DNA of 64,000 nt from Edwardsiella piscicida (GTDB lineage Bacteria; Pseudomonadota; Gammaproteobacteria; Enterobacterales; Enterobacteriaceae), in NCBI RefSeq assembly GCF_001896205.1, contig NZ_MPNU01000001.1, positions 1,969,503 through 2,033,502 on the forward strand, written 5' to 3'. Below, piece after piece: positions 1-64,000 of this stretch. Within the stretch, counting starts at the first letter, position 1. The number at the start of each line of letters is the position of its first letter. A program made the position numbers and the translations under genes. The notes beneath the pieces are model-generated. The model worked only from the letters and a program-made list of their open reading frames with translations. It searched no databases and had not been told where the DNA came from.

Positions 1-296
1 CGCGGGAGTAGGGAAGCGCTGCCGGGCTATAAGCCAGCCGGCGATCTTTTCACCGACTCGAATCGGGCGGCCTCAATATATTTCAGTGGATTAACTCGGC
101 GTCTTCATGCTGCCTGAGTGTTACCCTGAGGCGGACTGAATCATGAGATGCCTGATGGATTGCTTACTAAGGACATACCGTGAATTTGCATTCGCTTTTC
201 TTATGCCTGCTCAGATCCGATATCTTGGGCCGGAGGAGGCTTACGCCAGGTGGTTCAGGCTGACGTAGCATTCGGCTGATAGAACAACAGCAGTAG

Positions 297-479
297 TCAG
301 GCTCGGGTAATATCGAGTCTCTTACCGAGACTCCGTTGCAGCCTGGCCAGAATCTGAATTGCGCTCGATGACATCCTGAAGGATCTTGAAGCGGTGCTTA
401 TTTTCACGGAGAACATCTCGACGTCAGACATAGCCAGCGCAAACGCCTTATCAGGAAAAGTGATCCGTTGACGAGGCAT
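297..479 (-). pseudogene. Possible decayed transposase fragment
   Basis: A short reading frame on the minus strand encodes about 60 residues, but a second frame over the same bases reads DVLRENKHRFKILQDVIER, which looks like the start of the N-terminal helix-turn-helix of an ISNCY/IS1202-type transposase. The helix-turn-helix would need frameshifts to continue, and no DDE catalytic part is visible upstream or downstream, so this is at best a broken remnant. It lies next to the dif site, where mobile DNA often inserts. The family assignment is from memory of such motifs and is weak; the short open frame itself is probably not a gene. Confidence 0.25.
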
Positions 480-525
480 ACCGGCTTGAAGAGGCTCACG
501 TAGTAGCGTTGGGCTATATTATGCT

Positions 526-553
526 AGTTCGTATAATGTATATTATGTTAAAT
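526..553 (+). other. dif: dif site (XerC/XerD recombination site)
   Basis: The 28-bp site has an 11-bp XerC arm AGTTCGTATAA (526-536), the 6-bp central region TGTATA (537-542) and an 11-bp XerD arm TTATGTTAAAT (543-553). The central region and the XerD arm are identical to E. coli dif as I recall it. The XerC arm differs from the common gammaproteobacterial form at only one conserved position. Such a site resolves chromosome dimers with XerCD under FtsK control. KOPS polarity, matS sites and a Ter site further right agree that this is the chromosomal dif rather than a plasmid or phage site, but a dif-like site of an integrated Xer-using element cannot be excluded. Confidence 0.88.
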
Positions 554-1101
554 TACGAATGGACCAAGAAACCAGGGCACTTTCTCCATCGGTGTACTCT
601 GGCCTTAGCGTATTGGCACCTCCCCTGCGGCGTTGATCTCCCCGGCGCCTGCACTGTCTGATTGCCGCTGTTATGGTTATCGGTAGCGCTGCGCATATCG
701 CGCCGACCTTAGCCTCTTGCTTCCGCCGCATCATTCCGCGTGGTCGAAACGTGCGTTGCGATGAGACGGTATTCTGAATGCATGTTGCCGTGGATGCATT
801 TCTCACTATCGCCATATCCGTCGCCTCGATCGCCGGCCTCATTACGGATGATCATCTGCCGTCGTCGCGGCCGATATATCGCTCAAGGCTGCCGCGCTGC
901 GCTCCGTCGTTTGCCAGCGGCCATGGCATCACGTTTTATGATGCGCCGTGTTCACGGTGCCAGATATGTTGACCGGGTACGTTTTATCGGCCCTGCGCTG
1001 GTCGTCGCGATCCCCCTTGCATTGGCGTCGCTACGTGAAATCTGCGCGTCGATTAACAGGATTACCCTGCTGATTTTCTCTATCGACACCTTCTGTGCCC
1101 A
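554..1101. other. Intergenic stretch right of dif, no supported gene
   Basis: About 550 bases without a convincing gene. Overlapping short frames on both strands lack good ribosome-binding sites and resemble no family I know. Some plus-strand pieces, for example around 665-720 and 985-1075, read as hydrophobic membrane-like segments broken by stops, so this may be a decayed membrane protein gene. I see no RNA gene. Confidence 0.4.
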
Positions 1102-1138
1102 TAAAAAATGCAGCCGTCGGCTATATTGACGGCTGCAT
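1102..1138 (-). terminator. Rho-independent terminator of the Slp-family gene
   Basis: The 9-bp inverted repeat GCAGCCGTC (1110-1118) and GACGGCTGC (1128-1136) has a 9-nt loop. On the minus strand it is followed by a T-rich run (AAAAAA on the plus strand just left of the stem). It lies about 30 bases past the stop codon of the lipoprotein gene. Confidence 0.85.
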
Positions 1139-1168
1139 CGCCTAATTTATGGACAATAGCGCGCAGTT

Positions 1169-1750
1169 TTAGTGTGTAGAAGCAGTTTCCGGCTGTAGCA
1201 CCGGGTACCATCCCCAGCCGGGATCCCTATTGTTTTGCCAGGTCAGCGGCCAGTTAGGTCCAATGCCGTAGTCCCAGGCCGCCACCGGCGGCTGCGTTTC
1301 GCTCACCTGCCAGAGTTGAATGCCCTGAATGTTCAGCATGACAAAGGTATAGGGTGACGAGCCTATTTTACCCACCTCGCTGCCGCTGAGGGTTCCCAAT
1401 ACCGTGACCAGATGATGACGGTAGTTGACCGGATCGAGGAAGCGATCGCTACGGGCGATAAGTCGTCCTTGATAATGCTGATCTAGCTGCGGTCTGGCGG
1501 CGCTGTTTAACGGCAGCACGGCGATCTCCAGCAGCGTCTGTTTGGGCTGATTAATCACGTTAATCACTCGCCCACCCAGGCGAACCTGCTGACCCGTGTA
1601 GAGATTGGGCGCCATGCGGATCTGGTTAAAATCTTTTTGCAGTATCGGGCTGTTGTTACCCTGTATATCGCCGGGAATGGCGGCGCACCCGCTGAGTATT
1701 AACGGTGCACAGATCGCCGCGGCGAATAGTGAATGTCGGCACTTCATCAT
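1169..1750 (-). CDS. yeaY: Slp-family outer membrane lipoprotein (YeaY-like)
   Basis: A 193-residue lipoprotein. The N-terminus is a short basic stretch, a hydrophobic segment and the lipobox LSGC, so it should be lipidated and sent to the outer membrane. The body matches the Slp/YeaY family: an early MAPNLYTGQQVRLGG block, a middle RFLDPVNYRHHLVTVLG block and a Trp/Pro-rich C-terminal tail. Slp proteins are starvation or stationary-phase induced; the function of YeaY is not established. The start at 1750 is chosen over a longer frame because AAGGAG sits 6 bases before this ATG and the signal peptide begins there. It is transcribed alone and ends at a strong terminator. The assignment to YeaY rather than Slp rests on overall resemblance. 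Confidence 0.85.
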   Translation of the reverse strand: MMKCRHSLFAAAICAPLILSGCAAIPGDIQGNNSPILQKDFNQIRMAPNLYTGQQVRLGGRVINVINQPKQTLLEIAVLPLNSAARPQLDQHYQGRLIARSDRFLDPVNYRHHLVTVLGTLSGSEVGKIGSSPYTFVMLNIQGIQLWQVSETQPPVAAWDYGIGPNWPLTWQNNRDPGWGWYPVLQPETASTH

Positions 1751-1901
1751 GACTCTCCTTACGCAGTCACATCGAATATGATAGTTATCACTCAGTCCCA
1801 CGATGAAAAGAGATAGTTAAAGCATAGGAGTCATGCGGGAATATTGCTTGTTATATTGTGATAAAACGTCAGCGATGGCGGGAGATATCGTAGATAGGAA
1901 T

Positions 1902-1934
1902 AAAAAAATAGAGGGCGGCCATTAGGCCACCCTC
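1902..1934 (-). terminator. Rho-independent terminator of the chemoreceptor gene
   Basis: The stem GAGGGCGGCC (1911-1920) and GGCCACCCTC (1925-1934) has the loop ATTA. On the minus strand a T-run follows, about 30 bases beyond the chemoreceptor stop codon. Confidence 0.88.
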
Positions 1935-1963
1935 TCGGTTGACGCGGTATAACGTAAAGCGGA

Positions 1964-3754
1964 CTACATGCGGAACTGACCTACGGTATCGGCCAGCTCA
2001 CTCGCCTGCCCCTGCAGCGCGGCGGAGGCCGCGGTTGACTCCTCAACCAGGGCGGCGTTCTGCTGCACCATCGTATCCAGCTGGATCACTGCGCTGTTGA
2101 TCTCACTGATGCCGCGGTTTTGCTCTTCCGCCGCGTTGGTGATCTCACCCATGATGGCGCTGACGGCGCCGACGCTGTTCACAATATCCGTCATGGTTTC
2201 ACCGCTTTGGCGTACCTGATGTGAGCCGGAGGCGACGCTGGTCACGGTTGAGTCGATCAGATTTTTGATCTCTTTGGCTGCCTGGGCGCTGCGCTGGGCC
2301 AGCGTTCTGACCTCGCCGGCGACAACGGCAAATCCACGCCCCTGCTCGCCCGCGCGAGCGGCTTCAACCGCGGCGTTGAGCGCCAGTATATTGGTTTGGA
2401 ATGCAATGCCATCGATGACCCCGGTGATGTCGCCGATTTTACCGGAGGCGACCTCAATCGAAGACATGGTTTCAATGACCTGCGAGATCATCTTGCCACC
2501 GCGCTGCGCTACCTGAACGGCAGAGCTGACGGCCTCATTGGCCTGCTGGGCAGAGGTCGCCGACTGCGCGACGGTGGAAGAGATCTGCTCCAACGCCGCC
2601 GAGGTCTGCTGCAGGCTGGCCGCCGCTGACTCGGTTCGACTAGAGAGATCTTCGTTGCCCGCGGCGATTTCCCGCGCGGCAATGCGAACCGATTCACTGG
2701 TGCTGTGAATAGAGACCATCACCCGGGCCAGCTTATCCACGAACTGGTTAAATGCGCGGGCGATCTGCGAGACCTCATCTTTGCCCTGCACATCCAATCG
2801 CTTGGTCAGATCCGCGTTGTTGCCGGCGCCGATGTTTTCCATTGCCTGGCGGATATGGAACAGCGGACGCAGCGCTCGACGCGTAACGATGCCGATCACC
2901 AGCGTGGCGAGAACGATCAGAACCAACAGTGCAATGCAGGAGGCCAGCAGCAGCGAACGCATTCCGGCCGTGGCCTCTGTCTTATCCATGGCCACGACGG
3001 TATACCAGCTGGTTCCAGAGACCGGCATCGCCAGCAGCAGTACATCACGGCCGGAAACGGTCGCCTCTACGGGTTTGCCGGAGGTTAACAGCTGGGTCAG
3101 GCTCAGGCCTGGCGCGATATTGGCCAGCGGCTTCAGCGTTAGCTGCTGATTGGGGTGAGCAATAATGGTTCCGTCAGCGTTGAGCAGCATGCCAAAGCTG
3201 TTTTCCGTGGGGCGGATGGATCGCACGTTGGCAATCACTTTATCCATGTGTACATCGCCCTCGACGACGCCGCTGATCGGCGTGTCCTGTGGGCCGGGCG
3301 CGGCAAAGGTTACCACGAGGGTATGGGTATTCGCATCCATATACGGTTCGGTGACGATCGGATGCCCCGCTTTTCTGGCATTGATAAACCAGGCGCGGGT
3401 CGTGGGATCGAAGCCCGGAGGAATGCTGGCGGGATCGGATGAGATCTCCACCTTGTTGGAGTACCCCATATCCACGCTGATAAAGCCACCGGCGTCGGCT
3501 ATCTGCTTTAAGAGCGGCCGGGGATCGCTGTCCCCCACGTGGGGCGTCAGCGACGCGATCAGCGCCGTGTTGTTTTCCACCCACTGGCGTACGGTGGCGG
3601 TATGGCTAGCGGTTAAAGAGCTTAGGGTATGTTGAATGGCTTCTGCGTTGGAGTCGCTGGCAATGCGGTAATTAATCAACGTATTGACACAAAGCGACGC
3701 CGCGACAATGACGCCGGTTGTCGCGAGGATCCGTGCCCGAATGGAATCGAACAT
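1964..3754 (-). CDS. Methyl-accepting chemotaxis protein with dCACHE sensor
   Basis: A 596-residue inner-membrane chemoreceptor. TM1 is near residues 10-30. A periplasmic double-Cache domain follows (about 35-270), with TM2 near 270-293, a HAMP domain to about 345, and the cytoplasmic signalling domain. The signalling hairpin contains [15 protein letters not shown], the tip that contacts CheA and CheW. The sensor carries RAWF near residue 120, resembling the R-x-W-Y/F part of amino-acid-binding dCACHE_1 receptors; the ligand is an inference only. The C-terminus ends ADTVGQFRM with no NWETF-type tether for CheR/CheB. A sigma-28-type promoter upstream supports co-expression with the flagellar late genes. 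It is a single-gene unit with its own terminator. Confidence 0.93.
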
Positions 3755-3808
3755 AATAAGCCTGCCTGTGTAGTAAGTAAGACAAATTTTAAATGGTTAG
3801 TCTTACTG

Positions 3809-3835
3809 ATAACGGCAGACTGACTTTAAACTTGA
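3809..3835 (-). promoter_or_regulatory. Sigma-28 (FliA) promoter of the chemoreceptor
   Basis: Read on the minus strand, TCAAGTTT (3835-3828), 11 bases and GCCGTTAT (3816-3809) match the FliA consensus TAAAGTTT-N11-GCCGATAA with three mismatches and exact spacing. It lies about 55 bases upstream of the start codon, as expected for a class 3 flagellar/chemotaxis gene. Confidence 0.7.
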
Positions 3836-3920
3836 GTGATTTTATCTAATGTAAAGAGTATCAGAGTGTTACTCATGGCGAGTGTTAATATATAAGATTA
3901 TTTTTACATTGCGAAACACT

Positions 3921-3961
3921 TGCCCATAGCGCCGCCGGTCTCTGCGACGTGGCTATGGGCA
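3921..3961 (-). terminator. Inverted repeat downstream of the AraC-type gene
   Basis: A perfect 10-bp inverted repeat, TGCCCATAGC (3921-3930) and GCTATGGGCA (3952-3961), lies just past the regulator stop codon. It has a 21-nt GC-rich loop and no clean U-run, so termination is plausible but not certain. Confidence 0.45.
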
Positions 3962-3969
3962 GGCAATGG

Positions 3970-4329
3970 CTAGCTTGCCAGGCGGGAGGTCCTGCGACAC
4001 AGTAAGCGATACTCTGACGGCGAGACGCGATACTGATTTTTGAATATCTGGCAGAATGTACTTTGGCTGGGATAGCCAAGCGCGTGGCTAATCTCCTTAA
4101 TGCGCAGGTCGGTCTCTTCTAACTGCTGCAGTGAACGCTTGAGGCGTTCGAGACGAATATAGTTTGCCAGCGTCATTCCCATAGCCAGCTCAAATTCGCG
4201 GAGAAAGTAAGAGCGGGAATAACCTGAAATCGCTACCACGTCGGCGCTTTTAATTCCAAGATGAACGTGGCTGGCAATCCAGAGCTTAATGGTTGAAAAA
4301 CTTTTTAAAATAAACTTATCTCTAACCAT
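3970..4329 (-). CDS. Short AraC/XylS-family transcriptional regulator
   Basis: A 119-residue protein that is essentially only the DNA-binding part of an AraC regulator, like SoxS, MarA or Rob's N-terminus. The first helix-turn-helix includes VVAISGYSRSYFLREFE and the second KEISHALGYPSQSTFCQIFK, followed by the usual FKNQYRVSPSEYR end. There is no sensor domain, so activity is probably set by expression level. The start is the ATG with GGA about 9 bases upstream. It lies 18 bases downstream of the YfcZ-like gene on the same strand, so the two are probably co-transcribed. Targets are unknown. It does not match MarA or SoxS closely enough to name. Confidence 0.85.
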   Translation of the reverse strand: MVRDKFILKSFSTIKLWIASHVHLGIKSADVVAISGYSRSYFLREFELAMGMTLANYIRLERLKRSLQQLEETDLRIKEISHALGYPSQSTFCQIFKNQYRVSPSEYRLLCRRTSRLAS

Positions 4330-4347
4330 AGTGCAATATCCTACCGT

Positions 4348-4647
4348 TTATGCGTGGCGTAGTGAAAGTTCAAAAATAACGGTTTCAGCCTGGCATGAAA
4401 AATTGAAATGGGCGTTAAGAACAAACTCCCCTTCTTTTTCACTGATGTCGTGGGTAATGATGCAAGGGTACTCTTGCTGCGCAACGCGCTGGGCTTTCGC
4501 GGTGAGCTGGGCCAGTTGCTTCTCGGCCTCGTCACGGCTGGCATAGGCTTGCGTAATGACGGTGGTGCAATTATCGTTATCGAGCACAGAGCCAATATCG
4601 ATGGCACAGCCTTTGTTACTGCATTTATCGACGACGTCTTTCATCAC
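4348..4647 (-). CDS. YfcZ/YiiS family (DUF406) protein
   Basis: A 99-residue soluble protein with the DUF406 pattern seen in E. coli YfcZ and YiiS: an N-terminal Cys-containing segment CAIDIGSVLDNDNC, then YASRDEAEKQLAQLTAKA, and a C-terminal FNFSCQAETVIFELSLR. No molecular function is established for the family. Two adjacent ATG codons occur; the first is used here and GAGG lies about 8 bases upstream. It is the first gene of a probable two-gene unit with the AraC-type regulator. Confidence 0.85.
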   Translation of the reverse strand: MMKDVVDKCSNKGCAIDIGSVLDNDNCTTVITQAYASRDEAEKQLAQLTAKAQRVAQQEYPCIITHDISEKEGEFVLNAHFNFSCQAETVIFELSLRHA

Positions 4648-4752
4648 ATTGCCCTCATTATTATCAACTGTTTCTAGAGTAAAACAATTTAATAATTAAC
4701 AAAAACGATTAATTATAATATATACAACCACTTTTACAGATAATTACTTTAC

Positions 4753-4776
4753 AAAAAAGGTCCGCCGGAGCGGACC
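4753..4776 (-). terminator. Rho-independent terminator of asrABC
   Basis: The stem GGTCCGC (4759-4765) and GCGGACC (4770-4776) has a CGGA loop. A T-run follows on the minus strand, 20 to 45 bases past the asrC stop codon. Confidence 0.9.
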
Positions 4777-4797
4777 TGAGCCAGATTCGACGAACCG

Positions 4798-5805
4798 CTA
4801 CACCGATTTCAGGTGTACGTTGCCGACGTAGGTGTCTTCTTGCCAATACATCCGTTCGGCAACCTGAGCGCCCGGGTTCAGGGTGACGCCCCGCAGCACC
4901 CGCTTTTTAAAGTCGCTGTAGCCGGCGCGATCGATCAGATGCCCCATATGCAGATACACCGGCGTGCCGTCCAGCATTTCACGTTCAAATTCAAATATGT
5001 TGCTGATGACAGCCTGGATCACATCTTCGGTGACCCAGTTAAGAAAGACTTTGCCGACGCGCGGTGTCTTCTTACTGGTACGACCGCCCAGGCGCACCTG
5101 ATATAGCTGCTCTGGACGTCGCTGCCAGGCCAGCGTGGGACAGGCCAGCACGCACTCGCCGCAGCCGATGCACAGACTCTCCTGCTTCGTGGCCTTACCA
5201 TTCAGCAGAGAGAGACAGTCGACGGCATGGTGCTTACAGGCGCGAACGCAGGCGCCACAGCCGATGCAGCGCTCGGGGGTAAAGTGAATCCGGGCGACCC
5301 CCAGGATCCCCAGATCGGCCATGGTGGCCTTAGCGCAGTCGTTGGGGCAGCCGGCCAGCACCACCTTGAGATGATAGCGGCTGGGATAGATCAGCTTTTC
5401 CAGCCGCTGCGCCATACCGGTGGTATCCGTATTGGCCTTTTGGCAGATGCGGTTGCCCTGACAGGCCACGATATTACGCCCGCCGATGGCCTGATAGCCG
5501 GCCTTCGGATCCTCGACCTCAATCCCGCAGGTTTCAATTTCAATCTCACGGATAAAAGGCTCCAGCGCGGCGTTAACCTTGTCCATGTCTTCATAGCGAA
5601 TGCCGGGCATCGCCAGCTTTTGGCGGGTCGTCAGGTGAATCAGCCCGTTGCCATACTCTTCGGCGATCTGCTGGGCTACGCTCAGCAGACGCGCGGGCAG
5701 GATCCCCCCGGGGATCCTGACGCTGACCATGGCCTCAGAGCGCACCTTGGAGAAACGGTATTCATTCAGCGCCCGAGCGCGGTAGATATCGACATCGATA
5801 CTCAT
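4798..5805 (-). CDS. asrC: Anaerobic sulfite reductase subunit C (siroheme subunit)
   Basis: A 335-residue catalytic subunit of the AsrABC enzyme, which reduces sulfite to sulfide with NADH during anaerobic growth. The N-terminal half is the sulfite/nitrite reductase fold. Siroheme and its coupled [4Fe-4S] cluster are held by CQGNRIC (C-x5-C) and GCPNDC (C-x3-C). Two ferredoxin-type clusters are inserted after these: CIGCGACVRAC and CIGCGECVLACP. The start has AAGGAG upstream. It is the last gene of asrABC, 11 bases after asrB, and ends at a terminator. The family is known from Salmonella and clostridia and is absent from E. coli K-12. Confidence 0.96.
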   Translation of the reverse strand: MSIDVDIYRARALNEYRFSKVRSEAMVSVRIPGGILPARLLSVAQQIAEEYGNGLIHLTTRQKLAMPGIRYEDMDKVNAALEPFIREIEIETCGIEVEDPKAGYQAIGGRNIVACQGNRICQKANTDTTGMAQRLEKLIYPSRYHLKVVLAGCPNDCAKATMADLGILGVARIHFTPERCIGCGACVRACKHHAVDCLSLLNGKATKQESLCIGCGECVLACPTLAWQRRPEQLYQVRLGGRTSKKTPRVGKVFLNWVTEDVIQAVISNIFEFEREMLDGTPVYLHMGHLIDRAGYSDFKKRVLRGVTLNPGAQVAERMYWQEDTYVGNVHLKSV

Positions 5806-5816
5806 TATTGGCTCCT

Positions 5817-6635
5817 TCAGTCAACCATGGCGCGAGCGTCGGCATAGTTAAACACCGGCCCATCGACACAGATATAGACATCTCCCATGCGGCAGTGGCC
5901 GCACTTGCCGACAGAGCAGGCCATGCGACGCTCATAGTCGACCCAAATCTGTTCATCCCGCAGACCGTTTTTCTGCAGCATGGCGACCGTCGCTCGGATC
6001 ATCACCGGCGGCCCGACCACAATGGCTTGGATCTCCTCCGGCGCGCTGAAGTCCAGGTACGGCAGATGGTCGGTCACGCGCCCCAGGTGATAGTATTCGG
6101 CGATGGTGTCGCCCTCATCCAGGGTCAGACACAGGTTGTGCCGGCTGCGCCAGAAGTCGAGCTCGCGTTTGTACAGGACGCTGTCCGGATTCTTATAGCC
6201 TAAGATCATATCCAGGCTTTTCACCTGCTGCGGATGTTCGCAAAAATGGCGCATCAGCCCTTTTACCGGTGCGACGCCGGTACCGCCGGCGACCACGATC
6301 AGGCGCTTATCGTAAAACTGGCTCAGGTCATAGCCGTTGCCGTAGGCGCCGCGTAGCCAGACCTTATCACCGGCCTGCAGCGCAAACAGCGCGTCGGTCA
6401 CGTGGCCTACCCGGCGGATCAGCAGATCAACCCAGCCATCGCCATAGTCGGACACGGATATTGGCGCCTCGCCGACCAGCGGCAGAGAGACCTCCACAAA
6501 CTGGCCATAGTGCAGCGGAAAGTCGCAGGCAACGCGAAAGTTCCACTCCAGCGCCGTATGTTTCTCAATCTCCAGAATCGGGTATGCCGCTGGCAGCAGC
6601 ACCTGGTGACGATGTTCACAGTTACCGTTACACAT
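5817..6635 (-). CDS. asrB: Anaerobic sulfite reductase subunit B (FAD/NAD-binding)
   Basis: A 272-residue ferredoxin-NADP-reductase-like electron-transfer subunit. It has an FAD-binding beta barrel in the first third, the nucleotide-binding segment [16 protein letters not shown], and a C-terminal [2Fe-2S] cysteine cluster CSVGKCGHC followed by a late Cys, as in PyrK-type proteins. It passes electrons from NADH toward AsrC through AsrA. Its ATG overlaps the asrA stop region by a base, the usual sign of translational coupling. It is the middle gene of the operon. Confidence 0.96.
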
Positions 6636-7684
6636 TATTCCCGCTCCTCCTGCAGCACCCGGGCGACTTCAGCAGTCATCTTATTAATAATATTGGAAAA
6701 TTTTATATACTGCGGGCAACGATCGTCGCAGCGACCGCAGCCGACGCACATATGCTCACCCTCTTGGGCGCGGGCACGGTAGTCGTTGACCTTATGCAGG
6801 GCGCGAAAGCGTAGACGCTCGCTGACCTTGTCGCGGAACTGGTGGCCACCGGCCATATCGGTAAATCCGGCCACCATACAGCTGGCCCACTGGCGGCGGC
6901 GCTCGCCGCGCTGTGGATTTTCAGCGTAGGCGACATCGAAGATGCTGTAGCAGGTACAGGTTGGGCAACCGGTGGTGCAGCGGCCGCAGCCGATGCAGCG
7001 GTGCTGGTAGTCATCCCACAGCGGACTCTGCTGTAGGATCTGGCGCACGCGCTTGGGGTCATCGCATACCTGGTCCGGGGTCACCACTTTCTCGGGATTC
7101 TCGCTGACGAACCCGGCGCGATAGTTACACGCCTGCCCCAGCCCGGAAAAGGCGGCTTCTAGCGTTGGGTCGGTGATCTCGACGTTCACCCCCTGCTCAT
7201 CAAAACGCATGGCGGCGCTGTAGTTATCGGTACGGTTGGTTCCCATGGAAACGCAGAAGCAGTTTTCAAAGCTGGATGCGCACTCCATCAGCACAAACTT
7301 GATGCTGTCGCGTACCAATGCGTAGCTGTAGTCGGCATTATTGCCGTTCTTCAGATACATATAGTCAAGGCGACTCATGGCATTAATATCACAGGCGCGC
7401 GCCAGGATCAGACGTGGACGGCGATCGACATCGGCAATTTGAATCACATCGTTGTCGAAGTGAAACAGTGTCTCGGTAATGGGGGATATAATCGTGCTGG
7501 GTGCCATATGGGACTTTTCCTGCCAGACAATATCCCGCCAGCGAGTCACCTCTTGGTAGACGATATTATCAGTATCAGAAAAGCGTCCGCCGCGATACTC
7601 CGCCACCGGCGCATAAACCCGGTAGTGGCTGCGCAGGCGCGTCAGCGCCGCGTCGGCGTCGGCCTCAGACAAACGAAGTGACAT
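6635..7684 (-). CDS. asrA: Anaerobic sulfite reductase subunit A (iron-sulfur)
   Basis: A 349-residue iron-sulfur electron carrier and first gene of asrABC. Two [4Fe-4S] motifs are visible in the C-terminal half: [16 protein letters not shown] and [12 protein letters not shown]. The start is set by GGAGAAG 5 bases upstream. In Salmonella the operon is induced by sulfite without oxygen, but I see no clear FNR half-site pair in the upstream sequence here. The upstream gap to rlhA carries a perfect 20-bp palindrome about 200 bases before the start, which might be an operator. Confidence 0.95.
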
Positions 7685-7888
7685 AATGACTTCTCCACGT
7701 TAATTGTATGGATTTTCTGAATATGAATATATAACGCCTGCGCGACGTCGACTTACGCGAAATGCGAATTAGCGATAAAGTAAAAAGAGGTAAATGGAAT
7801 TTATCTTATAAAAACAACAAATTATTTTATTCCCGGGCGAGGGTCGCGGTGGGTAGGCAGTCAGAAATGTAAGTCAGATCGCATTTTT

Positions 7889-7908
7889 GGCGGGAGATAT
7901 CTCCCGCC
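7889..7908. repeat. 20-bp perfect palindrome between rlhA and asrA
   Basis: GGCGGGAGAT followed directly by its reverse complement ATCTCCCGCC. It has no U-run on the proper side for either neighbour, so it does not look like a standard terminator. The half GGCGGGAGATAT also occurs near 1878, upstream of the Slp-family gene. An operator is possible but unproven. Confidence 0.6.
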
Positions 7909-7958
7909 GATGGGTAAAGAAAATGAAAATAATTGGTTATTTTACGGATATTTTAGAA

Positions 7959-9917
7959 TTATCTTTGCTTTCCAGGCAGCGTTTTTAGCAACTCATCCGG
8001 TGTAATGGCTCCCAATACGCTGCCCGGCAGCGCCATTTTAAGCACGTGGGGTTTAATCTTGCCAATCACCTGCATTTCACAGTGTTTGCAGTCAAATTTC
8101 AGCGTCAGTAGCTCATCCTGATACACCAACTGCATTGGCGACGCCCTTCCCTTAACGCCCTGGATCCCTTTAGCCTGCTTTGGACAGAGGTTAAACGCAA
8201 AGCGCAGGCAATGCTTGGTGATCATCACCGGAACCTCGCCCTTCTCCGCGTGCGCCTCATAGGCGGCGTCGATCAGGGTGACGCCATGCTGGTGATAAAA
8301 CTCACGGGCCAGGCGGTTATACACATTGTCTAAGTAGGTCAGATGGCTCTGCGGGTACTGCGGCGTTAGCGCGGCCCGGCGCCGCAGACGATTGTCCTGG
8401 CGAGCTCGGACCTGATCCAGCTGCTCGATGGCTTCGCGGCGCAGCTGGTTCAACTGGCTGTTGGGAACAAAATAGGGCTCGGCCAGCGCAATCTCGACCT
8501 CATCGGCCTGATACAGGGTTTGCCCCAGCTTGCTTAGCCCCTCGCGCAGCCCCTGCAGCGCCCGCTCGGCCTGGCGCGCCGGTTCAAAGTGGCCCTCCAG
8601 AGACTGGCTAACGCTGACGCCGTCTTCGCTGGTGACCGTCAGCTGCAGACGCTGGGCCGAGCCGCTTAAATGCAGCTTCAGGCCGACGCGGCGCTCGCTG
8701 GAGTTTTTCAGCAGCGCCTGCTGCCAGTCGTGGTCCAGATTACGGTTCAAGGGATGAGGCAACCGCAGCGTCGCCAGCGCCGGCGGCATTTCGTTAGGCC
8801 AGATGCGATAGCGCCCTTCGCCCCGCGCCTCTACGGTATTGGCGCGCAGCCCAACGATGTCTCGCTTCACCTGCACGTTCAGCCCATCGCCGTTGTGCAG
8901 CGTCTCGCTGACGCTGACATCCAGGTGCTCGGCGGCAACGGCGGTGACCTCACCGATAGGAACCCCGATAAATTTAGGCGACTCAAACGCGCCGATATCC
9001 ATTTGTCGCTCGCGCACAAAGTAGTCGGTGCTGCCGCGGTGAAAGGTCTTGTCCGGCGACGGCGTAAAAAAGTGGCGGGTACGCCCAAGGGAGGCACGGC
9101 ACAGCGCTGGCCGCTGCTCCAGAATGGCATCCAGCCGCTGGCGATAGTAGGCCGTGATATTTTTCACATAGCTCATATCTTTGTAGCGCCCCTCAATCTT
9201 AAAGGAGCGCACGCCGGCATCAATCAGCGCCGTTAGGTTGTCGCTTTGGTCGTTATCCTTGAGCGACAGCAGATGCTTTTCATAGGCGACGACGCGCCCC
9301 TGCTCATCCTTCAGGGTATAGGGTAAACGACAGGCCTGGGAGCAGTCGCCGCGGTTAGCGCTACGCCCGGTCTGGGCATGAGAGATATAGCACTGCCCGG
9401 AATAGGCGACGCACAGCGCGCCGTGAATGAAGAATTCGATATTGGCATCGATACTGTCGCGGATGGCGGCAATCTGCGGCAGACTCAGCTCGCGGGCCAG
9501 CACGATCTGGGAAAAACCGACCTCGGACAGGAAGCGCGCCTTCTCCACGCTACGAATATCGCACTGGGTGCTGGCATGCAGATCGATGGGGGGAATGTCC
9601 ATTTGCAGGATCCCCATGTCCTGCACGATCAGTGCATCCACGCCGGCGTCGTAGAGACGGTGGATCAGACGGCGCGCCGGCTCCAGCTCATTATCGTGCA
9701 GTATGGTATTGAGCGTAACGAAGATTTTAGCACCGTAGCGGTGGGCAAAATCGCTCAGGGCGGCAATATCACTCAGGGAGTTACCGGCGTTATGGCGCGC
9801 GCCAAAGCTGGGTCCACCGATATAAACTGCATCGGCGCCGTGCAGAATGGCCTCACGACCGATGGCCGCCTCGCGGGCGGGACTGAGGAGTTCAAGCTTG
9901 TGTGTGGGTTGGCGCAT
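7959..9917 (-). CDS. rlhA: 23S rRNA 5-hydroxycytidine C2501 synthase (U32 family)
   Basis: A 652-residue member of the U32 'peptidase' family, matching E. coli RlhA (YdcP, 653 aa) throughout. That enzyme hydroxylates C2501 of 23S rRNA with help from prephenate and iron-sulfur cluster functions. Diagnostic blocks are LELLSPAREAAIGREAILHG at the N-terminus, the FFIHGALCVAYSGQCYISH block, and GDCSQACRLPY with conserved cysteines. A C-terminal Cys-rich segment carries CLRFAFNLCPKQ and FDCKHCEM. A longer frame exists, but the start at 9917 agrees with E. coli length and begins at the conserved N-terminus. It is transcribed away from fnr. Confidence 0.95.
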   Translation of the reverse strand: MRQPTHKLELLSPAREAAIGREAILHGADAVYIGGPSFGARHNAGNSLSDIAALSDFAHRYGAKIFVTLNTILHDNELEPARRLIHRLYDAGVDALIVQDMGILQMDIPPIDLHASTQCDIRSVEKARFLSEVGFSQIVLARELSLPQIAAIRDSIDANIEFFIHGALCVAYSGQCYISHAQTGRSANRGDCSQACRLPYTLKDEQGRVVAYEKHLLSLKDNDQSDNLTALIDAGVRSFKIEGRYKDMSYVKNITAYYRQRLDAILEQRPALCRASLGRTRHFFTPSPDKTFHRGSTDYFVRERQMDIGAFESPKFIGVPIGEVTAVAAEHLDVSVSETLHNGDGLNVQVKRDIVGLRANTVEARGEGRYRIWPNEMPPALATLRLPHPLNRNLDHDWQQALLKNSSERRVGLKLHLSGSAQRLQLTVTSEDGVSVSQSLEGHFEPARQAERALQGLREGLSKLGQTLYQADEVEIALAEPYFVPNSQLNQLRREAIEQLDQVRARQDNRLRRRAALTPQYPQSHLTYLDNVYNRLAREFYHQHGVTLIDAAYEAHAEKGEVPVMITKHCLRFAFNLCPKQAKGIQGVKGRASPMQLVYQDELLTLKFDCKHCEMQVIGKIKPHVLKMALPGSVLGAITPDELLKTLPGKQR

Positions 9918-10300
9918 GCGGTTACCGTGGTTAGTCGCTGAAACGGCGCTATTGTAGTCGCGCCGGGCACAGTTACAAGGCTCGCGGGGTGAATTTCTTA
10001 TCCGCGTCGCCGCGCCGGCCGCCGCCGGGCTCGCCGGCGCGCTATTTTCTCGGCGCCCCATCGTGCTATTATAAACGGATTACTTACTTAAATGGCGCTG
10101 CGTTGTTTTATTTATTTGTGTGATTTTATTCTTGCCCGCGCTGTAATTTTTAATTTCCGCTCCGATTGTTCTCTCCCCGCCAAGCCCCGTGCTGCCTCGC
10201 TTTGTGCTTATTTTTACGCCGTCATTCCCGCCGCGGCTAACACGACATCAACAGGAAAAATCATAGCGCTAACATAATTAATGGTGCCAACCATATTATC

Positions 10301-10313
10301 GTGACAATGTCAC
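10301..10313. other. matS: matS site (MatP binding)
   Basis: GTGACAATGTCAC matches the matS consensus GTGACRNYGTCAC exactly. MatP bound to such sites organises the Ter macrodomain. It lies in the rlhA-fnr intergenic region. Confidence 0.85.
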
Positions 10314-10424
10314 CAATAAATAATGTGCTATACATCACAGCTTATACACGAAACGTGCCTTAATTCGCATCCCCACATCTGGATCAACAATAGGGTTTAT
10401 TATCCCCCATAAAAGATGTTAAAA

Positions 10425-10438
10425 TTGACCGATATCAA
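10425..10438 (+). promoter_or_regulatory. FNR box upstream of fnr
   Basis: TTGAC-CGAT-ATCAA matches the FNR consensus TTGAT-N4-ATCAA with one mismatch. It lies 20 bases before the fnr start codon, at a position like the negative autoregulatory site of E. coli fnr. Confidence 0.85.
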
Positions 10439-10457
10439 TATTATTTAGGCAACACCT

Positions 10458-11216
10458 ATGATTCCGGAAAAACGTGTCATTCGTCGTATCCAGTCTGGTG
10501 GTTGTGCGATCCACTGTCAGGATTGCAGCATCAGCCAGCTGTGTATCCCGTTTACGCTTAATGAGCATGAGCTGGATCAGCTCGACAACATCATTGAGCG
10601 TAAAAAGCCGATTCAGAAAGGTCAGGCGCTGTTTAAGGCGGGGGATGAACTGAAGTCGCTGTACGCGATCCGCTCCGGAACCATTAAGAGTTATACCATC
10701 ACCGAACAGGGCGACGAGCAGATCACGGCGTTTCACCTGGCGGGCGATCTGGTGGGGTTTGACGCCATCGGCGCGCAGATGCACCCCAGCTTTGCCCAGG
10801 CGCTGGAAACCTCCATGGTGTGCGAGATCCCCTTTGAAACGCTGGACGATCTGTCCGGTAAAATGCCCAGCCTGCGTCAGCAGATGATGCGCCTGATGAG
10901 CGGCGAAATTAAGGGCGATCAGGACATGATCCTGCTGCTCTCCAAGAAGAATGCCGAAGAGCGTCTGGCCGCCTTTATCTATAACCTGTCGCGGCGCTTT
11001 GCCCAGCGCGGCTTCTCACCGCGTGAATTCCGCCTGACCATGACTCGCGGCGATATCGGGAATTATCTTGGCCTGACGGTCGAGACCATCAGCCGCCTGC
11101 TGGGCCGCTTTCAGAAAAGCGATATTCTCAGCGTAAAGGGTAAATATATTACGATTCAAGATATTGATGCGTTGGCCCATCTGGCCGGTAATCCGCGTAC
11201 GCCCTGCGGCGAATGA
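10458..11216 (+). CDS. fnr: FNR, oxygen-sensing global transcription factor
   Basis: A 252-residue CRP/FNR-family regulator. The four cluster ligands of E. coli FNR are conserved: Cys20, Cys23, Cys29 and Cys122 bind the [4Fe-4S] cluster that promotes dimerisation without oxygen. An extra Cys16 is also present, as in E. coli. The effector-type domain spans about residues 30-145. A dimerisation helix follows, then the C-terminal helix-turn-helix with recognition motif [12 protein letters not shown]. The start follows the E. coli protein. The upstream FNR box indicates autoregulation. Neighbouring uspE is the same as in E. coli, and several likely regulon members or targets are in this window. 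Confidence 0.98.
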
Positions 11217-11238
11217 ACGCCCGCTGCGAATAAAGAAG

Positions 11239-11259
11239 ACGGCCTGCGGGCCGTTTTTT
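11239..11259 (+). terminator. Rho-independent terminator of fnr
   Basis: The stem ACGGCC (11239-11244) and GGCCGT (11249-11254) has a TGCG loop and is followed by six T. It lies 23 bases past the fnr stop codon. Confidence 0.9.
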
Positions 11260-11404
11260 AGTGTCACCCTCCCTGCCCACGCCTCCCTCGATTATATTTT
11301 CTGATTTGTTGCTCGTCGGCATTTTCCTTATCTATTCTATTGTATGGTGAATGGTGAAGTTCGCGTAAAAACACGTTAATGATGAGGCAGTAAGGAGAGT
11401 CCAT

Positions 11405-12364
11405 ATGGCCCAATATCAGAAAATACTGGTGGCTATCGATCCGAACCAAAACGATCAGCCTGCGCTGCGGCGCGCGGTATACCTGGTGCAGCGTAACGGC
11501 GGCCAGATCCTGGCATTTTTGCCTATCTACGATCTCTCCTATGAGATGACGACCCTGCTGTCGCCCAGCGAGCGGGTGACCATGCGCCAAGGCGTCGTCA
11601 GCCAGCGCACCGCCTGGATCCGCGAGCAGTGCCACTACTACCTTGAGGCGGGGATCTCCATTGAGATTAAGGTGATCTGGCATAATCGCCCGTTCGAGGC
11701 CATCATCCAGGAGGTGATCCGCGGCGGTCACGATCTGCTGCTGAAGATGGCCCATCAGCACGATCGGCTGGAGTCGGTCATTTTTACCCCCACCGACTGG
11801 CATCTGCTGCGTAAATGCCCCTGCCCGGTATGGATGGTGAAGGATCAGCCCTGGCCGGAGAATGGCGTAGCGCTGGTTGCGGTGAACCTCTCCAGCGAGG
11901 AACCCTATCACGATCCGCTGAATATCAAGCTGGTGCGGGAGACGCTGGCGCTGGCGGAGAAGGTGAACCAGACCACGGTTCATCTGGTGGCGGCCTATCC
12001 GGTGACGCCCATCAATGCCGCTATCGAAATTCCAGACTTTGATCCGCGTATCTACAACGAGGCCATTCGCGGCCAGCATCTGGTGGCCATGAAGGCGCTG
12101 CGGCAGAAGTTTTCGATCCCAGAGACGCAAACCCACGTAGAGAAAGGACTGCCGGAGGATGTGATCCCCGCGGTTGCCGCCCGGCTCAATGCCGGCGTGG
12201 TGGTGCTCGGCACCCTGGGGCGCACCGGTATTTCCGCGGCGTTTATCGGCAATACGGCGGAACATGTGATCGATCATCTGAAATGCGACCTACTGGCGAT
12301 TAAGCCGGACGGCTACGCCTCGCCGCTGGAGGTAGACAGCGAAGATGAGCACGACGATGAGTAA
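11405..12364 (+). CDS. uspE: Universal stress protein UspE (tandem Usp)
   Basis: A 319-residue cytoplasmic protein with two tandem Usp domains (about 1-150 and 155-305), the architecture of E. coli UspE. The first opens with [19 protein letters not shown]. The second contains the nucleotide-loop-like [21 protein letters not shown] near its end. In E. coli it contributes to stress survival, adhesion and motility control. AAGGAG lies upstream of the ATG. It follows fnr as in E. coli but has its own leader after the fnr terminator. The tail is acidic (DSEDEHDDE). Confidence 0.96.
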
Positions 12365-12389
12365 GTAGACTGCGCCTCGCCCTAAAATG

Positions 12390-12425
12390 AAAAAAGCGCC
12401 CCACTGCGGGGCGCTTGCGTTTTTA
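12390..12425. terminator. Bidirectional terminator between uspE and pntB
   Basis: A perfect 9-bp stem, AAGCGCCCC (12394-12402) and GGGGCGCTT (12408-12416), has A-rich sequence on the left and T-rich sequence on the right. It can serve the converging uspE and pntAB transcripts. Confidence 0.9.
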
Positions 12426-12438
12426 TCCCGACGCCGCG

Positions 12439-13830
12439 TTACAGGGCGCGCAGGATGGCCTCGACGCTGTCTTTGGCATCGCCGAACAGCATCTGCGTAT
12501 TTTCTTTAAAGAACAGCGGGTTTTGCACCCCGGCATAGCCGGTATTCATGGAACGCTTAAACACGATGACATTCTGGGCCTTCCATACTTCCAGCACCGG
12601 CATCCCGGCGATCGGGCTGCGCGGATCTTCCATGGCCGCCGGGTTGACCGTGTCGTTGGCGCCGATCACCAGTACCGTATCGGTATCAACGAAATCATCG
12701 TTGATCTCATCCATCTCCAGCACCACATCGTACGGCACCTTGGCCTCTGCCAGCAGAACGTTCATGTGGCCGGGCAGACGCCCCGCCACCGGGTGGATAC
12801 CAAAGCGTACCTTGATCCCGCGATCGCGCAGCTTCTGAGTGATTTCCGCGACCGGATACTGCGCCTGCGCTACGGCCATGCCATACCCCGGCGTGATGAT
12901 CACGGTTGAGGAGTTCTTCAGCATGTCGGCCACCTCTTCCGCGCTGGCCTCGCGGTATTCGCCCATTTCGCCCTCATCACCGGTGGATGAGCCGTCGGTG
13001 CCGAAGCCACCGGCGATCACGCTGATAAAGGAGCGGTTCATCGCTTTACACATAATGTAAGACAGAATGGCACCGGACGAACCGACCAAGGCACCGGTTA
13101 CGATCAGCAGATCGTTGCTCAGCATAAAGCCCGCCGCCGCCGCCGCCCAGCCGGAGTAGGAGTTCAGCATGGAAACCACCACCGGCATATCCGCGCCACC
13201 GATAGAGGCCACCAGGTGCCAGCCAAAGGCCAGCGCAATGAGCGTCATCAGCAGCAGGGCAAACACCTGCGCCACGCTGGAGCCGGTATTGACGAACCAC
13301 AGCATCAGCAGGAACGAGACGACCAGCGCCGCCAAATTCAGCTTGTGACGATGCGGCAGCATCAGCGGCTTGGATGAGATAATCCCGCGCAGTTTGCCAA
13401 AGGCGACGATAGAGCCGGTAAAGGTGACGGCCCCGATGAAGATCCCCAGGAACACCTCGACCAGGTGGATATTTTCCAGCACCGCCTCCATGCTGCCCGG
13501 CTGATGCTCGATGTAGCTGTTGTAGCCCACCAGAACCGCTGCCAGACCGACGAAGCTATGCAGAATAGCGACCAGCTCCGGCATTTCGGTCATCTCGACC
13601 TTACGCGCCAGATGCATGCCGATCGCGCCGCCGATCACCATCGCCACGATGATCCAGCCGATGCTGCCGGCGTCGGGACCACAGATGGTAGCGATCAGCG
13701 CAATGGCCATACCGACCATGCCAAAGGTATTACCCTGCTTGGACGTCTCGTGCTTGGACAGCCCGGCCAGACTAAAAATAAACAGGATGGCGGCAACAAT
13801 GTATGCTGCGGTGACTAATCCTCCAGACAT
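12439..13830 (-). CDS. pntB: Proton-translocating NAD(P) transhydrogenase, beta subunit
   Basis: A 463-residue inner-membrane subunit that forms part of the proton channel and carries the NADP(H)-binding domain III. The N-terminal two thirds hold about nine membrane helices. The C-terminal domain has the nucleotide loop [10 protein letters not shown] and the conserved block [14 protein letters not shown]. With PntA it reduces NADP+ by NADH using the proton gradient. GAGGT precedes the ATG, and it starts 12 bases after pntA. Length and sequence are close to E. coli PntB (462 aa). Confidence 0.97.
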
Positions 13831-13842
13831 TTGTTACCTCCC

Positions 13843-15923
<2,081 letters not shown>

Positions 15924-16874
15924 ATGAAGCTGAAAACCACCCTCGTTGCGTCGGCCCTGCTCTCTGCCACGGCATTTTCTGTCCAGGCGGCCCAAGAACT
16001 CACGCCGCAAAAAGCCGCGGAGCTGAAGCCTTTCGAACAAATCGCCATCAGCGGGCGCTTCAATATGCTCAGCGAGGCGGCGGATGCCGTTTCTCGCCGG
16101 GCCGATCAGCTGGGCGCCGCCTATTTTTATATTCTGGATACCAACGCCAGCAACGACGGCGGCAACTGGCGCGTCGTGGCTAACGTCTATAAGAAAGATG
16201 CGGAAACCGTCGACAAGAGCCAGCGCTACCGTACCTTCCAGGGGGTTAAAGAGCTGCCGAAGCAAGAGGCCGTTGCGCTGCAGCCTTTCGATACCGTGAC
16301 CGTCAGCGGCTTCTTTAACAGCCAGCCAGAGGTAAACGACGCCGTCGCCCGCGCCGCGAAGAAGAAAGACGCCGCGGCGTTTTATATCGTGCGTCAGATC
16401 GACACCAATAACGGCGGCAACCAGACGATCACCGCCTACGTCTTTAAAGCCGATGCGCCGAAGCGCCAGGTGCAGAGCCCTGATGCGATCCCCGCCAACT
16501 CTGACGCAGGCCGCGCGGCGCTGGCCGCCGGCGGTGCCGCGGCCGCTAGCGTCGAGATCCCGGGCGTTGCCTCCTCCTCTACCCTGAGCAACAACGTCGG
16601 CCAATTCTGGCAAACGCAGTCCTCTACCGGTCACCGTTACACTGTAACATTACCCAACGGAACCAAAATCGAAGAGCTGAACAATGCCACCGCCGCCCAG
16701 ATGGTTCCCTTTGACTCCATCACCTTTACCGGTCGCTTTAACAGCATGACCGATATGTCAACGGAAGCCGCCAAGCGTGCGGCGGCGAAGGGCGCCAAGT
16801 ACTACCACATTACCCGCCAGTGGCAAAATCAGAGCGGCGGCAACCTGACCGTCAGCGCCGATCTGTTTAAATAA
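15924..16874 (+). CDS. ydgH: YdgH, secreted protein with three DUF1471 domains
   Basis: A 316-residue exported protein. The signal peptide (about residues 1-23) ends at a VQAAQ-type cleavage site. Three DUF1471 (YdgH/BhsA/McbA) units follow at about 35-100, 110-175 and 255-315, each with the pattern of a GRF/GFF turn, an Ala-rich helix rich in A-K/A-D, and YYHI or FYI strands. A low-complexity Ala/Gly linker precedes the third unit. DUF1471 proteins of enterobacteria act in stress and biofilm responses, and YdgH has been linked to envelope and protease-sensitive phenotypes. It is a single-gene unit ended by a strong terminator. Confidence 0.93.
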   Translation: MKLKTTLVASALLSATAFSVQAAQELTPQKAAELKPFEQIAISGRFNMLSEAADAVSRRADQLGAAYFYILDTNASNDGGNWRVVANVYKKDAETVDKSQRYRTFQGVKELPKQEAVALQPFDTVTVSGFFNSQPEVNDAVARAAKKKDAAAFYIVRQIDTNNGGNQTITAYVFKADAPKRQVQSPDAIPANSDAGRAALAAGGAAAASVEIPGVASSSTLSNNVGQFWQTQSSTGHRYTVTLPNGTKIEELNNATAAQMVPFDSITFTGRFNSMTDMSTEAAKRAAAKGAKYYHITRQWQNQSGGNLTVSADLFK

Positions 16875-16892
16875 GCGCCGCCCGTATGATGA

Positions 16893-16916
16893 ACGGCCCC
16901 GAGGGGCCGTTTTTTT
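16893..16916 (+). terminator. Rho-independent terminator of ydgH
   Basis: The stem ACGGCCCC (16893-16900) and GGGGCCGT (16903-16910) is followed by seven T, 18 bases past the ydgH stop codon. Confidence 0.92.
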
Positions 16917-16945
16917 ATCCTTTTCGCTGCCCAATCTCGCTATTT

Positions 16946-16986
16946 TTTGAATAATTTTTTACTCAAATTGCATAGTATTCCATTGC
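16946..16986 (+). promoter_or_regulatory. Candidate pair of ArgR (ARG) boxes before ydgI
   Basis: Two imperfect ARG-box-like elements start with TGAAT (16948) and TGCAT (16969). They are 21 bp apart, the normal register of paired 18-bp ARG boxes with a 3-bp gap. Right halves are degenerate. The downstream arginine/ornithine transporter makes ArgR control sensible, but this is only a candidate. Confidence 0.4.
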
Positions 16987-17103
16987 GCGTCAGGCGCTCT
17001 CTTCGTACAATCGGCGCCACTTTTACCGGCTAGCCCCCGCTGAGCCCGTCATCGTCAGTTTTTACATCGTAGAAATGTAAAATATTGGTTAATTCATCTA
17101 TTT

Positions 17104-18507
17104 TTGGATTTTGCCTTGGAAAAAAAACTCGGACTTACCGCCCTGACGGCGTTGGTATTGAGCTCCATGCTCGGCGCCGGCGTATTCAGCCTGCCGCAAA
17201 ATATGGCGGATGTGGCAAGCCCTGCGGCTCTATTGATCGGCTGGGTGATTACCGGCGTCGGCATTCTGTTTCTGGCGCTGGCCATGCTGCTGTTGACCCG
17301 CTTACGCCCCGATCTGGACGGCGGTATCTTTACCTACGCCAAAGAGGGGTTCGGCGAGCTGGTGGGCTTTTGCTCGGCCTGGGGATACTGGCTGTGCGCC
17401 GTGATCGCCAACGTCTCTTATCTGGTCATCGTGTTTGCCGCCCTGAGTTTTTTCACCGATTCGCCGCAGCAGACGCTGTTTGGCGATGGGAACACCTGGC
17501 AGGCGGTGATCGGCGAGTCCATTCTGCTGTGGGTCGTGCACTTTATGGTGCTGCGCGGGGTTAAAACCGCGGCGGGGATCAACCTGGCCGCGACGCTGGC
17601 CAAGCTGCTGCCGCTGGGGCTGTTTGTGGTCCTGGCCGCCATCGCCTTCCGCCTGGATACGTTTAAGATCGACTTTACCGGGCTGAAGATGGGCGTCCCG
17701 GTCTGGGAGCAGGTCAAGGACACCATGCTGTTTACCCTGTGGGTCTTTATTGGCGTGGAAGGCGCCGTCGTGGTCTCCGCCCGCGCCCGCCATAAGCGGG
17801 ATGTGGGTCGGGCGACGATGCTGGCCGTCGTCTCCGCGCTGGTGGTCTATCTGTTGATAACCCTGCTCTCCCTCGGCGTGGTGCCGCGCGCCGAGCTGGC
17901 GGAAATGCGCAACCCCTCCATGGCAGGACTGATGGTGAAGATGATCGGCCCGATTGGCGAAATCGTGATCGCCGGCGGACTGATTATCTCCGTCTGCGGC
18001 GCCTACCTGAGCTGGACCATCATGGCGGCAGAGGTGCCGTTCTTGGCCTCGCAGCACGGGGCCTTCCCGAAAATCTTCGGGAAACAGAATGCCAAAGAGG
18101 CGCCGGCCTCTTCGCTGTGGCTGACCAACGGCGCGGTGCAGGTGACGCTGATCATCATCTGGGCGACCGGCGCAAACTACAACAACCTGTTGACCATCGC
18201 CTCCGAGATGATCCTGGTTCCCTACTTCTTGGTCGGCGCCTTCCTGTATAAGGTCGCGCGGGAAAAAGGCGATCGCTGGATCACGCTGGCGGCCATCGGG
18301 GCCTGCGCCTATGGCCTGTGGCTACTTTACGCCTCTGGGCTGACGCACCTGCTGATGTCGGTGCTGCTGTATGCGCCGGGTCTACTGGTCTTTATGCACG
18401 CGCGTCGTTCTCAGTGCGATCGCCAGCGGATGAGCGTGCTGGAGCGCAGCGGGATCTGCCTGCTCCTGATGGCAACCCTGCCCGCCGGCTGGTTTATGCT
18501 GCACTGA
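17104..18507 (+). CDS. ydgI: Arginine:ornithine antiporter, APC family (ArcD-type)
   Basis: An inner-membrane transporter of about 465 residues with twelve hydrophobic segments, matching E. coli YdgI (ArcD type) from its N-terminal SSMLGAGVFSLPQNMA motif to the end. It is expected to exchange arginine for ornithine; that activity is inferred from the family. No ATG is available near the conserved N-terminus. Two in-frame TTG codons are candidates: 17104 and 17116. The second would give LEKKLGL..., matching the E. coli start MEKKLGL, with TTGGAT as a poor ribosome site, so translation is probably weak or the start uncertain. It follows ydgH as in E. coli. An ArgR-box pair lies upstream. Confidence 0.9.
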   Translation: MDFALEKKLGLTALTALVLSSMLGAGVFSLPQNMADVASPAALLIGWVITGVGILFLALAMLLLTRLRPDLDGGIFTYAKEGFGELVGFCSAWGYWLCAVIANVSYLVIVFAALSFFTDSPQQTLFGDGNTWQAVIGESILLWVVHFMVLRGVKTAAGINLAATLAKLLPLGLFVVLAAIAFRLDTFKIDFTGLKMGVPVWEQVKDTMLFTLWVFIGVEGAVVVSARARHKRDVGRATMLAVVSALVVYLLITLLSLGVVPRAELAEMRNPSMAGLMVKMIGPIGEIVIAGGLIISVCGAYLSWTIMAAEVPFLASQHGAFPKIFGKQNAKEAPASSLWLTNGAVQVTLIIIWATGANYNNLLTIASEMILVPYFLVGAFLYKVAREKGDRWITLAAIGACAYGLWLLYASGLTHLLMSVLLYAPGLLVFMHARRSQCDRQRMSVLERSGICLLLMATLPAGWFMLH

Positions 18508-18533
18508 CGGCGAGGTTCGTGAGACGTTGTAAA

Positions 18534-18566
18534 GGGCCGCAGCGGATAGCGCTGCGGCCCTTGTTA
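18534..18566 (+). terminator. Rho-independent terminator of ydgI
   Basis: A perfect 11-bp stem, GGGCCGCAGCG (18534-18544) and CGCTGCGGCCC (18550-18560), is followed by TTGTTAT, 26 bases past the ydgI stop codon. Confidence 0.8.
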
Positions 18567-18641
18567 TATGGCGGTCTCTGGACGGGCTCGCTAGCCTGGC
18601 GGCGGCCGATAAACCGCCCCCTGCCAAGCTGGAGAAAGAGA

Positions 18642-18675
18642 TAAAAAAATCCGCACGCCCTGGGGGCCTGCGGAT
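18642..18675 (-). terminator. Terminator of the unknown gene left of folM
   Basis: The stem ATCCGCA (18649-18655) and TGCGGAT (18669-18675) is followed on the minus strand by a T-run. It lies about 90 bases beyond the stop codon of the minus-strand gene. Confidence 0.7.
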
Positions 18676-18761
18676 CCGGGTTTTCGCTTCGGCGTGCGCC
18701 ACGACGCCTTGCCTGAACGGCCATGAGCCTGAGGACGCTCTTTGCGCCTCGCCTCTCGTCG

Positions 18762-19163
18762 CTATTTCAGCGCGATCAGCAGCCGCTCGCCGCGCGGCTC
18801 AATGCGGACTGGAATGACGGACTGGGCGCGGATCGCGCTCAGCTGGGACTCTTCCAGCGCATAGGGCAGCTGGATCTCGATCTCCGGCAGTCCCTGATGG
18901 TTTACCAGCTCAATCAGGCGCAGGATATTGGTTTCATCGCTGACCTGGGTTGAGAGCACCTGCAGCGCCAGCTGGCGGATCCGCGCGCTCTGGGTGCTGC
19001 GTTTGCTCTGCTCCGTGTCGCGGGTCACCATGCCGAACAGCGGCATCACCCCACAAATGGCATCGACGAAACGCCAGCGTTTATTACACGATGCGGACAG
19101 AAAATGCGTGTAGTCGAAACAAACCCGCTCTTGTTTTCCGACAGACCGATAAAGATCAGACAT
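18762..19163 (-). CDS. Hypothetical protein, 133 aa
   Basis: I do not recognise the family. The predicted product is 133 residues, soluble, with no signal peptide or membrane segment. The first third is rich in aromatic and Cys residues (VCFDYTHFLSASCNKRW). The middle is a basic helix (TEQSKRSTQSARIRQLALQVL), and the end is alternating hydrophobic and charged (LPEIEIQLPYALEESQLSAI, VIPVRIEPRGERLLIALK). The start at 19163 is preferred over longer frames because GGAG lies 8-10 bases upstream. E. coli has no gene here between ydgI and folM, so it is lineage-specific. It has its own terminator and a long AT-rich upstream region. Confidence 0.7.
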   Translation of the reverse strand: MSDLYRSVGKQERVCFDYTHFLSASCNKRWRFVDAICGVMPLFGMVTRDTEQSKRSTQSARIRQLALQVLSTQVSDETNILRLIELVNHQGLPEIEIQLPYALEESQLSAIRAQSVIPVRIEPRGERLLIALK

Positions 19164-19818
19164 ATTCCAGGCTCCCAATCGCATCACGCCAACGCTTAGA
19201 ACATCCATGAGCAGCGTGGCTTTATTTCTGCGGTGTCGGGCTATTATTCCAACTCATTGCGGAGAGTTCAATATAAAGTTGGCGTCTCATCTGGCTCAGG
19301 CAGCAAACATACAAAAGCCACATCACATTTTAGCGTTGGATTAACCTGGTGCGTTTTTTATTATCACCGAGTTAACATAGTTGAAAAAGCAAAATAAGCG
19401 CAATTAACTGATTTTACTTAAATATTCCAATAGGCAAAATGTATTACAGCGATAGGGAAAACTTTTTTAAAGAAATAACGACATATTCTCCACGCCTTGT
19501 TTATTTTTATTTACAAAATGAGAAATATTATAGTTATCCCTTTTGCACAACCTTTTCTATCCTGTATGTAGCGCTAAACATTTTGTGACTCAGCGCACAT
19601 GAGTAGCACCACGATCATATCATCTGGCACGTCGAGGCTTTCTCTATTGTGCCATATTCATTTACACTCGATTAACGCTATAGGCATTGATATATAGCAA
19701 ATGGCATAATTGCCCGGCGAATTTTAACCTTTGCGGTACATGTCCCGCGCGCCGATGGTACGCTGAGCCGTAACGGTATCGTGCCGTCGCACACCTTTTT
19801 CAGTTAAGGAAATTGCAG
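19164..19818. other. AT-rich intergenic region before folM
   Basis: About 650 bases, strikingly AT-rich from about 19280 to 19600 compared with the surrounding genes. It should hold divergent promoters for the unknown gene and folM. No open frame with a ribosome site and no recognised RNA is visible. The composition suggests H-NS binding or a recent insertion scar. Confidence 0.4.
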
Positions 19819-20541
19819 ATGGATACGCTGTCCATGCCGCCGGTGGTGATCACCGGCGGCGCCCGCCGCGTCGGACTGGCGCTGGCCCTCTCCCTGCTTG
19901 CCAGAGAGATCCCCGTACTGGTGGCCTACCGCAGTGAATACCCTGCCCTGGCCTCGCTGCGTCAGGCCGGGGCGCACTGCCTACAGAGTGACTTCTCGAC
20001 GACGGAGGGGATCTATGACTTCGCCGCGCGGGTGCAGCGCATCACGCCCCGCCTGCGGGCGCTGATACACAACGCCAGCGCCTGGCAGGCCGAACGCCCC
20101 GACGTAGCGCCGGAGCAGACGCTCAATGCCATGCTGCAGATCCATGTCCACACGCCCTACCTGCTGAATCTGCTGCTAGAGCCGCTGCTGCGTGGGCAGG
20201 GAGACGCCGGCGCCGATATCATCCATTTGACCGATTATGTCGTGGAGCGCGGCAGCGATAGCCATATCGCCTATGCCGCCGGCAAGGCCGCGCTGGACAA
20301 TATGACGCGCTCCTTTGCCCGCAAGCTGGCGCCAGAGGTCAAGGTCAACGCCATCGCCCCGGCGCTGATCCTGTTCAATCCGCAGGATGATGAGGCCTAT
20401 CGGCAAAAAGCGCTGGATAAGTCGCTGATGAAAATTGCCGCAGGCGAACAAGAGATTGTCAATGCCATTGACTTCCTGTTGAATAGTCGTTTCATTACCG
20501 GTCGTACCATAGGGGTCGACGGTGGCCGTCCCCTGCGCTAA
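19819..20541 (+). CDS. folM: Dihydromonapterin reductase FolM (SDR family)
   Basis: A 240-residue short-chain dehydrogenase. The N-terminal nucleotide loop is VITGGARRVG, the NAS motif is ALIHNAS, the catalytic Y-x3-K is AYAAGK, and the C-terminus GRTIGVDGGRPLR is typical of FolM. It reduces dihydromonapterin to tetrahydromonapterin with NADPH, and dihydrofolate weakly. The ATG at 19819 is preferred over an upstream TTG because AAGGA lies 8 bases before it. It precedes rstA with a 22-base gap, so folM-rstA-rstB may be one unit; E. coli has ydgC in between, which is absent here. Confidence 0.94.
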   Translation: MDTLSMPPVVITGGARRVGLALALSLLAREIPVLVAYRSEYPALASLRQAGAHCLQSDFSTTEGIYDFAARVQRITPRLRALIHNASAWQAERPDVAPEQTLNAMLQIHVHTPYLLNLLLEPLLRGQGDAGADIIHLTDYVVERGSDSHIAYAAGKAALDNMTRSFARKLAPEVKVNAIAPALILFNPQDDEAYRQKALDKSLMKIAAGEQEIVNAIDFLLNSRFITGRTIGVDGGRPLR

Positions 20542-20563
20542 CCGTTAACCAGGTGTAGAGACG

Positions 20564-21286
20564 ATGAGCAGAATTGTATTTGTTGAGGATGATCCCGACG
20601 TAGGCCAGCTGATTGCCGCCTATCTGGGGAAACATGACATTGATGTCACGCTGGAGCCGCGCGGCGATACCGCCTTTGACACCATCATTCGGCTAAAGCC
20701 GGATCTGGTGATGCTGGATATCATGCTACCGGGGAAGGATGGCATGAGCCTATGCCGGGATTTGCGGCCGGCCTACGCGGGGCCCATCGTGCTGCTGACC
20801 TCGCTCGACAGCGATATGAACCATATCCTGTCGCTGGAGATGGGCGCCAGTGACTATATTCTGAAAACGACGCCGCCGGCGGTGCTGCTGGCGCGCCTGC
20901 GTCTGCACCTGCGCCAGCATGCGACGCCGCTGCCGGAAAGTACGCGCGCCGCGCCGGCGTCGTCGGCCCGACTCAATCCGCTGCAGCTCGGTCAGCTCTG
21001 TATCGATCCGGTCAACCGCGAGGTGCGCCTCGGCAGCGCGGAGGTACATCTCTCCACCTCCGATTTTGACCTGCTGTGGGAGCTGGCAACCCACGCCGGC
21101 ACCATTATGGATCGCGATGCCCTGCTGCAGAATCTGCGCGGCGTCAGCTATGACGGTCTGGATCGCAGCATCGATGTGGCCATCTCCCGTCTGCGCCGCA
21201 AGCTGAACGATACCGGGCCGGAGCCCGTGCGCATCAAGACCGTACGCAATAAGGGATACCTGTTTGCGCCTAACGCCTGGGAATAG
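20564..21286 (+). CDS. rstA: Response regulator RstA (OmpR family)
   Basis: A 240-residue two-component regulator. The receiver domain (1-120) has acidic pocket FVEDDPD and phospho-acceptor Asp52 in MLDIMLPGKDG. The C-terminal winged helix (about 145-238) has the OmpR/PhoB-type ending SIDVAISRLRRKL and VRNKGYLF. In enterobacteria rstA is activated by PhoPQ and acts on acid, iron and biofilm genes. The receiver lysine position falls in ILKTTPP, so the conserved K is present, with a slightly unusual loop. It is followed after 5 bases by rstB. Confidence 0.95.
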   Translation: MSRIVFVEDDPDVGQLIAAYLGKHDIDVTLEPRGDTAFDTIIRLKPDLVMLDIMLPGKDGMSLCRDLRPAYAGPIVLLTSLDSDMNHILSLEMGASDYILKTTPPAVLLARLRLHLRQHATPLPESTRAAPASSARLNPLQLGQLCIDPVNREVRLGSAEVHLSTSDFDLLWELATHAGTIMDRDALLQNLRGVSYDGLDRSIDVAISRLRRKLNDTGPEPVRIKTVRNKGYLFAPNAWE

Positions 21287-21291
21287 TACCG

Positions 21292-22602
21292 ATGCGCAAA
21301 CTGTTCATTCAGTTCTACCTGCTGCTGTTCGTCTGCTTTCTGGTGATGGCCATGCTGGTCGGGCTGGTCTATAAGGTCACCGCCGAGCGCGCCGGCCGTC
21401 AGTCGATGGATGATCTGATGAAAAGCTCGCTGTATCTGATCCGCAGCCAGCTGCGTGAGATCCCGCCGCGCGATTGGAACAAGACCATCGACAAACTCGA
21501 CTGGAATCTGTCGTTTCAGTTTCATATCGAGCCTCTCGGCAAGCGCCATCTCTCACCCGGACAGGATCGTAAACTGCGTGAGGGCGAGATCGTCGCCTTG
21601 GACAGCGAGTACATTTTTTTACAGCGCATTCCGCGCAGCCACTATGTCCTGGCGGTCGGGCCAATCCCCTACCTGTTTTTTCTGCATGAGATGCGCCTGT
21701 TTGATTTTGCCCTGATGCTGCTTATCGGACTCTCGCTGGCGCTGCCGGTATTTCTGTGGATGCGCCCCCACTGGCAGGATCTGCTCAGGCTGGAGAACGC
21801 CGCCCAGCGCCTGGGCGAAGGGCACCTGCAGGAGCGCACGCACTTCGACAGCACCTCCAGCCTGCATCGCTTAGGGGTCGCGTTTAACCGCATGGCCGAC
21901 AACATCAATACCCTGATCGCCAGTAAAAAGCAGCTGATTGACGGCATTGCCCACGAGCTGCGGACGCCGCTGGTGCGCCTGCGCTACCGGCTGGCCATGA
22001 GCGATAGCCTCAGCGCCGAGGAGCAGGCGGCGATTAACCGGGATATCGGCCAGCTGGAGGGGCTGATCGATGAGCTGCTGACCTATGCACGCCTCGATCG
22101 CCCGCAGGTCAGCACCCATCTGGAGGCGATCGACCTGCCAGCCTGGCTGGAGGATAAGGCCAATGAGCTGCGCCAGATGCATCCCCAGCAGCAGATCTTG
22201 CTGGATATCCCCCATCGGGGCGATTTCGGCGCTATCGATATCCGCCTGTTCGAGCGTCTGCTGGATAACCTGATCAACAACGCCCTGCGCTATAGTCAGG
22301 GCAAGCTCCGTATCGGGCTGTGGTTTGACGGTGATAATGGCTGCCTCCAGGTGGAGGACGACGGGCCCGGTATTCCCGCCGCCGAGCGCGAGCGGGTCTT
22401 CGAACCCTTTGTTCGACTGGATCCCAGCCGCGATCGCGCCACCGGCGGCTGTGGCCTGGGTCTGGCCATCGTCTACAGTATCGTACAGGCTTATCAGGGA
22501 CAAATAGCGATTAGCAGCTCGTCGCTGGGCGGCGCCTGTTTCCTGTTTACCTGGCCGCGTCATAGCGCTACGCTCCCATCGGCGTCCGCCGCCTCAGCCT
22601 GA
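21292..22602 (+). CDS. rstB: Sensor histidine kinase RstB
   Basis: A 436-residue membrane kinase. TM1 is at about 7-27 and a small periplasmic domain spans 28-135. TM2 is near 137-160, with a HAMP domain to about 212. The dimerisation H-box is IAHELRTPLVRLRYRL, and the catalytic domain has N-box NLINNALRYSQ, G1 DDGPGIP and G2 GGCGLGLAIV. Partner of RstA. Two proline-rich blocks in the periplasmic part (REIPPRDW) match the E. coli protein. The tus gene that follows rstB in E. coli is absent here. Confidence 0.95.
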   Translation: MRKLFIQFYLLLFVCFLVMAMLVGLVYKVTAERAGRQSMDDLMKSSLYLIRSQLREIPPRDWNKTIDKLDWNLSFQFHIEPLGKRHLSPGQDRKLREGEIVALDSEYIFLQRIPRSHYVLAVGPIPYLFFLHEMRLFDFALMLLIGLSLALPVFLWMRPHWQDLLRLENAAQRLGEGHLQERTHFDSTSSLHRLGVAFNRMADNINTLIASKKQLIDGIAHELRTPLVRLRYRLAMSDSLSAEEQAAINRDIGQLEGLIDELLTYARLDRPQVSTHLEAIDLPAWLEDKANELRQMHPQQQILLDIPHRGDFGAIDIRLFERLLDNLINNALRYSQGKLRIGLWFDGDNGCLQVEDDGPGIPAAERERVFEPFVRLDPSRDRATGGCGLGLAIVYSIVQAYQGQIAISSSSLGGACFLFTWPRHSATLPSASAASA

Positions 22603-22649
22603 CCCCCATCACCCTACTAACGGCCCCCGTGGGCCGTGGAGTCGCGATT

Positions 22650-24158
22650 ATGACCAGTGCCTATCAACGTTTGGAAACGATCTTTCAGCGCCTGGCGCGC
22701 TTTGACCATCTATCAGCCATCGCCGGCTGGGATATGCAGACCTATATGCCGAGCGGCGGCAGCGGCGCTCGCTCAGCGGCGCTCACCGAGCTTAGCCTGC
22801 TGATGCACCGAATCCTGTGCGACGAAGAGACCGGCGTCTGGCTGCAGCGCGCCGCGCAGGAGAGCCTCAGCGATGAGCAGCGCGCTAATGTGGCCGAAAT
22901 GCAGCGACGCTACGCGCGGGCCAGCCTGCTCCCCGCCGCCCTGGTCGAGGAGAAATCCCTGGCCGGAATGCGCTGCGAGCATGCCTGGCGGACGCAGCGC
23001 GCCAATAATGACTGGCATGGATTTATGGAGAATCTGCGCCCGGTCGTTCGGCTAAGCCGCGAGGAGGCCAAAATCCGCGCCGATCATGCCGGATGCAGCC
23101 GCTATGATGCCCTGCTGGATCTGTATGAGCCGGGGATGAACAGCGCGCGCCTGGACACCCTGTTTGGCGAGATTAAAGGCTGGCTGCCTACGCTGCTGCA
23201 GCGGGTAGTGGAGCGACAGCAGCGCACGCCGCCGCGGCTGCCGCGCGGGCCCTTCGATGAAGAGGCGCAGCGTCAGCTGGGGCTGCGTATCATGGCGCAG
23301 CTGGGCTTCGACTTTGCCCACGGCCGCCTGGACGTCAGCGCCCATCCCTTCTGCGGCGGCGTGCCTCAAGACGTTCGCATCACCACCCGCTATAACCGCG
23401 ATGACTTTCTTAGCGCGCTGCTGGGCATCGTGCATGAAACCGGTCACGCCCGCTATGAGCAAAATCTACCGTCTGCCTGGGCGGGGCAACCGCTGGGCGA
23501 AGCGCGTTCTACTGCGATCCATGAGTCTCAGAGCCTGTTTTTTGAGATGCAGCTGGCGCGCAGCCACGGCTTTTTGAACTTCCTGCGCCCGTGGGTTATC
23601 GAGGCCTTTGGCGACGATCCGGCCTTCAGCGCGGAAAACTTTGTCCGCCTCAATCAGCGCGTCAAGCCCGGCTATATTCGGGTCGATGCCGATGAGGTCA
23701 GCTATCCGGCGCACATCATTTTGCGCTATGAGATCGAACGGGCGCTGATTGAAGGCGAGATTGAGGTCGAGGATATTCCGGCGCTGTGGGACAGCCAGAT
23801 GCGCGGCACGCTGGGGCTGAGTACCGCCGGCAACTACCGCGACGGCTGTATGCAGGATATTCACTGGACTGACGGCGCCTTTGGCTACTTCCCCACCTAT
23901 ACCCTCGGCGCGATGTACGCCGCGCAGCTGTACGCCGCCGCCCGCCGCGATATCCCCGATCTCCCGGCGCAGATCGCCGCCGGCGATATCGCCCCGATCG
24001 GCCACTGGCTGCGTCAACATATCTGGTGCCATGGCTCGCGCTGGGATACCGATACCCTGATCCGCAACGTCTGCGGTGAGCCGCTGAACCCAGATTACCT
24101 GCGGCGCCATCTGGAGCAGCGCTATCTGGGGAGTGAGACGGACGATAGCCTGCGCTAA
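22650..24158 (+). CDS. Carboxypeptidase Taq, metallopeptidase M32 family
   Basis: A 502-residue zinc carboxypeptidase with broad specificity for C-terminal residues. The M32 signature HETGHARYEQ holds the two zinc His residues and catalytic Glu, with a downstream Glu in the helix after ESQSLFFEMQL. Other conserved pieces are DVRITTRYN and the C-terminal TYTLGAMYAAQ. There is no signal peptide, so it is cytoplasmic. The ATG at 22650 has GGAG 9 bases upstream; a GTG 21 bases earlier is less likely. The E. coli K-12 terminus has no such gene after rstB, so it is an insertion relative to that map. It is ordinary in base composition. Confidence 0.93.
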   Translation: MTSAYQRLETIFQRLARFDHLSAIAGWDMQTYMPSGGSGARSAALTELSLLMHRILCDEETGVWLQRAAQESLSDEQRANVAEMQRRYARASLLPAALVEEKSLAGMRCEHAWRTQRANNDWHGFMENLRPVVRLSREEAKIRADHAGCSRYDALLDLYEPGMNSARLDTLFGEIKGWLPTLLQRVVERQQRTPPRLPRGPFDEEAQRQLGLRIMAQLGFDFAHGRLDVSAHPFCGGVPQDVRITTRYNRDDFLSALLGIVHETGHARYEQNLPSAWAGQPLGEARSTAIHESQSLFFEMQLARSHGFLNFLRPWVIEAFGDDPAFSAENFVRLNQRVKPGYIRVDADEVSYPAHIILRYEIERALIEGEIEVEDIPALWDSQMRGTLGLSTAGNYRDGCMQDIHWTDGAFGYFPTYTLGAMYAAQLYAAARRDIPDLPAQIAAGDIAPIGHWLRQHIWCHGSRWDTDTLIRNVCGEPLNPDYLRRHLEQRYLGSETDDSLR

Positions 24159-24423
24159 GGCGTTTGGCCACCGTTCGGCGTCGTTCGCGATGAGGGCCAA
24201 CAGGCGGTGGCACCGGGGAGCAGCCCCAGAACTCCGTCTGTTCCGATGGCCTAGAGGATAATGATGCGGCCGCCGGCGCGGCGTACTCGTCGCGCTCGGT
24301 CAGCGTGACCGGCGGCAAACGCGCGGTGCCATCCTCTGCGGGAAATGACAACCGACCTGCCCGTCCTTCCGCAAAAGCCCAAGGCGAGCAGGTCAGCGAT
24401 GTCTTCTCGTCGCGCCGCCGCGT

Positions 24424-25149
24424 CTACTCTGTCATCAAACGGTAAAAAGGCTCTTCTCGTAACGCTTGGCTTTGCATCTCGCCTCCGCCGCGCTCGCTGC
24501 GCAGCTCGTTACGATAACTGATATACCGCCAACTGTCGGGATGGACGTCCGACTCGGGGACGCGTCCGGGGATAATCCCCTGCTCCGATAGCCTCGACTC
24601 CAGACTGGCTATAAATTGCCGCGTCTTGTGAAGCGCCGTCGCACTGTACTGCGAATCGCCCCGATCCGGCTTGACATACAGCGTAAACTGCGCCCCTTCG
24701 CCAACGCGGGATTGCTGATCGACCCGCGCCATATCGGTCACCTTCCACTTATCGATCGGGCTGTCCTCTGAAAACAGCAGTCCAGATAGCGCTTGAAAGG
24801 CCTGCGCTACCTGTTGCTCTTGCACACTGATGTGGAACTTGTCACCGATAAATTCGCCCCTGTACTGCGGCGCTTCGCGACGGGCGTGAATGAAGAAATC
24901 ATCACTCGCGTTCGACAGGCGAAATCCCTGACTCAGGGCAAAGAAGCCACTCTGGCGTATCCCTGAGTAGTCCGGCGCATTCGGCTCTACGGTGAAGTGG
25001 GAAAGCGGCATCTGGCGCATTTGACGGTGCAGCGTGTCGAAATTGCTTTTTAGGCTCTCATTCATTGGGGGCATCTGCGGCCTCCCGGCGGGGGCCCCGA
25101 CCTGAAATGGCGGGAGGCTAAGCGTCAAAGCGGCTCGGTTAATTGGCAC
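24424..25149 (-). CDS. eseN: Phosphothreonine lyase, SpvC/OspF-family type III effector
   Basis: A 241-residue protein closely resembling Salmonella SpvC and Shigella OspF over its whole length. These effectors irreversibly remove phosphate from phosphothreonine of host MAP kinases by beta-elimination. SpvC catalytic and binding residues are present at the same numbering: Lys104 and His106 in GDKFHIS, Lys136 in DKWKVTDM, Arg148 and Tyr158. The N-terminus INRAALTLSLPPF keeps the kinase-docking D-motif pattern (basic, then alternating Leu). The C-terminal REEPFYRLMTE is also conserved. The start is a GTG with AAGGAC upstream, which gives the same first residues as SpvC (MPIN). The Edwardsiella effector EseN is of this family, so the symbol is a likely one. 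No secretion genes lie nearby. Confidence 0.92.
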   Translation of the reverse strand: MPINRAALTLSLPPFQVGAPAGRPQMPPMNESLKSNFDTLHRQMRQMPLSHFTVEPNAPDYSGIRQSGFFALSQGFRLSNASDDFFIHARREAPQYRGEFIGDKFHISVQEQQVAQAFQALSGLLFSEDSPIDKWKVTDMARVDQQSRVGEGAQFTLYVKPDRGDSQYSATALHKTRQFIASLESRLSEQGIIPGRVPESDVHPDSWRYISYRNELRSERGGGEMQSQALREEPFYRLMTE

Positions 25150-25497
25150 AGGGAACGTCCTTTACACGATGAGAGTCCATGATTATCACGTTTAAACGCT
25201 CACCCTTCTTTGGAAAAACGCGGCGTTATTTAAAAATCCAACCGCCCTATCCAGCGATAATAAGACCGCCCCATTGGTAAGCGGGACGACGTATTTAGCA
25301 TCGGCGATTGATTGGCTCTGATGGCTTATTGCGCCCCGCCTCTTCGCCTTCTGTGCCCCCCGCTCTCGCGCCATGGTCAGCGCCTGCCGATAAAGTATAA
25401 ACGCAGCGTAGGTGTAACTTTGCGGTATAGCGCCAGGCAAATTATTGCCAACCTGTCACACTTTTGCGGCGTATTAAAAAAGCGTAAGGAGTTAGGG

Positions 25498-26736
25498 ATG
25501 AAAAAACAGATAGTCGCAGTTATTGTCGGGGCACTGCTGGCGGCCGGCGCCGCGCAGGCGCAAAGTGAACCGCAGGGATACCAGCTGCAGCAGGTGTTGA
25601 TCATGAGTCGGCACAATCTACGTGCCCCACTGGCCAATAACGGGAGCGTGCTGGAGCAATCAACCCCCAAAGCCTGGCCGCAGTGGGATGTCCCGGGTGG
25701 ACAGCTCACTACCAAAGGCGGCGTGCTAGAGGTGTACATGGGGCACTATGTGCGTGAATGGCTGGCGCAGCAGGGGCTTATCAGCAGCGGCGAATGTCCT
25801 GCCCCCGAGGCGGTGTATGCCTACGCCAACAGCCTGCAGCGCACCGTCGCCACTGCGCAGTTCTTCATTACCGGCGCGTTTCCAGGGTGCGATATCACGG
25901 TGCACCACCAGGATAAGATGGGCACCATGGATCCCACGTTTAACCCGGTGATTACGGATGCCTCGCCGACGTTTCGCGAACAGGCGCTGAAGGCGATGGA
26001 AAGTGAACGGCAGAAAATGCACCTGGGCGATAGCTACAGGCTGCTGGCGCAGATCGTGGACTATCAAGATTCCCCGGCATGCAAAGAGAAGCACCTGTGT
26101 TCGCTGGCGGACGGGCAGGATCGCTTTAGCGCCAACGTGGGACAGGAGCCGAGCGTCTCTGGGCCGCTGAAGATCGGTAATTCGCTGGTCGATGCCTTTA
26201 CCCTGCAGTATTACCAAGGTTTTCCGGTGGATCGGGTCGCATGGGGCGAGATCAACACCGACGCGCAGTGGCAGCGCCTATCGCAGCTGAAAAACGGTTA
26301 CCAAGACAGCCTGTTCACCTCTCCGGCGGTGGCGCGTAACGTCGCCAAGCCGCTGGTAAAATACCTGGATAAGGCACTGGTGACCGACGCGGCGAAAACG
26401 CCGAAGATAACCCTACTGGTGGGGCATGATTCGAACATCGCCTCGCTGCTGACGGCGCTGGATTTCAAACCCTACCGACTGCATGACCAGTATGAGCGTA
26501 CGCCCATCGGCGGCAAAATCGTGTTCCAGCGCTGGCGGGATACGGCAAAAAACCAGGAGATGATGAAGATTGAGTACCTGTATCAAAGCACTCGCCAGCT
26601 ACGCGATGCCGTGCCCCTGACGCTGGCATCACCGCCGCAGCGGGTGACGCTTGAGCTCAGCGGTTGTCCGATAGATGCCAACGGCTTCTGCCCGGTCGAG
26701 CAATTTAATGCGGTGCTCAATCAGGCGGCGCAGTAA
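25498..26736 (+). CDS. agp: Glucose-1-phosphatase, histidine acid phosphatase family
   Basis: A 412-residue periplasmic enzyme that releases phosphate from glucose-1-phosphate, and has phytase-like activity in relatives. The signal peptide spans about residues 1-21 (AAGAAQAQ cleavage region). The phosphate-binding motif is [10 protein letters not shown], the variant of RHGxRxP found in Agp, and the second motif [11 protein letters not shown] supplies the catalytic His-Asp. Six or more Cys residues support periplasmic disulfides. A longer frame exists, but the ATG at 25498 has AAGGAG upstream and starts the signal peptide. A terminator-like hairpin follows. Confidence 0.95.
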
Positions 26737-26809
26737 TCTTACGCCGATACGCCCTGGGGAAGACGCGCTGTGCCCTCCCCGGGCCTGCTGCCGGAGAGGT
26801 AAACTGCCG

Positions 26810-26849
26810 CCCGGCGCCCTGTCTCGCGCCGGGGGTATCATCTTTTTTT
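26810..26849 (+). terminator. Probable terminator of agp
   Basis: The 8-bp stem CCCGGCGC (26810-26817) and GCGCCGGG (26826-26833) is followed after a few bases by a run of eight T (26843-26850), about 75 bases past the agp stop codon. Confidence 0.65.
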
Positions 26850-26950
26850 TGCATAATAGCGCCATGTAACAGGGGAAAAATGGTGAGAGCGCGAGTCGGT
26901 CAGGGTATTTTTAACGATCGGATCGCCTATCGTGATGATGTCACCCACCG

Positions 26951-27655
26951 TCAGCCCACCGTCTTTGGCCGCTGTGCCATCGCCGGCGTGGCCGCCAGTG
27001 TGAAACTATTGTCTATGCGCCTACAAATCTCAGCGAGAGGAACCACGCCGTCTAGGCGAAGGGTGACCCAATATTTTTTGTTCATGTGATAGCCGGGAAA
27101 GTATCTTCTGCCATCAACAAGCGTCGAAATATCGTCCGGGGCCATTTTTAAATCGATAACTTCAACCATATCGTCGTCGAGACCGCCCAGCTTTGCGCTC
27201 TTGATGCGCAATATGGCGCCGTACCACTTTCCATTATCCGACCGCCGAAAGATGGCATTATCAGGAGAGCGCGGCCATAAAAACTCCAGCTCACTGTGAT
27301 ATTTTTCTTTGATAAACCGAATGACCTCCTTTGCCTGTTCCGTTTTAAACGGATGGAGAGAAAAACACTTTTCCGCTATATTTATCAATTCATTTTCATA
27401 CTCCTCACGAATTTTACCCACGAAGGCGCCGGTCGCCGACCTGATACGATGTAATATGTACTCCTCCTCCGTGAGCCTATCCACAACCGCCGCAGATATT
27501 TCGCCATGCCGAGTGATTGTTACCGTCATAACGAACTGACCGTCGGCTACATCACGAGAGTAAATATAGCATTGTTCATTTTGGCGAAACCCATAGGCGC
27601 TCAGGCGTTGAACGTCGACCTCACGCCGTGCGAATATATCATTAATATCATGCAT
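26951..27655 (-). CDS. MmcQ/YjbR-family DNA-binding-fold protein
   Basis: A 234-residue protein. The C-terminal half has the YjbR (MmcQ-like) double-wing signature: a segment beginning at NAIFRRSDNGKWYGAI, then DLKMAPDDISTLVDG, GYHMNKKYWVTLRLDG, and a final helix. The N-terminal half (residues 1-110) is an extra domain seen in longer members of the family. Cellular role is unknown; the fold is thought to bind nucleic acid but no activity is shown. The ATG at the frame start is used. It sits next to the accessory island and has somewhat lower GC than its left neighbours. Confidence 0.8.
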   Translation of the reverse strand: MHDINDIFARREVDVQRLSAYGFRQNEQCYIYSRDVADGQFVMTVTITRHGEISAAVVDRLTEEEYILHRIRSATGAFVGKIREEYENELINIAEKCFSLHPFKTEQAKEVIRFIKEKYHSELEFLWPRSPDNAIFRRSDNGKWYGAILRIKSAKLGGLDDDMVEVIDLKMAPDDISTLVDGRRYFPGYHMNKKYWVTLRLDGVVPLAEICRRIDNSFTLAATPAMAQRPKTVG

Positions 27656-27872
27656 ATACCCTTGCCTTACAACCGCGAAACCATAGATAACAAGTTAAAA
27701 TATCTACCGCGTATAATCAATCAGGATGGATCGCATCGCCCGATGCGATATCCCCCGCGGGATCTTATCCTCAGTGTGATGGTCGCCCTGCGCTATCGCC
27801 ACCGTGCGGCGGGCGCAACTGAACCGTACCGGGTTTCTGGGAGACTACACTCTCAGTGAAAGGAGACCCGAT

Positions 27873-28205
27873 ATGACATCGACATCATCCAAGCGTTATT
27901 CTCCCGAGCTCCGTGAGCGAGCTGTCAGAATGCTGATAGAACAGCGGGAGAGTTACCCTTCTGAACATGCTGCCATCAAATCCATTGCTCCTAAAATCGG
28001 CTGTAGCATCGACACCCTACGCTATTGGCTTCGCCAGCATGAACGCGATGTTGGCGGCGGTGATGCTGGACTCAAGACTGCCGAACGCCAACGGCTGAAG
28101 GCGTTGGAGCGGGAGGTTAGAGAGCGTCGACGCAGCAACGATATCCTGCGGCAGACCTCTGCTTATTTTGCGAAGGCGGAGTTCGACCGTCTGTGGAAAA
28201 AATAA
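27873..28205 (+). CDS. IS3-family transposase OrfA
   Basis: A 110-residue OrfA with a helix-turn-helix (ERAVRMLIEQRESYPSE, then IGCSIDTLRYWLRQHE) and a C-terminal leucine-zipper-like helix from LKALEREVRERRRSNDILR to AKAEFDRLWKK. AAGGAG lies upstream of the ATG. The 3' end overlaps the start of orfB, the site where programmed frameshifting normally makes OrfAB. Since orfB is deleted, only OrfA can be made, and OrfA alone often acts as a repressor of transposition in this family. Confidence 0.9.
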   Translation: MTSTSSKRYSPELRERAVRMLIEQRESYPSEHAAIKSIAPKIGCSIDTLRYWLRQHERDVGGGDAGLKTAERQRLKALEREVRERRRSNDILRQTSAYFAKAEFDRLWKK

Positions 28206-28469
28206 TGCCGCTGCTAGATACCCTCTGCGGTAGTCATGGGGTCGGACCGGTATGTCATGAGCTGAATATCGCCCCATCGATGTACTACCGGCACCAAAAT
28301 TACCGTCAGCTCCCTGAAACACGCAGTCAGCGTGACCAGCGAGATGAACATCTGAAGCTGGAGATACAGCGTGAATCGTCGGTTACTGGAACGAGTCGGT
28401 CACATCCCCCCGGCTGAAGCCGAAAAAGCGTATTACGCTTCCATCGGAAACGGGGTTATGCCAGCCTGA
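28193..28469 (+). pseudogene. IS3-family transposase OrfB remnant
   Basis: The first part reads MPLLDTLCGSHGVGPVCHEL up to KLEIQRE, the normal start of IS3 OrfB. It is then joined out of frame to the normal C-terminus, NRRLLERVGHIPPAEAEKAY, ending at the TGA at 28467. The integrase core with the DDE triad is missing. This is a simple internal deletion, not a sequencing frameshift. Confidence 0.88.
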
Positions 28470-28627
28470 GTTCCCGGACTAAAAACTCTCCCACAAAACC
28501 GGTACGGTTCAATTTTCGGTTTCCAGACCCACAGTTTATCGAACACTTTCTCATGCAACTGTAGCGAAATAACATCCCCCCCAAAAAAATTGGGAGAGAT
28601 TTTTCCTATTATAAGAAATAATGAGCT

Positions 28628-29137
28628 TTACTCGAAAGCTTTATGGAATGTAACTATCCCAGAAGGCAATTGATTAATATTGATTAGTGATTGTGCCAAA
28701 AAATATTTAGCAGGAACACCCTCAACAATGAACCGATGATTATGATGGAAACCAAAACGTGAGTAATACTCTGGGTCACCCAAAACAACAAGGCCATCAA
28801 TATTTCTTTCTTTTAACAACAAAATCGATTGTTCTATCATTTTACTGCCAATTCCCTGCCTCTGCCGCGAAGGTGAAACAGAGATAGGCGCCAGAGCATG
28901 CCAGCGGGTTGTTATCCCATCTATTTTTACGGATGAATAGGCAAGATGACCAATAATCCCACTATCATCCTCCGCGACCAATGATAATGTCATTGCTTCC
29001 GCATCACGTAATCTATTGATAATCATATGCTCATTTGGGGATGAACCCGGTTCATGATGAGGATGTCCTGTAAACGCCAATAAAGTTAACCTTTCTATAT
29101 GGTTTATATCTTGCTTCTTTTCTTCTCTGATAATCAT
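28628..29137 (-). CDS. GNAT-family N-acetyltransferase
   Basis: A 169-residue acetyltransferase resembling YhbS-type GNATs. The acetyl-CoA loop is RQRQGIGSKMIEQSI, the mid strand LAPISVSP precedes it, and LVVLGDPEYYSRFGF is the typical C-terminal YhbS motif. The substrate is unknown. The start is the ATG one base after the stop codon of the MerR-methyltransferase gene, with its ribosome site inside that gene's end, so the two are translationally coupled. Base composition is low in GC relative to the window. A pairing with a MerR/methyltransferase protein suggests detoxification or self-protection, but that is inference. Confidence 0.88.
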   Translation of the reverse strand: MIIREEKKQDINHIERLTLLAFTGHPHHEPGSSPNEHMIINRLRDAEAMTLSLVAEDDSGIIGHLAYSSVKIDGITTRWHALAPISVSPSRQRQGIGSKMIEQSILLLKERNIDGLVVLGDPEYYSRFGFHHNHRFIVEGVPAKYFLAQSLININQLPSGIVTFHKAFE

Positions 29138-29138
29138 T

Positions 29139-30293
29139 TTATTGTCTCTTTTGTATAATAAAAATTTGATATCCATACTCCCCCAGACAGGTATCATGGA
29201 TATCTATTTCTCTTTTCAGGTCCTGCCAAGCCATCGAGTGGCTCAATTTACTTTTTAAAAGTTCAATTCTTTTTTTCAGCGGCGAAAGATAAAGATCCCA
29301 GGCTTCTTTACTTATTTCGAAATCTGAGATTAGATCGTAACCTGCTTTTTTAATCAGCATCTTATTTTGTGCAACATTTAACATGGCTGGATAATTTTTC
29401 AACCAGAAATTTCTAGCGCTTTCACTAGGTGTATTACTTAACCAAACTATTTCACTGATGACCAGACATCCACCAACTCTCAGATACTTCTTCCATGACA
29501 ATAAAGCATTATTAAATCCCATGATGTAGGCACTGCCTTCTGACCAAATAAGATCAAATACGCCATAGGCGAAAGGAAGTGCTCTCATACTGGCACAGCA
29601 CAGATTTACGCGGTGACGCAGACCATATAACTCATTCAAATATAGTGGTTCATTATCTAGAGCTGTAACGTGAGCCTGAGTATTTGAAGCCAACAATCGA
29701 GTCGCCACCCCACGTCCACAACCAATCTCAAGAATGTTATCTAGATTATCGGGAACCATGCTTAACGCTCTTAACGTATCTGGATCAGAGCCTGGTCCAA
29801 GGCGAATGAGACCGAGAAATATTTCATTAAAGTCAGACATATATGAATCATGCTCATGAATATTTCTTGAAAGGTTGCGAATTCTTAGAGCCTCTTTTTC
29901 ATTAATCCCCTGAGTATTGAGCCAGCGCAAATGCACATCTGGCGATATTTTTTCCAACTCCAGATGCCAAGTCCGTTCTTCTGAAACACCTAACATAGAC
30001 TCCAGTAACATTTTAGCCCGTAACTTTATGGCTATATCATCTTCGAGTTGTTTCAACCTTGCTGTTAAGAGTTGCTTATCACTCTTCACATTTATACATA
30101 CCAGACACTCCTTGAGAGTCAGGCCTGCAGCATGCAGATGGATGACTAATTGCAGTCTTTGAACATCTTTTTCGCTGTAACTCCTATAACCATTAGGAAG
30201 CCTGATGCTTTTAATAATACCGAGCTTTTCATAGTAAAGCAGCGCCGTGCGAGATAGACCTACAATGGCGGCAACCTCTGATATTCGGAACAT
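29139..30293 (-). CDS. MerR-type regulator fused to SAM methyltransferase
   Basis: A 384-residue two-domain protein. Residues 1-70 form a MerR winged helix-turn-helix (FRISEVAAIVGLSRTALLYY, then LPNGYRSYSEKDVQRL). Residues about 75-105 form the dimerisation helix. Residues about 185-290 are a class I SAM methyltransferase: motif I ILEIGCGRGVATRLL, acidic motif II ALDNEPLY, motif IV FDLIWSEGSAY and VGGCLVISE. A helical C-terminal extension follows. In usual MerR proteins the C-terminal part senses the effector, so here the methyltransferase may be sensor, modifier or both. GGAGG lies 6 bases before the chosen ATG. It is AT-rich and probably horizontally acquired, and is co-transcribed with the GNAT gene. 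I do not know a characterised homologue. Confidence 0.88.
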   Translation of the reverse strand: MFRISEVAAIVGLSRTALLYYEKLGIIKSIRLPNGYRSYSEKDVQRLQLVIHLHAAGLTLKECLVCINVKSDKQLLTARLKQLEDDIAIKLRAKMLLESMLGVSEERTWHLELEKISPDVHLRWLNTQGINEKEALRIRNLSRNIHEHDSYMSDFNEIFLGLIRLGPGSDPDTLRALSMVPDNLDNILEIGCGRGVATRLLASNTQAHVTALDNEPLYLNELYGLRHRVNLCCASMRALPFAYGVFDLIWSEGSAYIMGFNNALLSWKKYLRVGGCLVISEIVWLSNTPSESARNFWLKNYPAMLNVAQNKMLIKKAGYDLISDFEISKEAWDLYLSPLKKRIELLKSKLSHSMAWQDLKREIDIHDTCLGEYGYQIFIIQKRQ

Positions 30294-30312
30294 ACCGCAC
30301 CTCCAGAAGTGA

Positions 30313-30343
30313 AGTATCAACTATGAAGCAATAGACGGGTCAA
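30313..30343 (-). promoter_or_regulatory. MerR-type promoter with 19-bp spacer
   Basis: On the minus strand the -35 element TTGACC (30343-30338) and -10 element GATACT (30318-30313) are 19 bp apart. This over-long spacing is typical of MerR-controlled promoters. The spacer contains the dyad CTAT-N6-ATAG (30321-30334). It would start a very short leader ahead of the MerR-methyltransferase gene, implying autoregulation. Confidence 0.55.
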
Positions 30344-30580
30344 TACAAAAATATCTATTTGGCTCAAACAAATATCACTCTTATTTGTTATCGAATTGTA
30401 ACGGAAAAGCGAGTAAGAACCGACCGCTCATACAGGATAAACCACAGGTTTATGGTTTTAAACGCTTAGCCCAGAGTTGACAGAAATTTCGGCGGTTCCG
30501 GCGTAGAACCCCAAGAGGATAGAAATACTATGATAGCTAACGTTCATCCTGAACGCGTGATACGAGATCGCGACGAGAAC

Positions 30581-30614
30581 ACTATTGTGAATTTAATTCC
30601 ACTATAGTAAATTT
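30581..30614. repeat. Two-copy direct repeat upstream of yjaB
   Basis: ACTATTGTGAATTT (30581) and ACTATAGTAAATTT (30601) are imperfect copies spaced by 20 bp, about two helical turns. They lie 60-90 bases before the yjaB start and could be tandem operator half-sites. The rest of this 378-base divergent region shows nothing else I recognise. Confidence 0.45.
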
Positions 30615-30671
30615 GCGCAGGTGAATTTTGGACGTAACTACACCCAATAATGGCCACGAGAAGGTAGCAAA

Positions 30672-31115
30672 ATGTTAAAAATCAGAATGTCACGACTATC
30701 TGAGGCACCCGAAATTATACAAATTTGGCGCAATGCTGTAGATGCTACGCACGATTTTCTCACCGCCCACGACCGGCAACAGATCGAACATGAGGTTATC
30801 AGCTTTTTTTCACAAACCCCCGTCTGGGTTGCAACTAACCAGGAAGATCGTCCACTGGGCTTTATGTTTTTGCATGATGGCCATCTAGAGGCGCTTTTTG
30901 TCGATGCTTCTGCGCGCGGGCTTGGCGTCGGCAAACGGTTGATATCACATGCACTGGCGCTTCACCCTGATTTAAGCGTCGATGTAAATGAACAAAACCA
31001 GCAGGCCGTAGGGTTTTATCAACATATGGGCTTTAACGTCTCAGGGCGTTCCGACCTGGATAGCCAGGGAAGGCCGTATCCCCTATTACACCTGCGCAAA
31101 GCCGACGGATGTTAA
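30672..31115 (+). CDS. yjaB: GNAT-family acetyltransferase YjaB
   Basis: A 147-residue acetyltransferase matching E. coli YjaB (147 aa) along its length: IWRNAVDATHDFL near the N-terminus, HLEALFVDASARGLGVGKRL with the acetyl-CoA loop, and the C-terminal VNEQNQQAVGFYQHMGF and GRPYPLLHL. Physiological substrate is not established. AAGGT lies upstream of the ATG. In E. coli yjaB is elsewhere on the map, so its position here within an accessory stretch is different. It converges on an XRE-cupin gene 20 bases away. Confidence 0.9.
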   Translation: MLKIRMSRLSEAPEIIQIWRNAVDATHDFLTAHDRQQIEHEVISFFSQTPVWVATNQEDRPLGFMFLHDGHLEALFVDASARGLGVGKRLISHALALHPDLSVDVNEQNQQAVGFYQHMGFNVSGRSDLDSQGRPYPLLHLRKADGC

Positions 31116-31135
31116 CGGCGGCTGCAGGGAGAATA

Positions 31136-31738
31136 TCATTTATTTTTTTGGCAAAAAGCCACAACGTATGAACAGCTCTGCTCCCTATCAGGGTTATTCA
31201 TTTGATATTCGCTTGTAAAGGTAAGGGCAATACAGTCTCCAGCCTGGAGATGATGGTTCTGATGATTGACCCGAAAATCAAGGCAGCCACTCAGCATCCA
31301 GAGTGTTTGCCCTGAAAGATGCTCATTCGCGCAGGCAGGGATCGTTAGTTGACCCAGCGCGGGAATGTCGACTCTTATCAGCTCTGGACATGCGCCCACG
31401 GGGGAGAGAGACCAGCGAGTAATGCCCGACTGTTCATCTGTCCAATGCTGCTGCTGATGGGCAAAGCGCACCCGTGAATTCTGGTGTTGCTCAAGCTCTG
31501 CGAAAAATGTTGAGAGCGTAATATTCATGGCGCTAGCTAAGCGACTCAGTATTGTCGCGCTGGGACTGGAGGTGCCCCGTTCGACCTTGCTAATCATGGC
31601 CTGGCTGACGCCCGATCGCTGCGCAAGCTCTGCAACCGTCCAGCCGCGTGTTTTTCTGTGTTTAAGCAATAAGCGCGCAATGTCGCTATCGACTATCTGA
31701 TTTTTAGATGTTTTATCCATTTTCACACTCATGCTCAC
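31136..31738 (-). CDS. XRE-family regulator with C-terminal cupin domain
   Basis: A 200-residue regulator of the SutR/PuuR architecture. The helix-turn-helix is at about 30-80 (GWTVAELAQRSGVSQAMISKVERG). A cupin domain covers about 110-195, with HLSGQTLWMLSGCLDF and LQAGDCIALTF. The cupin probably binds a small ligand. Start is uncertain: ATG at 31738 is used, but an in-frame ATG at 31720 is equally placed relative to purine-rich sequence. It converges on yjaB. Regulators of this type are often encoded beside a GNAT gene, so yjaB may be a target. Confidence 0.88.
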   Translation of the reverse strand: MSMSVKMDKTSKNQIVDSDIARLLLKHRKTRGWTVAELAQRSGVSQAMISKVERGTSSPSATILSRLASAMNITLSTFFAELEQHQNSRVRFAHQQQHWTDEQSGITRWSLSPVGACPELIRVDIPALGQLTIPACANEHLSGQTLWMLSGCLDFRVNHQNHHLQAGDCIALTFTSEYQMNNPDREQSCSYVVAFCQKNK

Positions 31739-32285
31739 TCTCGCTTTCGTCGGCCTGATTATGCCATTACCTCAATTAGGCTGAAATCCTTGATTTTGTA
31801 AGTTTAAAACATCGGCATCATCTATGATTGGCGCATCGTCTCGTCTCAGAGGTCATGGCAGGATCATTAGATGTCGCGCTGGGTAACTGCACGTTTGCTT
31901 CTGACGCTAAGCAGAGGAATAACGCCGGAAGCCTGAGCCGCTATGACCTAATGAATCAATCCGCGAGCAGTAAGCGAAGACCGCTCCCGCCGCCGCCTTA
32001 TTAGCCTCAGGGAGACATCGACGAATGGCGTAAATCGAGCGGTCGTTACCCCGCCCCTCGCCTAATGGACCCAGCGATCTCTCCTTTCCTTCATAACCGG
32101 TGTGACTGTCTGACGGCGGGAAGCGTTCAGAAGAGGGAAAAGAGAGATAAATGTATGTTGTAACTAATTGGAGATCTCGCGACGCCGTACAAAGGGTTAC
32201 ATGCCGAAACCATTCCCCCACAGTCGGAGCGCAGCCAATCTTCTACCATTATCCTATCGGCCCGCTCTGCCCCTGGGGTACTCCT
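31739..32285. other. Intergenic region holding the Ter site
   Basis: About 550 bases between the XRE-cupin gene and the small membrane protein. A minus-strand frame (31907-32221) has no ribosome site and resembles nothing, so I leave it out. The only feature I can support is the Ter sequence. The asr gene, found near here in E. coli, is not present. Confidence 0.4.
32149..32171 (+). other. ter: Replication terminator Ter (Tus-binding site)
   Basis: The core GTATGTTGTAACTAA (32153-32167) is identical to the 15-bp heart of E. coli Ter sites. It includes the G (32153) whose paired C forms the Tus lock. With the G at the left end, forks moving rightward meet the blocking face and leftward forks pass. 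Since dif lies to the left and this arm is replicated toward it, the orientation fits a standard fork trap. The tus gene is not in the window. Confidence 0.85.
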
Positions 32286-32366
32286 ATGTTCCGTCACTAT
32301 CGCTTCGAGCTGTTGATGCTATTGCTCATTCTGTGCGCCATCATCGCAGCCTGTTTTTATGTTTAG
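32286..32366 (+). CDS. ydgU: Small membrane protein YdgU
   Basis: A 26-residue frame encoding MFRHYRFELLMLLLILCAII and a short tail: a basic N-terminus followed by one membrane helix. It matches the pattern of the small inner-membrane protein YdgU of E. coli and lies immediately before ydgD, its E. coli neighbour. A G-rich ribosome site lies about 8 bases upstream. Function is unknown. The synteny is the best support, since such short proteins carry little sequence information. Confidence 0.72.
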   Translation: MFRHYRFELLMLLLILCAIIAACFYV

Positions 32367-32445
32367 CTGCATCAGATGACGTGCATAGCGCCCCGCCGAT
32401 TGACTACACTGTCGATAAATAACACGATGATTCACGGAATTAACC

Positions 32446-33258
32446 ATGCGCTTCCCTGCCCTTTTGAGCATTACGCTGTTATTGACTCCCTGGCTACCGC
32501 ACGCCGCCCTGGCGGATGACGGGCTTACCCCCGCTCAGCAGCGACAGCTGTTCTTCGGTCACGACGATCGCGATCGCGTCAGTGAGGTCGCCGACGGGCC
32601 ATGGAACGCCATCGGCCAGGTCGAAACCGCCAGCGGCAACCTGTGCACCGCCACCCTGATCGCGCCGCGCTGGGCGCTGACGGCGGGCCACTGTCTGCTG
32701 GCACCGCCGGGAAAAACCGATCGCGCCGTAGCGCTGCGCTTTATGTCTCAGGACGGTAAGTGGCGCTACCAGTCACGCCATCTACAGACGCGGGTCAATC
32801 CGCAGCTGTACAAAAAGCTCAAGGCCGACGGCGATGGCTGGATTGTTCCGCCGGCGGCGGCGCCGCAGGATTATGGATTGGTGGAGATCACGGCCGGTCC
32901 CCTGCCCGATCTGCGTCCGCTGCCGGTATGGCAAGGGACACCGAAAGCGCTGAGCGCGGCGCTGAAGGCGCAGCACCGCCAGGTGACCCAGGCCGGCTAT
33001 CCGCAGGATCATCTGGATGTGCTCTATCGCCATCGCGACTGCCTCATCACCGGTTGGGCACAGAGCGGCGTGCTGAGCCACCGCTGCGATACGCTGCCGG
33101 GCGACAGCGGATCGCCGCTGCTGATGCGTCAGGCGACCGGATGGACGCTGGTCGCGATCCAAAGCTCGGCGCCGGCGGCGGAAAACCGAGCGCTGGCCGA
33201 TAATCGCGCCGTCGCCGTTACCGCGATTAACGCGGGGCTGCAGCGTCTAATGCGCTGA
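32446..33258 (+). CDS. ydgD: YdgD, exported trypsin-like serine protease
   Basis: A 270-residue periplasmic protein with signal peptide (about 1-23) and a chymotrypsin fold. Catalytic His lies in LTAGHCLL, the Asp in the [11 protein letters not shown] region, and the Ser in the [10 protein letters not shown] motif. It matches E. coli YdgD across its length, including the Cys pairs. No substrate is established. There is only a weak ribosome site before the ATG. It converges on hrpA, 17 bases away. Confidence 0.92.
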
Positions 33259-33275
33259 GGCCCCGGGCGGCGCGG

Positions 33276-36200
33276 CTATGGCTGCTCCGCCGCCTCCATC
33301 GCCTGCAGGATACGCTTGTCTGACACCGGATAGGGTGTGCCCAGCTGCTGAGCAAAATAGCTGACGCGCAGCTCCTCGATCATCCAGCGGATAGCCTGTA
33401 CCTCCGGCGTCTGACGCCGCACCGGCGGCAGACGGTTAAGCCACTGCTGCCAGGCCTGCTGTACCTGTTCAACGCGCAGCATCTGGGCCCGATCGCGGTG
33501 CGGGTCGATACCCAGCTTCTCCAGGCGACGCTCGATGGCGTGCAGATAGCGCTCCACGTCCGCCAGGCGATCCGCGCCGGTCGCAGTGACAAAGCCCCGG
33601 TAGATAAGCCCGCCCAGCTGCGCCTTAATATCGGAGAGGGCCAGCGCCATCGTCATGTCAACCCGCCCTTTCAGGCGCTTATTGATCCCGTTGGCACAGG
33701 TCAGAATGCGCTCGACCTGTGCGGCAATCGCAACCACCGTCTCATTCAGCTCGCCGCGCACCCGCTCATGCAGCGCCTCAAACGCCGCGGTCTCCCAGAC
33801 GGCGCCGCCGTGGCGCGCCACCAGCGTATCCACGCCGCAGGCGATGCAGTCGTCGATCAGCTCCAGCACCTTGCCATAGGGGTTAAAGTAGAGCCCCAGC
33901 TTGGCCTTGTTCGGCAGCTTTTCATGCAGATACTTCACCGGAGACGGAATATTCAGCAGCAGCAGCCGGCGCAGACCGCGGCGCATCGCCTGCTGCTGCT
34001 CCTGTTCGGTCTCAAAGAGCCGGATCGCCACGCTCTCCTTCTCATCCACCAGCGCCGGATAGGCCTTGATGGCATAGCCGCCGCGCTTTTGCTCATAGCA
34101 CTGCGGCAGCTGACCAAAGCTCCACAGATGCAGCCCCGCTTGTTCAAGGCCATCGTCCGCCACCGCCGACAGGGTTTGCTGTACACGATCCTTCAAACGC
34201 TGCTTCAGCGCTTCCAGCGACTTACCCTCGGCCAGCGGCCGGTTGCGATCGTCCAGCACCCGAAACGTGACGCTCAGGTGATCGGGCAGCTGATCCAGCT
34301 GCCAGTCATCACGTGACACTGTCACACCTGTCATGCGGCGCAGTTCGCGCTCCATCGACTCCAGCAGCGGCAGCTCAAAGGGCGTCGCACGGGCCAGGAA
34401 GGCATCGGCATAGTTGGGGGCCGGCACAAAGTTACGCCGCAGCGGCTTCGGCAACGACTTGATCAGCGCCATCACGCGCTCACGGCGAATACCGGGGATC
34501 TGCCAATCAAAATCACGATCCTCGATCTGATTCAAGATCGCCAGCGGAATATGCACCGTCACGCCGTCGGCATCCGCGCCCGGCTCGAACTGGTAGGAAA
34601 GACGCAGGCGAAAGTTGCCCTGCTGCCAGGCATTGGGGTAATCCTGCGCGCTAATGCGGGCGGCCCCCTCTTTGATCAGCATCGACTTCTCAAAGTTGAG
34701 CAGCTCGGGCTGCGCGGCCCCCGCTTTCTTCCACCAGCTATCGAAGTGACGCACCGACACCACCTCTTGACCGATCCGTCGGTCATAAAAGGCAAACAGC
34801 GTCTCGTCATCCACCAGAATATCGCGGCGACGCGACTTGTGCTCCAGCTCTTCGACCTCGCTGCGCAGACGTTGATTGGCGCGCATAAAGGCGTGCTTTG
34901 TCTGCCACTCCCCCTGAACCAGGGCATGGCGAATAAACAGCTCTCGGCACAGCAGCGGATCGATGCGTCCGTAGTTCACTCGCCGCTCGTTGACGATCGG
35001 CAGACCATACAGCGTGACCTTCTCGCTGGCCATCACCGCGCCCTGGCTTTTCTCCCAGTGCGGATCGCTATAGCTGCGCTTAATCAGGTGCTGTGCCAAG
35101 GGTTCGATCCACTCCGGGTCGATCCGTGCGGCGACGCGCCCCCACAGGCGAGAGGTCTCCACCAGCTCCGCCACCATCGCCCACTTGGGCGGCTTCTTAA
35201 ACAGCGACGAACCGGGAAAAATGGCGAAACGGGCGTTGCGCGCGCCGGTAAATTCCTGCTTTTCGACATCTTTCTGTCCGATATGGGAGAGCAGGCCGCT
35301 CAGCAGCGCGCAGTGCAGCGCCCGGTAATCGGCGGGGGCGCTGTTAATATGGAACCCCAGCGATTTCACCGACTGACGCAGCTGGGTATAGATATCCTGC
35401 CACTCGCGCACCCGCAGATAGTTGAGAAACTCGCTTTTACACAGCCGACGCAGCTGGTTAGCGGAGAGCGCCTGCTGCTGTTCGCGCAGATAGTTCCACA
35501 GATTGACCAGCGCCAGAAAGTCACTCTCTTTATCGCTGAAGCGACGGTGCTTCTCATCCGCCGCCTGCGGACGGTCGGCGGGCCGTTCGCGCGGGTCCTG
35601 AATCGACAGCCCGGCGGCGATCACCATCACCTCACGCAGGGCACCGTTGCGCTCCCCTTCGATCACCATGCGCGCCAGACGCGGATCGATGGGCAGCTGC
35701 GCCAGCTGACGTCCCAGCGCGGTCAGTTGCTGGTGTCCACGCGCATTGACCGTGACCGCACCCAGCTCCTCCAGCAGACGCACCCCATCCTGAATATTGC
35801 GCTTATCCGGCGCCTCGACAAAGGGGAAGGCGGCAATGTCGCCCAGCCCCAGCGCGGTCATCTGCAGGATCACCGACGCGAGATTGGTGCGCAGGATCTC
35901 CGGATCGGTAAAGGCGGGACGCGACAGGAAGTCCTGCTCATCGTACAGCCGGATACAGATCCCATCGGAGACGCGGCCGCAGCGCCCTTTACGCTGATTG
36001 GCCGAGGCTTGGGATATCGGCTCAATCGGCAGCCGCTGAACCTTGGTCCGATAGCTGTAGCGACTGATGCGCGCCGTACCGGGATCGATAACATATTTGA
36101 TCCCCGGCACCGTCAGCGAGGTCTCCGCCACGTTGGTCGCCAGCACAATGCGCCGTCCGCTATGGGCGTGAAAGACCCGGTTCTGCTCGGCCGCGGACAG

Positions 36201-37160
36201 GCGAGCATACAGCGGCAGCACCTCGGTATGGGGCAGCTCAAGGCGGTTCAGCGCATCGGCGGTATCGCGGATCTCTCGCTCGCCGCTCATAAAGATCAGA
36301 ATATCGCCCGGCGCCTCATGGCGCAGCTCATCCACCGCATCGATAATCGCCTGGGTCTGATCGCGATCGCCTTCGCCATCGGCGATGGGCCGGTAGCGAA
36401 CGTCAACCGGATAGGTCCGTCCGGATACCTCGACGATCGGCGCATTATTGAAGTGGCGGGAGAAACGCTGCGGGTCAATGGTCGCCGAGGTGATGATCAC
36501 CTTGAGATCGGGACGCTTGGGCAGCAGCTGACGCAGATAGCCCAGGATAAAGTCGATGTTCAGGCTGCGTTCGTGGGCCTCATCGATAATCAGCGTGTCA
36601 TACTGCATCAGCAGTCGGTCCTGCTGGATCTCCGCCAGCAAAATCCCGTCGGTCATCAGCTTGACCAGCGTGTTGTCGCCGACCCGATCGCTAAAGCGCA
36701 CCTTATAGCCCACGCAGCTACCCAGCGGGGTATCCAGCTCATGGGCGATACGCTCTGCCACCGAACGGGCCGCCAAGCGGCGCGGCTGACTGTGACCGAT
36801 CATCCCGCGCACTCCGCGCCCCAGCGCCAGGCACATTTTGGGCAGCTGGGTCGTTTTACCGGAGCCGGTCTCCCCGGCGACAATCACCACCTGATTATCG
36901 CGGATCGCCGCCAGCAGCGCCTCGCTCTTCTGACTGACCGGCAGCCCCGGCGGATAGCTAATCGTCGGACAGGCGGCGCGCCGGTTGGCCGTCACCTGAC
37001 GCGCCCGGGCGATCTCCTCCGCCAGCGTCGCGGCGGTCGCCTGCAGGGTATCGGGTTGGGTGATTTTATTGGCGCCCTGGAGACGGCGCATCAAACGCTG
37101 GCGATCGCGCAGCATGACATCATCAAGCTGGTCGGCCAGCGCACCAAGCGGGGATTTCAC
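33276..37160 (-). CDS. hrpA: ATP-dependent RNA helicase HrpA (DEAH-box)
   Basis: A 1294-residue DEAH helicase, near the E. coli length of 1300. Walker A is GETGSGKTTQ near residues 96-105. DEAH is in IIDEAHERSL and the SAT motif in ITSATID. Motif VI reads QRKGRCGR. HA2 and OB-like domains follow, then the long C-terminal HrpA-specific region. In E. coli it rescues stalled ribosomes and processes fimbrial mRNA. The start is a GTG with AAGGA 9 bases upstream. A long overlapping plus-strand frame is only a GC-rich shadow. One matS site lies inside the gene. Confidence 0.96.
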   Translation of the reverse strand: MKSPLGALADQLDDVMLRDRQRLMRRLQGANKITQPDTLQATAATLAEEIARARQVTANRRAACPTISYPPGLPVSQKSEALLAAIRDNQVVIVAGETGSGKTTQLPKMCLALGRGVRGMIGHSQPRRLAARSVAERIAHELDTPLGSCVGYKVRFSDRVGDNTLVKLMTDGILLAEIQQDRLLMQYDTLIIDEAHERSLNIDFILGYLRQLLPKRPDLKVIITSATIDPQRFSRHFNNAPIVEVSGRTYPVDVRYRPIADGEGDRDQTQAIIDAVDELRHEAPGDILIFMSGEREIRDTADALNRLELPHTEVLPLYARLSAAEQNRVFHAHSGRRIVLATNVAETSLTVPGIKYVIDPGTARISRYSYRTKVQRLPIEPISQASANQRKGRCGRVSDGICIRLYDEQDFLSRPAFTDPEILRTNLASVILQMTALGLGDIAAFPFVEAPDKRNIQDGVRLLEELGAVTVNARGHQQLTALGRQLAQLPIDPRLARMVIEGERNGALREVMVIAAGLSIQDPRERPADRPQAADEKHRRFSDKESDFLALVNLWNYLREQQQALSANQLRRLCKSEFLNYLRVREWQDIYTQLRQSVKSLGFHINSAPADYRALHCALLSGLLSHIGQKDVEKQEFTGARNARFAIFPGSSLFKKPPKWAMVAELVETSRLWGRVAARIDPEWIEPLAQHLIKRSYSDPHWEKSQGAVMASEKVTLYGLPIVNERRVNYGRIDPLLCRELFIRHALVQGEWQTKHAFMRANQRLRSEVEELEHKSRRRDILVDDETLFAFYDRRIGQEVVSVRHFDSWWKKAGAAQPELLNFEKSMLIKEGAARISAQDYPNAWQQGNFRLRLSYQFEPGADADGVTVHIPLAILNQIEDRDFDWQIPGIRRERVMALIKSLPKPLRRNFVPAPNYADAFLARATPFELPLLESMERELRRMTGVTVSRDDWQLDQLPDHLSVTFRVLDDRNRPLAEGKSLEALKQRLKDRVQQTLSAVADDGLEQAGLHLWSFGQLPQCYEQKRGGYAIKAYPALVDEKESVAIRLFETEQEQQQAMRRGLRRLLLLNIPSPVKYLHEKLPNKAKLGLYFNPYGKVLELIDDCIACGVDTLVARHGGAVWETAAFEALHERVRGELNETVVAIAAQVERILTCANGINKRLKGRVDMTMALALSDIKAQLGGLIYRGFVTATGADRLADVERYLHAIERRLEKLGIDPHRDRAQMLRVEQVQQAWQQWLNRLPPVRRQTPEVQAIRWMIEELRVSYFAQQLGTPYPVSDKRILQAMEAAEQP
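34313..34325. other. matS: matS site inside hrpA
   Basis: GTGACACTGTCAC matches the consensus GTGACRNYGTCAC exactly. It lies in coding sequence, as many matS sites do. Confidence 0.85.
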
Positions 37161-37307
37161 GTTCAGAATTCCTTGGAAAGGCGCCGGTGCGATACGTATT
37201 CGCCCGGCGCGGCAGTTGATATCCTGTTATCTCCCTATCTTACCACAGACGGGCGCCGGGTCAGAGTGTGACAGGGCGCGCACTTTACCCCCGATGTCCG
37301 ACGCTGA

Positions 37308-37634
37308 TCACGGCTTGCGCAGCCACATACCGTTGATGCCCTGCACGTAGTCACCGGGCCGAGCGCGAGCCACCAGCTTTTCGCCCGCTAGGCGCGCCAC
37401 GCTGTCGCGACTGACGCCGTTGCTCTGCGCCAGCGCCTGATAGCTTTCCGCCCGCCCCCGATTGACCCGCGCCACCAGCGCCAGCGTCTCGGCGTCCTGA
37501 CTGCGGGCAGCCAGATAGCCGCTGAGGGTCTCCCCGACCCGACCACTGGCCCGGGCCTCATCCAGCGTTACCGCCCGCAGCGGCAGGCTCAGCGCCAGCG
37601 CGGCGCAAAACAGCAGAATCCGATAGCGTTTCAC
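37308..37634 (-). CDS. ydbL: YdbL, periplasmic DUF1318 protein
   Basis: A 108-residue exported protein with an N-terminal signal (about 1-21, LSLPLRAVT). The DUF1318 body carries ARASGRVGETLSGYLAA and a Trp-containing C-terminus INGMWLRKP. In E. coli, YdbL acts with YnbE and YdbH in phospholipid transport between the membranes, apparently as a chaperone limiting YnbE assembly. The start is a GTG preceded by AAGGAGGAGG, a very strong ribosome site. It is the last gene of ydbH-ynbE-ydbL. Confidence 0.92.
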   Translation of the reverse strand: MKRYRILLFCAALALSLPLRAVTLDEARASGRVGETLSGYLAARSQDAETLALVARVNRGRAESYQALAQSNGVSRDSVARLAGEKLVARARPGDYVQGINGMWLRKP

Positions 37635-37643
37635 CCCTCCTCC

Positions 37644-37838
37644 TTAGAACAGCCCAGGCTTGGACTTCAGCAGGGTTTCAACCTCTTTATCCAGCGTAAT
37701 GTGAATGTCATGCTCAATCTTCACGTTCATATTGATGGTGATAGGCTGCGTGGGCGCCGCGACCTCGATGCGCGGCGTACACCCCGTGGCCCACAGCGCC
37801 AGCAGCAACGCCGGCAGCGCAAAATTACGGTTACTCAT
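37644..37838 (-). CDS. ynbE: YnbE, small outer membrane lipoprotein
   Basis: A 64-residue lipoprotein with lipobox ATGC, then a short mature chain with IEVAAPTQPITINMNVKIEH, nearly identical to E. coli YnbE. The protein pairs with YdbH as a beta-strand extension at the outer membrane end of the lipid bridge. GAGGAG precedes the ATG. Its start overlaps the ydbH stop by a few bases. Confidence 0.94.
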   Translation of the reverse strand: MSNRNFALPALLLALWATGCTPRIEVAAPTQPITINMNVKIEHDIHITLDKEVETLLKSKPGLF

Positions 37839-40434
37839 GCTGACTCCTCGTTGCCCGGGAGAGGCGGGACTGCAGCCACTCCTGTACGTTATCGCCGAAG
37901 CGCAGGCTGCGCCACAGCTGGAATACATTCTCCTGCTGGCGGTAGTTGAGCTCGATAACCCGCCGATGGTCCTTCTGCCGATTAATGCCGTACAGCGTCG
38001 CATCCAGCGTCAGCTCCCCCAGATTGCTTAAATCGATCCAGGTGTGGGAGCGCCCCACCTCCAGATAGCGCAGCCAGTCAAGGGCCGCCCCACCGATCGG
38101 GTTATTGCTGACGATGGCATCCACCATATCCTTGTCCAGGCGCAGCGTGACGGGGCGGGTGTTACCCAGCCAGCCGCGGTGAATAATCCACTGCGGGTTA
38201 TGCAGATAAAGCGGCAGCTCGCCATCCACCTTGCCCGACAGGGCAAACTGCTTCACCTTCAGCGCGGTGATCAGCTCACTCAGCTCAATATTGTGCAGCC
38301 GCAGCAGCGTGGGCTGATGCTGCGGCAGACGCAGGCTGGAAAAACCGACCTCGCCCCCCAGCATGTCGGCCGTCACGTCGCTCAGGGTCAGCGGGGAGGC
38401 CTCGTCGTATGGGTAATAACCCTGCAGATCGGCACGGATCTTCCGCAGATCGAACTGATTGACCAGTCGATCAATACGCAGGGTGACCGGCGTATGTGGG
38501 CCGAGCTGCCAGCGACTGTCGTGCAGCCGATAAGGCAGCGTCAGATCCATCGCGTCCACCCGGCCATCCTTTAACCACAGGCCCACGCCCTTGGCCTGCA
38601 GATGCCCCCCGGCGACAAAGCCTTGGCCACGCGCCGCCGAAAAGGCCGCCTGGGCATGGAATCGCCCCTCGTGCAGACGTACCCCCAGCGATGGCGTCAG
38701 CAGCGGCTGAAAGACCGTTACCGGCTGGCTGGCCCACCAGGCCTGACCGCGCAGACGCGTACCATCCCAACGCCCATCCAGCCGGATCGGGCCGATGGCG
38801 CCGGCGCGCAGATCGCCGCGCAGCTGCATCGACGCCGGCGATTCACCCTGCGCCGTCAGTTGGAGACGCGGCGTGGGCAGATAGCCGCCGTGGGTAAAAT
38901 CAATCCGCTGGGCGGCCAGGGCAAACCCGGCGTGGAATGCCGCATGCTGCGACGCCCGCAGCCACATCAGCGGCTGGGTCAGGGTCAGGCGTGGGCGGAT
39001 GACCCGTGCCAGCCCATAGGTCAGGCGATCGAAGCCGGCGGAGAGATAGTCCAGGTGCAGCGCATCATCCTGCCATGCGCCCTGCCCGCTAACGTCCCAG
39101 CGCGCCCGCAGCGGCGGCATCTGCCCTTTTCCCCAGTAGCGCCAGCGCCAGAGTCCCTTATCGGGGCGAAACGCCTCGGCCTGGCCATCCAGATGCAGCT
39201 GTCCCTGCCCCCAGTAGCGGTGGCTGACGCGCAGAATGGCCTGGAGACGTCCGCTGACGCCGTCGCGGCTGACGCGCACCCCCGCCAGCGGCCAGCGCAC
39301 CTCCTGCAGGGTGGTCTGGGCATCGGTTTTACCCCAGATGCGCAGCAGCGCACCGGGCAGCAGCCTTAGGGTGGGGTCCTCGGGCGTGCCGCTGACCCGC
39401 GCATCGAGGGCGGCGGAAAACGACAGACCGCCATGATTAACCAAGCCGTTCAGGCGCAGGGGAAAAGCCCCCGCCTGAAAATCCAGCCGCCCCGGCCCCA
39501 GCTGCATCACCATGTTGGCCTTTCCCTGCGTCCCCCGAGTCAGCATATTGACCCGCCCCTGCAGCTGGGTATGCCGCCACCCCGATAGCCAGTCGCGCAG
39601 CTGCAGCGCGGCGCTACCCTGCAGCGGCTGAGGCCCATAGGGCCAAAACCACTGCCCATCGCTGACCGTCAGCGCCCCCTGCTGCTGCTGCCAGGGCAAA
39701 TCGACCAGCGGGCGGGGCTGATCCAGCGCGTTGAGCAGCAGGCGCCCCCCCTGGCGCTGCCAGATAAGCCGTAGGCGTAGCGGGTGCGGCAGCCCGGACA
39801 GACGAAACTGCGCCTGCAGCAGTCCTCCCGGCGGCACGGTCGCGAGATCCAGCCCCAGCGCTATCTTCCCCTGTAGCTGCAGGGCATCGTCGAGCTGCGG
39901 CAGCCGCAGCAGCAGCGAGCGCACGCTCAGGGCCTGATGCTCCAGCGCCAGATCCAGCTTAAGCTGCTCGCCGTCCAGGCCGATACGCTGGGCGCCATCC
40001 TGATTATTCAGCCGGAACGTTCCGCCGTAGCGCTGCCACGGCAGGATATTGAGACGCCCGATGGTCAGGGCCAGAGGCGGGAGCGACTGCTGCAGCGAGG
40101 CGATCGACGGCATGGTGCCCCCGCCGGGCGCGGCAGAGAAGCAGCGGCTGTCCAGATCGACCGTATCGGCATTGAGCTGCCAGTGCGGGCGCCGGTAGCT
40201 CAATGCCGCGCCGCGCAGGCTCAGCAGTGGACATGCGCCCAGACGATAGTCCAGCCGCGGCAGCCGCAGGGCACCATCGGACCAGTATGGCCGGGCGGGA
40301 ATCATCACATCGGCGCCGGCCGGCAGCCAGGGCCGCAGCGCCGCGGACAGCCAGTAGGGCGAACTCCACCACGCCGCTACGCTGCCCGACAGTAACACCG
40401 CCGCGCCTATCGCACCGATATATCGCTTTTTCAC
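37831..40434 (-). CDS. ydbH: YdbH, AsmA-like inter-membrane lipid transport protein
   Basis: An 867-residue protein anchored by one N-terminal membrane helix (about 5-27). A long periplasmic beta-rich body belongs to the AsmA-like family, which includes YhdP and TamB. The C-terminal conserved block contains IGGAALDWLRYLEVGRSHT and INRQKDHRRVIELNYRQQEN. In E. coli these three proteins are redundant for glycerophospholipid movement to the outer membrane. The start is a GTG with GGGGAAG upstream. First gene of ydbH-ynbE-ydbL. Confidence 0.94.
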   Translation of the reverse strand: MKKRYIGAIGAAVLLSGSVAAWWSSPYWLSAALRPWLPAGADVMIPARPYWSDGALRLPRLDYRLGACPLLSLRGAALSYRRPHWQLNADTVDLDSRCFSAAPGGGTMPSIASLQQSLPPLALTIGRLNILPWQRYGGTFRLNNQDGAQRIGLDGEQLKLDLALEHQALSVRSLLLRLPQLDDALQLQGKIALGLDLATVPPGGLLQAQFRLSGLPHPLRLRLIWQRQGGRLLLNALDQPRPLVDLPWQQQQGALTVSDGQWFWPYGPQPLQGSAALQLRDWLSGWRHTQLQGRVNMLTRGTQGKANMVMQLGPGRLDFQAGAFPLRLNGLVNHGGLSFSAALDARVSGTPEDPTLRLLPGALLRIWGKTDAQTTLQEVRWPLAGVRVSRDGVSGRLQAILRVSHRYWGQGQLHLDGQAEAFRPDKGLWRWRYWGKGQMPPLRARWDVSGQGAWQDDALHLDYLSAGFDRLTYGLARVIRPRLTLTQPLMWLRASQHAAFHAGFALAAQRIDFTHGGYLPTPRLQLTAQGESPASMQLRGDLRAGAIGPIRLDGRWDGTRLRGQAWWASQPVTVFQPLLTPSLGVRLHEGRFHAQAAFSAARGQGFVAGGHLQAKGVGLWLKDGRVDAMDLTLPYRLHDSRWQLGPHTPVTLRIDRLVNQFDLRKIRADLQGYYPYDEASPLTLSDVTADMLGGEVGFSSLRLPQHQPTLLRLHNIELSELITALKVKQFALSGKVDGELPLYLHNPQWIIHRGWLGNTRPVTLRLDKDMVDAIVSNNPIGGAALDWLRYLEVGRSHTWIDLSNLGELTLDATLYGINRQKDHRRVIELNYRQQENVFQLWRSLRFGDNVQEWLQSRLSRATRSQHE

Positions 40435-40582
40435 TCGTCTTCCCCACCCGTTACGCCACGGCGCCGCACCATACCATACTTACCAGTTTAGCTAAATGTA
40501 CCCCGGACGACAGTGGATTAATCTATTGCCATTCAAGGCGCTAACAGGAAAAAATGATTTACATCACACTTCCCCGTCCGTT

Positions 40583-40611
40583 TTGTCCACCTTCTCTATT
40601 TTTGCTATGAT
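40583..40611 (+). promoter_or_regulatory. Sigma-70 promoter of ldhA
   Basis: TTGTCC (40583-40588) and TATGAT (40606-40611) are separated by exactly 17 bp. The pair lies about 30 bases before the ldhA start codon and its GGGGGAA ribosome site. Confidence 0.65.
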
Positions 40612-40639
40612 GATCACAATTTCAGCTGGGGGAATATTT

Positions 40640-41632
40640 ATGAAACTCGCCATCTACAGCACCAAACAATACGACCGAAAATATATTGAGCTGGTAAATA
40701 AGCAGTTCGGCTTTGAACTGGAGTTTTTTGACTTTCTGCTGCGCCCACAGACGGTGAAAACCGCCCAGGGGTTCGATGCGGTCTGCATTTTTGTCAACGA
40801 TGACGGCGGACGCGAAGTGCTGGAGCAGCTGGCCGCCATGGGCATTCGTATCGTCGCCCTGCGCTGCGCCGGCTTTAACAACGTCGATCTGGACGCCGCC
40901 AAAGCGCTGGGTATCGAGGTGGTCCGCGTCCCGGCCTACTCGCCGGAGGCGGTCGCCGAGCATACCGTTGGCATGATGCTGACCCTTAACCGTCGAATTC
41001 ATCGCGCCTATCAGCGCACCCGCGACGCTAACTTCTCGCTCGAAGGGCTGATCGGGTTCAACATGCACAACCGTACCGCCGGCGTCATCGGCACCGGGAA
41101 AATCGGGATCGCCACGATGCGTATCCTCAAGGGGTTCGGCATGCGTATCCTGGCATTCGATCCCTATCCCAACCCACAGGCGCTGGAGCTCGGCGCAGAG
41201 TATGTCGATCTGAAGACCCTGTATGCCCAGTCCGACGTCATTACCCTGCACTGCCCGCTGACGCCGGAGAATCACCATCTGCTAAACCAGGATGCCTTTG
41301 CCCAAATGAAAGACGGGGTGATGATCATCAATACCAGCCGCGGCGGCCTGATCGACTCCTGCGCCGCTATCGATGCGCTGAAGCAACAGAAGATCGGGGC
41401 CCTGGGCATGGACGTGTATGAGAATGAGCGCGACCTGTTCTTTGAAGACAAGTCCAACGACGTGATCCAGGACGACGTATTCCGCCGCCTCTCCGCCTGC
41501 CATAACGTGCTGTTTACCGGCCACCAGGCCTTCCTGACCGAAGAGGCCTTGACCAGCATCTCGCTGACCACCCTGCAGAACATCGATGATCTGATCCATC
41601 ATCGTCACTGCCCGAATCGGCTTACCGCCTGA
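40640..41632 (+). CDS. ldhA: Fermentative D-lactate dehydrogenase
   Basis: A 330-residue NAD-dependent D-2-hydroxyacid dehydrogenase that reduces pyruvate to D-lactate in fermentation. The Rossmann motif is GVIGTGKIGIA. The conserved block INTSRGGLID follows, with catalytic Arg in the preceding LHCPLTPE region area, a Glu in YENERDLFFE and the catalytic His in TGHQAFLT. A longer frame exists, but MKLAIYSTKQYD is the E. coli N-terminus and GGGGGAA lies upstream of this ATG. It is a monocistronic gene ended by a bidirectional terminator. Confidence 0.97.
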   Translation: MKLAIYSTKQYDRKYIELVNKQFGFELEFFDFLLRPQTVKTAQGFDAVCIFVNDDGGREVLEQLAAMGIRIVALRCAGFNNVDLDAAKALGIEVVRVPAYSPEAVAEHTVGMMLTLNRRIHRAYQRTRDANFSLEGLIGFNMHNRTAGVIGTGKIGIATMRILKGFGMRILAFDPYPNPQALELGAEYVDLKTLYAQSDVITLHCPLTPENHHLLNQDAFAQMKDGVMIINTSRGGLIDSCAAIDALKQQKIGALGMDVYENERDLFFEDKSNDVIQDDVFRRLSACHNVLFTGHQAFLTEEALTSISLTTLQNIDDLIHHRHCPNRLTA

Positions 41633-41654
41633 TCGCCACGTGTGTCTTGGCGCA

Positions 41655-41682
41655 CAAAAAAACCCGCTGCGGCGGGTTTTTT
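41655..41682. terminator. Bidirectional terminator after ldhA
   Basis: The stem AACCCGC (41661-41667) and GCGGGTT (41672-41678) is flanked by seven A on the left and T on the right. It serves ldhA and the converging small gene. Confidence 0.9.
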
Positions 41683-41705
41683 CGTTCACGATTTGCGGCG
41701 GCGGC

Positions 41706-41912
41706 CTACACCAACTCCTCCTGCGTATAGCGCTGGCGATAGTAGGCGAGACGCTCGTTGAACAGCGCCCGCTGTTTCGCCGTCATATTTCCCTGTACCT
41801 CGGTCGCACTGATATTGCGCCCCTGTGACTCCATCATTGCAATACTGCTGGCCAGAAAATCCATGGTGTTTGTGCTAAACGCAGCCGCCGGCCGGTCGGA
41901 TACCATCGCCAT
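41706..41912 (-). CDS. Hypothetical protein, 68 aa
   Basis: I do not recognise the family. The product would be 68 residues, soluble, with a Met/Ser-rich N-terminus and a helical C-terminus (NMTAKQRALFNERLAYYRQR). The start at 41912 is supported by GAGGAG 8 bases upstream. The gene ends at the bidirectional terminator shared with ldhA. E. coli has no gene here between ldhA and hslJ. The strong ribosome site and terminator make it likely real. Confidence 0.7.
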   Translation of the reverse strand: MAMVSDRPAAAFSTNTMDFLASSIAMMESQGRNISATEVQGNMTAKQRALFNERLAYYRQRYTQEELV

Positions 41913-42200
41913 TCGCACACTCCTCTTTCTGTATTGATGCTGATGCCAATTGCCTGTCAAAATCATCGTCGGCGTCCGTGCTGCGGACGACGGCGACCGG
42001 CGCAGAAAACGCGCCGCACATTGCGCTACGGCGATAGCGAGCCGACGGACGTCGTGTCCGTCATCGCGGTGGTCTCGCTGGATTGCCGTACGAATAACAA
42101 GTATAGATGAGACAGAGAAAGCTGCCGTGAAAAGCGGGACATCATTGCATTTATTCTACGCCTTGCCTGCGGATACCCCCCTCTGGAGAGAGAAGCTGAT

Positions 42201-42620
42201 ATGAAAAGGATCCTGACCGCCCTGCTGTGCGGCCTGCTCGGCGCCTGCAGCGCCCCGCCGACGGCGCAGCTGCTGCTGCACCATCGCTATGTTCTGCAGA
42301 CGATCGATGGCCATCCCCTCGCGGCAACGGCGGCGTCCCGCGCGCTGACGCCGGATCTGGAGTTTGGTGAAGGGCTGTGGATCAGCGTCAGCCTGTGCGG
42401 TCAGCTAAGTGGCCAAGCGACCCTGCGGCGGGGCACGCTGCGCATCGCCGCGCTGCAGCGCACGCCGTCCCCCTGTCCCGATCCCGCCTGGCAGGCGGCG
42501 CAGCGCCGTCTGGAGACGATGCTGCGACACGGCGCCCGGCTCACGCTGCGGGGAGAGACGCTGGCGCTGCGCGATGCGCAGGGAACGGTGTGGCGCTATA
42601 GGCTACGCGACTGGATGTAG
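42201..42620 (+). CDS. hslJ: Heat-inducible lipoprotein HslJ (META domain)
   Basis: A 139-residue lipoprotein. Lipobox LLGAC is at residues 12-16. The META-domain core is recognisable by HHRYVLQTIDGHPLA and a downstream G-Q-A-T and MLRHGARLTLRGETLALRD. Compared with E. coli HslJ (140 aa) the sequence is divergent but the length, lipobox and neighbours (ldhA, ydbJ, nifJ) agree. It contributes to novobiocin resistance and is heat-shock induced in E. coli. Confidence 0.88.
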   Translation: MKRILTALLCGLLGACSAPPTAQLLLHHRYVLQTIDGHPLAATAASRALTPDLEFGEGLWISVSLCGQLSGQATLRRGTLRIAALQRTPSPCPDPAWQAAQRRLETMLRHGARLTLRGETLALRDAQGTVWRYRLRDWM

Positions 42621-42634
42621 CGGCGGCCGTGCGA

Positions 42635-42892
42635 TCAGTTGGGGCAGCGGCCGCTGATCACGCCCCGCTCCGTACAGCGTTTGCCGTCCGGCAGCTGACA
42701 CTGTACCAGCGAGGTGCCGTCCAACTGATGCGCCAGCGCGACCTCGCCGCCGATCAGTGCGCATCCCTCGCTCAGCGCCGCGCTGGCGGCGATATGCGGC
42801 CGCGCGCCGGCCGTCTGTGCCGCAGGCTCGCTGGCGCAGCCTGATAGCATCACGACCAGCAGCCCCCCGATCCCCATAGCAACCCCTCTCAT
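42635..42892 (-). CDS. ydbJ: YdbJ-like lipoprotein (DUF333)
   Basis: An 85-residue lipoprotein. Lipobox LSGC lies near residues 16-19. The mature part carries the DUF333 pattern C-x-x-x-G-G-E-x-x-x (CALIGGEVALAHQLDGTSLVQCQLPDG, shown in part) found in YoaF and YdbJ. Two ATG codons are possible; the second (42892) is chosen because GGAG lies 8 bases before it and only 2 before the first. It converges on hslJ. Function unknown. Confidence 0.85.
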   Translation of the reverse strand: MRGVAMGIGGLLVVMLSGCASEPAAQTAGARPHIAASAALSEGCALIGGEVALAHQLDGTSLVQCQLPDGKRCTERGVISGRCPN

Positions 42893-43082
42893 TCTCATCA
42901 CTCCCCTGACATAAAACGTAACGCTTTGCCGCCCATCGCCACCGCGCCCAAGCGCCATCAGCACAGGGCAAGCGTGCGGAATCTTTGTTACCATAGCCCT
43001 GCAGGCTAAGGATAGCGTGGCATGGGTTTTTACGCCGAATGATGGCAGAAAACAAGCGGGTAGATAACAACGAGAGGTTAGC

Positions 43083-43736
43083 ATGGTCACCGACTTATTG
43101 CTGCGCGTCGCCCTGGCGGGGCTACTGGGCGGGTTAATCGGCCTTGAGCGCCAGCTGCGGGCCAAAGAGGCCGGGCTACGCACCCATATTTTGGTCGGTA
43201 TCGGCAGCGCGATGTTTATGATCGTCTCCAAGTATGGCTTTGCCGATATTCTCGCGCTCTCCCACGTCGGGCTGGATCCCAGCCGTATCGCCGCACAGGT
43301 CGTCTCTGGTATGGGGTTTCTCGGCGCGGGGACCATCATCATTCAGAAACAGGCCGTTAAAGGGCTGACGACCGCCGCCGGCATGTGGGTGACGGCCGCG
43401 ATCGGCCTGGTGATCGGCAGCGGGCTGTATGAGATTGGGATTTATGGCACGCTGATGACGCTGATCGTGCTGGAGCTATTCCGCCAGCTGAGCAACCTGC
43501 TGCTGGGAGAGCACCACGGCCTGATCATCCATCTGCCGCCGGAAGAGGTCAGCGCGCTGCTGCTGACGCTGCAGCAGCTGAATCTGAAGCCGGAGCGCCT
43601 GTCGCTGCGCCAGCGACAGGAGGAGACGCTGTGCGAGATCCGCCTGGAGATCACCCTGCGCCCCCGGCAGCGCGTCGGCGAGCTGTATCAACAGCTGCAG
43701 AAGCTTGACGCCGTACGCTTTCTCGAAATCCGCTGA
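43083..43736 (+). CDS. MgtC/SapB-family inner membrane protein
   Basis: A 217-residue protein with four or five membrane helices in the first about 135 residues, including the MgtC signature block LGGLIGLERQLRAKEAGLRTH and SGMGFLGAGTIIIQ. A cytoplasmic C-terminal domain of about 80 residues follows, probably ACT-like. MgtC proteins help survival at low magnesium and inside phagocytes, often by acting on ATP synthase; whether this one does is not known. It resembles SapB/YhiD more than Salmonella MgtC. GAGAGG precedes the ATG. No Mg-sensing leader is visible. Confidence 0.85.
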   Translation: MVTDLLLRVALAGLLGGLIGLERQLRAKEAGLRTHILVGIGSAMFMIVSKYGFADILALSHVGLDPSRIAAQVVSGMGFLGAGTIIIQKQAVKGLTTAAGMWVTAAIGLVIGSGLYEIGIYGTLMTLIVLELFRQLSNLLLGEHHGLIIHLPPEEVSALLLTLQQLNLKPERLSLRQRQEETLCEIRLEITLRPRQRVGELYQQLQKLDAVRFLEIR

Positions 43737-43778
43737 GCGCCGCCGTCTGCGATGGACAGAGCGGTTGCAGAATGTAAC

Positions 43779-44111
43779 TTAATGTGCCGACGTGTGGGAG
43801 AATAAATTAATCACCAGCACGCCCCCGACGATCATCGCCATCCCCAGCAGCGCCGCCCAGTCGAGCGTCTGCTGGTACAGCCAGTAGGCGGCCAGCGAGA
43901 CCAGCACGATCCCCATACCGGACCAAATCGCATAGGCGACGCCCAGCGGGATGCTCTTCACTACCTGAGAAAGTCCCCAGAAAGCAATGGCATATCCAAC
44001 AACCACCACCAGACTCGGGCCGAGTCGGCTAAACCCCTGGGTGGCTTTCAGGGCGGTCGTGGCGATCACCTCGGCGCCGATCGCCATCGCCAGATACAGA
44101 TATCCGTTCAT
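43779..44111 (-). CDS. emrE: Small multidrug resistance transporter EmrE
   Basis: A 110-residue protein with four membrane helices. Glu14 is at the essential position in MNGYLYLAMAIGAE, and the family motifs AYAIWSGMGIVLVS and GVLVINLF are present. This pattern fits EmrE, which exports quaternary ammonium and aromatic cations in exchange for protons, better than SugE/Gdx. The C-terminus HTSAH resembles E. coli EmrE. It is divergent from nifJ. Confidence 0.9.
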   Translation of the reverse strand: MNGYLYLAMAIGAEVIATTALKATQGFSRLGPSLVVVVGYAIAFWGLSQVVKSIPLGVAYAIWSGMGIVLVSLAAYWLYQQTLDWAALLGMAMIVGGVLVINLFSHTSAH

Positions 44112-44308
44112 TTATTCATCCCATTACTATTGCGTCTATATGGCGCAATTCTATCCGGCGTCGACGCCAGCGGCAATCCACCCGCAGACACATTCATTCA
44201 TCACCTGCCGGGCCGACCATTTGCCATAAAACTGATAAGACGCTGAAATCGCGTTTGCTAGAATCCTGTTAATAACAACATCACAATGTGAAGCCAAAGG
44301 TAACCTTC

Positions 44309-47300
44309 ATGATCACCATTGACGGTAACAGCGCAGTGGCGTCCGTGGCCTATCGAGCCAGCGAAGTCATTGCCATCTATCCGATTACCCCCAGCTCAGG
44401 CATGGCCGAGCAGGCCTCCGCCTGGTCCGCCGACGGACGCCCCAACGTCTGGGGCGATATTCCACGCGTCGTCGAGATGCAGTCTGAGGGCGGCGCCATC
44501 GCCGCCGTACACGGCGCGCTGCAGACCGGGGCACTGGCCACCAGCTTTACCTCATCCCAGGGGCTGCTGCTGATGATCCCCACCCTGTATAAGCTGGCCG
44601 GCGAATTAACCCCCTTCGTTCTGCACGTCGCCGCGCGCACCGTCGCCACCCATGCGCTCTCCATTTTCGGCGACCACTCCGACGTCATGGCGGTACGCCA
44701 GACCGGCTGCGCTATGCTGTGCGCCGCCAGCGTGCAGGAGGCCCAGGATTTCGCCCTGATAGCCCATATCGCCTCCCTCAACAGCCGTCTGCCGTTTATC
44801 CACTTCTTCGACGGTTTCCGCACCTCTCACGAAATCAACAAAATCGTGCCGCTGGCCGACGATACGCTGCAGACGCTGCTGCCAGCGCAGGCCATCGCCG
44901 CCCACCGCGCCCATGCGCTGACCCCGGAGCACCCGGTGATCCGCGGAACCTCCGCCAACCCGGACACCTATTTTCAGGCACGAGAGGCCAGCAACCCGTG
45001 GTACGACGCCGCCTATGACCACGTGGCCGACGCCATGCAGGCCTTCGCCGACCAGTGCGGGCGCCGCTACCAGCCGTTTGAATACGATGGCGATCCCGAG
45101 GCCACCCGGGTCATCGTCGTGATGGGCTCCGCCTGCGGCACCTGCGCCGAGGTGTGCGATATGCTGCGCGCGCGCGGGGAGAAGGTGGGCGTACTGAAGG
45201 TGCGGCTGTACCGTCCCTTCTCCGCCCGTCACCTGCTCGCCGCGCTGCCCCTCTCCGCGCAGCGCATCGCGGTGCTCGACCGCACCAAAGAGCCGGGGGC
45301 GCTGGGCGAGCCGCTGTACCTGGACGTCATCGCCGCGCTGGCGCAGGCGGTTAGCAGCGGCGAACGCGCCGCGCTGCCGCTCACCATCGGCGGGCGCTAC
45401 GGCCTTTCCAGCAAGGAGTTTGGCCCCGACTGCGCCCTGGCGGTATTTGAGGCGCTGGAGACCCCGCGGCCTCGACCGCGTTTTACCGTGGGCATCAACG
45501 ACGACGTGACCCACCTCTCCCTGCCGCGCCGGACGGATGTCCACCCGGTGAGCAACCGGCTGGAGGCGCTGTTCTATGGGCTGGGCAGCGACGGCACCGT
45601 CTCGGCGGCGAAGAACAACATCAAGATTATCGGTAACAGCACGCCGCTGCATGCCCAGGGCTACTTTGTCTATGACTCCAAAAAGGCCGGCGGCCTGACC
45701 GTGTCACACCTGCGAGTACGGGAAACGCCCATTCACTCCGCCTACCTGGTGGAGCAGGCCGACTTTATCGGCTGCCACCAGTGGCAGTTCATTGAACGCT
45801 ATCAGATGGTTGAGCGTCTGCGCCTCGGGGGGATCTTCCTACTAAATACCCCCTATGCCGCAGACGAGGCGTGGGCGCGGCTGCCCCAGGAGGTGCAGGC
45901 GCTGCTCAACGCACGGCAGGCGAAGTTCTACGTTATCAACGCCGCCCGTATCGCCCGCGAGTGTCGGCTCGGCGCCCGTATCAACACCGTCATGCAGATG
46001 GCCTTCCTGCACCTCAGCGACCTGATCCCCAACGGCGGCGCCCTGCCGCTGCTGCAGGATGCCATCGCCCGCAGCTATGCCAATAAAGGACAGGAGATCG
46101 TCGAACGCAACTGGCAGGCGCTGGGGGCGGTCGAGGGCGCGCTGCACGCCGTTCCCCTGCGCCCGGTCGATGCCGAGAGCCCGCGCCGGCCGCCGATCGT
46201 CGCCGACCAGGCGCCGGACTTTGTCAAAACCGTTACCGCCGCCATGCTGGCCGGGCTGGGCGACAGCCTGCCGGTCTCCGCCTTCCCGCCGGACGGCACC
46301 TGGCCCGTCGGCACTACCCGCTGGGAGAAGCGCAATATCGCCGAGGCCATCCCCATCTGGCAGCCCGCCCTCTGCACCCAGTGTAACCACTGCGTCGCCG
46401 CCTGCCCCCACGCGGCGATCCGCGCCAAGGTGGTCGCGCCGGCGGCGCTGGAGCACGCGCCAGCCACGCTGGAGAGCCTGGAGGTCCGCGCCCGCGATCT
46501 GCGCGGCGAGCGCTATGTGCTGCAGGTGGCACCGGAAGACTGCACCGGCTGCAACCTGTGCGTGACGGTCTGCCCGGCGGCGGATCGTCAGGACCCCAGC
46601 GTCAAGGCCATCAATATGCAACCACGTCTGGCGCACCTGGCGCGGGAAAAGGCGCATTACGACGCGTTTCTGGCCCTGCCGGAGATCGACCGCCGTCGCC
46701 TGGAGCGCATCGATATACGCACCTCGCAGCTGATTTCGCCGCTGTTTGAATACTCCGGCGCCTGCTCCGGCTGCGGTGAAACCCCCTATATCAAGCTGCT
46801 GACCCAGCTGTTCGGCGATCGTATGCTGATCGCGAACGCCACCGGCTGCTCCTCCATCTATGGCGGCAACCTCCCCACCAGCCCCTATACCACCGATGCA
46901 CAGGGACGGGGGCCGGCCTGGGCCAACTCGCTGTTTGAGGATAACGCCGAGTTTGGCCTCGGCTTCCGCCTGAGCGCCCAGCAGCACCGCCAGCGGGCGC
47001 TGCGCCTGCTCCATGCGCTGGCCGGACAGCTGCCAGAGGCGCTGGTCGCGGCGCTGCAGCAGGAGGAGACGCCCACCGAGACGCGGCGTCAGCAGATAGC
47101 GGCGCTGCGCGCGGCCCTGGCGACGCTCGACGATCCGCAGGCCCAGGCGCTGGCGCAGACGGCCGATGCCCTGGTAGAGCAATCCATCTGGCTGATCGGC
47201 GGCGATGGCTGGGCCTACGATATCGGCTTCGGCGGGCTGGATCACGTGCTGAGCCTGAGCGAAAACGTCAACGTCCTGGTCCTGGATACCCAGTGCTACT

Positions 47301-47839
47301 CCAATACCGGCGGACAGCAGTCCAAGGCGACGCCGCTGGCAGCGGTCACCAAGTTTGGCGAACACGGTAAGCGCAAAGCGCGTAAGGATCTCGGCGTCAG
47401 CATGATGATGTATGGCCACGTCTACGTCGCCCAAATCTCGCTGGGCGCTCAGCTGAACCAGACCGTCAAGGCGCTGCAGGAGGCCGAATCCTATCCGGGC
47501 CCCTCGCTGGTGATCGCCTACAGCCCCTGTGAGGAGCACGGCTACGATCTGGCCGACAGCCATGAGCAGATGAAGCGCCTGACGGCCAATGGATTCTGGC
47601 CGCTGTACCGCTTTGATCCGCGCCGCGGCGCCGAGGGGCAGAACGCCCTGGCGCTGGACTCCCGGCCGCCCAGCGGCGATCTGGCGCAAACGCTGCTGGC
47701 CGAACAGCGGTTCCGTCGGCTGAACAGCCTGGCGCCGCAGGAGGCGCAGACGCTATACCGCGAGGCAGAGGAGAACCTGCGTCAGCGTTTCGCCCTGCTC
47801 AGCCTGCTGGCGGGGAAAACGCCCCCTGCCACCGAGTAA
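44309..47839 (+). CDS. nifJ: Pyruvate:flavodoxin/ferredoxin oxidoreductase
   Basis: A 1176-residue single-chain PFOR, equivalent to E. coli YdbK. It oxidises pyruvate to acetyl-CoA and CO2 and reduces flavodoxin or ferredoxin. Visible parts in order: the N-terminal EVIAIYPITPSS domain, then the gamma-like domain with KNNIKIIGNSTPLHAQGYF. Two [4Fe-4S] clusters CTQCNHCVAACP and CTGCNLCVTVCP come next. The TPP-binding domain has GACSGCGETPY and GGDGWAYDIGFGG, with further cluster cysteines and VLVLDTQCYSNTGGQ. The ATG with AAGG upstream that gives MITIDGN is chosen, matching E. coli. It is next to aegA, another iron-sulfur redox protein. Confidence 0.96.
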   Translation: MITIDGNSAVASVAYRASEVIAIYPITPSSGMAEQASAWSADGRPNVWGDIPRVVEMQSEGGAIAAVHGALQTGALATSFTSSQGLLLMIPTLYKLAGELTPFVLHVAARTVATHALSIFGDHSDVMAVRQTGCAMLCAASVQEAQDFALIAHIASLNSRLPFIHFFDGFRTSHEINKIVPLADDTLQTLLPAQAIAAHRAHALTPEHPVIRGTSANPDTYFQAREASNPWYDAAYDHVADAMQAFADQCGRRYQPFEYDGDPEATRVIVVMGSACGTCAEVCDMLRARGEKVGVLKVRLYRPFSARHLLAALPLSAQRIAVLDRTKEPGALGEPLYLDVIAALAQAVSSGERAALPLTIGGRYGLSSKEFGPDCALAVFEALETPRPRPRFTVGINDDVTHLSLPRRTDVHPVSNRLEALFYGLGSDGTVSAAKNNIKIIGNSTPLHAQGYFVYDSKKAGGLTVSHLRVRETPIHSAYLVEQADFIGCHQWQFIERYQMVERLRLGGIFLLNTPYAADEAWARLPQEVQALLNARQAKFYVINAARIARECRLGARINTVMQMAFLHLSDLIPNGGALPLLQDAIARSYANKGQEIVERNWQALGAVEGALHAVPLRPVDAESPRRPPIVADQAPDFVKTVTAAMLAGLGDSLPVSAFPPDGTWPVGTTRWEKRNIAEAIPIWQPALCTQCNHCVAACPHAAIRAKVVAPAALEHAPATLESLEVRARDLRGERYVLQVAPEDCTGCNLCVTVCPAADRQDPSVKAINMQPRLAHLAREKAHYDAFLALPEIDRRRLERIDIRTSQLISPLFEYSGACSGCGETPYIKLLTQLFGDRMLIANATGCSSIYGGNLPTSPYTTDAQGRGPAWANSLFEDNAEFGLGFRLSAQQHRQRALRLLHALAGQLPEALVAALQQEETPTETRRQQIAALRAALATLDDPQAQALAQTADALVEQSIWLIGGDGWAYDIGFGGLDHVLSLSENVNVLVLDTQCYSNTGGQQSKATPLAAVTKFGEHGKRKARKDLGVSMMMYGHVYVAQISLGAQLNQTVKALQEAESYPGPSLVIAYSPCEEHGYDLADSHEQMKRLTANGFWPLYRFDPRRGAEGQNALALDSRPPSGDLAQTLLAEQRFRRLNSLAPQEAQTLYREAEENLRQRFALLSLLAGKTPPATE

Positions 47840-50217
<2,378 letters not shown>

Positions 50218-50314
50218 TCGACGGATCTATCGCCCGCCGTCCGGCGGGCGTGACTCCCTTTAAGCCAGGGGACGGGCGGCTCGCGTCGAGCGCTCCCCTG
50301 CGCCTCACCGCGAC

Positions 50315-50626
50315 TCAGCGACGGATCCGCACCAGCAGCCCGGCGGCCAGTATCAGGGCCAGCAGCAGCATTCCCCACTCGCCAAAGCGCAGATGGGTCT
50401 GCAGGGCGCCCAGCATCAGCAGCAGCAGTCCTCCCGCCGCCCAGCGCCGTAGGCGACTCAGCAGCCCCAGCGCCCCTAGAGTTTCGGCCGCGCCGACCGC
50501 ATACATAAACCACAGCGGATAGCTCCAGCGGGCAAACGCCGCCTGCTCAAACGCCAGCCCCGCCAGCTTCGCCGCGCCGGAGGCCAGAAAAATAATCAGT
50601 AGTCCCCACGTCAGAATCCGTTGCAT
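50315..50626 (-). CDS. DoxX-like small membrane protein
   Basis: A 103-residue protein with four membrane segments and a short basic tail (LLVRIRR). The pattern MYAVGAAETLGALGLL and the position of Gly residues fit the DoxX/DoxX-like superfamily. Function is not known; some members form complexes with thiol redox enzymes. The start is set by GGAGG 7 bases upstream. A longer frame upstream is not supported. It lies between aegA and ttcA and is convergent with aegA. Confidence 0.8.
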   Translation of the reverse strand: MQRILTWGLLIIFLASGAAKLAGLAFEQAAFARWSYPLWFMYAVGAAETLGALGLLSRLRRWAAGGLLLLMLGALQTHLRFGEWGMLLLALILAAGLLVRIRR

Positions 50627-50857
50627 CTCTCCACCTCCCTGCCATATTTTGTATGGATTATTACAAAATACAGCAACGGCCACGGCGACGCAACGTCTAT
50701 CGCCCCTGAGGCGCCGGCGCCGCATAATTCCTGCTGGCATTCGCCGCCGTAATCCGTACCATACACGCCACGCCGTCCACGATGACAGCCCCCGATAATT
50801 GCGCCGTCGCCCGACGCGCCGCCGCAACCCTTTTGTCTATGCCGGGTAACAGAAACG

Positions 50858-51793
50858 ATGTCAGTGAATCAAGAAATCAGCAAAAAAGAGCAGTACAACC
50901 TGAACAAGCTACAAAAGCGCCTGCGCCGCTGCGTCGGTGAAGCCATCGCCGACTTCAATATGATTGAAGAGGGCGATCGGGTTATGGTGTGCCTATCCGG
51001 CGGCAAAGACAGCTATACCATGCTGGAGATCCTGCGCAACCTGCAGCAGAGTGCGCCGGTGAACTTTACCCTGGTCGCGGTCAACCTTGACCAGAAACAG
51101 CCCGGCTTCCCGGAGACCGTCCTGCCGGCCTACCTAGAGACCCAGGGCGTCGAATACCGCATCGTCGAAGAGAACACCTACGGCATCGTCAAAGAGAAAA
51201 TTCCAGAGGGCAAAACCACCTGCTCCCTGTGTTCGCGTCTGCGCCGCGGCATTCTCTACCGCACCGCCAACGAGCTGCGCTGCAATAAGATCGCGCTGGG
51301 CCACCACCGTGATGACATGCTGGAGACTCTGTTTCTCAACATGTTCTACGGCGGCAAGCTCAAAGGGATGCCGCCCAAGCTGATGAGCGATGACGGCCAG
51401 CATATCGTGATCCGCCCGCTCGCCTACTGCCGTGAAAAAGACATTGAGCGCTTCGCCGCCGCCAAGGCTTTCCCGATTATTCCGTGTAACCTGTGCGGCT
51501 CCCAGCCTAACCTGCAGCGCCAGGTGATCAAAGAGATGCTGCGCGACTGGGACAAGCGCTATCCGGGACGCATCGAAACCATGTTCAGCGCCATGCAGAA
51601 TGTGGTGCCGTCGCATCTGGCGGACGGCGCTCTGTTTGACTTTAAGGGACTGCAGCAGGGCGGTGAGATCATCGACGGCGGCGATCTGGCCTTCGATCGC
51701 CAGACGATTCCGCTGCAGCCGGTCGGCCTGAGCGACGACGACGATCGTCCGCAGACGGACGGCATGCGCCTGGACGTCGTCGAGGTGAAGTGA
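50858..51793 (+). CDS. ttcA: tRNA 2-thiocytidine biosynthesis protein TtcA
   Basis: A 311-residue enzyme that thiolates cytidine 32 of certain tRNAs. The PP-loop is [13 protein letters not shown] near residues 46-58. Cluster-binding cysteines are in [10 protein letters not shown] and at CNLCGSQ. The central [12 protein letters not shown] block is typical. Length matches E. coli TtcA (311). It is monocistronic and converges on fnrS/zntB. Confidence 0.97.
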
Positions 51794-51835
51794 TCTGCCC
51801 GGCGGGGCGTCTGGACGTCTCGCCGCGTTCAGAAA

Positions 51836-51957
51836 TAAAAAAAATGCCGGTAATCACCGGCATATGACGAATTAAATTGTGCTATGCAATAATTCAAAAT
51901 TAGGAAGTAAGACAATATGGAGCGCAACGCCCATCGCTTGACGTTGCATTCACCTGC
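51836..51957 (-). ncRNA. fnrS: FnrS small regulatory RNA
   Basis: On the minus strand the RNA begins GCAGGTGAATGCAACGTCAA (51957 downward) and runs about 122 nt to a terminator hairpin, ATGCCGGT (51863-51856) and ACCGGCAT (51851-51844), with a T-run. The first 70 or so bases are nearly identical to E. coli FnrS as I recall it, including GATGGGCGTTGCGCTCC and ATTGTCTTACTTCC; the terminator stem differs in sequence. FnrS is induced without oxygen by FNR and represses oxidative-metabolism mRNAs through Hfq. Location downstream of zntB agrees with E. coli. Confidence 0.95.
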
Positions 51958-51992
51958 GAAATGAAGTTTGCCCTACCTACTTCGAGTGAAGT

Positions 51993-52006
51993 TTGATATT
52001 GCTCAA
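51993..52006 (-). promoter_or_regulatory. FNR box of the fnrS promoter
   Basis: On the minus strand it reads TTGAG-CAAT-ATCAA, one mismatch from the FNR consensus. Its centre lies about 42 bases before the predicted fnrS start, the class II activator position. Confidence 0.88.
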
Positions 52007-52075
52007 TTTCCTCCGGCCTTTTCCCCACCTACCGCATGAACTTTGACACGCCACAAAGATTGCTCGCGCGATAGA

Positions 52076-53056
52076 TTACAACCATTTACTGCGTTTTAAC
52101 CCGATAACAACGCAAAATGCCAAAATCAGCAGCAATAGGCAAAACAGCACGAACGCCAGCGGCGACTCGCTGCCGGGGATCCCCCCCAGATTGACGCCGA
52201 ACAGGCCGGTCAGAAAGGTGGCGGGCAGAAACAGCATCGCCAGCAGTGACATGGTATAGGTGCGACGGTTCAGCGCATCGGCCACCTGCGACGCGATCTC
52301 ATCTGCCAGCAGCGCGGTACGGGCGATACAGCTATCCAAATCCTCCAGACCACGGCCGAGGCGATCGGCGATATCCTGTAGACGACGCCGGTCGTCATCG
52401 CCCAGCCACCCCAGACGCTCGCAGGCCAATCGCGCCAGCACATCGCGCTGCGGCGCCAGGTAACGACGCATCACGATCAGCTGCTTACGCAGCATCGCCA
52501 GCTCGCCGCGGGGAGGAAACTGCTGATCCAGCAGCCGATCTTCCATATCGATGATGCAGTCATGGCGCGCATCGATGGCGTCGCTGAGCTGATCCACCAG
52601 CGCATCGGCAATCGCAACCAGCAGCCCCGCGCCGTTCACGGCGCCGCTGCCCCCCTGCAACTCCTCTACCACCGGCGCCAGCATCGCGCTGTCGCGATGC
52701 GCGGAGGTGAGGATCAGCGAGCCGGTCACATACATTCGCAGCACCACCCACGGATCCGGGTGCGTATCGGCCGCCGGATCGAGATGGATGCTGCGCAGGG
52801 TGATCAGGACCCCCTCCCCCTGACGCGTCAGCCGGGGACGCAGGCTCTCCCCGGACAGGCTCTGGCGCAGCGGATCCGGCAGCAGCGGCGTGGTCGCCAG
52901 CCAGTCGCGGATCGGCGCCTCGCGGTAGTCCAGGTGTAGCCAGGCCGGCTGCGCCAGCGAGGCCTGCGCGTGGCCCGTCAGCGCCCGACAGCCGCCCTGC
53001 CCATCCAGCTGCAGGGCATATATCGCCTGCCCCAGCGGCAGATCCTCGCCCATCAT
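52076..53056 (-). CDS. zntB: Zinc transport protein ZntB (CorA family)
   Basis: A 326-residue CorA-like protein, length matching E. coli ZntB (327). A large cytoplasmic N-terminal domain is followed by two C-terminal membrane helices. The pore motif after the first helix is GVN, within TGLFGVNLGGIPG, as in ZntB instead of GMN of CorA. The tail is KRSKWL. It moves zinc, probably with protons. The start ATG at 53056 overlaps the menI stop (ATGA-type), indicating translational coupling in ydiJ-menI-zntB. Confidence 0.95.
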   Translation of the reverse strand: MMGEDLPLGQAIYALQLDGQGGCRALTGHAQASLAQPAWLHLDYREAPIRDWLATTPLLPDPLRQSLSGESLRPRLTRQGEGVLITLRSIHLDPAADTHPDPWVVLRMYVTGSLILTSAHRDSAMLAPVVEELQGGSGAVNGAGLLVAIADALVDQLSDAIDARHDCIIDMEDRLLDQQFPPRGELAMLRKQLIVMRRYLAPQRDVLARLACERLGWLGDDDRRRLQDIADRLGRGLEDLDSCIARTALLADEIASQVADALNRRTYTMSLLAMLFLPATFLTGLFGVNLGGIPGSESPLAFVLFCLLLLILAFCVVIGLKRSKWL

Positions 53057-53475
53057 TGGCGCTTGTCCAGCAGCGCCGTCGTCAGGCGCGAGGTGCAGCA
53101 CAGATGGTCGCGATCGTCGCGGATATCGATCTGCCACACCTGATGCCGGCGCCCCAGATGCAGCGCCCGGCATACGCCGTGCACCGTACCGCTGCGCACG
53201 GCGCGCAGGTGGTTGGCGTTGATCTCCAGCCCCACCACCTGCTGAGTCCCCTCGCTGCACAGGTAGCCCGCCAGCGAGCCCAGCGTTTCCGCCAGCACCG
53301 CCGATGCGCCGCCGTGCAGCAGGCCAAAGGGCTGGCGGGTGCGCTGATCCACCGGCATACTGCCCTCCAGCGTATCGTCCCCTATTCGGGTGATCGCAAT
53401 GCCCAGATGGCCGACCATGCACGCCTCCCCGACCTGATTAAGCTGCTCCAGGGTTATCGCGCGTTTCCAAATCAT
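53053..53475 (-). CDS. menI: 1,4-dihydroxy-2-naphthoyl-CoA thioesterase
   Basis: A 140-residue hotdog-fold thioesterase matching E. coli YdiI/MenI (136 aa). Catalytic Glu63 lies in LHGGASAVLAETLGS, and the HLRAV and HLGRRHQVWQI blocks are typical. It hydrolyses DHNA-CoA in menaquinone synthesis, consistent with the anaerobic theme. GGAG lies 7 bases before the ATG, inside the ydiJ end: menI overlaps ydiJ by 38 bases and zntB by 4. Slightly longer C-terminus (LLDKRQ) than E. coli. Confidence 0.95.
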   Translation of the reverse strand: MIWKRAITLEQLNQVGEACMVGHLGIAITRIGDDTLEGSMPVDQRTRQPFGLLHGGASAVLAETLGSLAGYLCSEGTQQVVGLEINANHLRAVRSGTVHGVCRALHLGRRHQVWQIDIRDDRDHLCCTSRLTTALLDKRQ

Positions 53476-56400
53476 CACATATCTCCAGTAAAGCCTGAAC
53501 CGGATGGCGCAGCGCCACCCCCTGCTGGCGTAGCGCCTGACCGCGGCAAGAGTAGCCCGTCGCCAGACAGCGCGCCGGCGGCAGCGCAGCCAGCGCGGGC
53601 TGCCACGACAGCGCATAGATGCCGCGCGACGCCGCCTGGTTGGCCACCTCATGGCCATAGGTTCCCGCCATGCCGCAGCAGCCTACGCTGACATTCTGTA
53701 GGCGGGCGCCCAGATGGGCAAACACCTGCTGCCACTGCGCCACGCTGGCCGGCTCGGCACAGGTTTCGGTACAGTGGCCGAACAGATACCACGTCTCGTC
53801 AGTCGCGGGCCTGAGCCGCTCGGTGGACGGCAGCACCTGCGCCAGCCACTCCTGAATCAACTGTACCTGAAACTCGCCGCGCTGCTCACCCAGAATAGTT
53901 TTATATTCATCGCGATAGCATAACACCATTGCCGGATCGACGCCCACCAGCGGGATCCCCAGCCGGGCGACTCGGTTGAGAAACTCGGCGCCGCTGCGCG
54001 CCGTACGGGCAAAGCGGCGCAGGAATCCCTTGATATGCTGCGCCTTACCGTTGGGAACAAAGGGCAGCAGCTGGGCGCGCAGGCCTAACCGATCGCACAG
54101 TCGGATCAGCGCCTCGACGACCCGCGCGTCGTAGTAGCTGGTAAAGGGGTCCTGCACGATAAGCACCCGTCGCGCGCGCGCCGCGGCATCCAGCCCCTCC
54201 AGCGACTCCAGGGAGTCCAGCAGCGCCGGGTGGCCGGCCAGCGCATGGCGCAGGGTCGGCGCTGAAAGCTGCGGGAGATCGGTCATTCCGACGCAGCGTT
54301 CGCCAAGGCGCCCCAGCAGCGGCTGACGCAGGAAAAAGTTAAAGACCCGCGGCGCCCTCGCCATCCACGGCGTATAGCGCTCCACCCCGGCCACCAGATG
54401 GTCGCGCAGCGGGCGCAGATAGCGCGTGTGGTACAGCTGCAGAAAGCGGGCGCGAAACGCCGGCACATCGATCTTGATCGGGCATTGACTGGAACAGGCC
54501 TTACAGGAGAGACAGCCGTCCATCGCCGCCTTGACCTCATGCGAGAAGTCATATTCGCCGCCGCGGGCGCGCCAGCCGTGGCGCGTTTTGGCGATCAGCG
54601 CCCGCAGCGACGCCAGCGTGCCCAGACGCTGCTCCAGCGCCAGGGGATCGACGCCCTGCTCCGCCAGCAGGCGCAGCCATTCGCGCATCAGCGCCGCCCG
54701 GCCTTTCGGTGAGTGAAGACGATCGCCGCTCACCTTCAGCGAGGGGCACATCGGACTGCGCCGATCAAAGTTAAAGCACAGGCCGTTACCATTGCACTCC
54801 AGCGCCCCGCGAAACGCCCCGCGCACCGCCGCCGGAATCTGCCTGTCGAAGGTGCCGCGCTTTACCGCATCCACCCGCTTCATCGGCGCATCGCAGCCCA
54901 GCGGCGGGCAGATCTTGCCGGGGTTCATCCGGTTATCTGCATCAAACAGGCTCTTGATGCGACGCAGCTCATGGTACAGCGCCGCGCCAAAGAAGGCGGG
55001 ACTGTACTGGGCGCGAAATCCCTTGCCGTGTTCCCCCCACAGCAGGCCGCCATATTTGGCCGTCAGCGCCACCACCCGATCGGAGATCTCGCTGACCAGC
55101 GCCTCATGGCGCGGATCGCACATGTCCAGCGCCGGGCGCACGTGCAGTACGCCGGCGTCCACGTGGCCAAACATGCCATAGCTCAGCTGATATTGATCCA
55201 GAATGGCGCGAAACTCGGCGATATAGTCCGCCAGATGCGGCGGAGGCACACAGGTATCCTCGACAAACGGGATAGGCTTGGCCGCCCCCTGGGCGTTACC
55301 CAGCAGGCCGACCGCCCGCTTGCGCATGCCGTAGATCCGTTCGATACCGGCCTCATCGCCGCACAGACGGTAGCCGATCACGCCCCCTTCGCCCGCGTTC
55401 GCCATCGCCTCTAGCCGTTGGCACAGCGCCGCCACCTGAGCGGCGATGACGTGTTCATCATCACCGGCAAACTCGACGATGTTCAACCCCTGCAGAGGGC
55501 GATCGGCGCGATCGTCGATCAGATCGCGCACGCCGTGCCAGATGATGTCGCGACGCGCCAGCGCCAGCACCTGAGAGTCGATCGTCTCGACCGACAGCGC
55601 GTTGGCCTCCAGCATCAGCGGCGCGTTGCGTAGCGCCGCATCGAAGCTGTCATACGTCACGTTGACCAGCCGACGAACCTGCGGCAGCGGAATGATGCGC
55701 AGACGCGCCTCGGTCACCAAGGCCAGGGTTCCCTCCGAACCGGCCAGCAGCCGCGACAGATCGACGCGCTGCAGATCGTCGCTGAGAACGTGGCGCAGAT
55801 CGTAGCCGGTCAGGAACCGGTTGAGCGGCGGAAACTTGGCTACGATGGCCTCGCGCTGCCCCAGACAGACCTCCAGTACCCCGCGATAGATTTCGCCGAT
55901 CCGATCGCCCTGGCGGGCCAGGGTCTGGGCCAGCCGAATCGGCATCGGCGCCGTATCCAGAATATCACCGCCCAGCAGCACGCTGCGCAGCCCCAGAATA
56001 TGGTCGGAGGTTTTACCGTACACCCGCGAGCCCTGACCGCAGGCATCCGTATTGATCATCCCACCCAGGGTCGCGCGGTTGCTGGTGGAGAGCTCCGGCG
56101 CAAAGAAATAGCCGTGGGGTTTGAGGATGGCGTTCAGCTGATCCTTGACGACCCCCGCCTCGACTCGCACCCACCCCTCCTGCAGATTTATCTCCAGAAT
56201 CCGCTGCATGTGGCGCGACATATCCACCACGATGCCCCCGTTCAGCGCCTGGCCATTGGTACCGGTGCCCCCGCCGCGCGCGGTGAGGCTCAGGTGGCGA
56301 AACGCCGCCTCCTGGGCTAGGCGGGCGATCGCCACCACGTCCGCCGTAGAGCGCGGAAATAGAACGGCGTCCGGCAACAGCTGATAGATGCTGTTGTCCG

Positions 56401-56527
56401 TCGCCATGGTCAGACGCGCCCCATAGCGCGTGTCGCACTCGCCGTTAAAGCCGTGTTGCTTCAGCGTCTGAATAAATGCCGTAACCGCCGGGTCAAACCC
56501 CGTCGATGGCGAAAGCCGAGGGATCAT
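53438..56527 (-). CDS. ydiJ: YdiJ, FAD-linked D-2-hydroxyglutarate dehydrogenase
   Basis: A 1029-residue fusion. The FAD-binding PCMH domain covers about residues 45-230 (RGGGTGTNGQALNGG) and the FAD-oxidase C-terminal domain runs to about 540 (MFGHVDAGVLHVRPALDM, GLLWGEHGKG). A [4Fe-4S] ferredoxin segment follows (CLSCKACSSQCP), then a CCG-type domain with GHCTETCAEP and NVSVGCCGMAGT. It matches E. coli YdiJ, recently shown to oxidise D-2-hydroxyglutarate. Two in-frame ATGs differ by two codons; 56527 matches E. coli and has AGGA 9 bases upstream. First gene of ydiJ-menI-zntB. Confidence 0.95.
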   Translation of the reverse strand: MIPRLSPSTGFDPAVTAFIQTLKQHGFNGECDTRYGARLTMATDNSIYQLLPDAVLFPRSTADVVAIARLAQEAAFRHLSLTARGGGTGTNGQALNGGIVVDMSRHMQRILEINLQEGWVRVEAGVVKDQLNAILKPHGYFFAPELSTSNRATLGGMINTDACGQGSRVYGKTSDHILGLRSVLLGGDILDTAPMPIRLAQTLARQGDRIGEIYRGVLEVCLGQREAIVAKFPPLNRFLTGYDLRHVLSDDLQRVDLSRLLAGSEGTLALVTEARLRIIPLPQVRRLVNVTYDSFDAALRNAPLMLEANALSVETIDSQVLALARRDIIWHGVRDLIDDRADRPLQGLNIVEFAGDDEHVIAAQVAALCQRLEAMANAGEGGVIGYRLCGDEAGIERIYGMRKRAVGLLGNAQGAAKPIPFVEDTCVPPPHLADYIAEFRAILDQYQLSYGMFGHVDAGVLHVRPALDMCDPRHEALVSEISDRVVALTAKYGGLLWGEHGKGFRAQYSPAFFGAALYHELRRIKSLFDADNRMNPGKICPPLGCDAPMKRVDAVKRGTFDRQIPAAVRGAFRGALECNGNGLCFNFDRRSPMCPSLKVSGDRLHSPKGRAALMREWLRLLAEQGVDPLALEQRLGTLASLRALIAKTRHGWRARGGEYDFSHEVKAAMDGCLSCKACSSQCPIKIDVPAFRARFLQLYHTRYLRPLRDHLVAGVERYTPWMARAPRVFNFFLRQPLLGRLGERCVGMTDLPQLSAPTLRHALAGHPALLDSLESLEGLDAAARARRVLIVQDPFTSYYDARVVEALIRLCDRLGLRAQLLPFVPNGKAQHIKGFLRRFARTARSGAEFLNRVARLGIPLVGVDPAMVLCYRDEYKTILGEQRGEFQVQLIQEWLAQVLPSTERLRPATDETWYLFGHCTETCAEPASVAQWQQVFAHLGARLQNVSVGCCGMAGTYGHEVANQAASRGIYALSWQPALAALPPARCLATGYSCRGQALRQQGVALRHPVQALLEICDDLETRDNPGAA

Positions 56528-56824
56528 GCGCATAAATCCTGTCCATAGTGTGTGCTCCGCGGGCTCACCGGCCCACCCCTGCCATACGCCGCGTCCGAGT
56601 ATTGGCGACCGGCCGATGCGACGCGCCGGTCATGCGGCATCGCCCCGCAGCGCGGTAGCCATGCCTGAATTCAACCGGTTACTCCTCACGCTATCACAAA
56701 ACAGCAGGCGGTGAAATTTTCTACGCCGCGCGCCGCCGCCGATAAAGATCTGCATGCAGGCGCTGGGTTTTCCCTCTATCCTGAGTCATCATAGGCGCGG
56801 CGCACGCCGCCGCGCACAATTGAG

Positions 56825-57931
56825 ATGGAGACTATGGATAAGCCACTACCGAAGTATGATTTGGCCCGGATTATTTTTGGGTCGCTGTTTATTGCCCTGC
56901 TGATCATTTCCTGTCTGTGGGTGGTTCAGCCGTTTATTCTGGGCTTTACCTGGGCCAGCATGGTGGTGATCGCGACCTGGCCGGTGCTGATTTGGCTGCA
57001 AAATCACCTGTGGGGCAAACGCTGGATAGCGGTCGTGCTGATGACTCTGCTGCTGCTGCTGCTGTTTGTGCTGCCCATCGGCATGGTGATTACCAGCCTG
57101 ATCGGCAACGCAGGCCCGATCCTGGACTGGGCAGCCAACGCCCGTAGCTGGCAAATGCCGCAGATGGAGTGGCTGCAGACGCTGCCGCTGATCGGCGCCA
57201 AACTGTATGCCAGCTGGCAGGGGCTGATGAACGAAGGGGTTCTGGTCACCAAGATCCAGCCCTATATCGGCCAGGGGATCACCTGGTTTATTACCCAGGC
57301 GGCCCACGTCGGCGGCTTCTTCCTGCACTGCTCTCTGATGCTATTGTTCAGCGCCCTGCTGTATAGCCGGGGTGAGGACGTCGCCTTTGGCATCCGTCGC
57401 TTCGCTATCCGCCTGGCCGCCGACCGCGGCGATGCGGCGGTGATCTTGGGCGGTCAGGCCATTCGCGCCGTCGCGCTGGGCGTCGTCGTCACCGCGCTGG
57501 CCCAGTCGGTACTGGCGGGTATCGGGCTGGCGATCAGCGGTATCCACTATGCCGTCCTGTTGACGGTGGTGATGTTTATCTGCTGCCTGGCCCAGCTGGG
57601 CCCGCTGCTGGTGCTGATCCCGGCCGTCGCCTGGCTGTACTGGAGCGGCGATAACACCTGGGCAACGGTGCTGCTGGTGTGGAGCGGCGTGGTCGGCACC
57701 ATGGATAACATACTGCGTCCGGCGCTGATCCGCCTGGGCGCCGATCTGCCGATGCTGCTGGTGCTCTCCGGCGTTATCGGCGGTCTGCTGGCCTTTGGCA
57801 TGATCGGCCTGTTTATCGGCCCCGTCGTGCTGGCGGTCTCTTATCGTCTGGTCTCCGTCTGGATCAGCGAGGCGCCGGCGCCGCTGAGAGATGCCCGGCA
57901 GGTCAGCGAAGAGCTAGATAAGCTGCAGTAA
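56825..57931 (+). CDS. ydiK: YdiK, AI-2E-family inner membrane transporter
   Basis: A 368-residue protein with seven or eight membrane segments and the AI-2E transporter family end TLDN-type motif (here GTMDNILRPALIRLGADLP) and GVIGGLLAFGMIGLFIGP. The family includes TqsA and PerM; the substrate of YdiK is unknown. The start may be 56825 or an ATG at 56834, which has GGAG only 3 bases before it. It is divergent from ydiJ and followed by rprA, as in E. coli. Confidence 0.92.
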   Translation: METMDKPLPKYDLARIIFGSLFIALLIISCLWVVQPFILGFTWASMVVIATWPVLIWLQNHLWGKRWIAVVLMTLLLLLLFVLPIGMVITSLIGNAGPILDWAANARSWQMPQMEWLQTLPLIGAKLYASWQGLMNEGVLVTKIQPYIGQGITWFITQAAHVGGFFLHCSLMLLFSALLYSRGEDVAFGIRRFAIRLAADRGDAAVILGGQAIRAVALGVVVTALAQSVLAGIGLAISGIHYAVLLTVVMFICCLAQLGPLLVLIPAVAWLYWSGDNTWATVLLVWSGVVGTMDNILRPALIRLGADLPMLLVLSGVIGGLLAFGMIGLFIGPVVLAVSYRLVSVWISEAPAPLRDARQVSEELDKLQ

Positions 57932-58168
57932 GATAATGGGCGGCGCCTGCTTCGGGAGACGTCGCCTAAAATGCGGTAACTCCTCTACGCTCGCACGATT
58001 AAAATAGCCGACATGAACGCCATCGGGTATTTATTCAACAGCCTGCGGCTTTATTTAAGTAATGAAACTAAAATCGCTGTACATATTCCTTTCCTCTCGC
58101 TGCCCGGTGAAAGTTCTGTATTCTCCATTTTTTATAGATTAGCTATCGTCATAGTAATAAATTAGATA

Positions 58169-58174
58169 TATAAT
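58169..58174 (+). promoter_or_regulatory. Possible -10 element upstream of rprA
   Basis: TATAAT, an exact -10 match within an AT-rich stretch. If used, transcription would begin near 58181 and give an RNA about 50 nt longer than E. coli RprA. Without a clear -35 this is only a candidate. Confidence 0.3.
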
Positions 58175-58231
58175 CCAGCCCTGTAATGTCTTCAGCGCGG
58201 TGTCAAGAAGAATCACTCCCAAAACCGTCTG

Positions 58232-58336
58232 ATCCCCCGGATCCAGAAATGTGCATCGGTGCCAGCGCGGGCCTGCGGATTTCTCCCCCTATTGCTGTGT
58301 GTAGTCTTTGCCCATCGCCTTGATGGGCTTTTTTTT
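58232..58336 (+). ncRNA. rprA: RprA small regulatory RNA
   Basis: The 3' portion TTGCTGTGTGTAGTCTTTGC (58292-58311) and terminator GCCCATC-GCCTT-GATGGGC plus T-run (58310-58336) match E. coli RprA almost exactly, and the gene lies after ydiK as in E. coli. The 5' half differs: E. coli's long stem-loop is replaced by GC-rich sequence, although the pyrimidine-rich seed GATTTCTCCCC resembles the AAATCCCC region that pairs with the rpoS leader. RprA activates RpoS translation and is driven by RcsB. The 5' end is placed only by length analogy. Confidence 0.82.
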
Positions 58337-58455
58337 ATCCGCCATGTTTCAAATGGTAACCGGCCATTTATTTTTATCGCGCTGAGCAAAAATAAAAACG
58401 GTAGAAAAAACGGCCGCATCGCAGCGACCGTTTTAGCGGGTTAGCAAAATAACGC

Positions 58456-60831
58456 TTATTTTTCTGCCAGATTAATCCAGGTCTGCACCACCGTATCCGG
58501 ATTCAGCGACAGGCTGTCAATTCCCTGCTCCATTAACCAGCGGGCAAAGTCCTCATGATCCGAGGGGCCCTGACCGCAGATCCCTACGTATTTCCCCTGC
58601 GCCTTGGCGCTACGGATAGCCATCGACAGCAGCGCCTTCACCGCCGCGTTGCGCTCGTCAAACAGCGCAGAGACCACCCCGGAGTCGCGATCCAGCCCCA
58701 GGGTAAGCTGCGTCATATCGTTAGAGCCGATGGAGAAACCGTCGAAATGGGCCAGGAAGTCGTCGGCCAGCAGCGCATTGGAGGGGATCTCGCACATCAT
58801 GATCACCTTCAGGCCGTTTTCACCGCGGCGCAGCCCCTCTTTCGCCAGCTGAGAGACCACCGCCTGCGCCTGCTCCACCGTGCGCACAAAGGGAATCATC
58901 ACCTCGACGTTGGTCAGCCCCATCGTATTGCGCACCCGCTTAATGGCGTCACACTCCAGGGCGAAGCAGGGGGCAAAGCTCTCCGCCACATAGCGACCGG
59001 CACCGCGGAACCCCAGCATCGGGTTCTCCTCATGGGGTTCATAGCGCTCACCGCCGATCAGGTTGGCATATTCATTGGACTTAAAGTCTGACAGGCGGAC
59101 GATCACCCGCTTGGGCCAGAATGCCGCTGCCAGCGTCGCGATGCCCTCGGTCAGACGGCTAACGTAGAATTCCACCGGATCGTCAAACCCCTGCATCATC
59201 TGACGGATCTCTGCCTGCACCGCCGCATCCTGACGATCGAACTCCAGCGCCGCGCGCGGATGCACGCCGATCATCCGGTTAATGATAAATTCCAGCCGCG
59301 CCAGCCCCACGCCGTCGTTGGGCAGACGGGCGAAGTCAAAGGCGCGATCCGGATTGCCGACGTTCATCATGATCTTCAGGGGAAGCGCCGGCATCTGCTC
59401 GACCTGCGAACTCTGCACGCTGAAGTCGATCTGCCCGCGGTAAACGTAGCCGGTATCCCCTTCGGCGCAGGAGACCGTCACCGCCGTCCCCGGCCGCAGG
59501 CGCTCGGTGGCATCGCCGCAGCCGACGACCGCCGGGATCCCCAGCTCGCGCGCGATGATCGCCGCATGGCAGGTGCGCCCGCCGCGGTTGGTTACTATCG
59601 CCGCGGCCCGCTTCATGATCGGCTCCCAGTCCGGGTCGGTCATGTCCGTCACCAGCACATCGCCCGCCTGGATCAGGTGCATCTCGCTGATGCTGGTGAT
59701 CACCTTCACCGGCCCGGCGCCGATACGATGGCCGATGGCGCGCCCCTCCACCAGCACTTCGCCGCGCTGGCTCAGGTGGTAGCGCTCCATCACCTGCTCG
59801 TTGGCCCGCACGGTCTCCGGACGAGCCTGAACGATGTACAGCGTGCCGCTGTGTCCATCCTTGGCCCATTCGATGTCCATCGGACGGCCATAGTGCTGCT
59901 CGATCAGCAGCGCCTGGCGCGCCAGCTGCTGGATCTCCTCGTCGCTCAGGCTAAAGCGCCCGCTCTGCGCCGCGGGGACATCCTCAATGCGCACCTGCTT
60001 TCCGTGCTCCTGGCTGTCGGCATACACCATGCGGATCTTCTTCGACCCCAGCGTACGGCGCACGATAGCCGGCCGCCCCGCCTGCAGGGTCGGCTTATGC
60101 ACGTAAAACTCATCGGGGTTTACCGCCCCCTGCACCACCATTTCGCCCAGCCCATAGGCCGAGGTGATAAAGACCACCTGATCGAACCCCGACTCGGTAT
60201 CCAGGGTAAACATCACCCCAGAGGCCGCCAGATCGGAGCGCACCATCAGTTGGACCCCGGCAGAGAGCGCTACGCCGCGGTGGTCATAGCCCTGATGCAC
60301 TCGGTAGGAAATGGCGCGATCGTTAAACAGCGAGGCGAAGACATGCTTCACCGCCGTCATCACCGCATCGATGCCCTGTACGTTGAGAAAGGTCTCCTGC
60401 TGCCCGGCAAACGAGGCATCGGGCATATCCTCCGCCGTCGCCGAGGAGCGCACGGCGAAGGAGGCGTTGGCGTTGTCCGCGGCCAAGGTGGCATAGGCGC
60501 TGCGGATCTCCGCCTCCAGCGCCGCCGGGAACGGGGTTTCGATCACCCAGCGGCGAATCTGCGCTCCCGCCCGCGCCAGTGCGTCGACGTCATCGATGTT
60601 CGTCTGATCCAACAGCGCATAGATCCGCTGGTTGACGCCGCTCTGATCCAGAAAATCATTAAACGCCTGCGCCGTGGTGGCAAAGCCATTCGGCACCGAC
60701 ACGCCCAGCTCAGACAGGTTGGTTATCATCTCGCCCAGAGAGGCATTTTTACCGCCGACCCGCTCGACATCGTGCATCCCGAGCTGGTTGTACCACACCA
60801 CATTCTGTAATTGCGCGCCATTACTAGACAT
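58456..60831 (-). CDS. ppsA: Phosphoenolpyruvate synthase
   Basis: A 791-residue enzyme (E. coli 792) converting pyruvate and ATP to phosphoenolpyruvate, AMP and phosphate for gluconeogenesis. The N-terminal ATP-grasp part begins at [11 protein letters not shown]. The phosphohistidine domain has [21 protein letters not shown] with the catalytic His. The PEP/pyruvate barrel has [18 protein letters not shown] and a terminal [18 protein letters not shown] precedes the ATG. It is divergent from ppsR, its regulatory kinase, as in E. coli. A Cra-like site is upstream. Confidence 0.97.
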
Positions 60832-60928
60832 CGAAGCAATCCTTTTATTTCAAAGCATGGGTTTCGGAGACAATACACCGCCAACGCGGCATAATTAGCC
60901 TAACACAATGTCGACACAGGCCAAGACA

Positions 60929-60942
60929 GGTGAATCGTTACA
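60929..60942 (-). promoter_or_regulatory. Candidate Cra (FruR) site of ppsA
   Basis: GGTGAATCGTTACA (plus strand) matches the Cra core TGAATCGWTT with one mismatch. It lies about 100 bases before the ppsA start. E. coli ppsA is activated by Cra from such a site. The rest of this 413-base divergent region shows nothing else I recognise. Confidence 0.5.
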
Positions 60943-61244
60943 CCTAGCGTAGAATTTACCTTTCATGGAAAAAACGCACTTTTTTACTGAGTGGTGCTGA
61001 AGCTCGTCAGCCATTATTGGCCGCATCGCGCCCATGCTGAAGCGCGCCGCGCGCGATCGTCAGCGTATTGGCCAGCAGCGTGGGACGCTTCGGCGGCAGA
61101 GTAGCTACAGCATATTGAAAGCAAAGACTTTCCTGACCACTCTTCAATTAACTGTAGTCTTAAAAATACATTCGTGCTATTTATCAGCCGGGCAGCGACG
61201 CACCGCGGTCGCGGTGGTCCTGCCCCCATCAACAGGAGGAGAGC

Positions 61245-62066
61245 ATGAAGAGAAGCGTGTTCTATATTTCCGACGGAACGGCCATTACCGCAGAGGTGCT
61301 AGGGCACGCCGTGCTGTCGCAGTTTGCGCTGGACGCCACCAGCTATACCCTGCCCTTTGTCGAAACCGAAGAGCGAGCGGAGACCGTACGGCAGCAAATC
61401 AACGCCATCTATCAGCACAGCGGCGATCGCCCGCTGGTGTTTTACTCTATCGTCTCGCCGCGCATCCGCACGATTATCGAAAGCAGCGAGGGTTTCTGCC
61501 AGGACATCGTCCGCGCGCTGGTGTCGCCGCTGCAGGCGGAGCTGGGTATCCAGCCGGTGCACGTCGCCAACCTGACCCATGGCCTGACGGCCCATAATCT
61601 GAACCGCTACGATGCGCGTATCGCCGCGGTTGACTACACTCTGGCCCACGACGACGGTATCTCGCTGCGCAACCTGGAGCGCGCCCAGGTTATTCTGCTG
61701 GGGGTCTCACGCTGCGGTAAAACCCCCACCAGCCTGTATCTGGCGATGCAGTTTGGTATCTTTGCGGCCAATTATCCGTTCACCGCCGACGACATGGACA
61801 ACCTGCAGCTCCCCCCCGCGCTGCGCGAACACCAGGACAAGCTGTTTGGCCTGACCATCAACCCCGAGCGACTGGCGGCGATCCGCGAGGGACGCCGGGA
61901 AAACAGCCGCTACGCATCCCTGCGCCAGTGCCGTCTGGAGCTGGGTGAGGTCGAAGCGCTCTACCGTAAACACCAGATCCGCTACCTCAACACCACCAAC
62001 CACTCCGTCGAAGAGATCGCCGCCAAAATCATCGATACCCTGGGGCTCAATCGCCGCATGTATTGA
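61245..62066 (+). CDS. ppsR: PEP synthase regulatory kinase/pyrophosphorylase
   Basis: A 273-residue DUF299 protein (E. coli PpsR, formerly YdiA). It inactivates PpsA by ADP-dependent phosphorylation of a Thr beside the catalytic His and reactivates it by phosphorolysis. The N-terminal YISDGTAIT motif and the P-loop-like [14 protein letters not shown] are visible, and the end is [21 protein letters not shown] lies upstream of the ATG. It is divergent from ppsA. Confidence 0.95.
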
Positions 62067-62144
62067 GATGGCGCCTGCCCCTGTCGCCGCATCCCTGCGC
62101 CGCGGGGCGGGCAAAAAAGGCGCTTATTGTGCGACCTGACGCAT

Positions 62145-62162
62145 GTACTAGTAAGAAAGTAC
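62145..62162 (+). promoter_or_regulatory. TrpR operator upstream of aroH
   Basis: GTACTAGTAAGAAAGTAC matches the trp operator GTACTAGTTAACTAGTAC at 14 of 18 positions, including both outer GTACT/AGTAC arms. It lies about 125 bases before aroH, which is repressed by TrpR in E. coli. Confidence 0.8.
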
Positions 62163-62278
62163 ATCAACTGCTCACAAAAGCAGCGACGCTCTATTGATTT
62201 GTCCGGTAATTGCTTTATCGTGATCCCCATCACTTCCCGGTACTCCTGCCGTTGAGAAGACCAGCTTTAGAGATAGCC

Positions 62279-63325
62279 ATGCACAAAACCGATGAACTGC
62301 GTACTGCGCGCATCGATACATTGATTTCGCCCGCAGAACTGGCGCAGCAACTGCCTATCGATCCGTCGGTGGCAGAGCACGTGACAACGTCACGAAAACG
62401 AATTGAACGCATCCTTCAGGGCGATGATCCCCGCCTGTTGGTCATCATTGGTCCCTGCTCCATCCACGATACGGCGGCGGCGCTGGATTACGCCCAGCGC
62501 CTGGCCCCCCTGTGCCAGCGCTATCGGGATCGTCTGGAGATCGTGATGCGCACCTATTTTGAAAAGCCGCGCACCGTTATCGGCTGGAAAGGGCTGATCT
62601 CCGACCCGGATCTGAACGGCGCCTGCCGCGTCAACCACGGCATCCGCCTGGCCCGAGAGCTGCTGCTGCGGGTCAATCAGCTAGGGGTGCCGACCGCAAC
62701 AGAATTTTTAGATATGGTGACCGGGCAATATATTGCCGATCTGATCAGCTGGGGCGCCATCGGCGCGCGTACCACGGAGAGCCAGATCCACCGCGAGATG
62801 GCCTCGGCGCTCTCCTGTCCGGTCGGTTTTAAAAACGGCACCGACGGCAGCACCCGCATCGCCATCGACGCCATCCGCGCCGCCCGCGCCAGCCATATGT
62901 TCCTGTCGCCGGATAAAGATGGCCGGATGACCATTTACCAGACCAGCGGCAACCCGTTTGGCCATATCATCATGCGCGGCGGCAAGGTGCCCAACTACCA
63001 CCCGGCCGACGTGGAGCAGACCTGCCAACAGCTGCGCCAGTACGACCTGCCGCCCTACCTGATCGTCGACGCCAGCCACGGCAACAGCCAAAAGCAGCAC
63101 CGCAGGCAGCTTAACGTCGCCGAGGCGGTCGCCAGCCAGATCCGCGCCGGCTCCCGCAATATTGTCGGGATCATGGCGGAGAGCTTCATCGCCGAGGGGG
63201 CACAGAAAAATCTGCCCGGACAGGCGCTGATCTACGGGCAATCGATCACCGACCCCTGCCTGGGCTGGGAGGACAGCGAACGGCTACTCGCACAGCTGGC
63301 CGATGCGGTCGGCAGCCGCCTCTGA
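62279..63325 (+). CDS. aroH: DAHP synthase, tryptophan-sensitive
   Basis: A 348-residue enzyme, the same length as E. coli AroH. It condenses PEP and erythrose-4-phosphate in the first step of aromatic amino-acid synthesis. Conserved blocks are IGPCSIHD, YFEKPRTVIGWKGL, GARTTESQIHREMASALS, VGFKNGTDGS and DASHGNSQK. The upstream TrpR operator favours the AroH isozyme over AroF or AroG. A longer frame exists, but this ATG matches E. coli. One matS site lies inside the gene. Confidence 0.95.
   Translation: MHKTDELRTARIDTLISPAELAQQLPIDPSVAEHVTTSRKRIERILQGDDPRLLVIIGPCSIHDTAAALDYAQRLAPLCQRYRDRLEIVMRTYFEKPRTVIGWKGLISDPDLNGACRVNHGIRLARELLLRVNQLGVPTATEFLDMVTGQYIADLISWGAIGARTTESQIHREMASALSCPVGFKNGTDGSTRIAIDAIRAARASHMFLSPDKDGRMTIYQTSGNPFGHIIMRGGKVPNYHPADVEQTCQQLRQYDLPPYLIVDASHGNSQKQHRRQLNVAEAVASQIRAGSRNIVGIMAESFIAEGAQKNLPGQALIYGQSITDPCLGWEDSERLLAQLADAVGSRL
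62381..62393. other. matS: matS site inside aroH
   Basis: GTGACAACGTCAC matches GTGACRNYGTCAC exactly. Confidence 0.85.
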
Positions 63326-63400
63326 CCCCGATCGGGACGCACGCCCGCGGCGTCCCGACATCCCCTTATCCCCGCATTTTATCTTTTTGTGCCCTTTCGC

Positions 63401-63414
63401 TTGATCCAGATCAT
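63401..63414 (+). promoter_or_regulatory. FNR box upstream of hutW
   Basis: TTGAT-CCAG-ATCAT differs from the FNR consensus TTGAT-N4-ATCAA at one base. It is 30 bp upstream of the Fur box. Confidence 0.8.
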
Positions 63415-63438
63415 GAACAATTCGCATTACCGTTGATC

Positions 63439-63459
63439 GAATGATAACTATTATCATTC
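63439..63459 (+). promoter_or_regulatory. Fur box upstream of hutW
   Basis: A 21-bp near-palindrome, from GAATGATAAC to TTATCATTC, with the ATGATAA/TTATCAT arms of the Fur consensus. It lies about 37 bases before the hutW start codon, close to where an FNR-activated transcript would begin, so iron-loaded Fur should repress it. Confidence 0.85.
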
Positions 63460-63495
63460 AATGCCGCGCAGATCAGGTATTAACGGAGAGTTACC

Positions 63496-64000
63496 ATGAC
63501 GCTGGACATTACCCCCTATCTGGCCGCGGCCGAGGGCATTCCCTTCCCCGAACGCTGGGCCACCATGCCCTGGCGCCATCAGCAGCCTCTGCCCGCCGAC
63601 GCCCTGGCGCAGGGCTGGCAGCACCTATGCCAACGCACCCTGCCGCCCAATAAGCGCCTGGTCTATGTGCATATCCCCTTTTGCGCCACCCACTGTACCT
63701 TCTGTGGTTTTTATCAAAACCGTTTCAGCGAGCAGGCCGTTGCTCGCTACTGCGACTACCTGCAGCGCGAAATCGCCCTGGAGAGCGCCCTGCCGCTGCA
63801 GCAGTCGGCGCCCATCCACGCCATCTATCTGGGCGGCGGAACCCCCAGCGCCCTGAGCGCTGAACAGCTGTATCGCCTGATTACTCAGCTGCGCAGCGCG
63901 CTGCCGCTGGCCGCCGACGGCGAAATCACCGTCGAAGGACGCGTGCTGAACTTTGACGATGCGCGCATCGACGCCTGTCTGGCGGCCGGCGCCAACCGTT
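63496..64000 (+). CDS. hutW: Anaerobic heme-degrading radical SAM methyltransferase (partial)
   Basis: The first 168 codons of a gene that continues beyond the window. The N-terminus leads to the radical SAM motif CATHCTFC (C-x3-C-x2-C) in VYVHIPFCATHCTFCGFYQN, then AIYLGGGTPSAL and ITVEGRV, typical of the HemW-like branch that includes ChuW/HutW. Those enzymes open heme without oxygen to release iron. ChuW/HutW is preferred over HemW because the gene sits behind Fur and FNR boxes. A GGAG ribosome site lies 7 bases before the ATG. The remaining part and downstream heme-uptake genes cannot be seen. Confidence 0.88.
   Translation, partial: MTLDITPYLAAAEGIPFPERWATMPWRHQQPLPADALAQGWQHLCQRTLPPNKRLVYVHIPFCATHCTFCGFYQNRFSEQAVARYCDYLQREIALESALPLQQSAPIHAIYLGGGTPSALSAEQLYRLITQLRSALPLAADGEITVEGRVLNFDDARIDACLAAGANR

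What the first reader, a model, noticed from the sequence alone, without database searches (positions are those of the whole stretch)
28628..30293. MerR-methyltransferase fusion coupled to a GNAT acetyltransferase
One protein joins a MerR DNA-binding domain to a complete SAM methyltransferase, and its stop codon is one base from the start of a GNAT gene. The pair is AT-rich, lies beside an IS relic and has its own MerR-type promoter. A regulator that could methylate its inducer, paired with an acetyltransferase, would be a compact sense-and-inactivate system. I know of no characterised example.
Basis: partly seen in the sequence, partly recalled or inferred. Interest (0 to 1): 0.75.

Follow-up and report, generated by a model that had tools for sequence, protein, structure and literature searches.

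The report
Self-regulated methyltransferase switch controlling an acetyltransferase
A gene pair with signs of past mobility encodes a DNA-binding switch fused to a methyl-transferring enzyme, followed by an acetyl-transferring enzyme; relatives share the same switch DNA in front of such genes, which points to an inducible detoxification kit whose target chemical is unknown.

Summary
In detail: a 384-aa MerR–methyltransferase (30293→29139, minus) is followed after one base by a 169-aa GNAT (29137→28628), both AT-rich. The fusion is a family found in 51 of 394 sampled genomes of the window's order (three only in the methyltransferase part). A 31-bp operator (TTGACC, 19 bp, TATAGT-like) precedes 47 of 49 surveyed genes and occurs in 49 of 50 carrier genomes (reversed-pattern control 0 of 50). 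A GNAT neighbours 28 of 46 distinct fusion loci, either starting within 40 bp downstream (22) or with its own operator (6); two more genomes have the operator before a distant GNAT. Two GNAT subfamilies are used. Eleven carrier genomes have an alpha/beta-hydrolase behind the operator (one copy cut short). Streptomyces plasmids fuse the same methyltransferase type to a GNAT. SAM-binding and pocket residues are conserved. Beside the window's module lies a Tn3-type inverted repeat. Best reading: an inducible small-molecule inactivation regulon whose regulator carries its own methyltransferase. Untested: inducer, catalysis, shared substrate. Sixteen of 46 loci showed no operator-linked GNAT. No description found in nine paper searches.

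The parts
29139..30293 (-). MerR-SAM-methyltransferase fusion gene, 384 aa
   Evidence: 87.5% identical homologue in Kluyvera intermedia
30108..30290 (-). MerR DNA-binding domain (residues 2-62)
   Evidence: Pfam MerR_1 1.8e-14
29847..29981 (-). conserved linker (residues about 105-149) between MerR and methyltransferase; W124, G129, S142, H148 in 46 of 46 rows
   Evidence: the same pattern follows the MerR domain in four short MerR proteins without methyltransferase and in one paralogue; low AlphaFold confidence
29148..29846 (-). class I SAM-methyltransferase domain (residues about 150-382)
28628..29137 (-). GNAT acetyltransferase gene, subfamily A, 169 aa, one base after the fusion's stop codon
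30313..30343 (-). MerR-type operator/promoter, 19-bp spacer, its start 50 bp before the fusion's start codon
   Evidence: conserved across loci
30478..30512 (-). Tn3-type terminal inverted repeat (one of two ends), outer end at 30512, orientation puts the module on its inner side
   Evidence: the only copy in the genome at up to 3 mismatches
27819..28376 (+). insertion sequence relic (HTH_Tnp_1 transposase fragment) on the other side of the module

Best explanation
This is an inducible small-molecule inactivation module with signs of mobility. The MerR domain binds a 31-bp operator with a 19-bp spacer and, like other MerR regulators, is expected to activate transcription when a ligand is present (inferred). 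The operator drives the regulator's own gene and the GNAT, and in some relatives a hydrolase with an apparent signal peptide. The fused methyltransferase domain is most likely an active enzyme on the inducer or a close relative of it, so one ligand would switch on its own methylation and acetylation (in some genomes hydrolysis); consumption of the ligand would switch the module off. Shown by sequence: fusion, operator, co-location with the operator, conserved pocket residues, a transposon end. Inferred: operator binding, induction by a ligand, catalysis, shared substrate.
For: Operator before 47 of 49 surveyed genes; the two lacking it are standalone methyltransferases. Operator in 49 of 50 carrier genomes, reversed control 0 of 50; in the order sample 47 of 48 carriers against 12 of 346 others. 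GNAT neighbour at 28 of 46 distinct loci, 14 of each of two subfamilies with 19-23% identity. The 22 of these GNATs without their own operator start within 40 bp downstream of the fusion; the 6 others have their own operator. Two genomes with a solo fusion carry the operator before a distant GNAT. Hydrolase behind a distant operator copy in 10 carrier genomes and right after the fusion in one. Streptomyces methyltransferase-GNAT fusion protein, aligned over both genes of the Proteus pair. SAM and pocket residues conserved. Structural relatives are small-molecule methyltransferases, several from natural-product pathways. Plasmid carriage in relatives, Tn3-type end in the window.
Against: At 16 of 46 distinct loci no operator-linked GNAT was found (for L005 and L018 only the locus was searched); two solo genomes have a GNAT-A relative elsewhere without the operator. 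A further fusion, G719, has the operator but no GNAT in 7.5 kb, and plasmid record L167 shows no GNAT annotated beside the fusion. No substrate, inducer or biosynthetic neighbour was identified. The two Morganellaceae plasmids that I opened widely show no annotated resistance gene within 15 kb, in an incomplete gene table. NCBIfam gives no resistance model above cut-off for the fusion, the GNATs tested or the hydrolase. Carrier genomes are related, so counts are not independent.
Confidence: 0.55

Rival explanations
1. The methyltransferase domain is a non-catalytic sensor: the protein reads SAM/SAH or the ligand through the enzyme fold, and only the GNAT and hydrolase do chemistry.
For: Many MerR regulators carry ligand-binding C-terminal domains (recalled). 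Four short MerR proteins behind or near operator-like sites share MerR plus linker without a methyltransferase, so MerR plus linker can stand alone.
Against: Beyond SAM contacts, the proposed substrate pocket is kept: E252 46/46, W284 45/46, W297 43/46, Y335 Y or F 46/46, Y373 Y or F 45/46. The genes found behind the operator are not methionine or SAM genes. The Streptomyces relative has the methyltransferase without MerR.
Confidence: 0.2
2. The system handles an endogenous or diet-derived metabolite, not a toxin: a regulated modification pathway for a normal small molecule.
For: Fusions without GNAT are common (16 of 46); no annotated resistance gene beside two opened plasmid copies; the hydrolase resembles general esterases and lactonases.
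Against: Patchy occurrence (3 of 295 genomes in the family sample; 2 of 321 in the class sample; own genome counted in both), plasmid carriage and a Tn3-type end fit an accessory stress function better.
Confidence: 0.17
3. The module answers ribosome-targeting compounds specifically; RsgA-type GTPases and ABC-F-like ATPases near some copies are part of it.
For: rsgA starts 5 bp after the GNAT gene in Pseudoalteromonas L017 and overlaps the start of the methyltransferase-GNAT gene by 4 bp in Streptomyces L015; ABC-F-like genes (named by me from two Walker A motifs or by eye) lie near L002, L070, L072 and near the distant GNAT in L131.
Against: rsgA at 1 of 46 distinct fusion loci plus two near-identical Streptomyces plasmids. 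In L002, L017, L070 and L072 neither rsgA nor the ABC-F-like gene has its own operator.
Confidence: 0.1

Closest known systems
MerR-family one-component regulators (BmrR recalled; CueR, TipA, Mta as matches)
   Same: MerR domain, a long helix 73-100 after it in the model, promoter with 19-bp spacer, operator before its own gene
   Different: C-terminal part is a complete SAM-methyltransferase behind a conserved linker, instead of a ligand-binding or metal-binding domain
Bacteroides class I methyltransferases BVU_3255 and BT_2972 (3t7s, 3svz) and 3kkz
   Same: 30-32% identity over the domain, same SAM-contact residues and aromatic pocket
   Different: standalone enzymes of unproven substrate; no MerR domain
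Streptomyces bifunctional SAM-methyltransferase/N-acetyltransferase (WP_331743578.1)
   Same: the same two enzyme types in one chain, aligned over both genes of the Proteus pair at 33%
   Different: no MerR domain and no such operator in the 6.8 kb locus; next to rsgA
Ada (recalled, no call)
   Same: one protein is both transcription regulator and methyltransferase
   Different: Ada takes methyl groups from damaged DNA irreversibly, is not SAM-dependent and is not a MerR protein

Membership tests
MerR family transcription regulators | N-terminal MerR DNA-binding domain | tested here: met
   PF13411 1.8e-14, above cut-off
MerR family transcription regulators | promoter with unusually long 19-20 bp spacer holding the operator | tested here: met
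   19-bp spacer in the window and in the conserved 31-bp site of 47 of 49 loci
MerR family transcription regulators | activation by ligand through DNA distortion | not testable with these tools
   needs in vitro transcription
Class I SAM-dependent methyltransferase | Rossmann-type fold with glycine-rich motif and acidic ribose contact | tested here: met
Class I SAM-dependent methyltransferase | methyl transfer activity | not testable with these tools
   needs an assay
GNAT acetyltransferase | GNAT domain with acetyl-CoA motif Q/RxxGxG/A | tested here: met
   Acetyltransf_7 above cut-off; QRQGIG in the window GNAT
Known antibiotic acetyltransferases (Sat4, AAC) | curated model cut-off | tested here: not met
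   Sat4 19.3 bits against cut-off 380 for the window GNAT; AAC models far below cut-off for a GNAT-B
Tn3-family transposon passenger | terminal inverted repeat | tested here: met
   30478-30512; similar DNA lies under annotated Tn3-family transposase in 17 of 20 listed rows and 9 of 12; inverted pair in pSNEVa
Tn3-family transposon passenger | second inverted repeat enclosing the module | tested here: not met
   one repeat only in window and genome at up to 3 mismatches

The most novel reading that the evidence does not exclude
A transcription factor that chemically inactivates its own inducer: the MerR-methyltransferase methylates the very compound that switches it on, so sensing and resetting happen in one polypeptide, while the same 31-bp operator recruits interchangeable second enzymes (two GNAT types, a hydrolase) as a modular antibiotic-inactivation regulon spread by plasmids and Tn3-type elements.
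Probability: 0.3. Interest if true: 0.88.

Novelty: new variant of a known kind. Interest (0 to 1): 0.64.

Why it matters
It would add an enzymatic effector domain to the MerR family and give a regulon that can be read from DNA: behind the 31-bp operator lie candidate inactivating enzymes. An operator reporter could reveal the inducing compounds in one screen, and the enzymes could then be assayed on them. If the inducers are antibiotics, it is an unrecognised inactivation system already present on Proteus, Providencia and Morganella plasmids.

Tried and rejected
Chance adjacency: rejected, since GNATs that are not closely downstream carry their own operator.

One GNAT family co-inherited with the fusion: rejected; two subfamilies with 19-23% identity occur on different branches of the tree.

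Operator as a generic MerR promoter: mostly rejected. A site was found in 12 of 346 order genomes not counted as carriers. I opened 11 of these 12 (G128 not opened): a truncated fusion (G120), hydrolase orphans (G287, G065, G297), a 132-aa family (G303, G367, G331), short MerR genes without methyltransferase (G275, G247; one also follows in G331), another gene (G255) and an unlikely site (G026). So weaker relatives of the operator also serve related MerR proteins. The reversed pattern hit 3 of 394 genomes.

Anti-phage defence: PADLOC gave only partial matches to mad1 and mad2, each over part of the fusion; not pursued. A phage home was not supported: no place covers 80% of the fusion in phage records; the one full-length relative in viral contigs begins at its contig's first base, so its upstream DNA cannot be judged (L092).

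RsgA and ABC-F as core members: seen but rare. Close DNA copies: none in complete E. coli genomes by megablast; in plasmids only a promoter remnant.

Pfam found nothing in short peptides read from the pSNEVa element. DNA similarity did: 1 of the 12 listed rows of 1,626 records is annotated as Tn3-family transposase; the others carry no annotation or 'hypothetical'. None of the 50 VIA rows reaches the MerR part (lowest model start 109), which says nothing about that part.

GNAT-B was not searched genome-wide in the solo genomes; only GNAT-A and the hydrolase were.

Loci and the counts: of 53 genomes with a match I surveyed the neighbourhoods of 40 plus the window, with 8 loci from other collections, 49 in all. 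Twelve genomes were not in that table (G026, G144, G163, G220, G268, G277, G307, G316, G326, G334, G340, G362), some opened later for other reasons. From the 49 I removed two standalone methyltransferases (L088, L089) and one duplicate (L019, the same place as L067) to get 46. G026, G072 and G240 match only in the methyltransferase part and are not counted as carriers. Later finds outside the 46: G719 (operator, no GNAT seen), G1236 (methyltransferase part with a stop, no operator), plasmid records L167 (operator, no GNAT annotated), L168 (operator, record without annotation there) and L169 (GNAT upstream).

Full report
What is there. The window (G000:C1:1969503-2033502) carries on the minus strand a 384-aa protein with a MerR domain (residues 2-62) and a methyltransferase domain (about 150-382), then, one base on, a 169-aa GNAT. 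The pair has 39-40% GC in a 59% window. Two genomes of the same genus, G513 and G601, have no match to the fusion at E ≤ 1e-30. In G513 the stretch between two matching flanks is about 0.9 kb where the window has about 5.0 kb (my subtraction). The pair is best read as an acquired insert.

Mobile setting. At 30478-30512 lies a 35-bp sequence found once in the genome at up to 3 mismatches. Similar DNA occurs in 1,088 plasmid records; 9 of the 12 listed rows there, and 17 of 20, lie under an annotated Tn3-family transposase. That it is a terminal repeat is my reading, from its GGGG start and from Serratia nevei plasmid pSNEVa, where two such sequences stand as an inverted pair about 360 bp apart (read by eye, L186:4862-5221). 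That short element holds DNA similar to a Tn3-family transposase in one annotated record and 221 bp 96.4% identical to the window's promoter region and repeat, but no fusion gene. The repeat's orientation puts the window's module on its inner side. The second end is not in the window; an insertion-sequence relic lies on that side. The Kluyvera intermedia copy (87.5% identity) has no such repeat in the 7.2 kb held.

Family. At E ≤ 1e-30 the fusion matches 51 of 394 genomes of the window's order (three only in the methyltransferase part) and 3 of 295 of its family; at E ≤ 1e-40, 2 of 321 in the class sample and 11 of 398 in the phylum sample. Own genome is included each time and samples overlap. 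The tool names no taxa; since one hit genome shares a 332,195-base replicon with Vibrio fortis, the order includes Vibrio, as GTDB's Enterobacterales does (recalled). Full-length relatives at 47-48% identity lie on plasmid-collection records of Proteus, Providencia, Morganella, Vibrio, Photobacterium and Pseudoalteromonas. I aligned 49 loci; without two standalone methyltransferases and one duplicate, 46 remain.

Operator. Upstream of 47 of 49 genes lies a 31-bp site with consensus TTGACC-TGTCTATAGCTTCATAGTT-TATAGT, 40.3 bits in the weight matrix built from 38 distinct sites (spacing). The two exceptions are the standalone methyltransferases. Genome-wide, 49 of 50 carrier genomes have it at up to 3 mismatches; the reversed control finds none. 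The exception, G163, matches only from residue 114 on, with an internal stop. In the order sample 47 of 48 carriers and 12 of 346 others have a site (Fisher 2.4e-48; relatedness ignored; reversed control 3 of 394). The window's site, 30313-30343, is the only one found in its genome.

Regulon. A GNAT lies next to the fusion at 28 of 46 distinct loci, 14 of subfamily A (the window's) and 14 of subfamily B. In 22 it begins within 40 bp downstream (by ORF starts); in 6 it lies upstream or 59-81 bp downstream and then each has its own operator. In L070 that GNAT is split over two frames. Two genomes whose fusion stands alone, G150 and G075, have the operator before a distant GNAT-A. That makes 30 of 46 with an operator-linked GNAT. 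For the other 16 none was found; 14 of these genomes were searched whole for the operator, L005 and L018 only locally. Among the 16 solo genomes searched for GNAT-A, 4 have a relative: G150 and G075 with the operator, G012 and G134 without. GNAT-B was not searched there. Ten carrier genomes have a distant operator copy before an alpha/beta-hydrolase, mostly 290-314 aa with an apparent signal peptide read by eye; in G316 the open frame is only 113 aa, and G114 has one 290-aa and one 75-aa copy. In G134 (L058) the hydrolase follows the fusion directly, 67% identical. Three genomes without a counted fusion keep operator and hydrolase.

Independent fusion. In two near-identical Streptomyces plasmids one protein joins the same methyltransferase type to a GNAT; it aligns at 33% over both genes of the Proteus pair. 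Its start overlaps the end of an rsgA gene by 4 bp; in Pseudoalteromonas L017 an rsgA gene starts 5 bp after the GNAT gene.

How it likely works. Established knowledge of MerR proteins (recalled): the dimer sits on a promoter with a long spacer and, when its ligand binds, distorts the DNA so that RNA polymerase can start. Applied here: a ligand turns on fusion and GNAT together, raising both enzymes until the ligand is consumed. Shown by sequence: operator, its co-location with these genes, conserved pockets. Inferred: binding, ligand, activation, catalysis, common substrate.

Novelty. Nine paper searches over the open-access library (listings only) showed no description of this fusion; led to the BT_2972 paper. 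Subscription papers are mostly not held, so this is not proof of absence. I rate it a new variant of a known kind.

Noticed in passing
L133, L178, L179, L182: An operator-like site stands before a protein of about 132-152 aa with a GHLxIAWLYL-like motif; no Pfam or NCBIfam match for the one scanned. In L182 a short MerR gene follows.
   Followed up: partly
L130, L180, L181, L182: MerR proteins of 169-182 aa with the same linker pattern but no methyltransferase, behind or near an operator-like site.
   Followed up: partly
L135 (G197:C18): Operator before a GNAT followed by a 433-aa diverged MerR-methyltransferase paralogue.
   Followed up: partly
L186:4862-5221: Serratia nevei plasmid pSNEVa: short element with two Tn3-type ends that keeps the fusion's promoter region but not its gene.
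   Followed up: partly
L017:5724-6764 and L015:1967-3064: RsgA-type GTPase genes directly after the GNAT gene, or overlapping the start of the methyltransferase-GNAT gene, in two phyla.
   Followed up: partly
L002, L070, L072, L131: ABC-F-like ATPase genes near the fusion or near its distant GNAT target.
   Followed up: no
window 30672-31115: A second GNAT (NCBIfam PRK10514 equivalog, above cut-off) on the plus strand beside the module, with an HTH regulator at 31136-31738.
   Followed up: no
window 26951-27655: A 234-aa protein with a YjbR domain only in its C-terminal half, residues 118-220.
   Followed up: no
L003, L004, L072: Two small genes of about 142 and 128 aa, VOC-like by eye, follow the GNAT-B gene on the same strand.
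   Followed up: no
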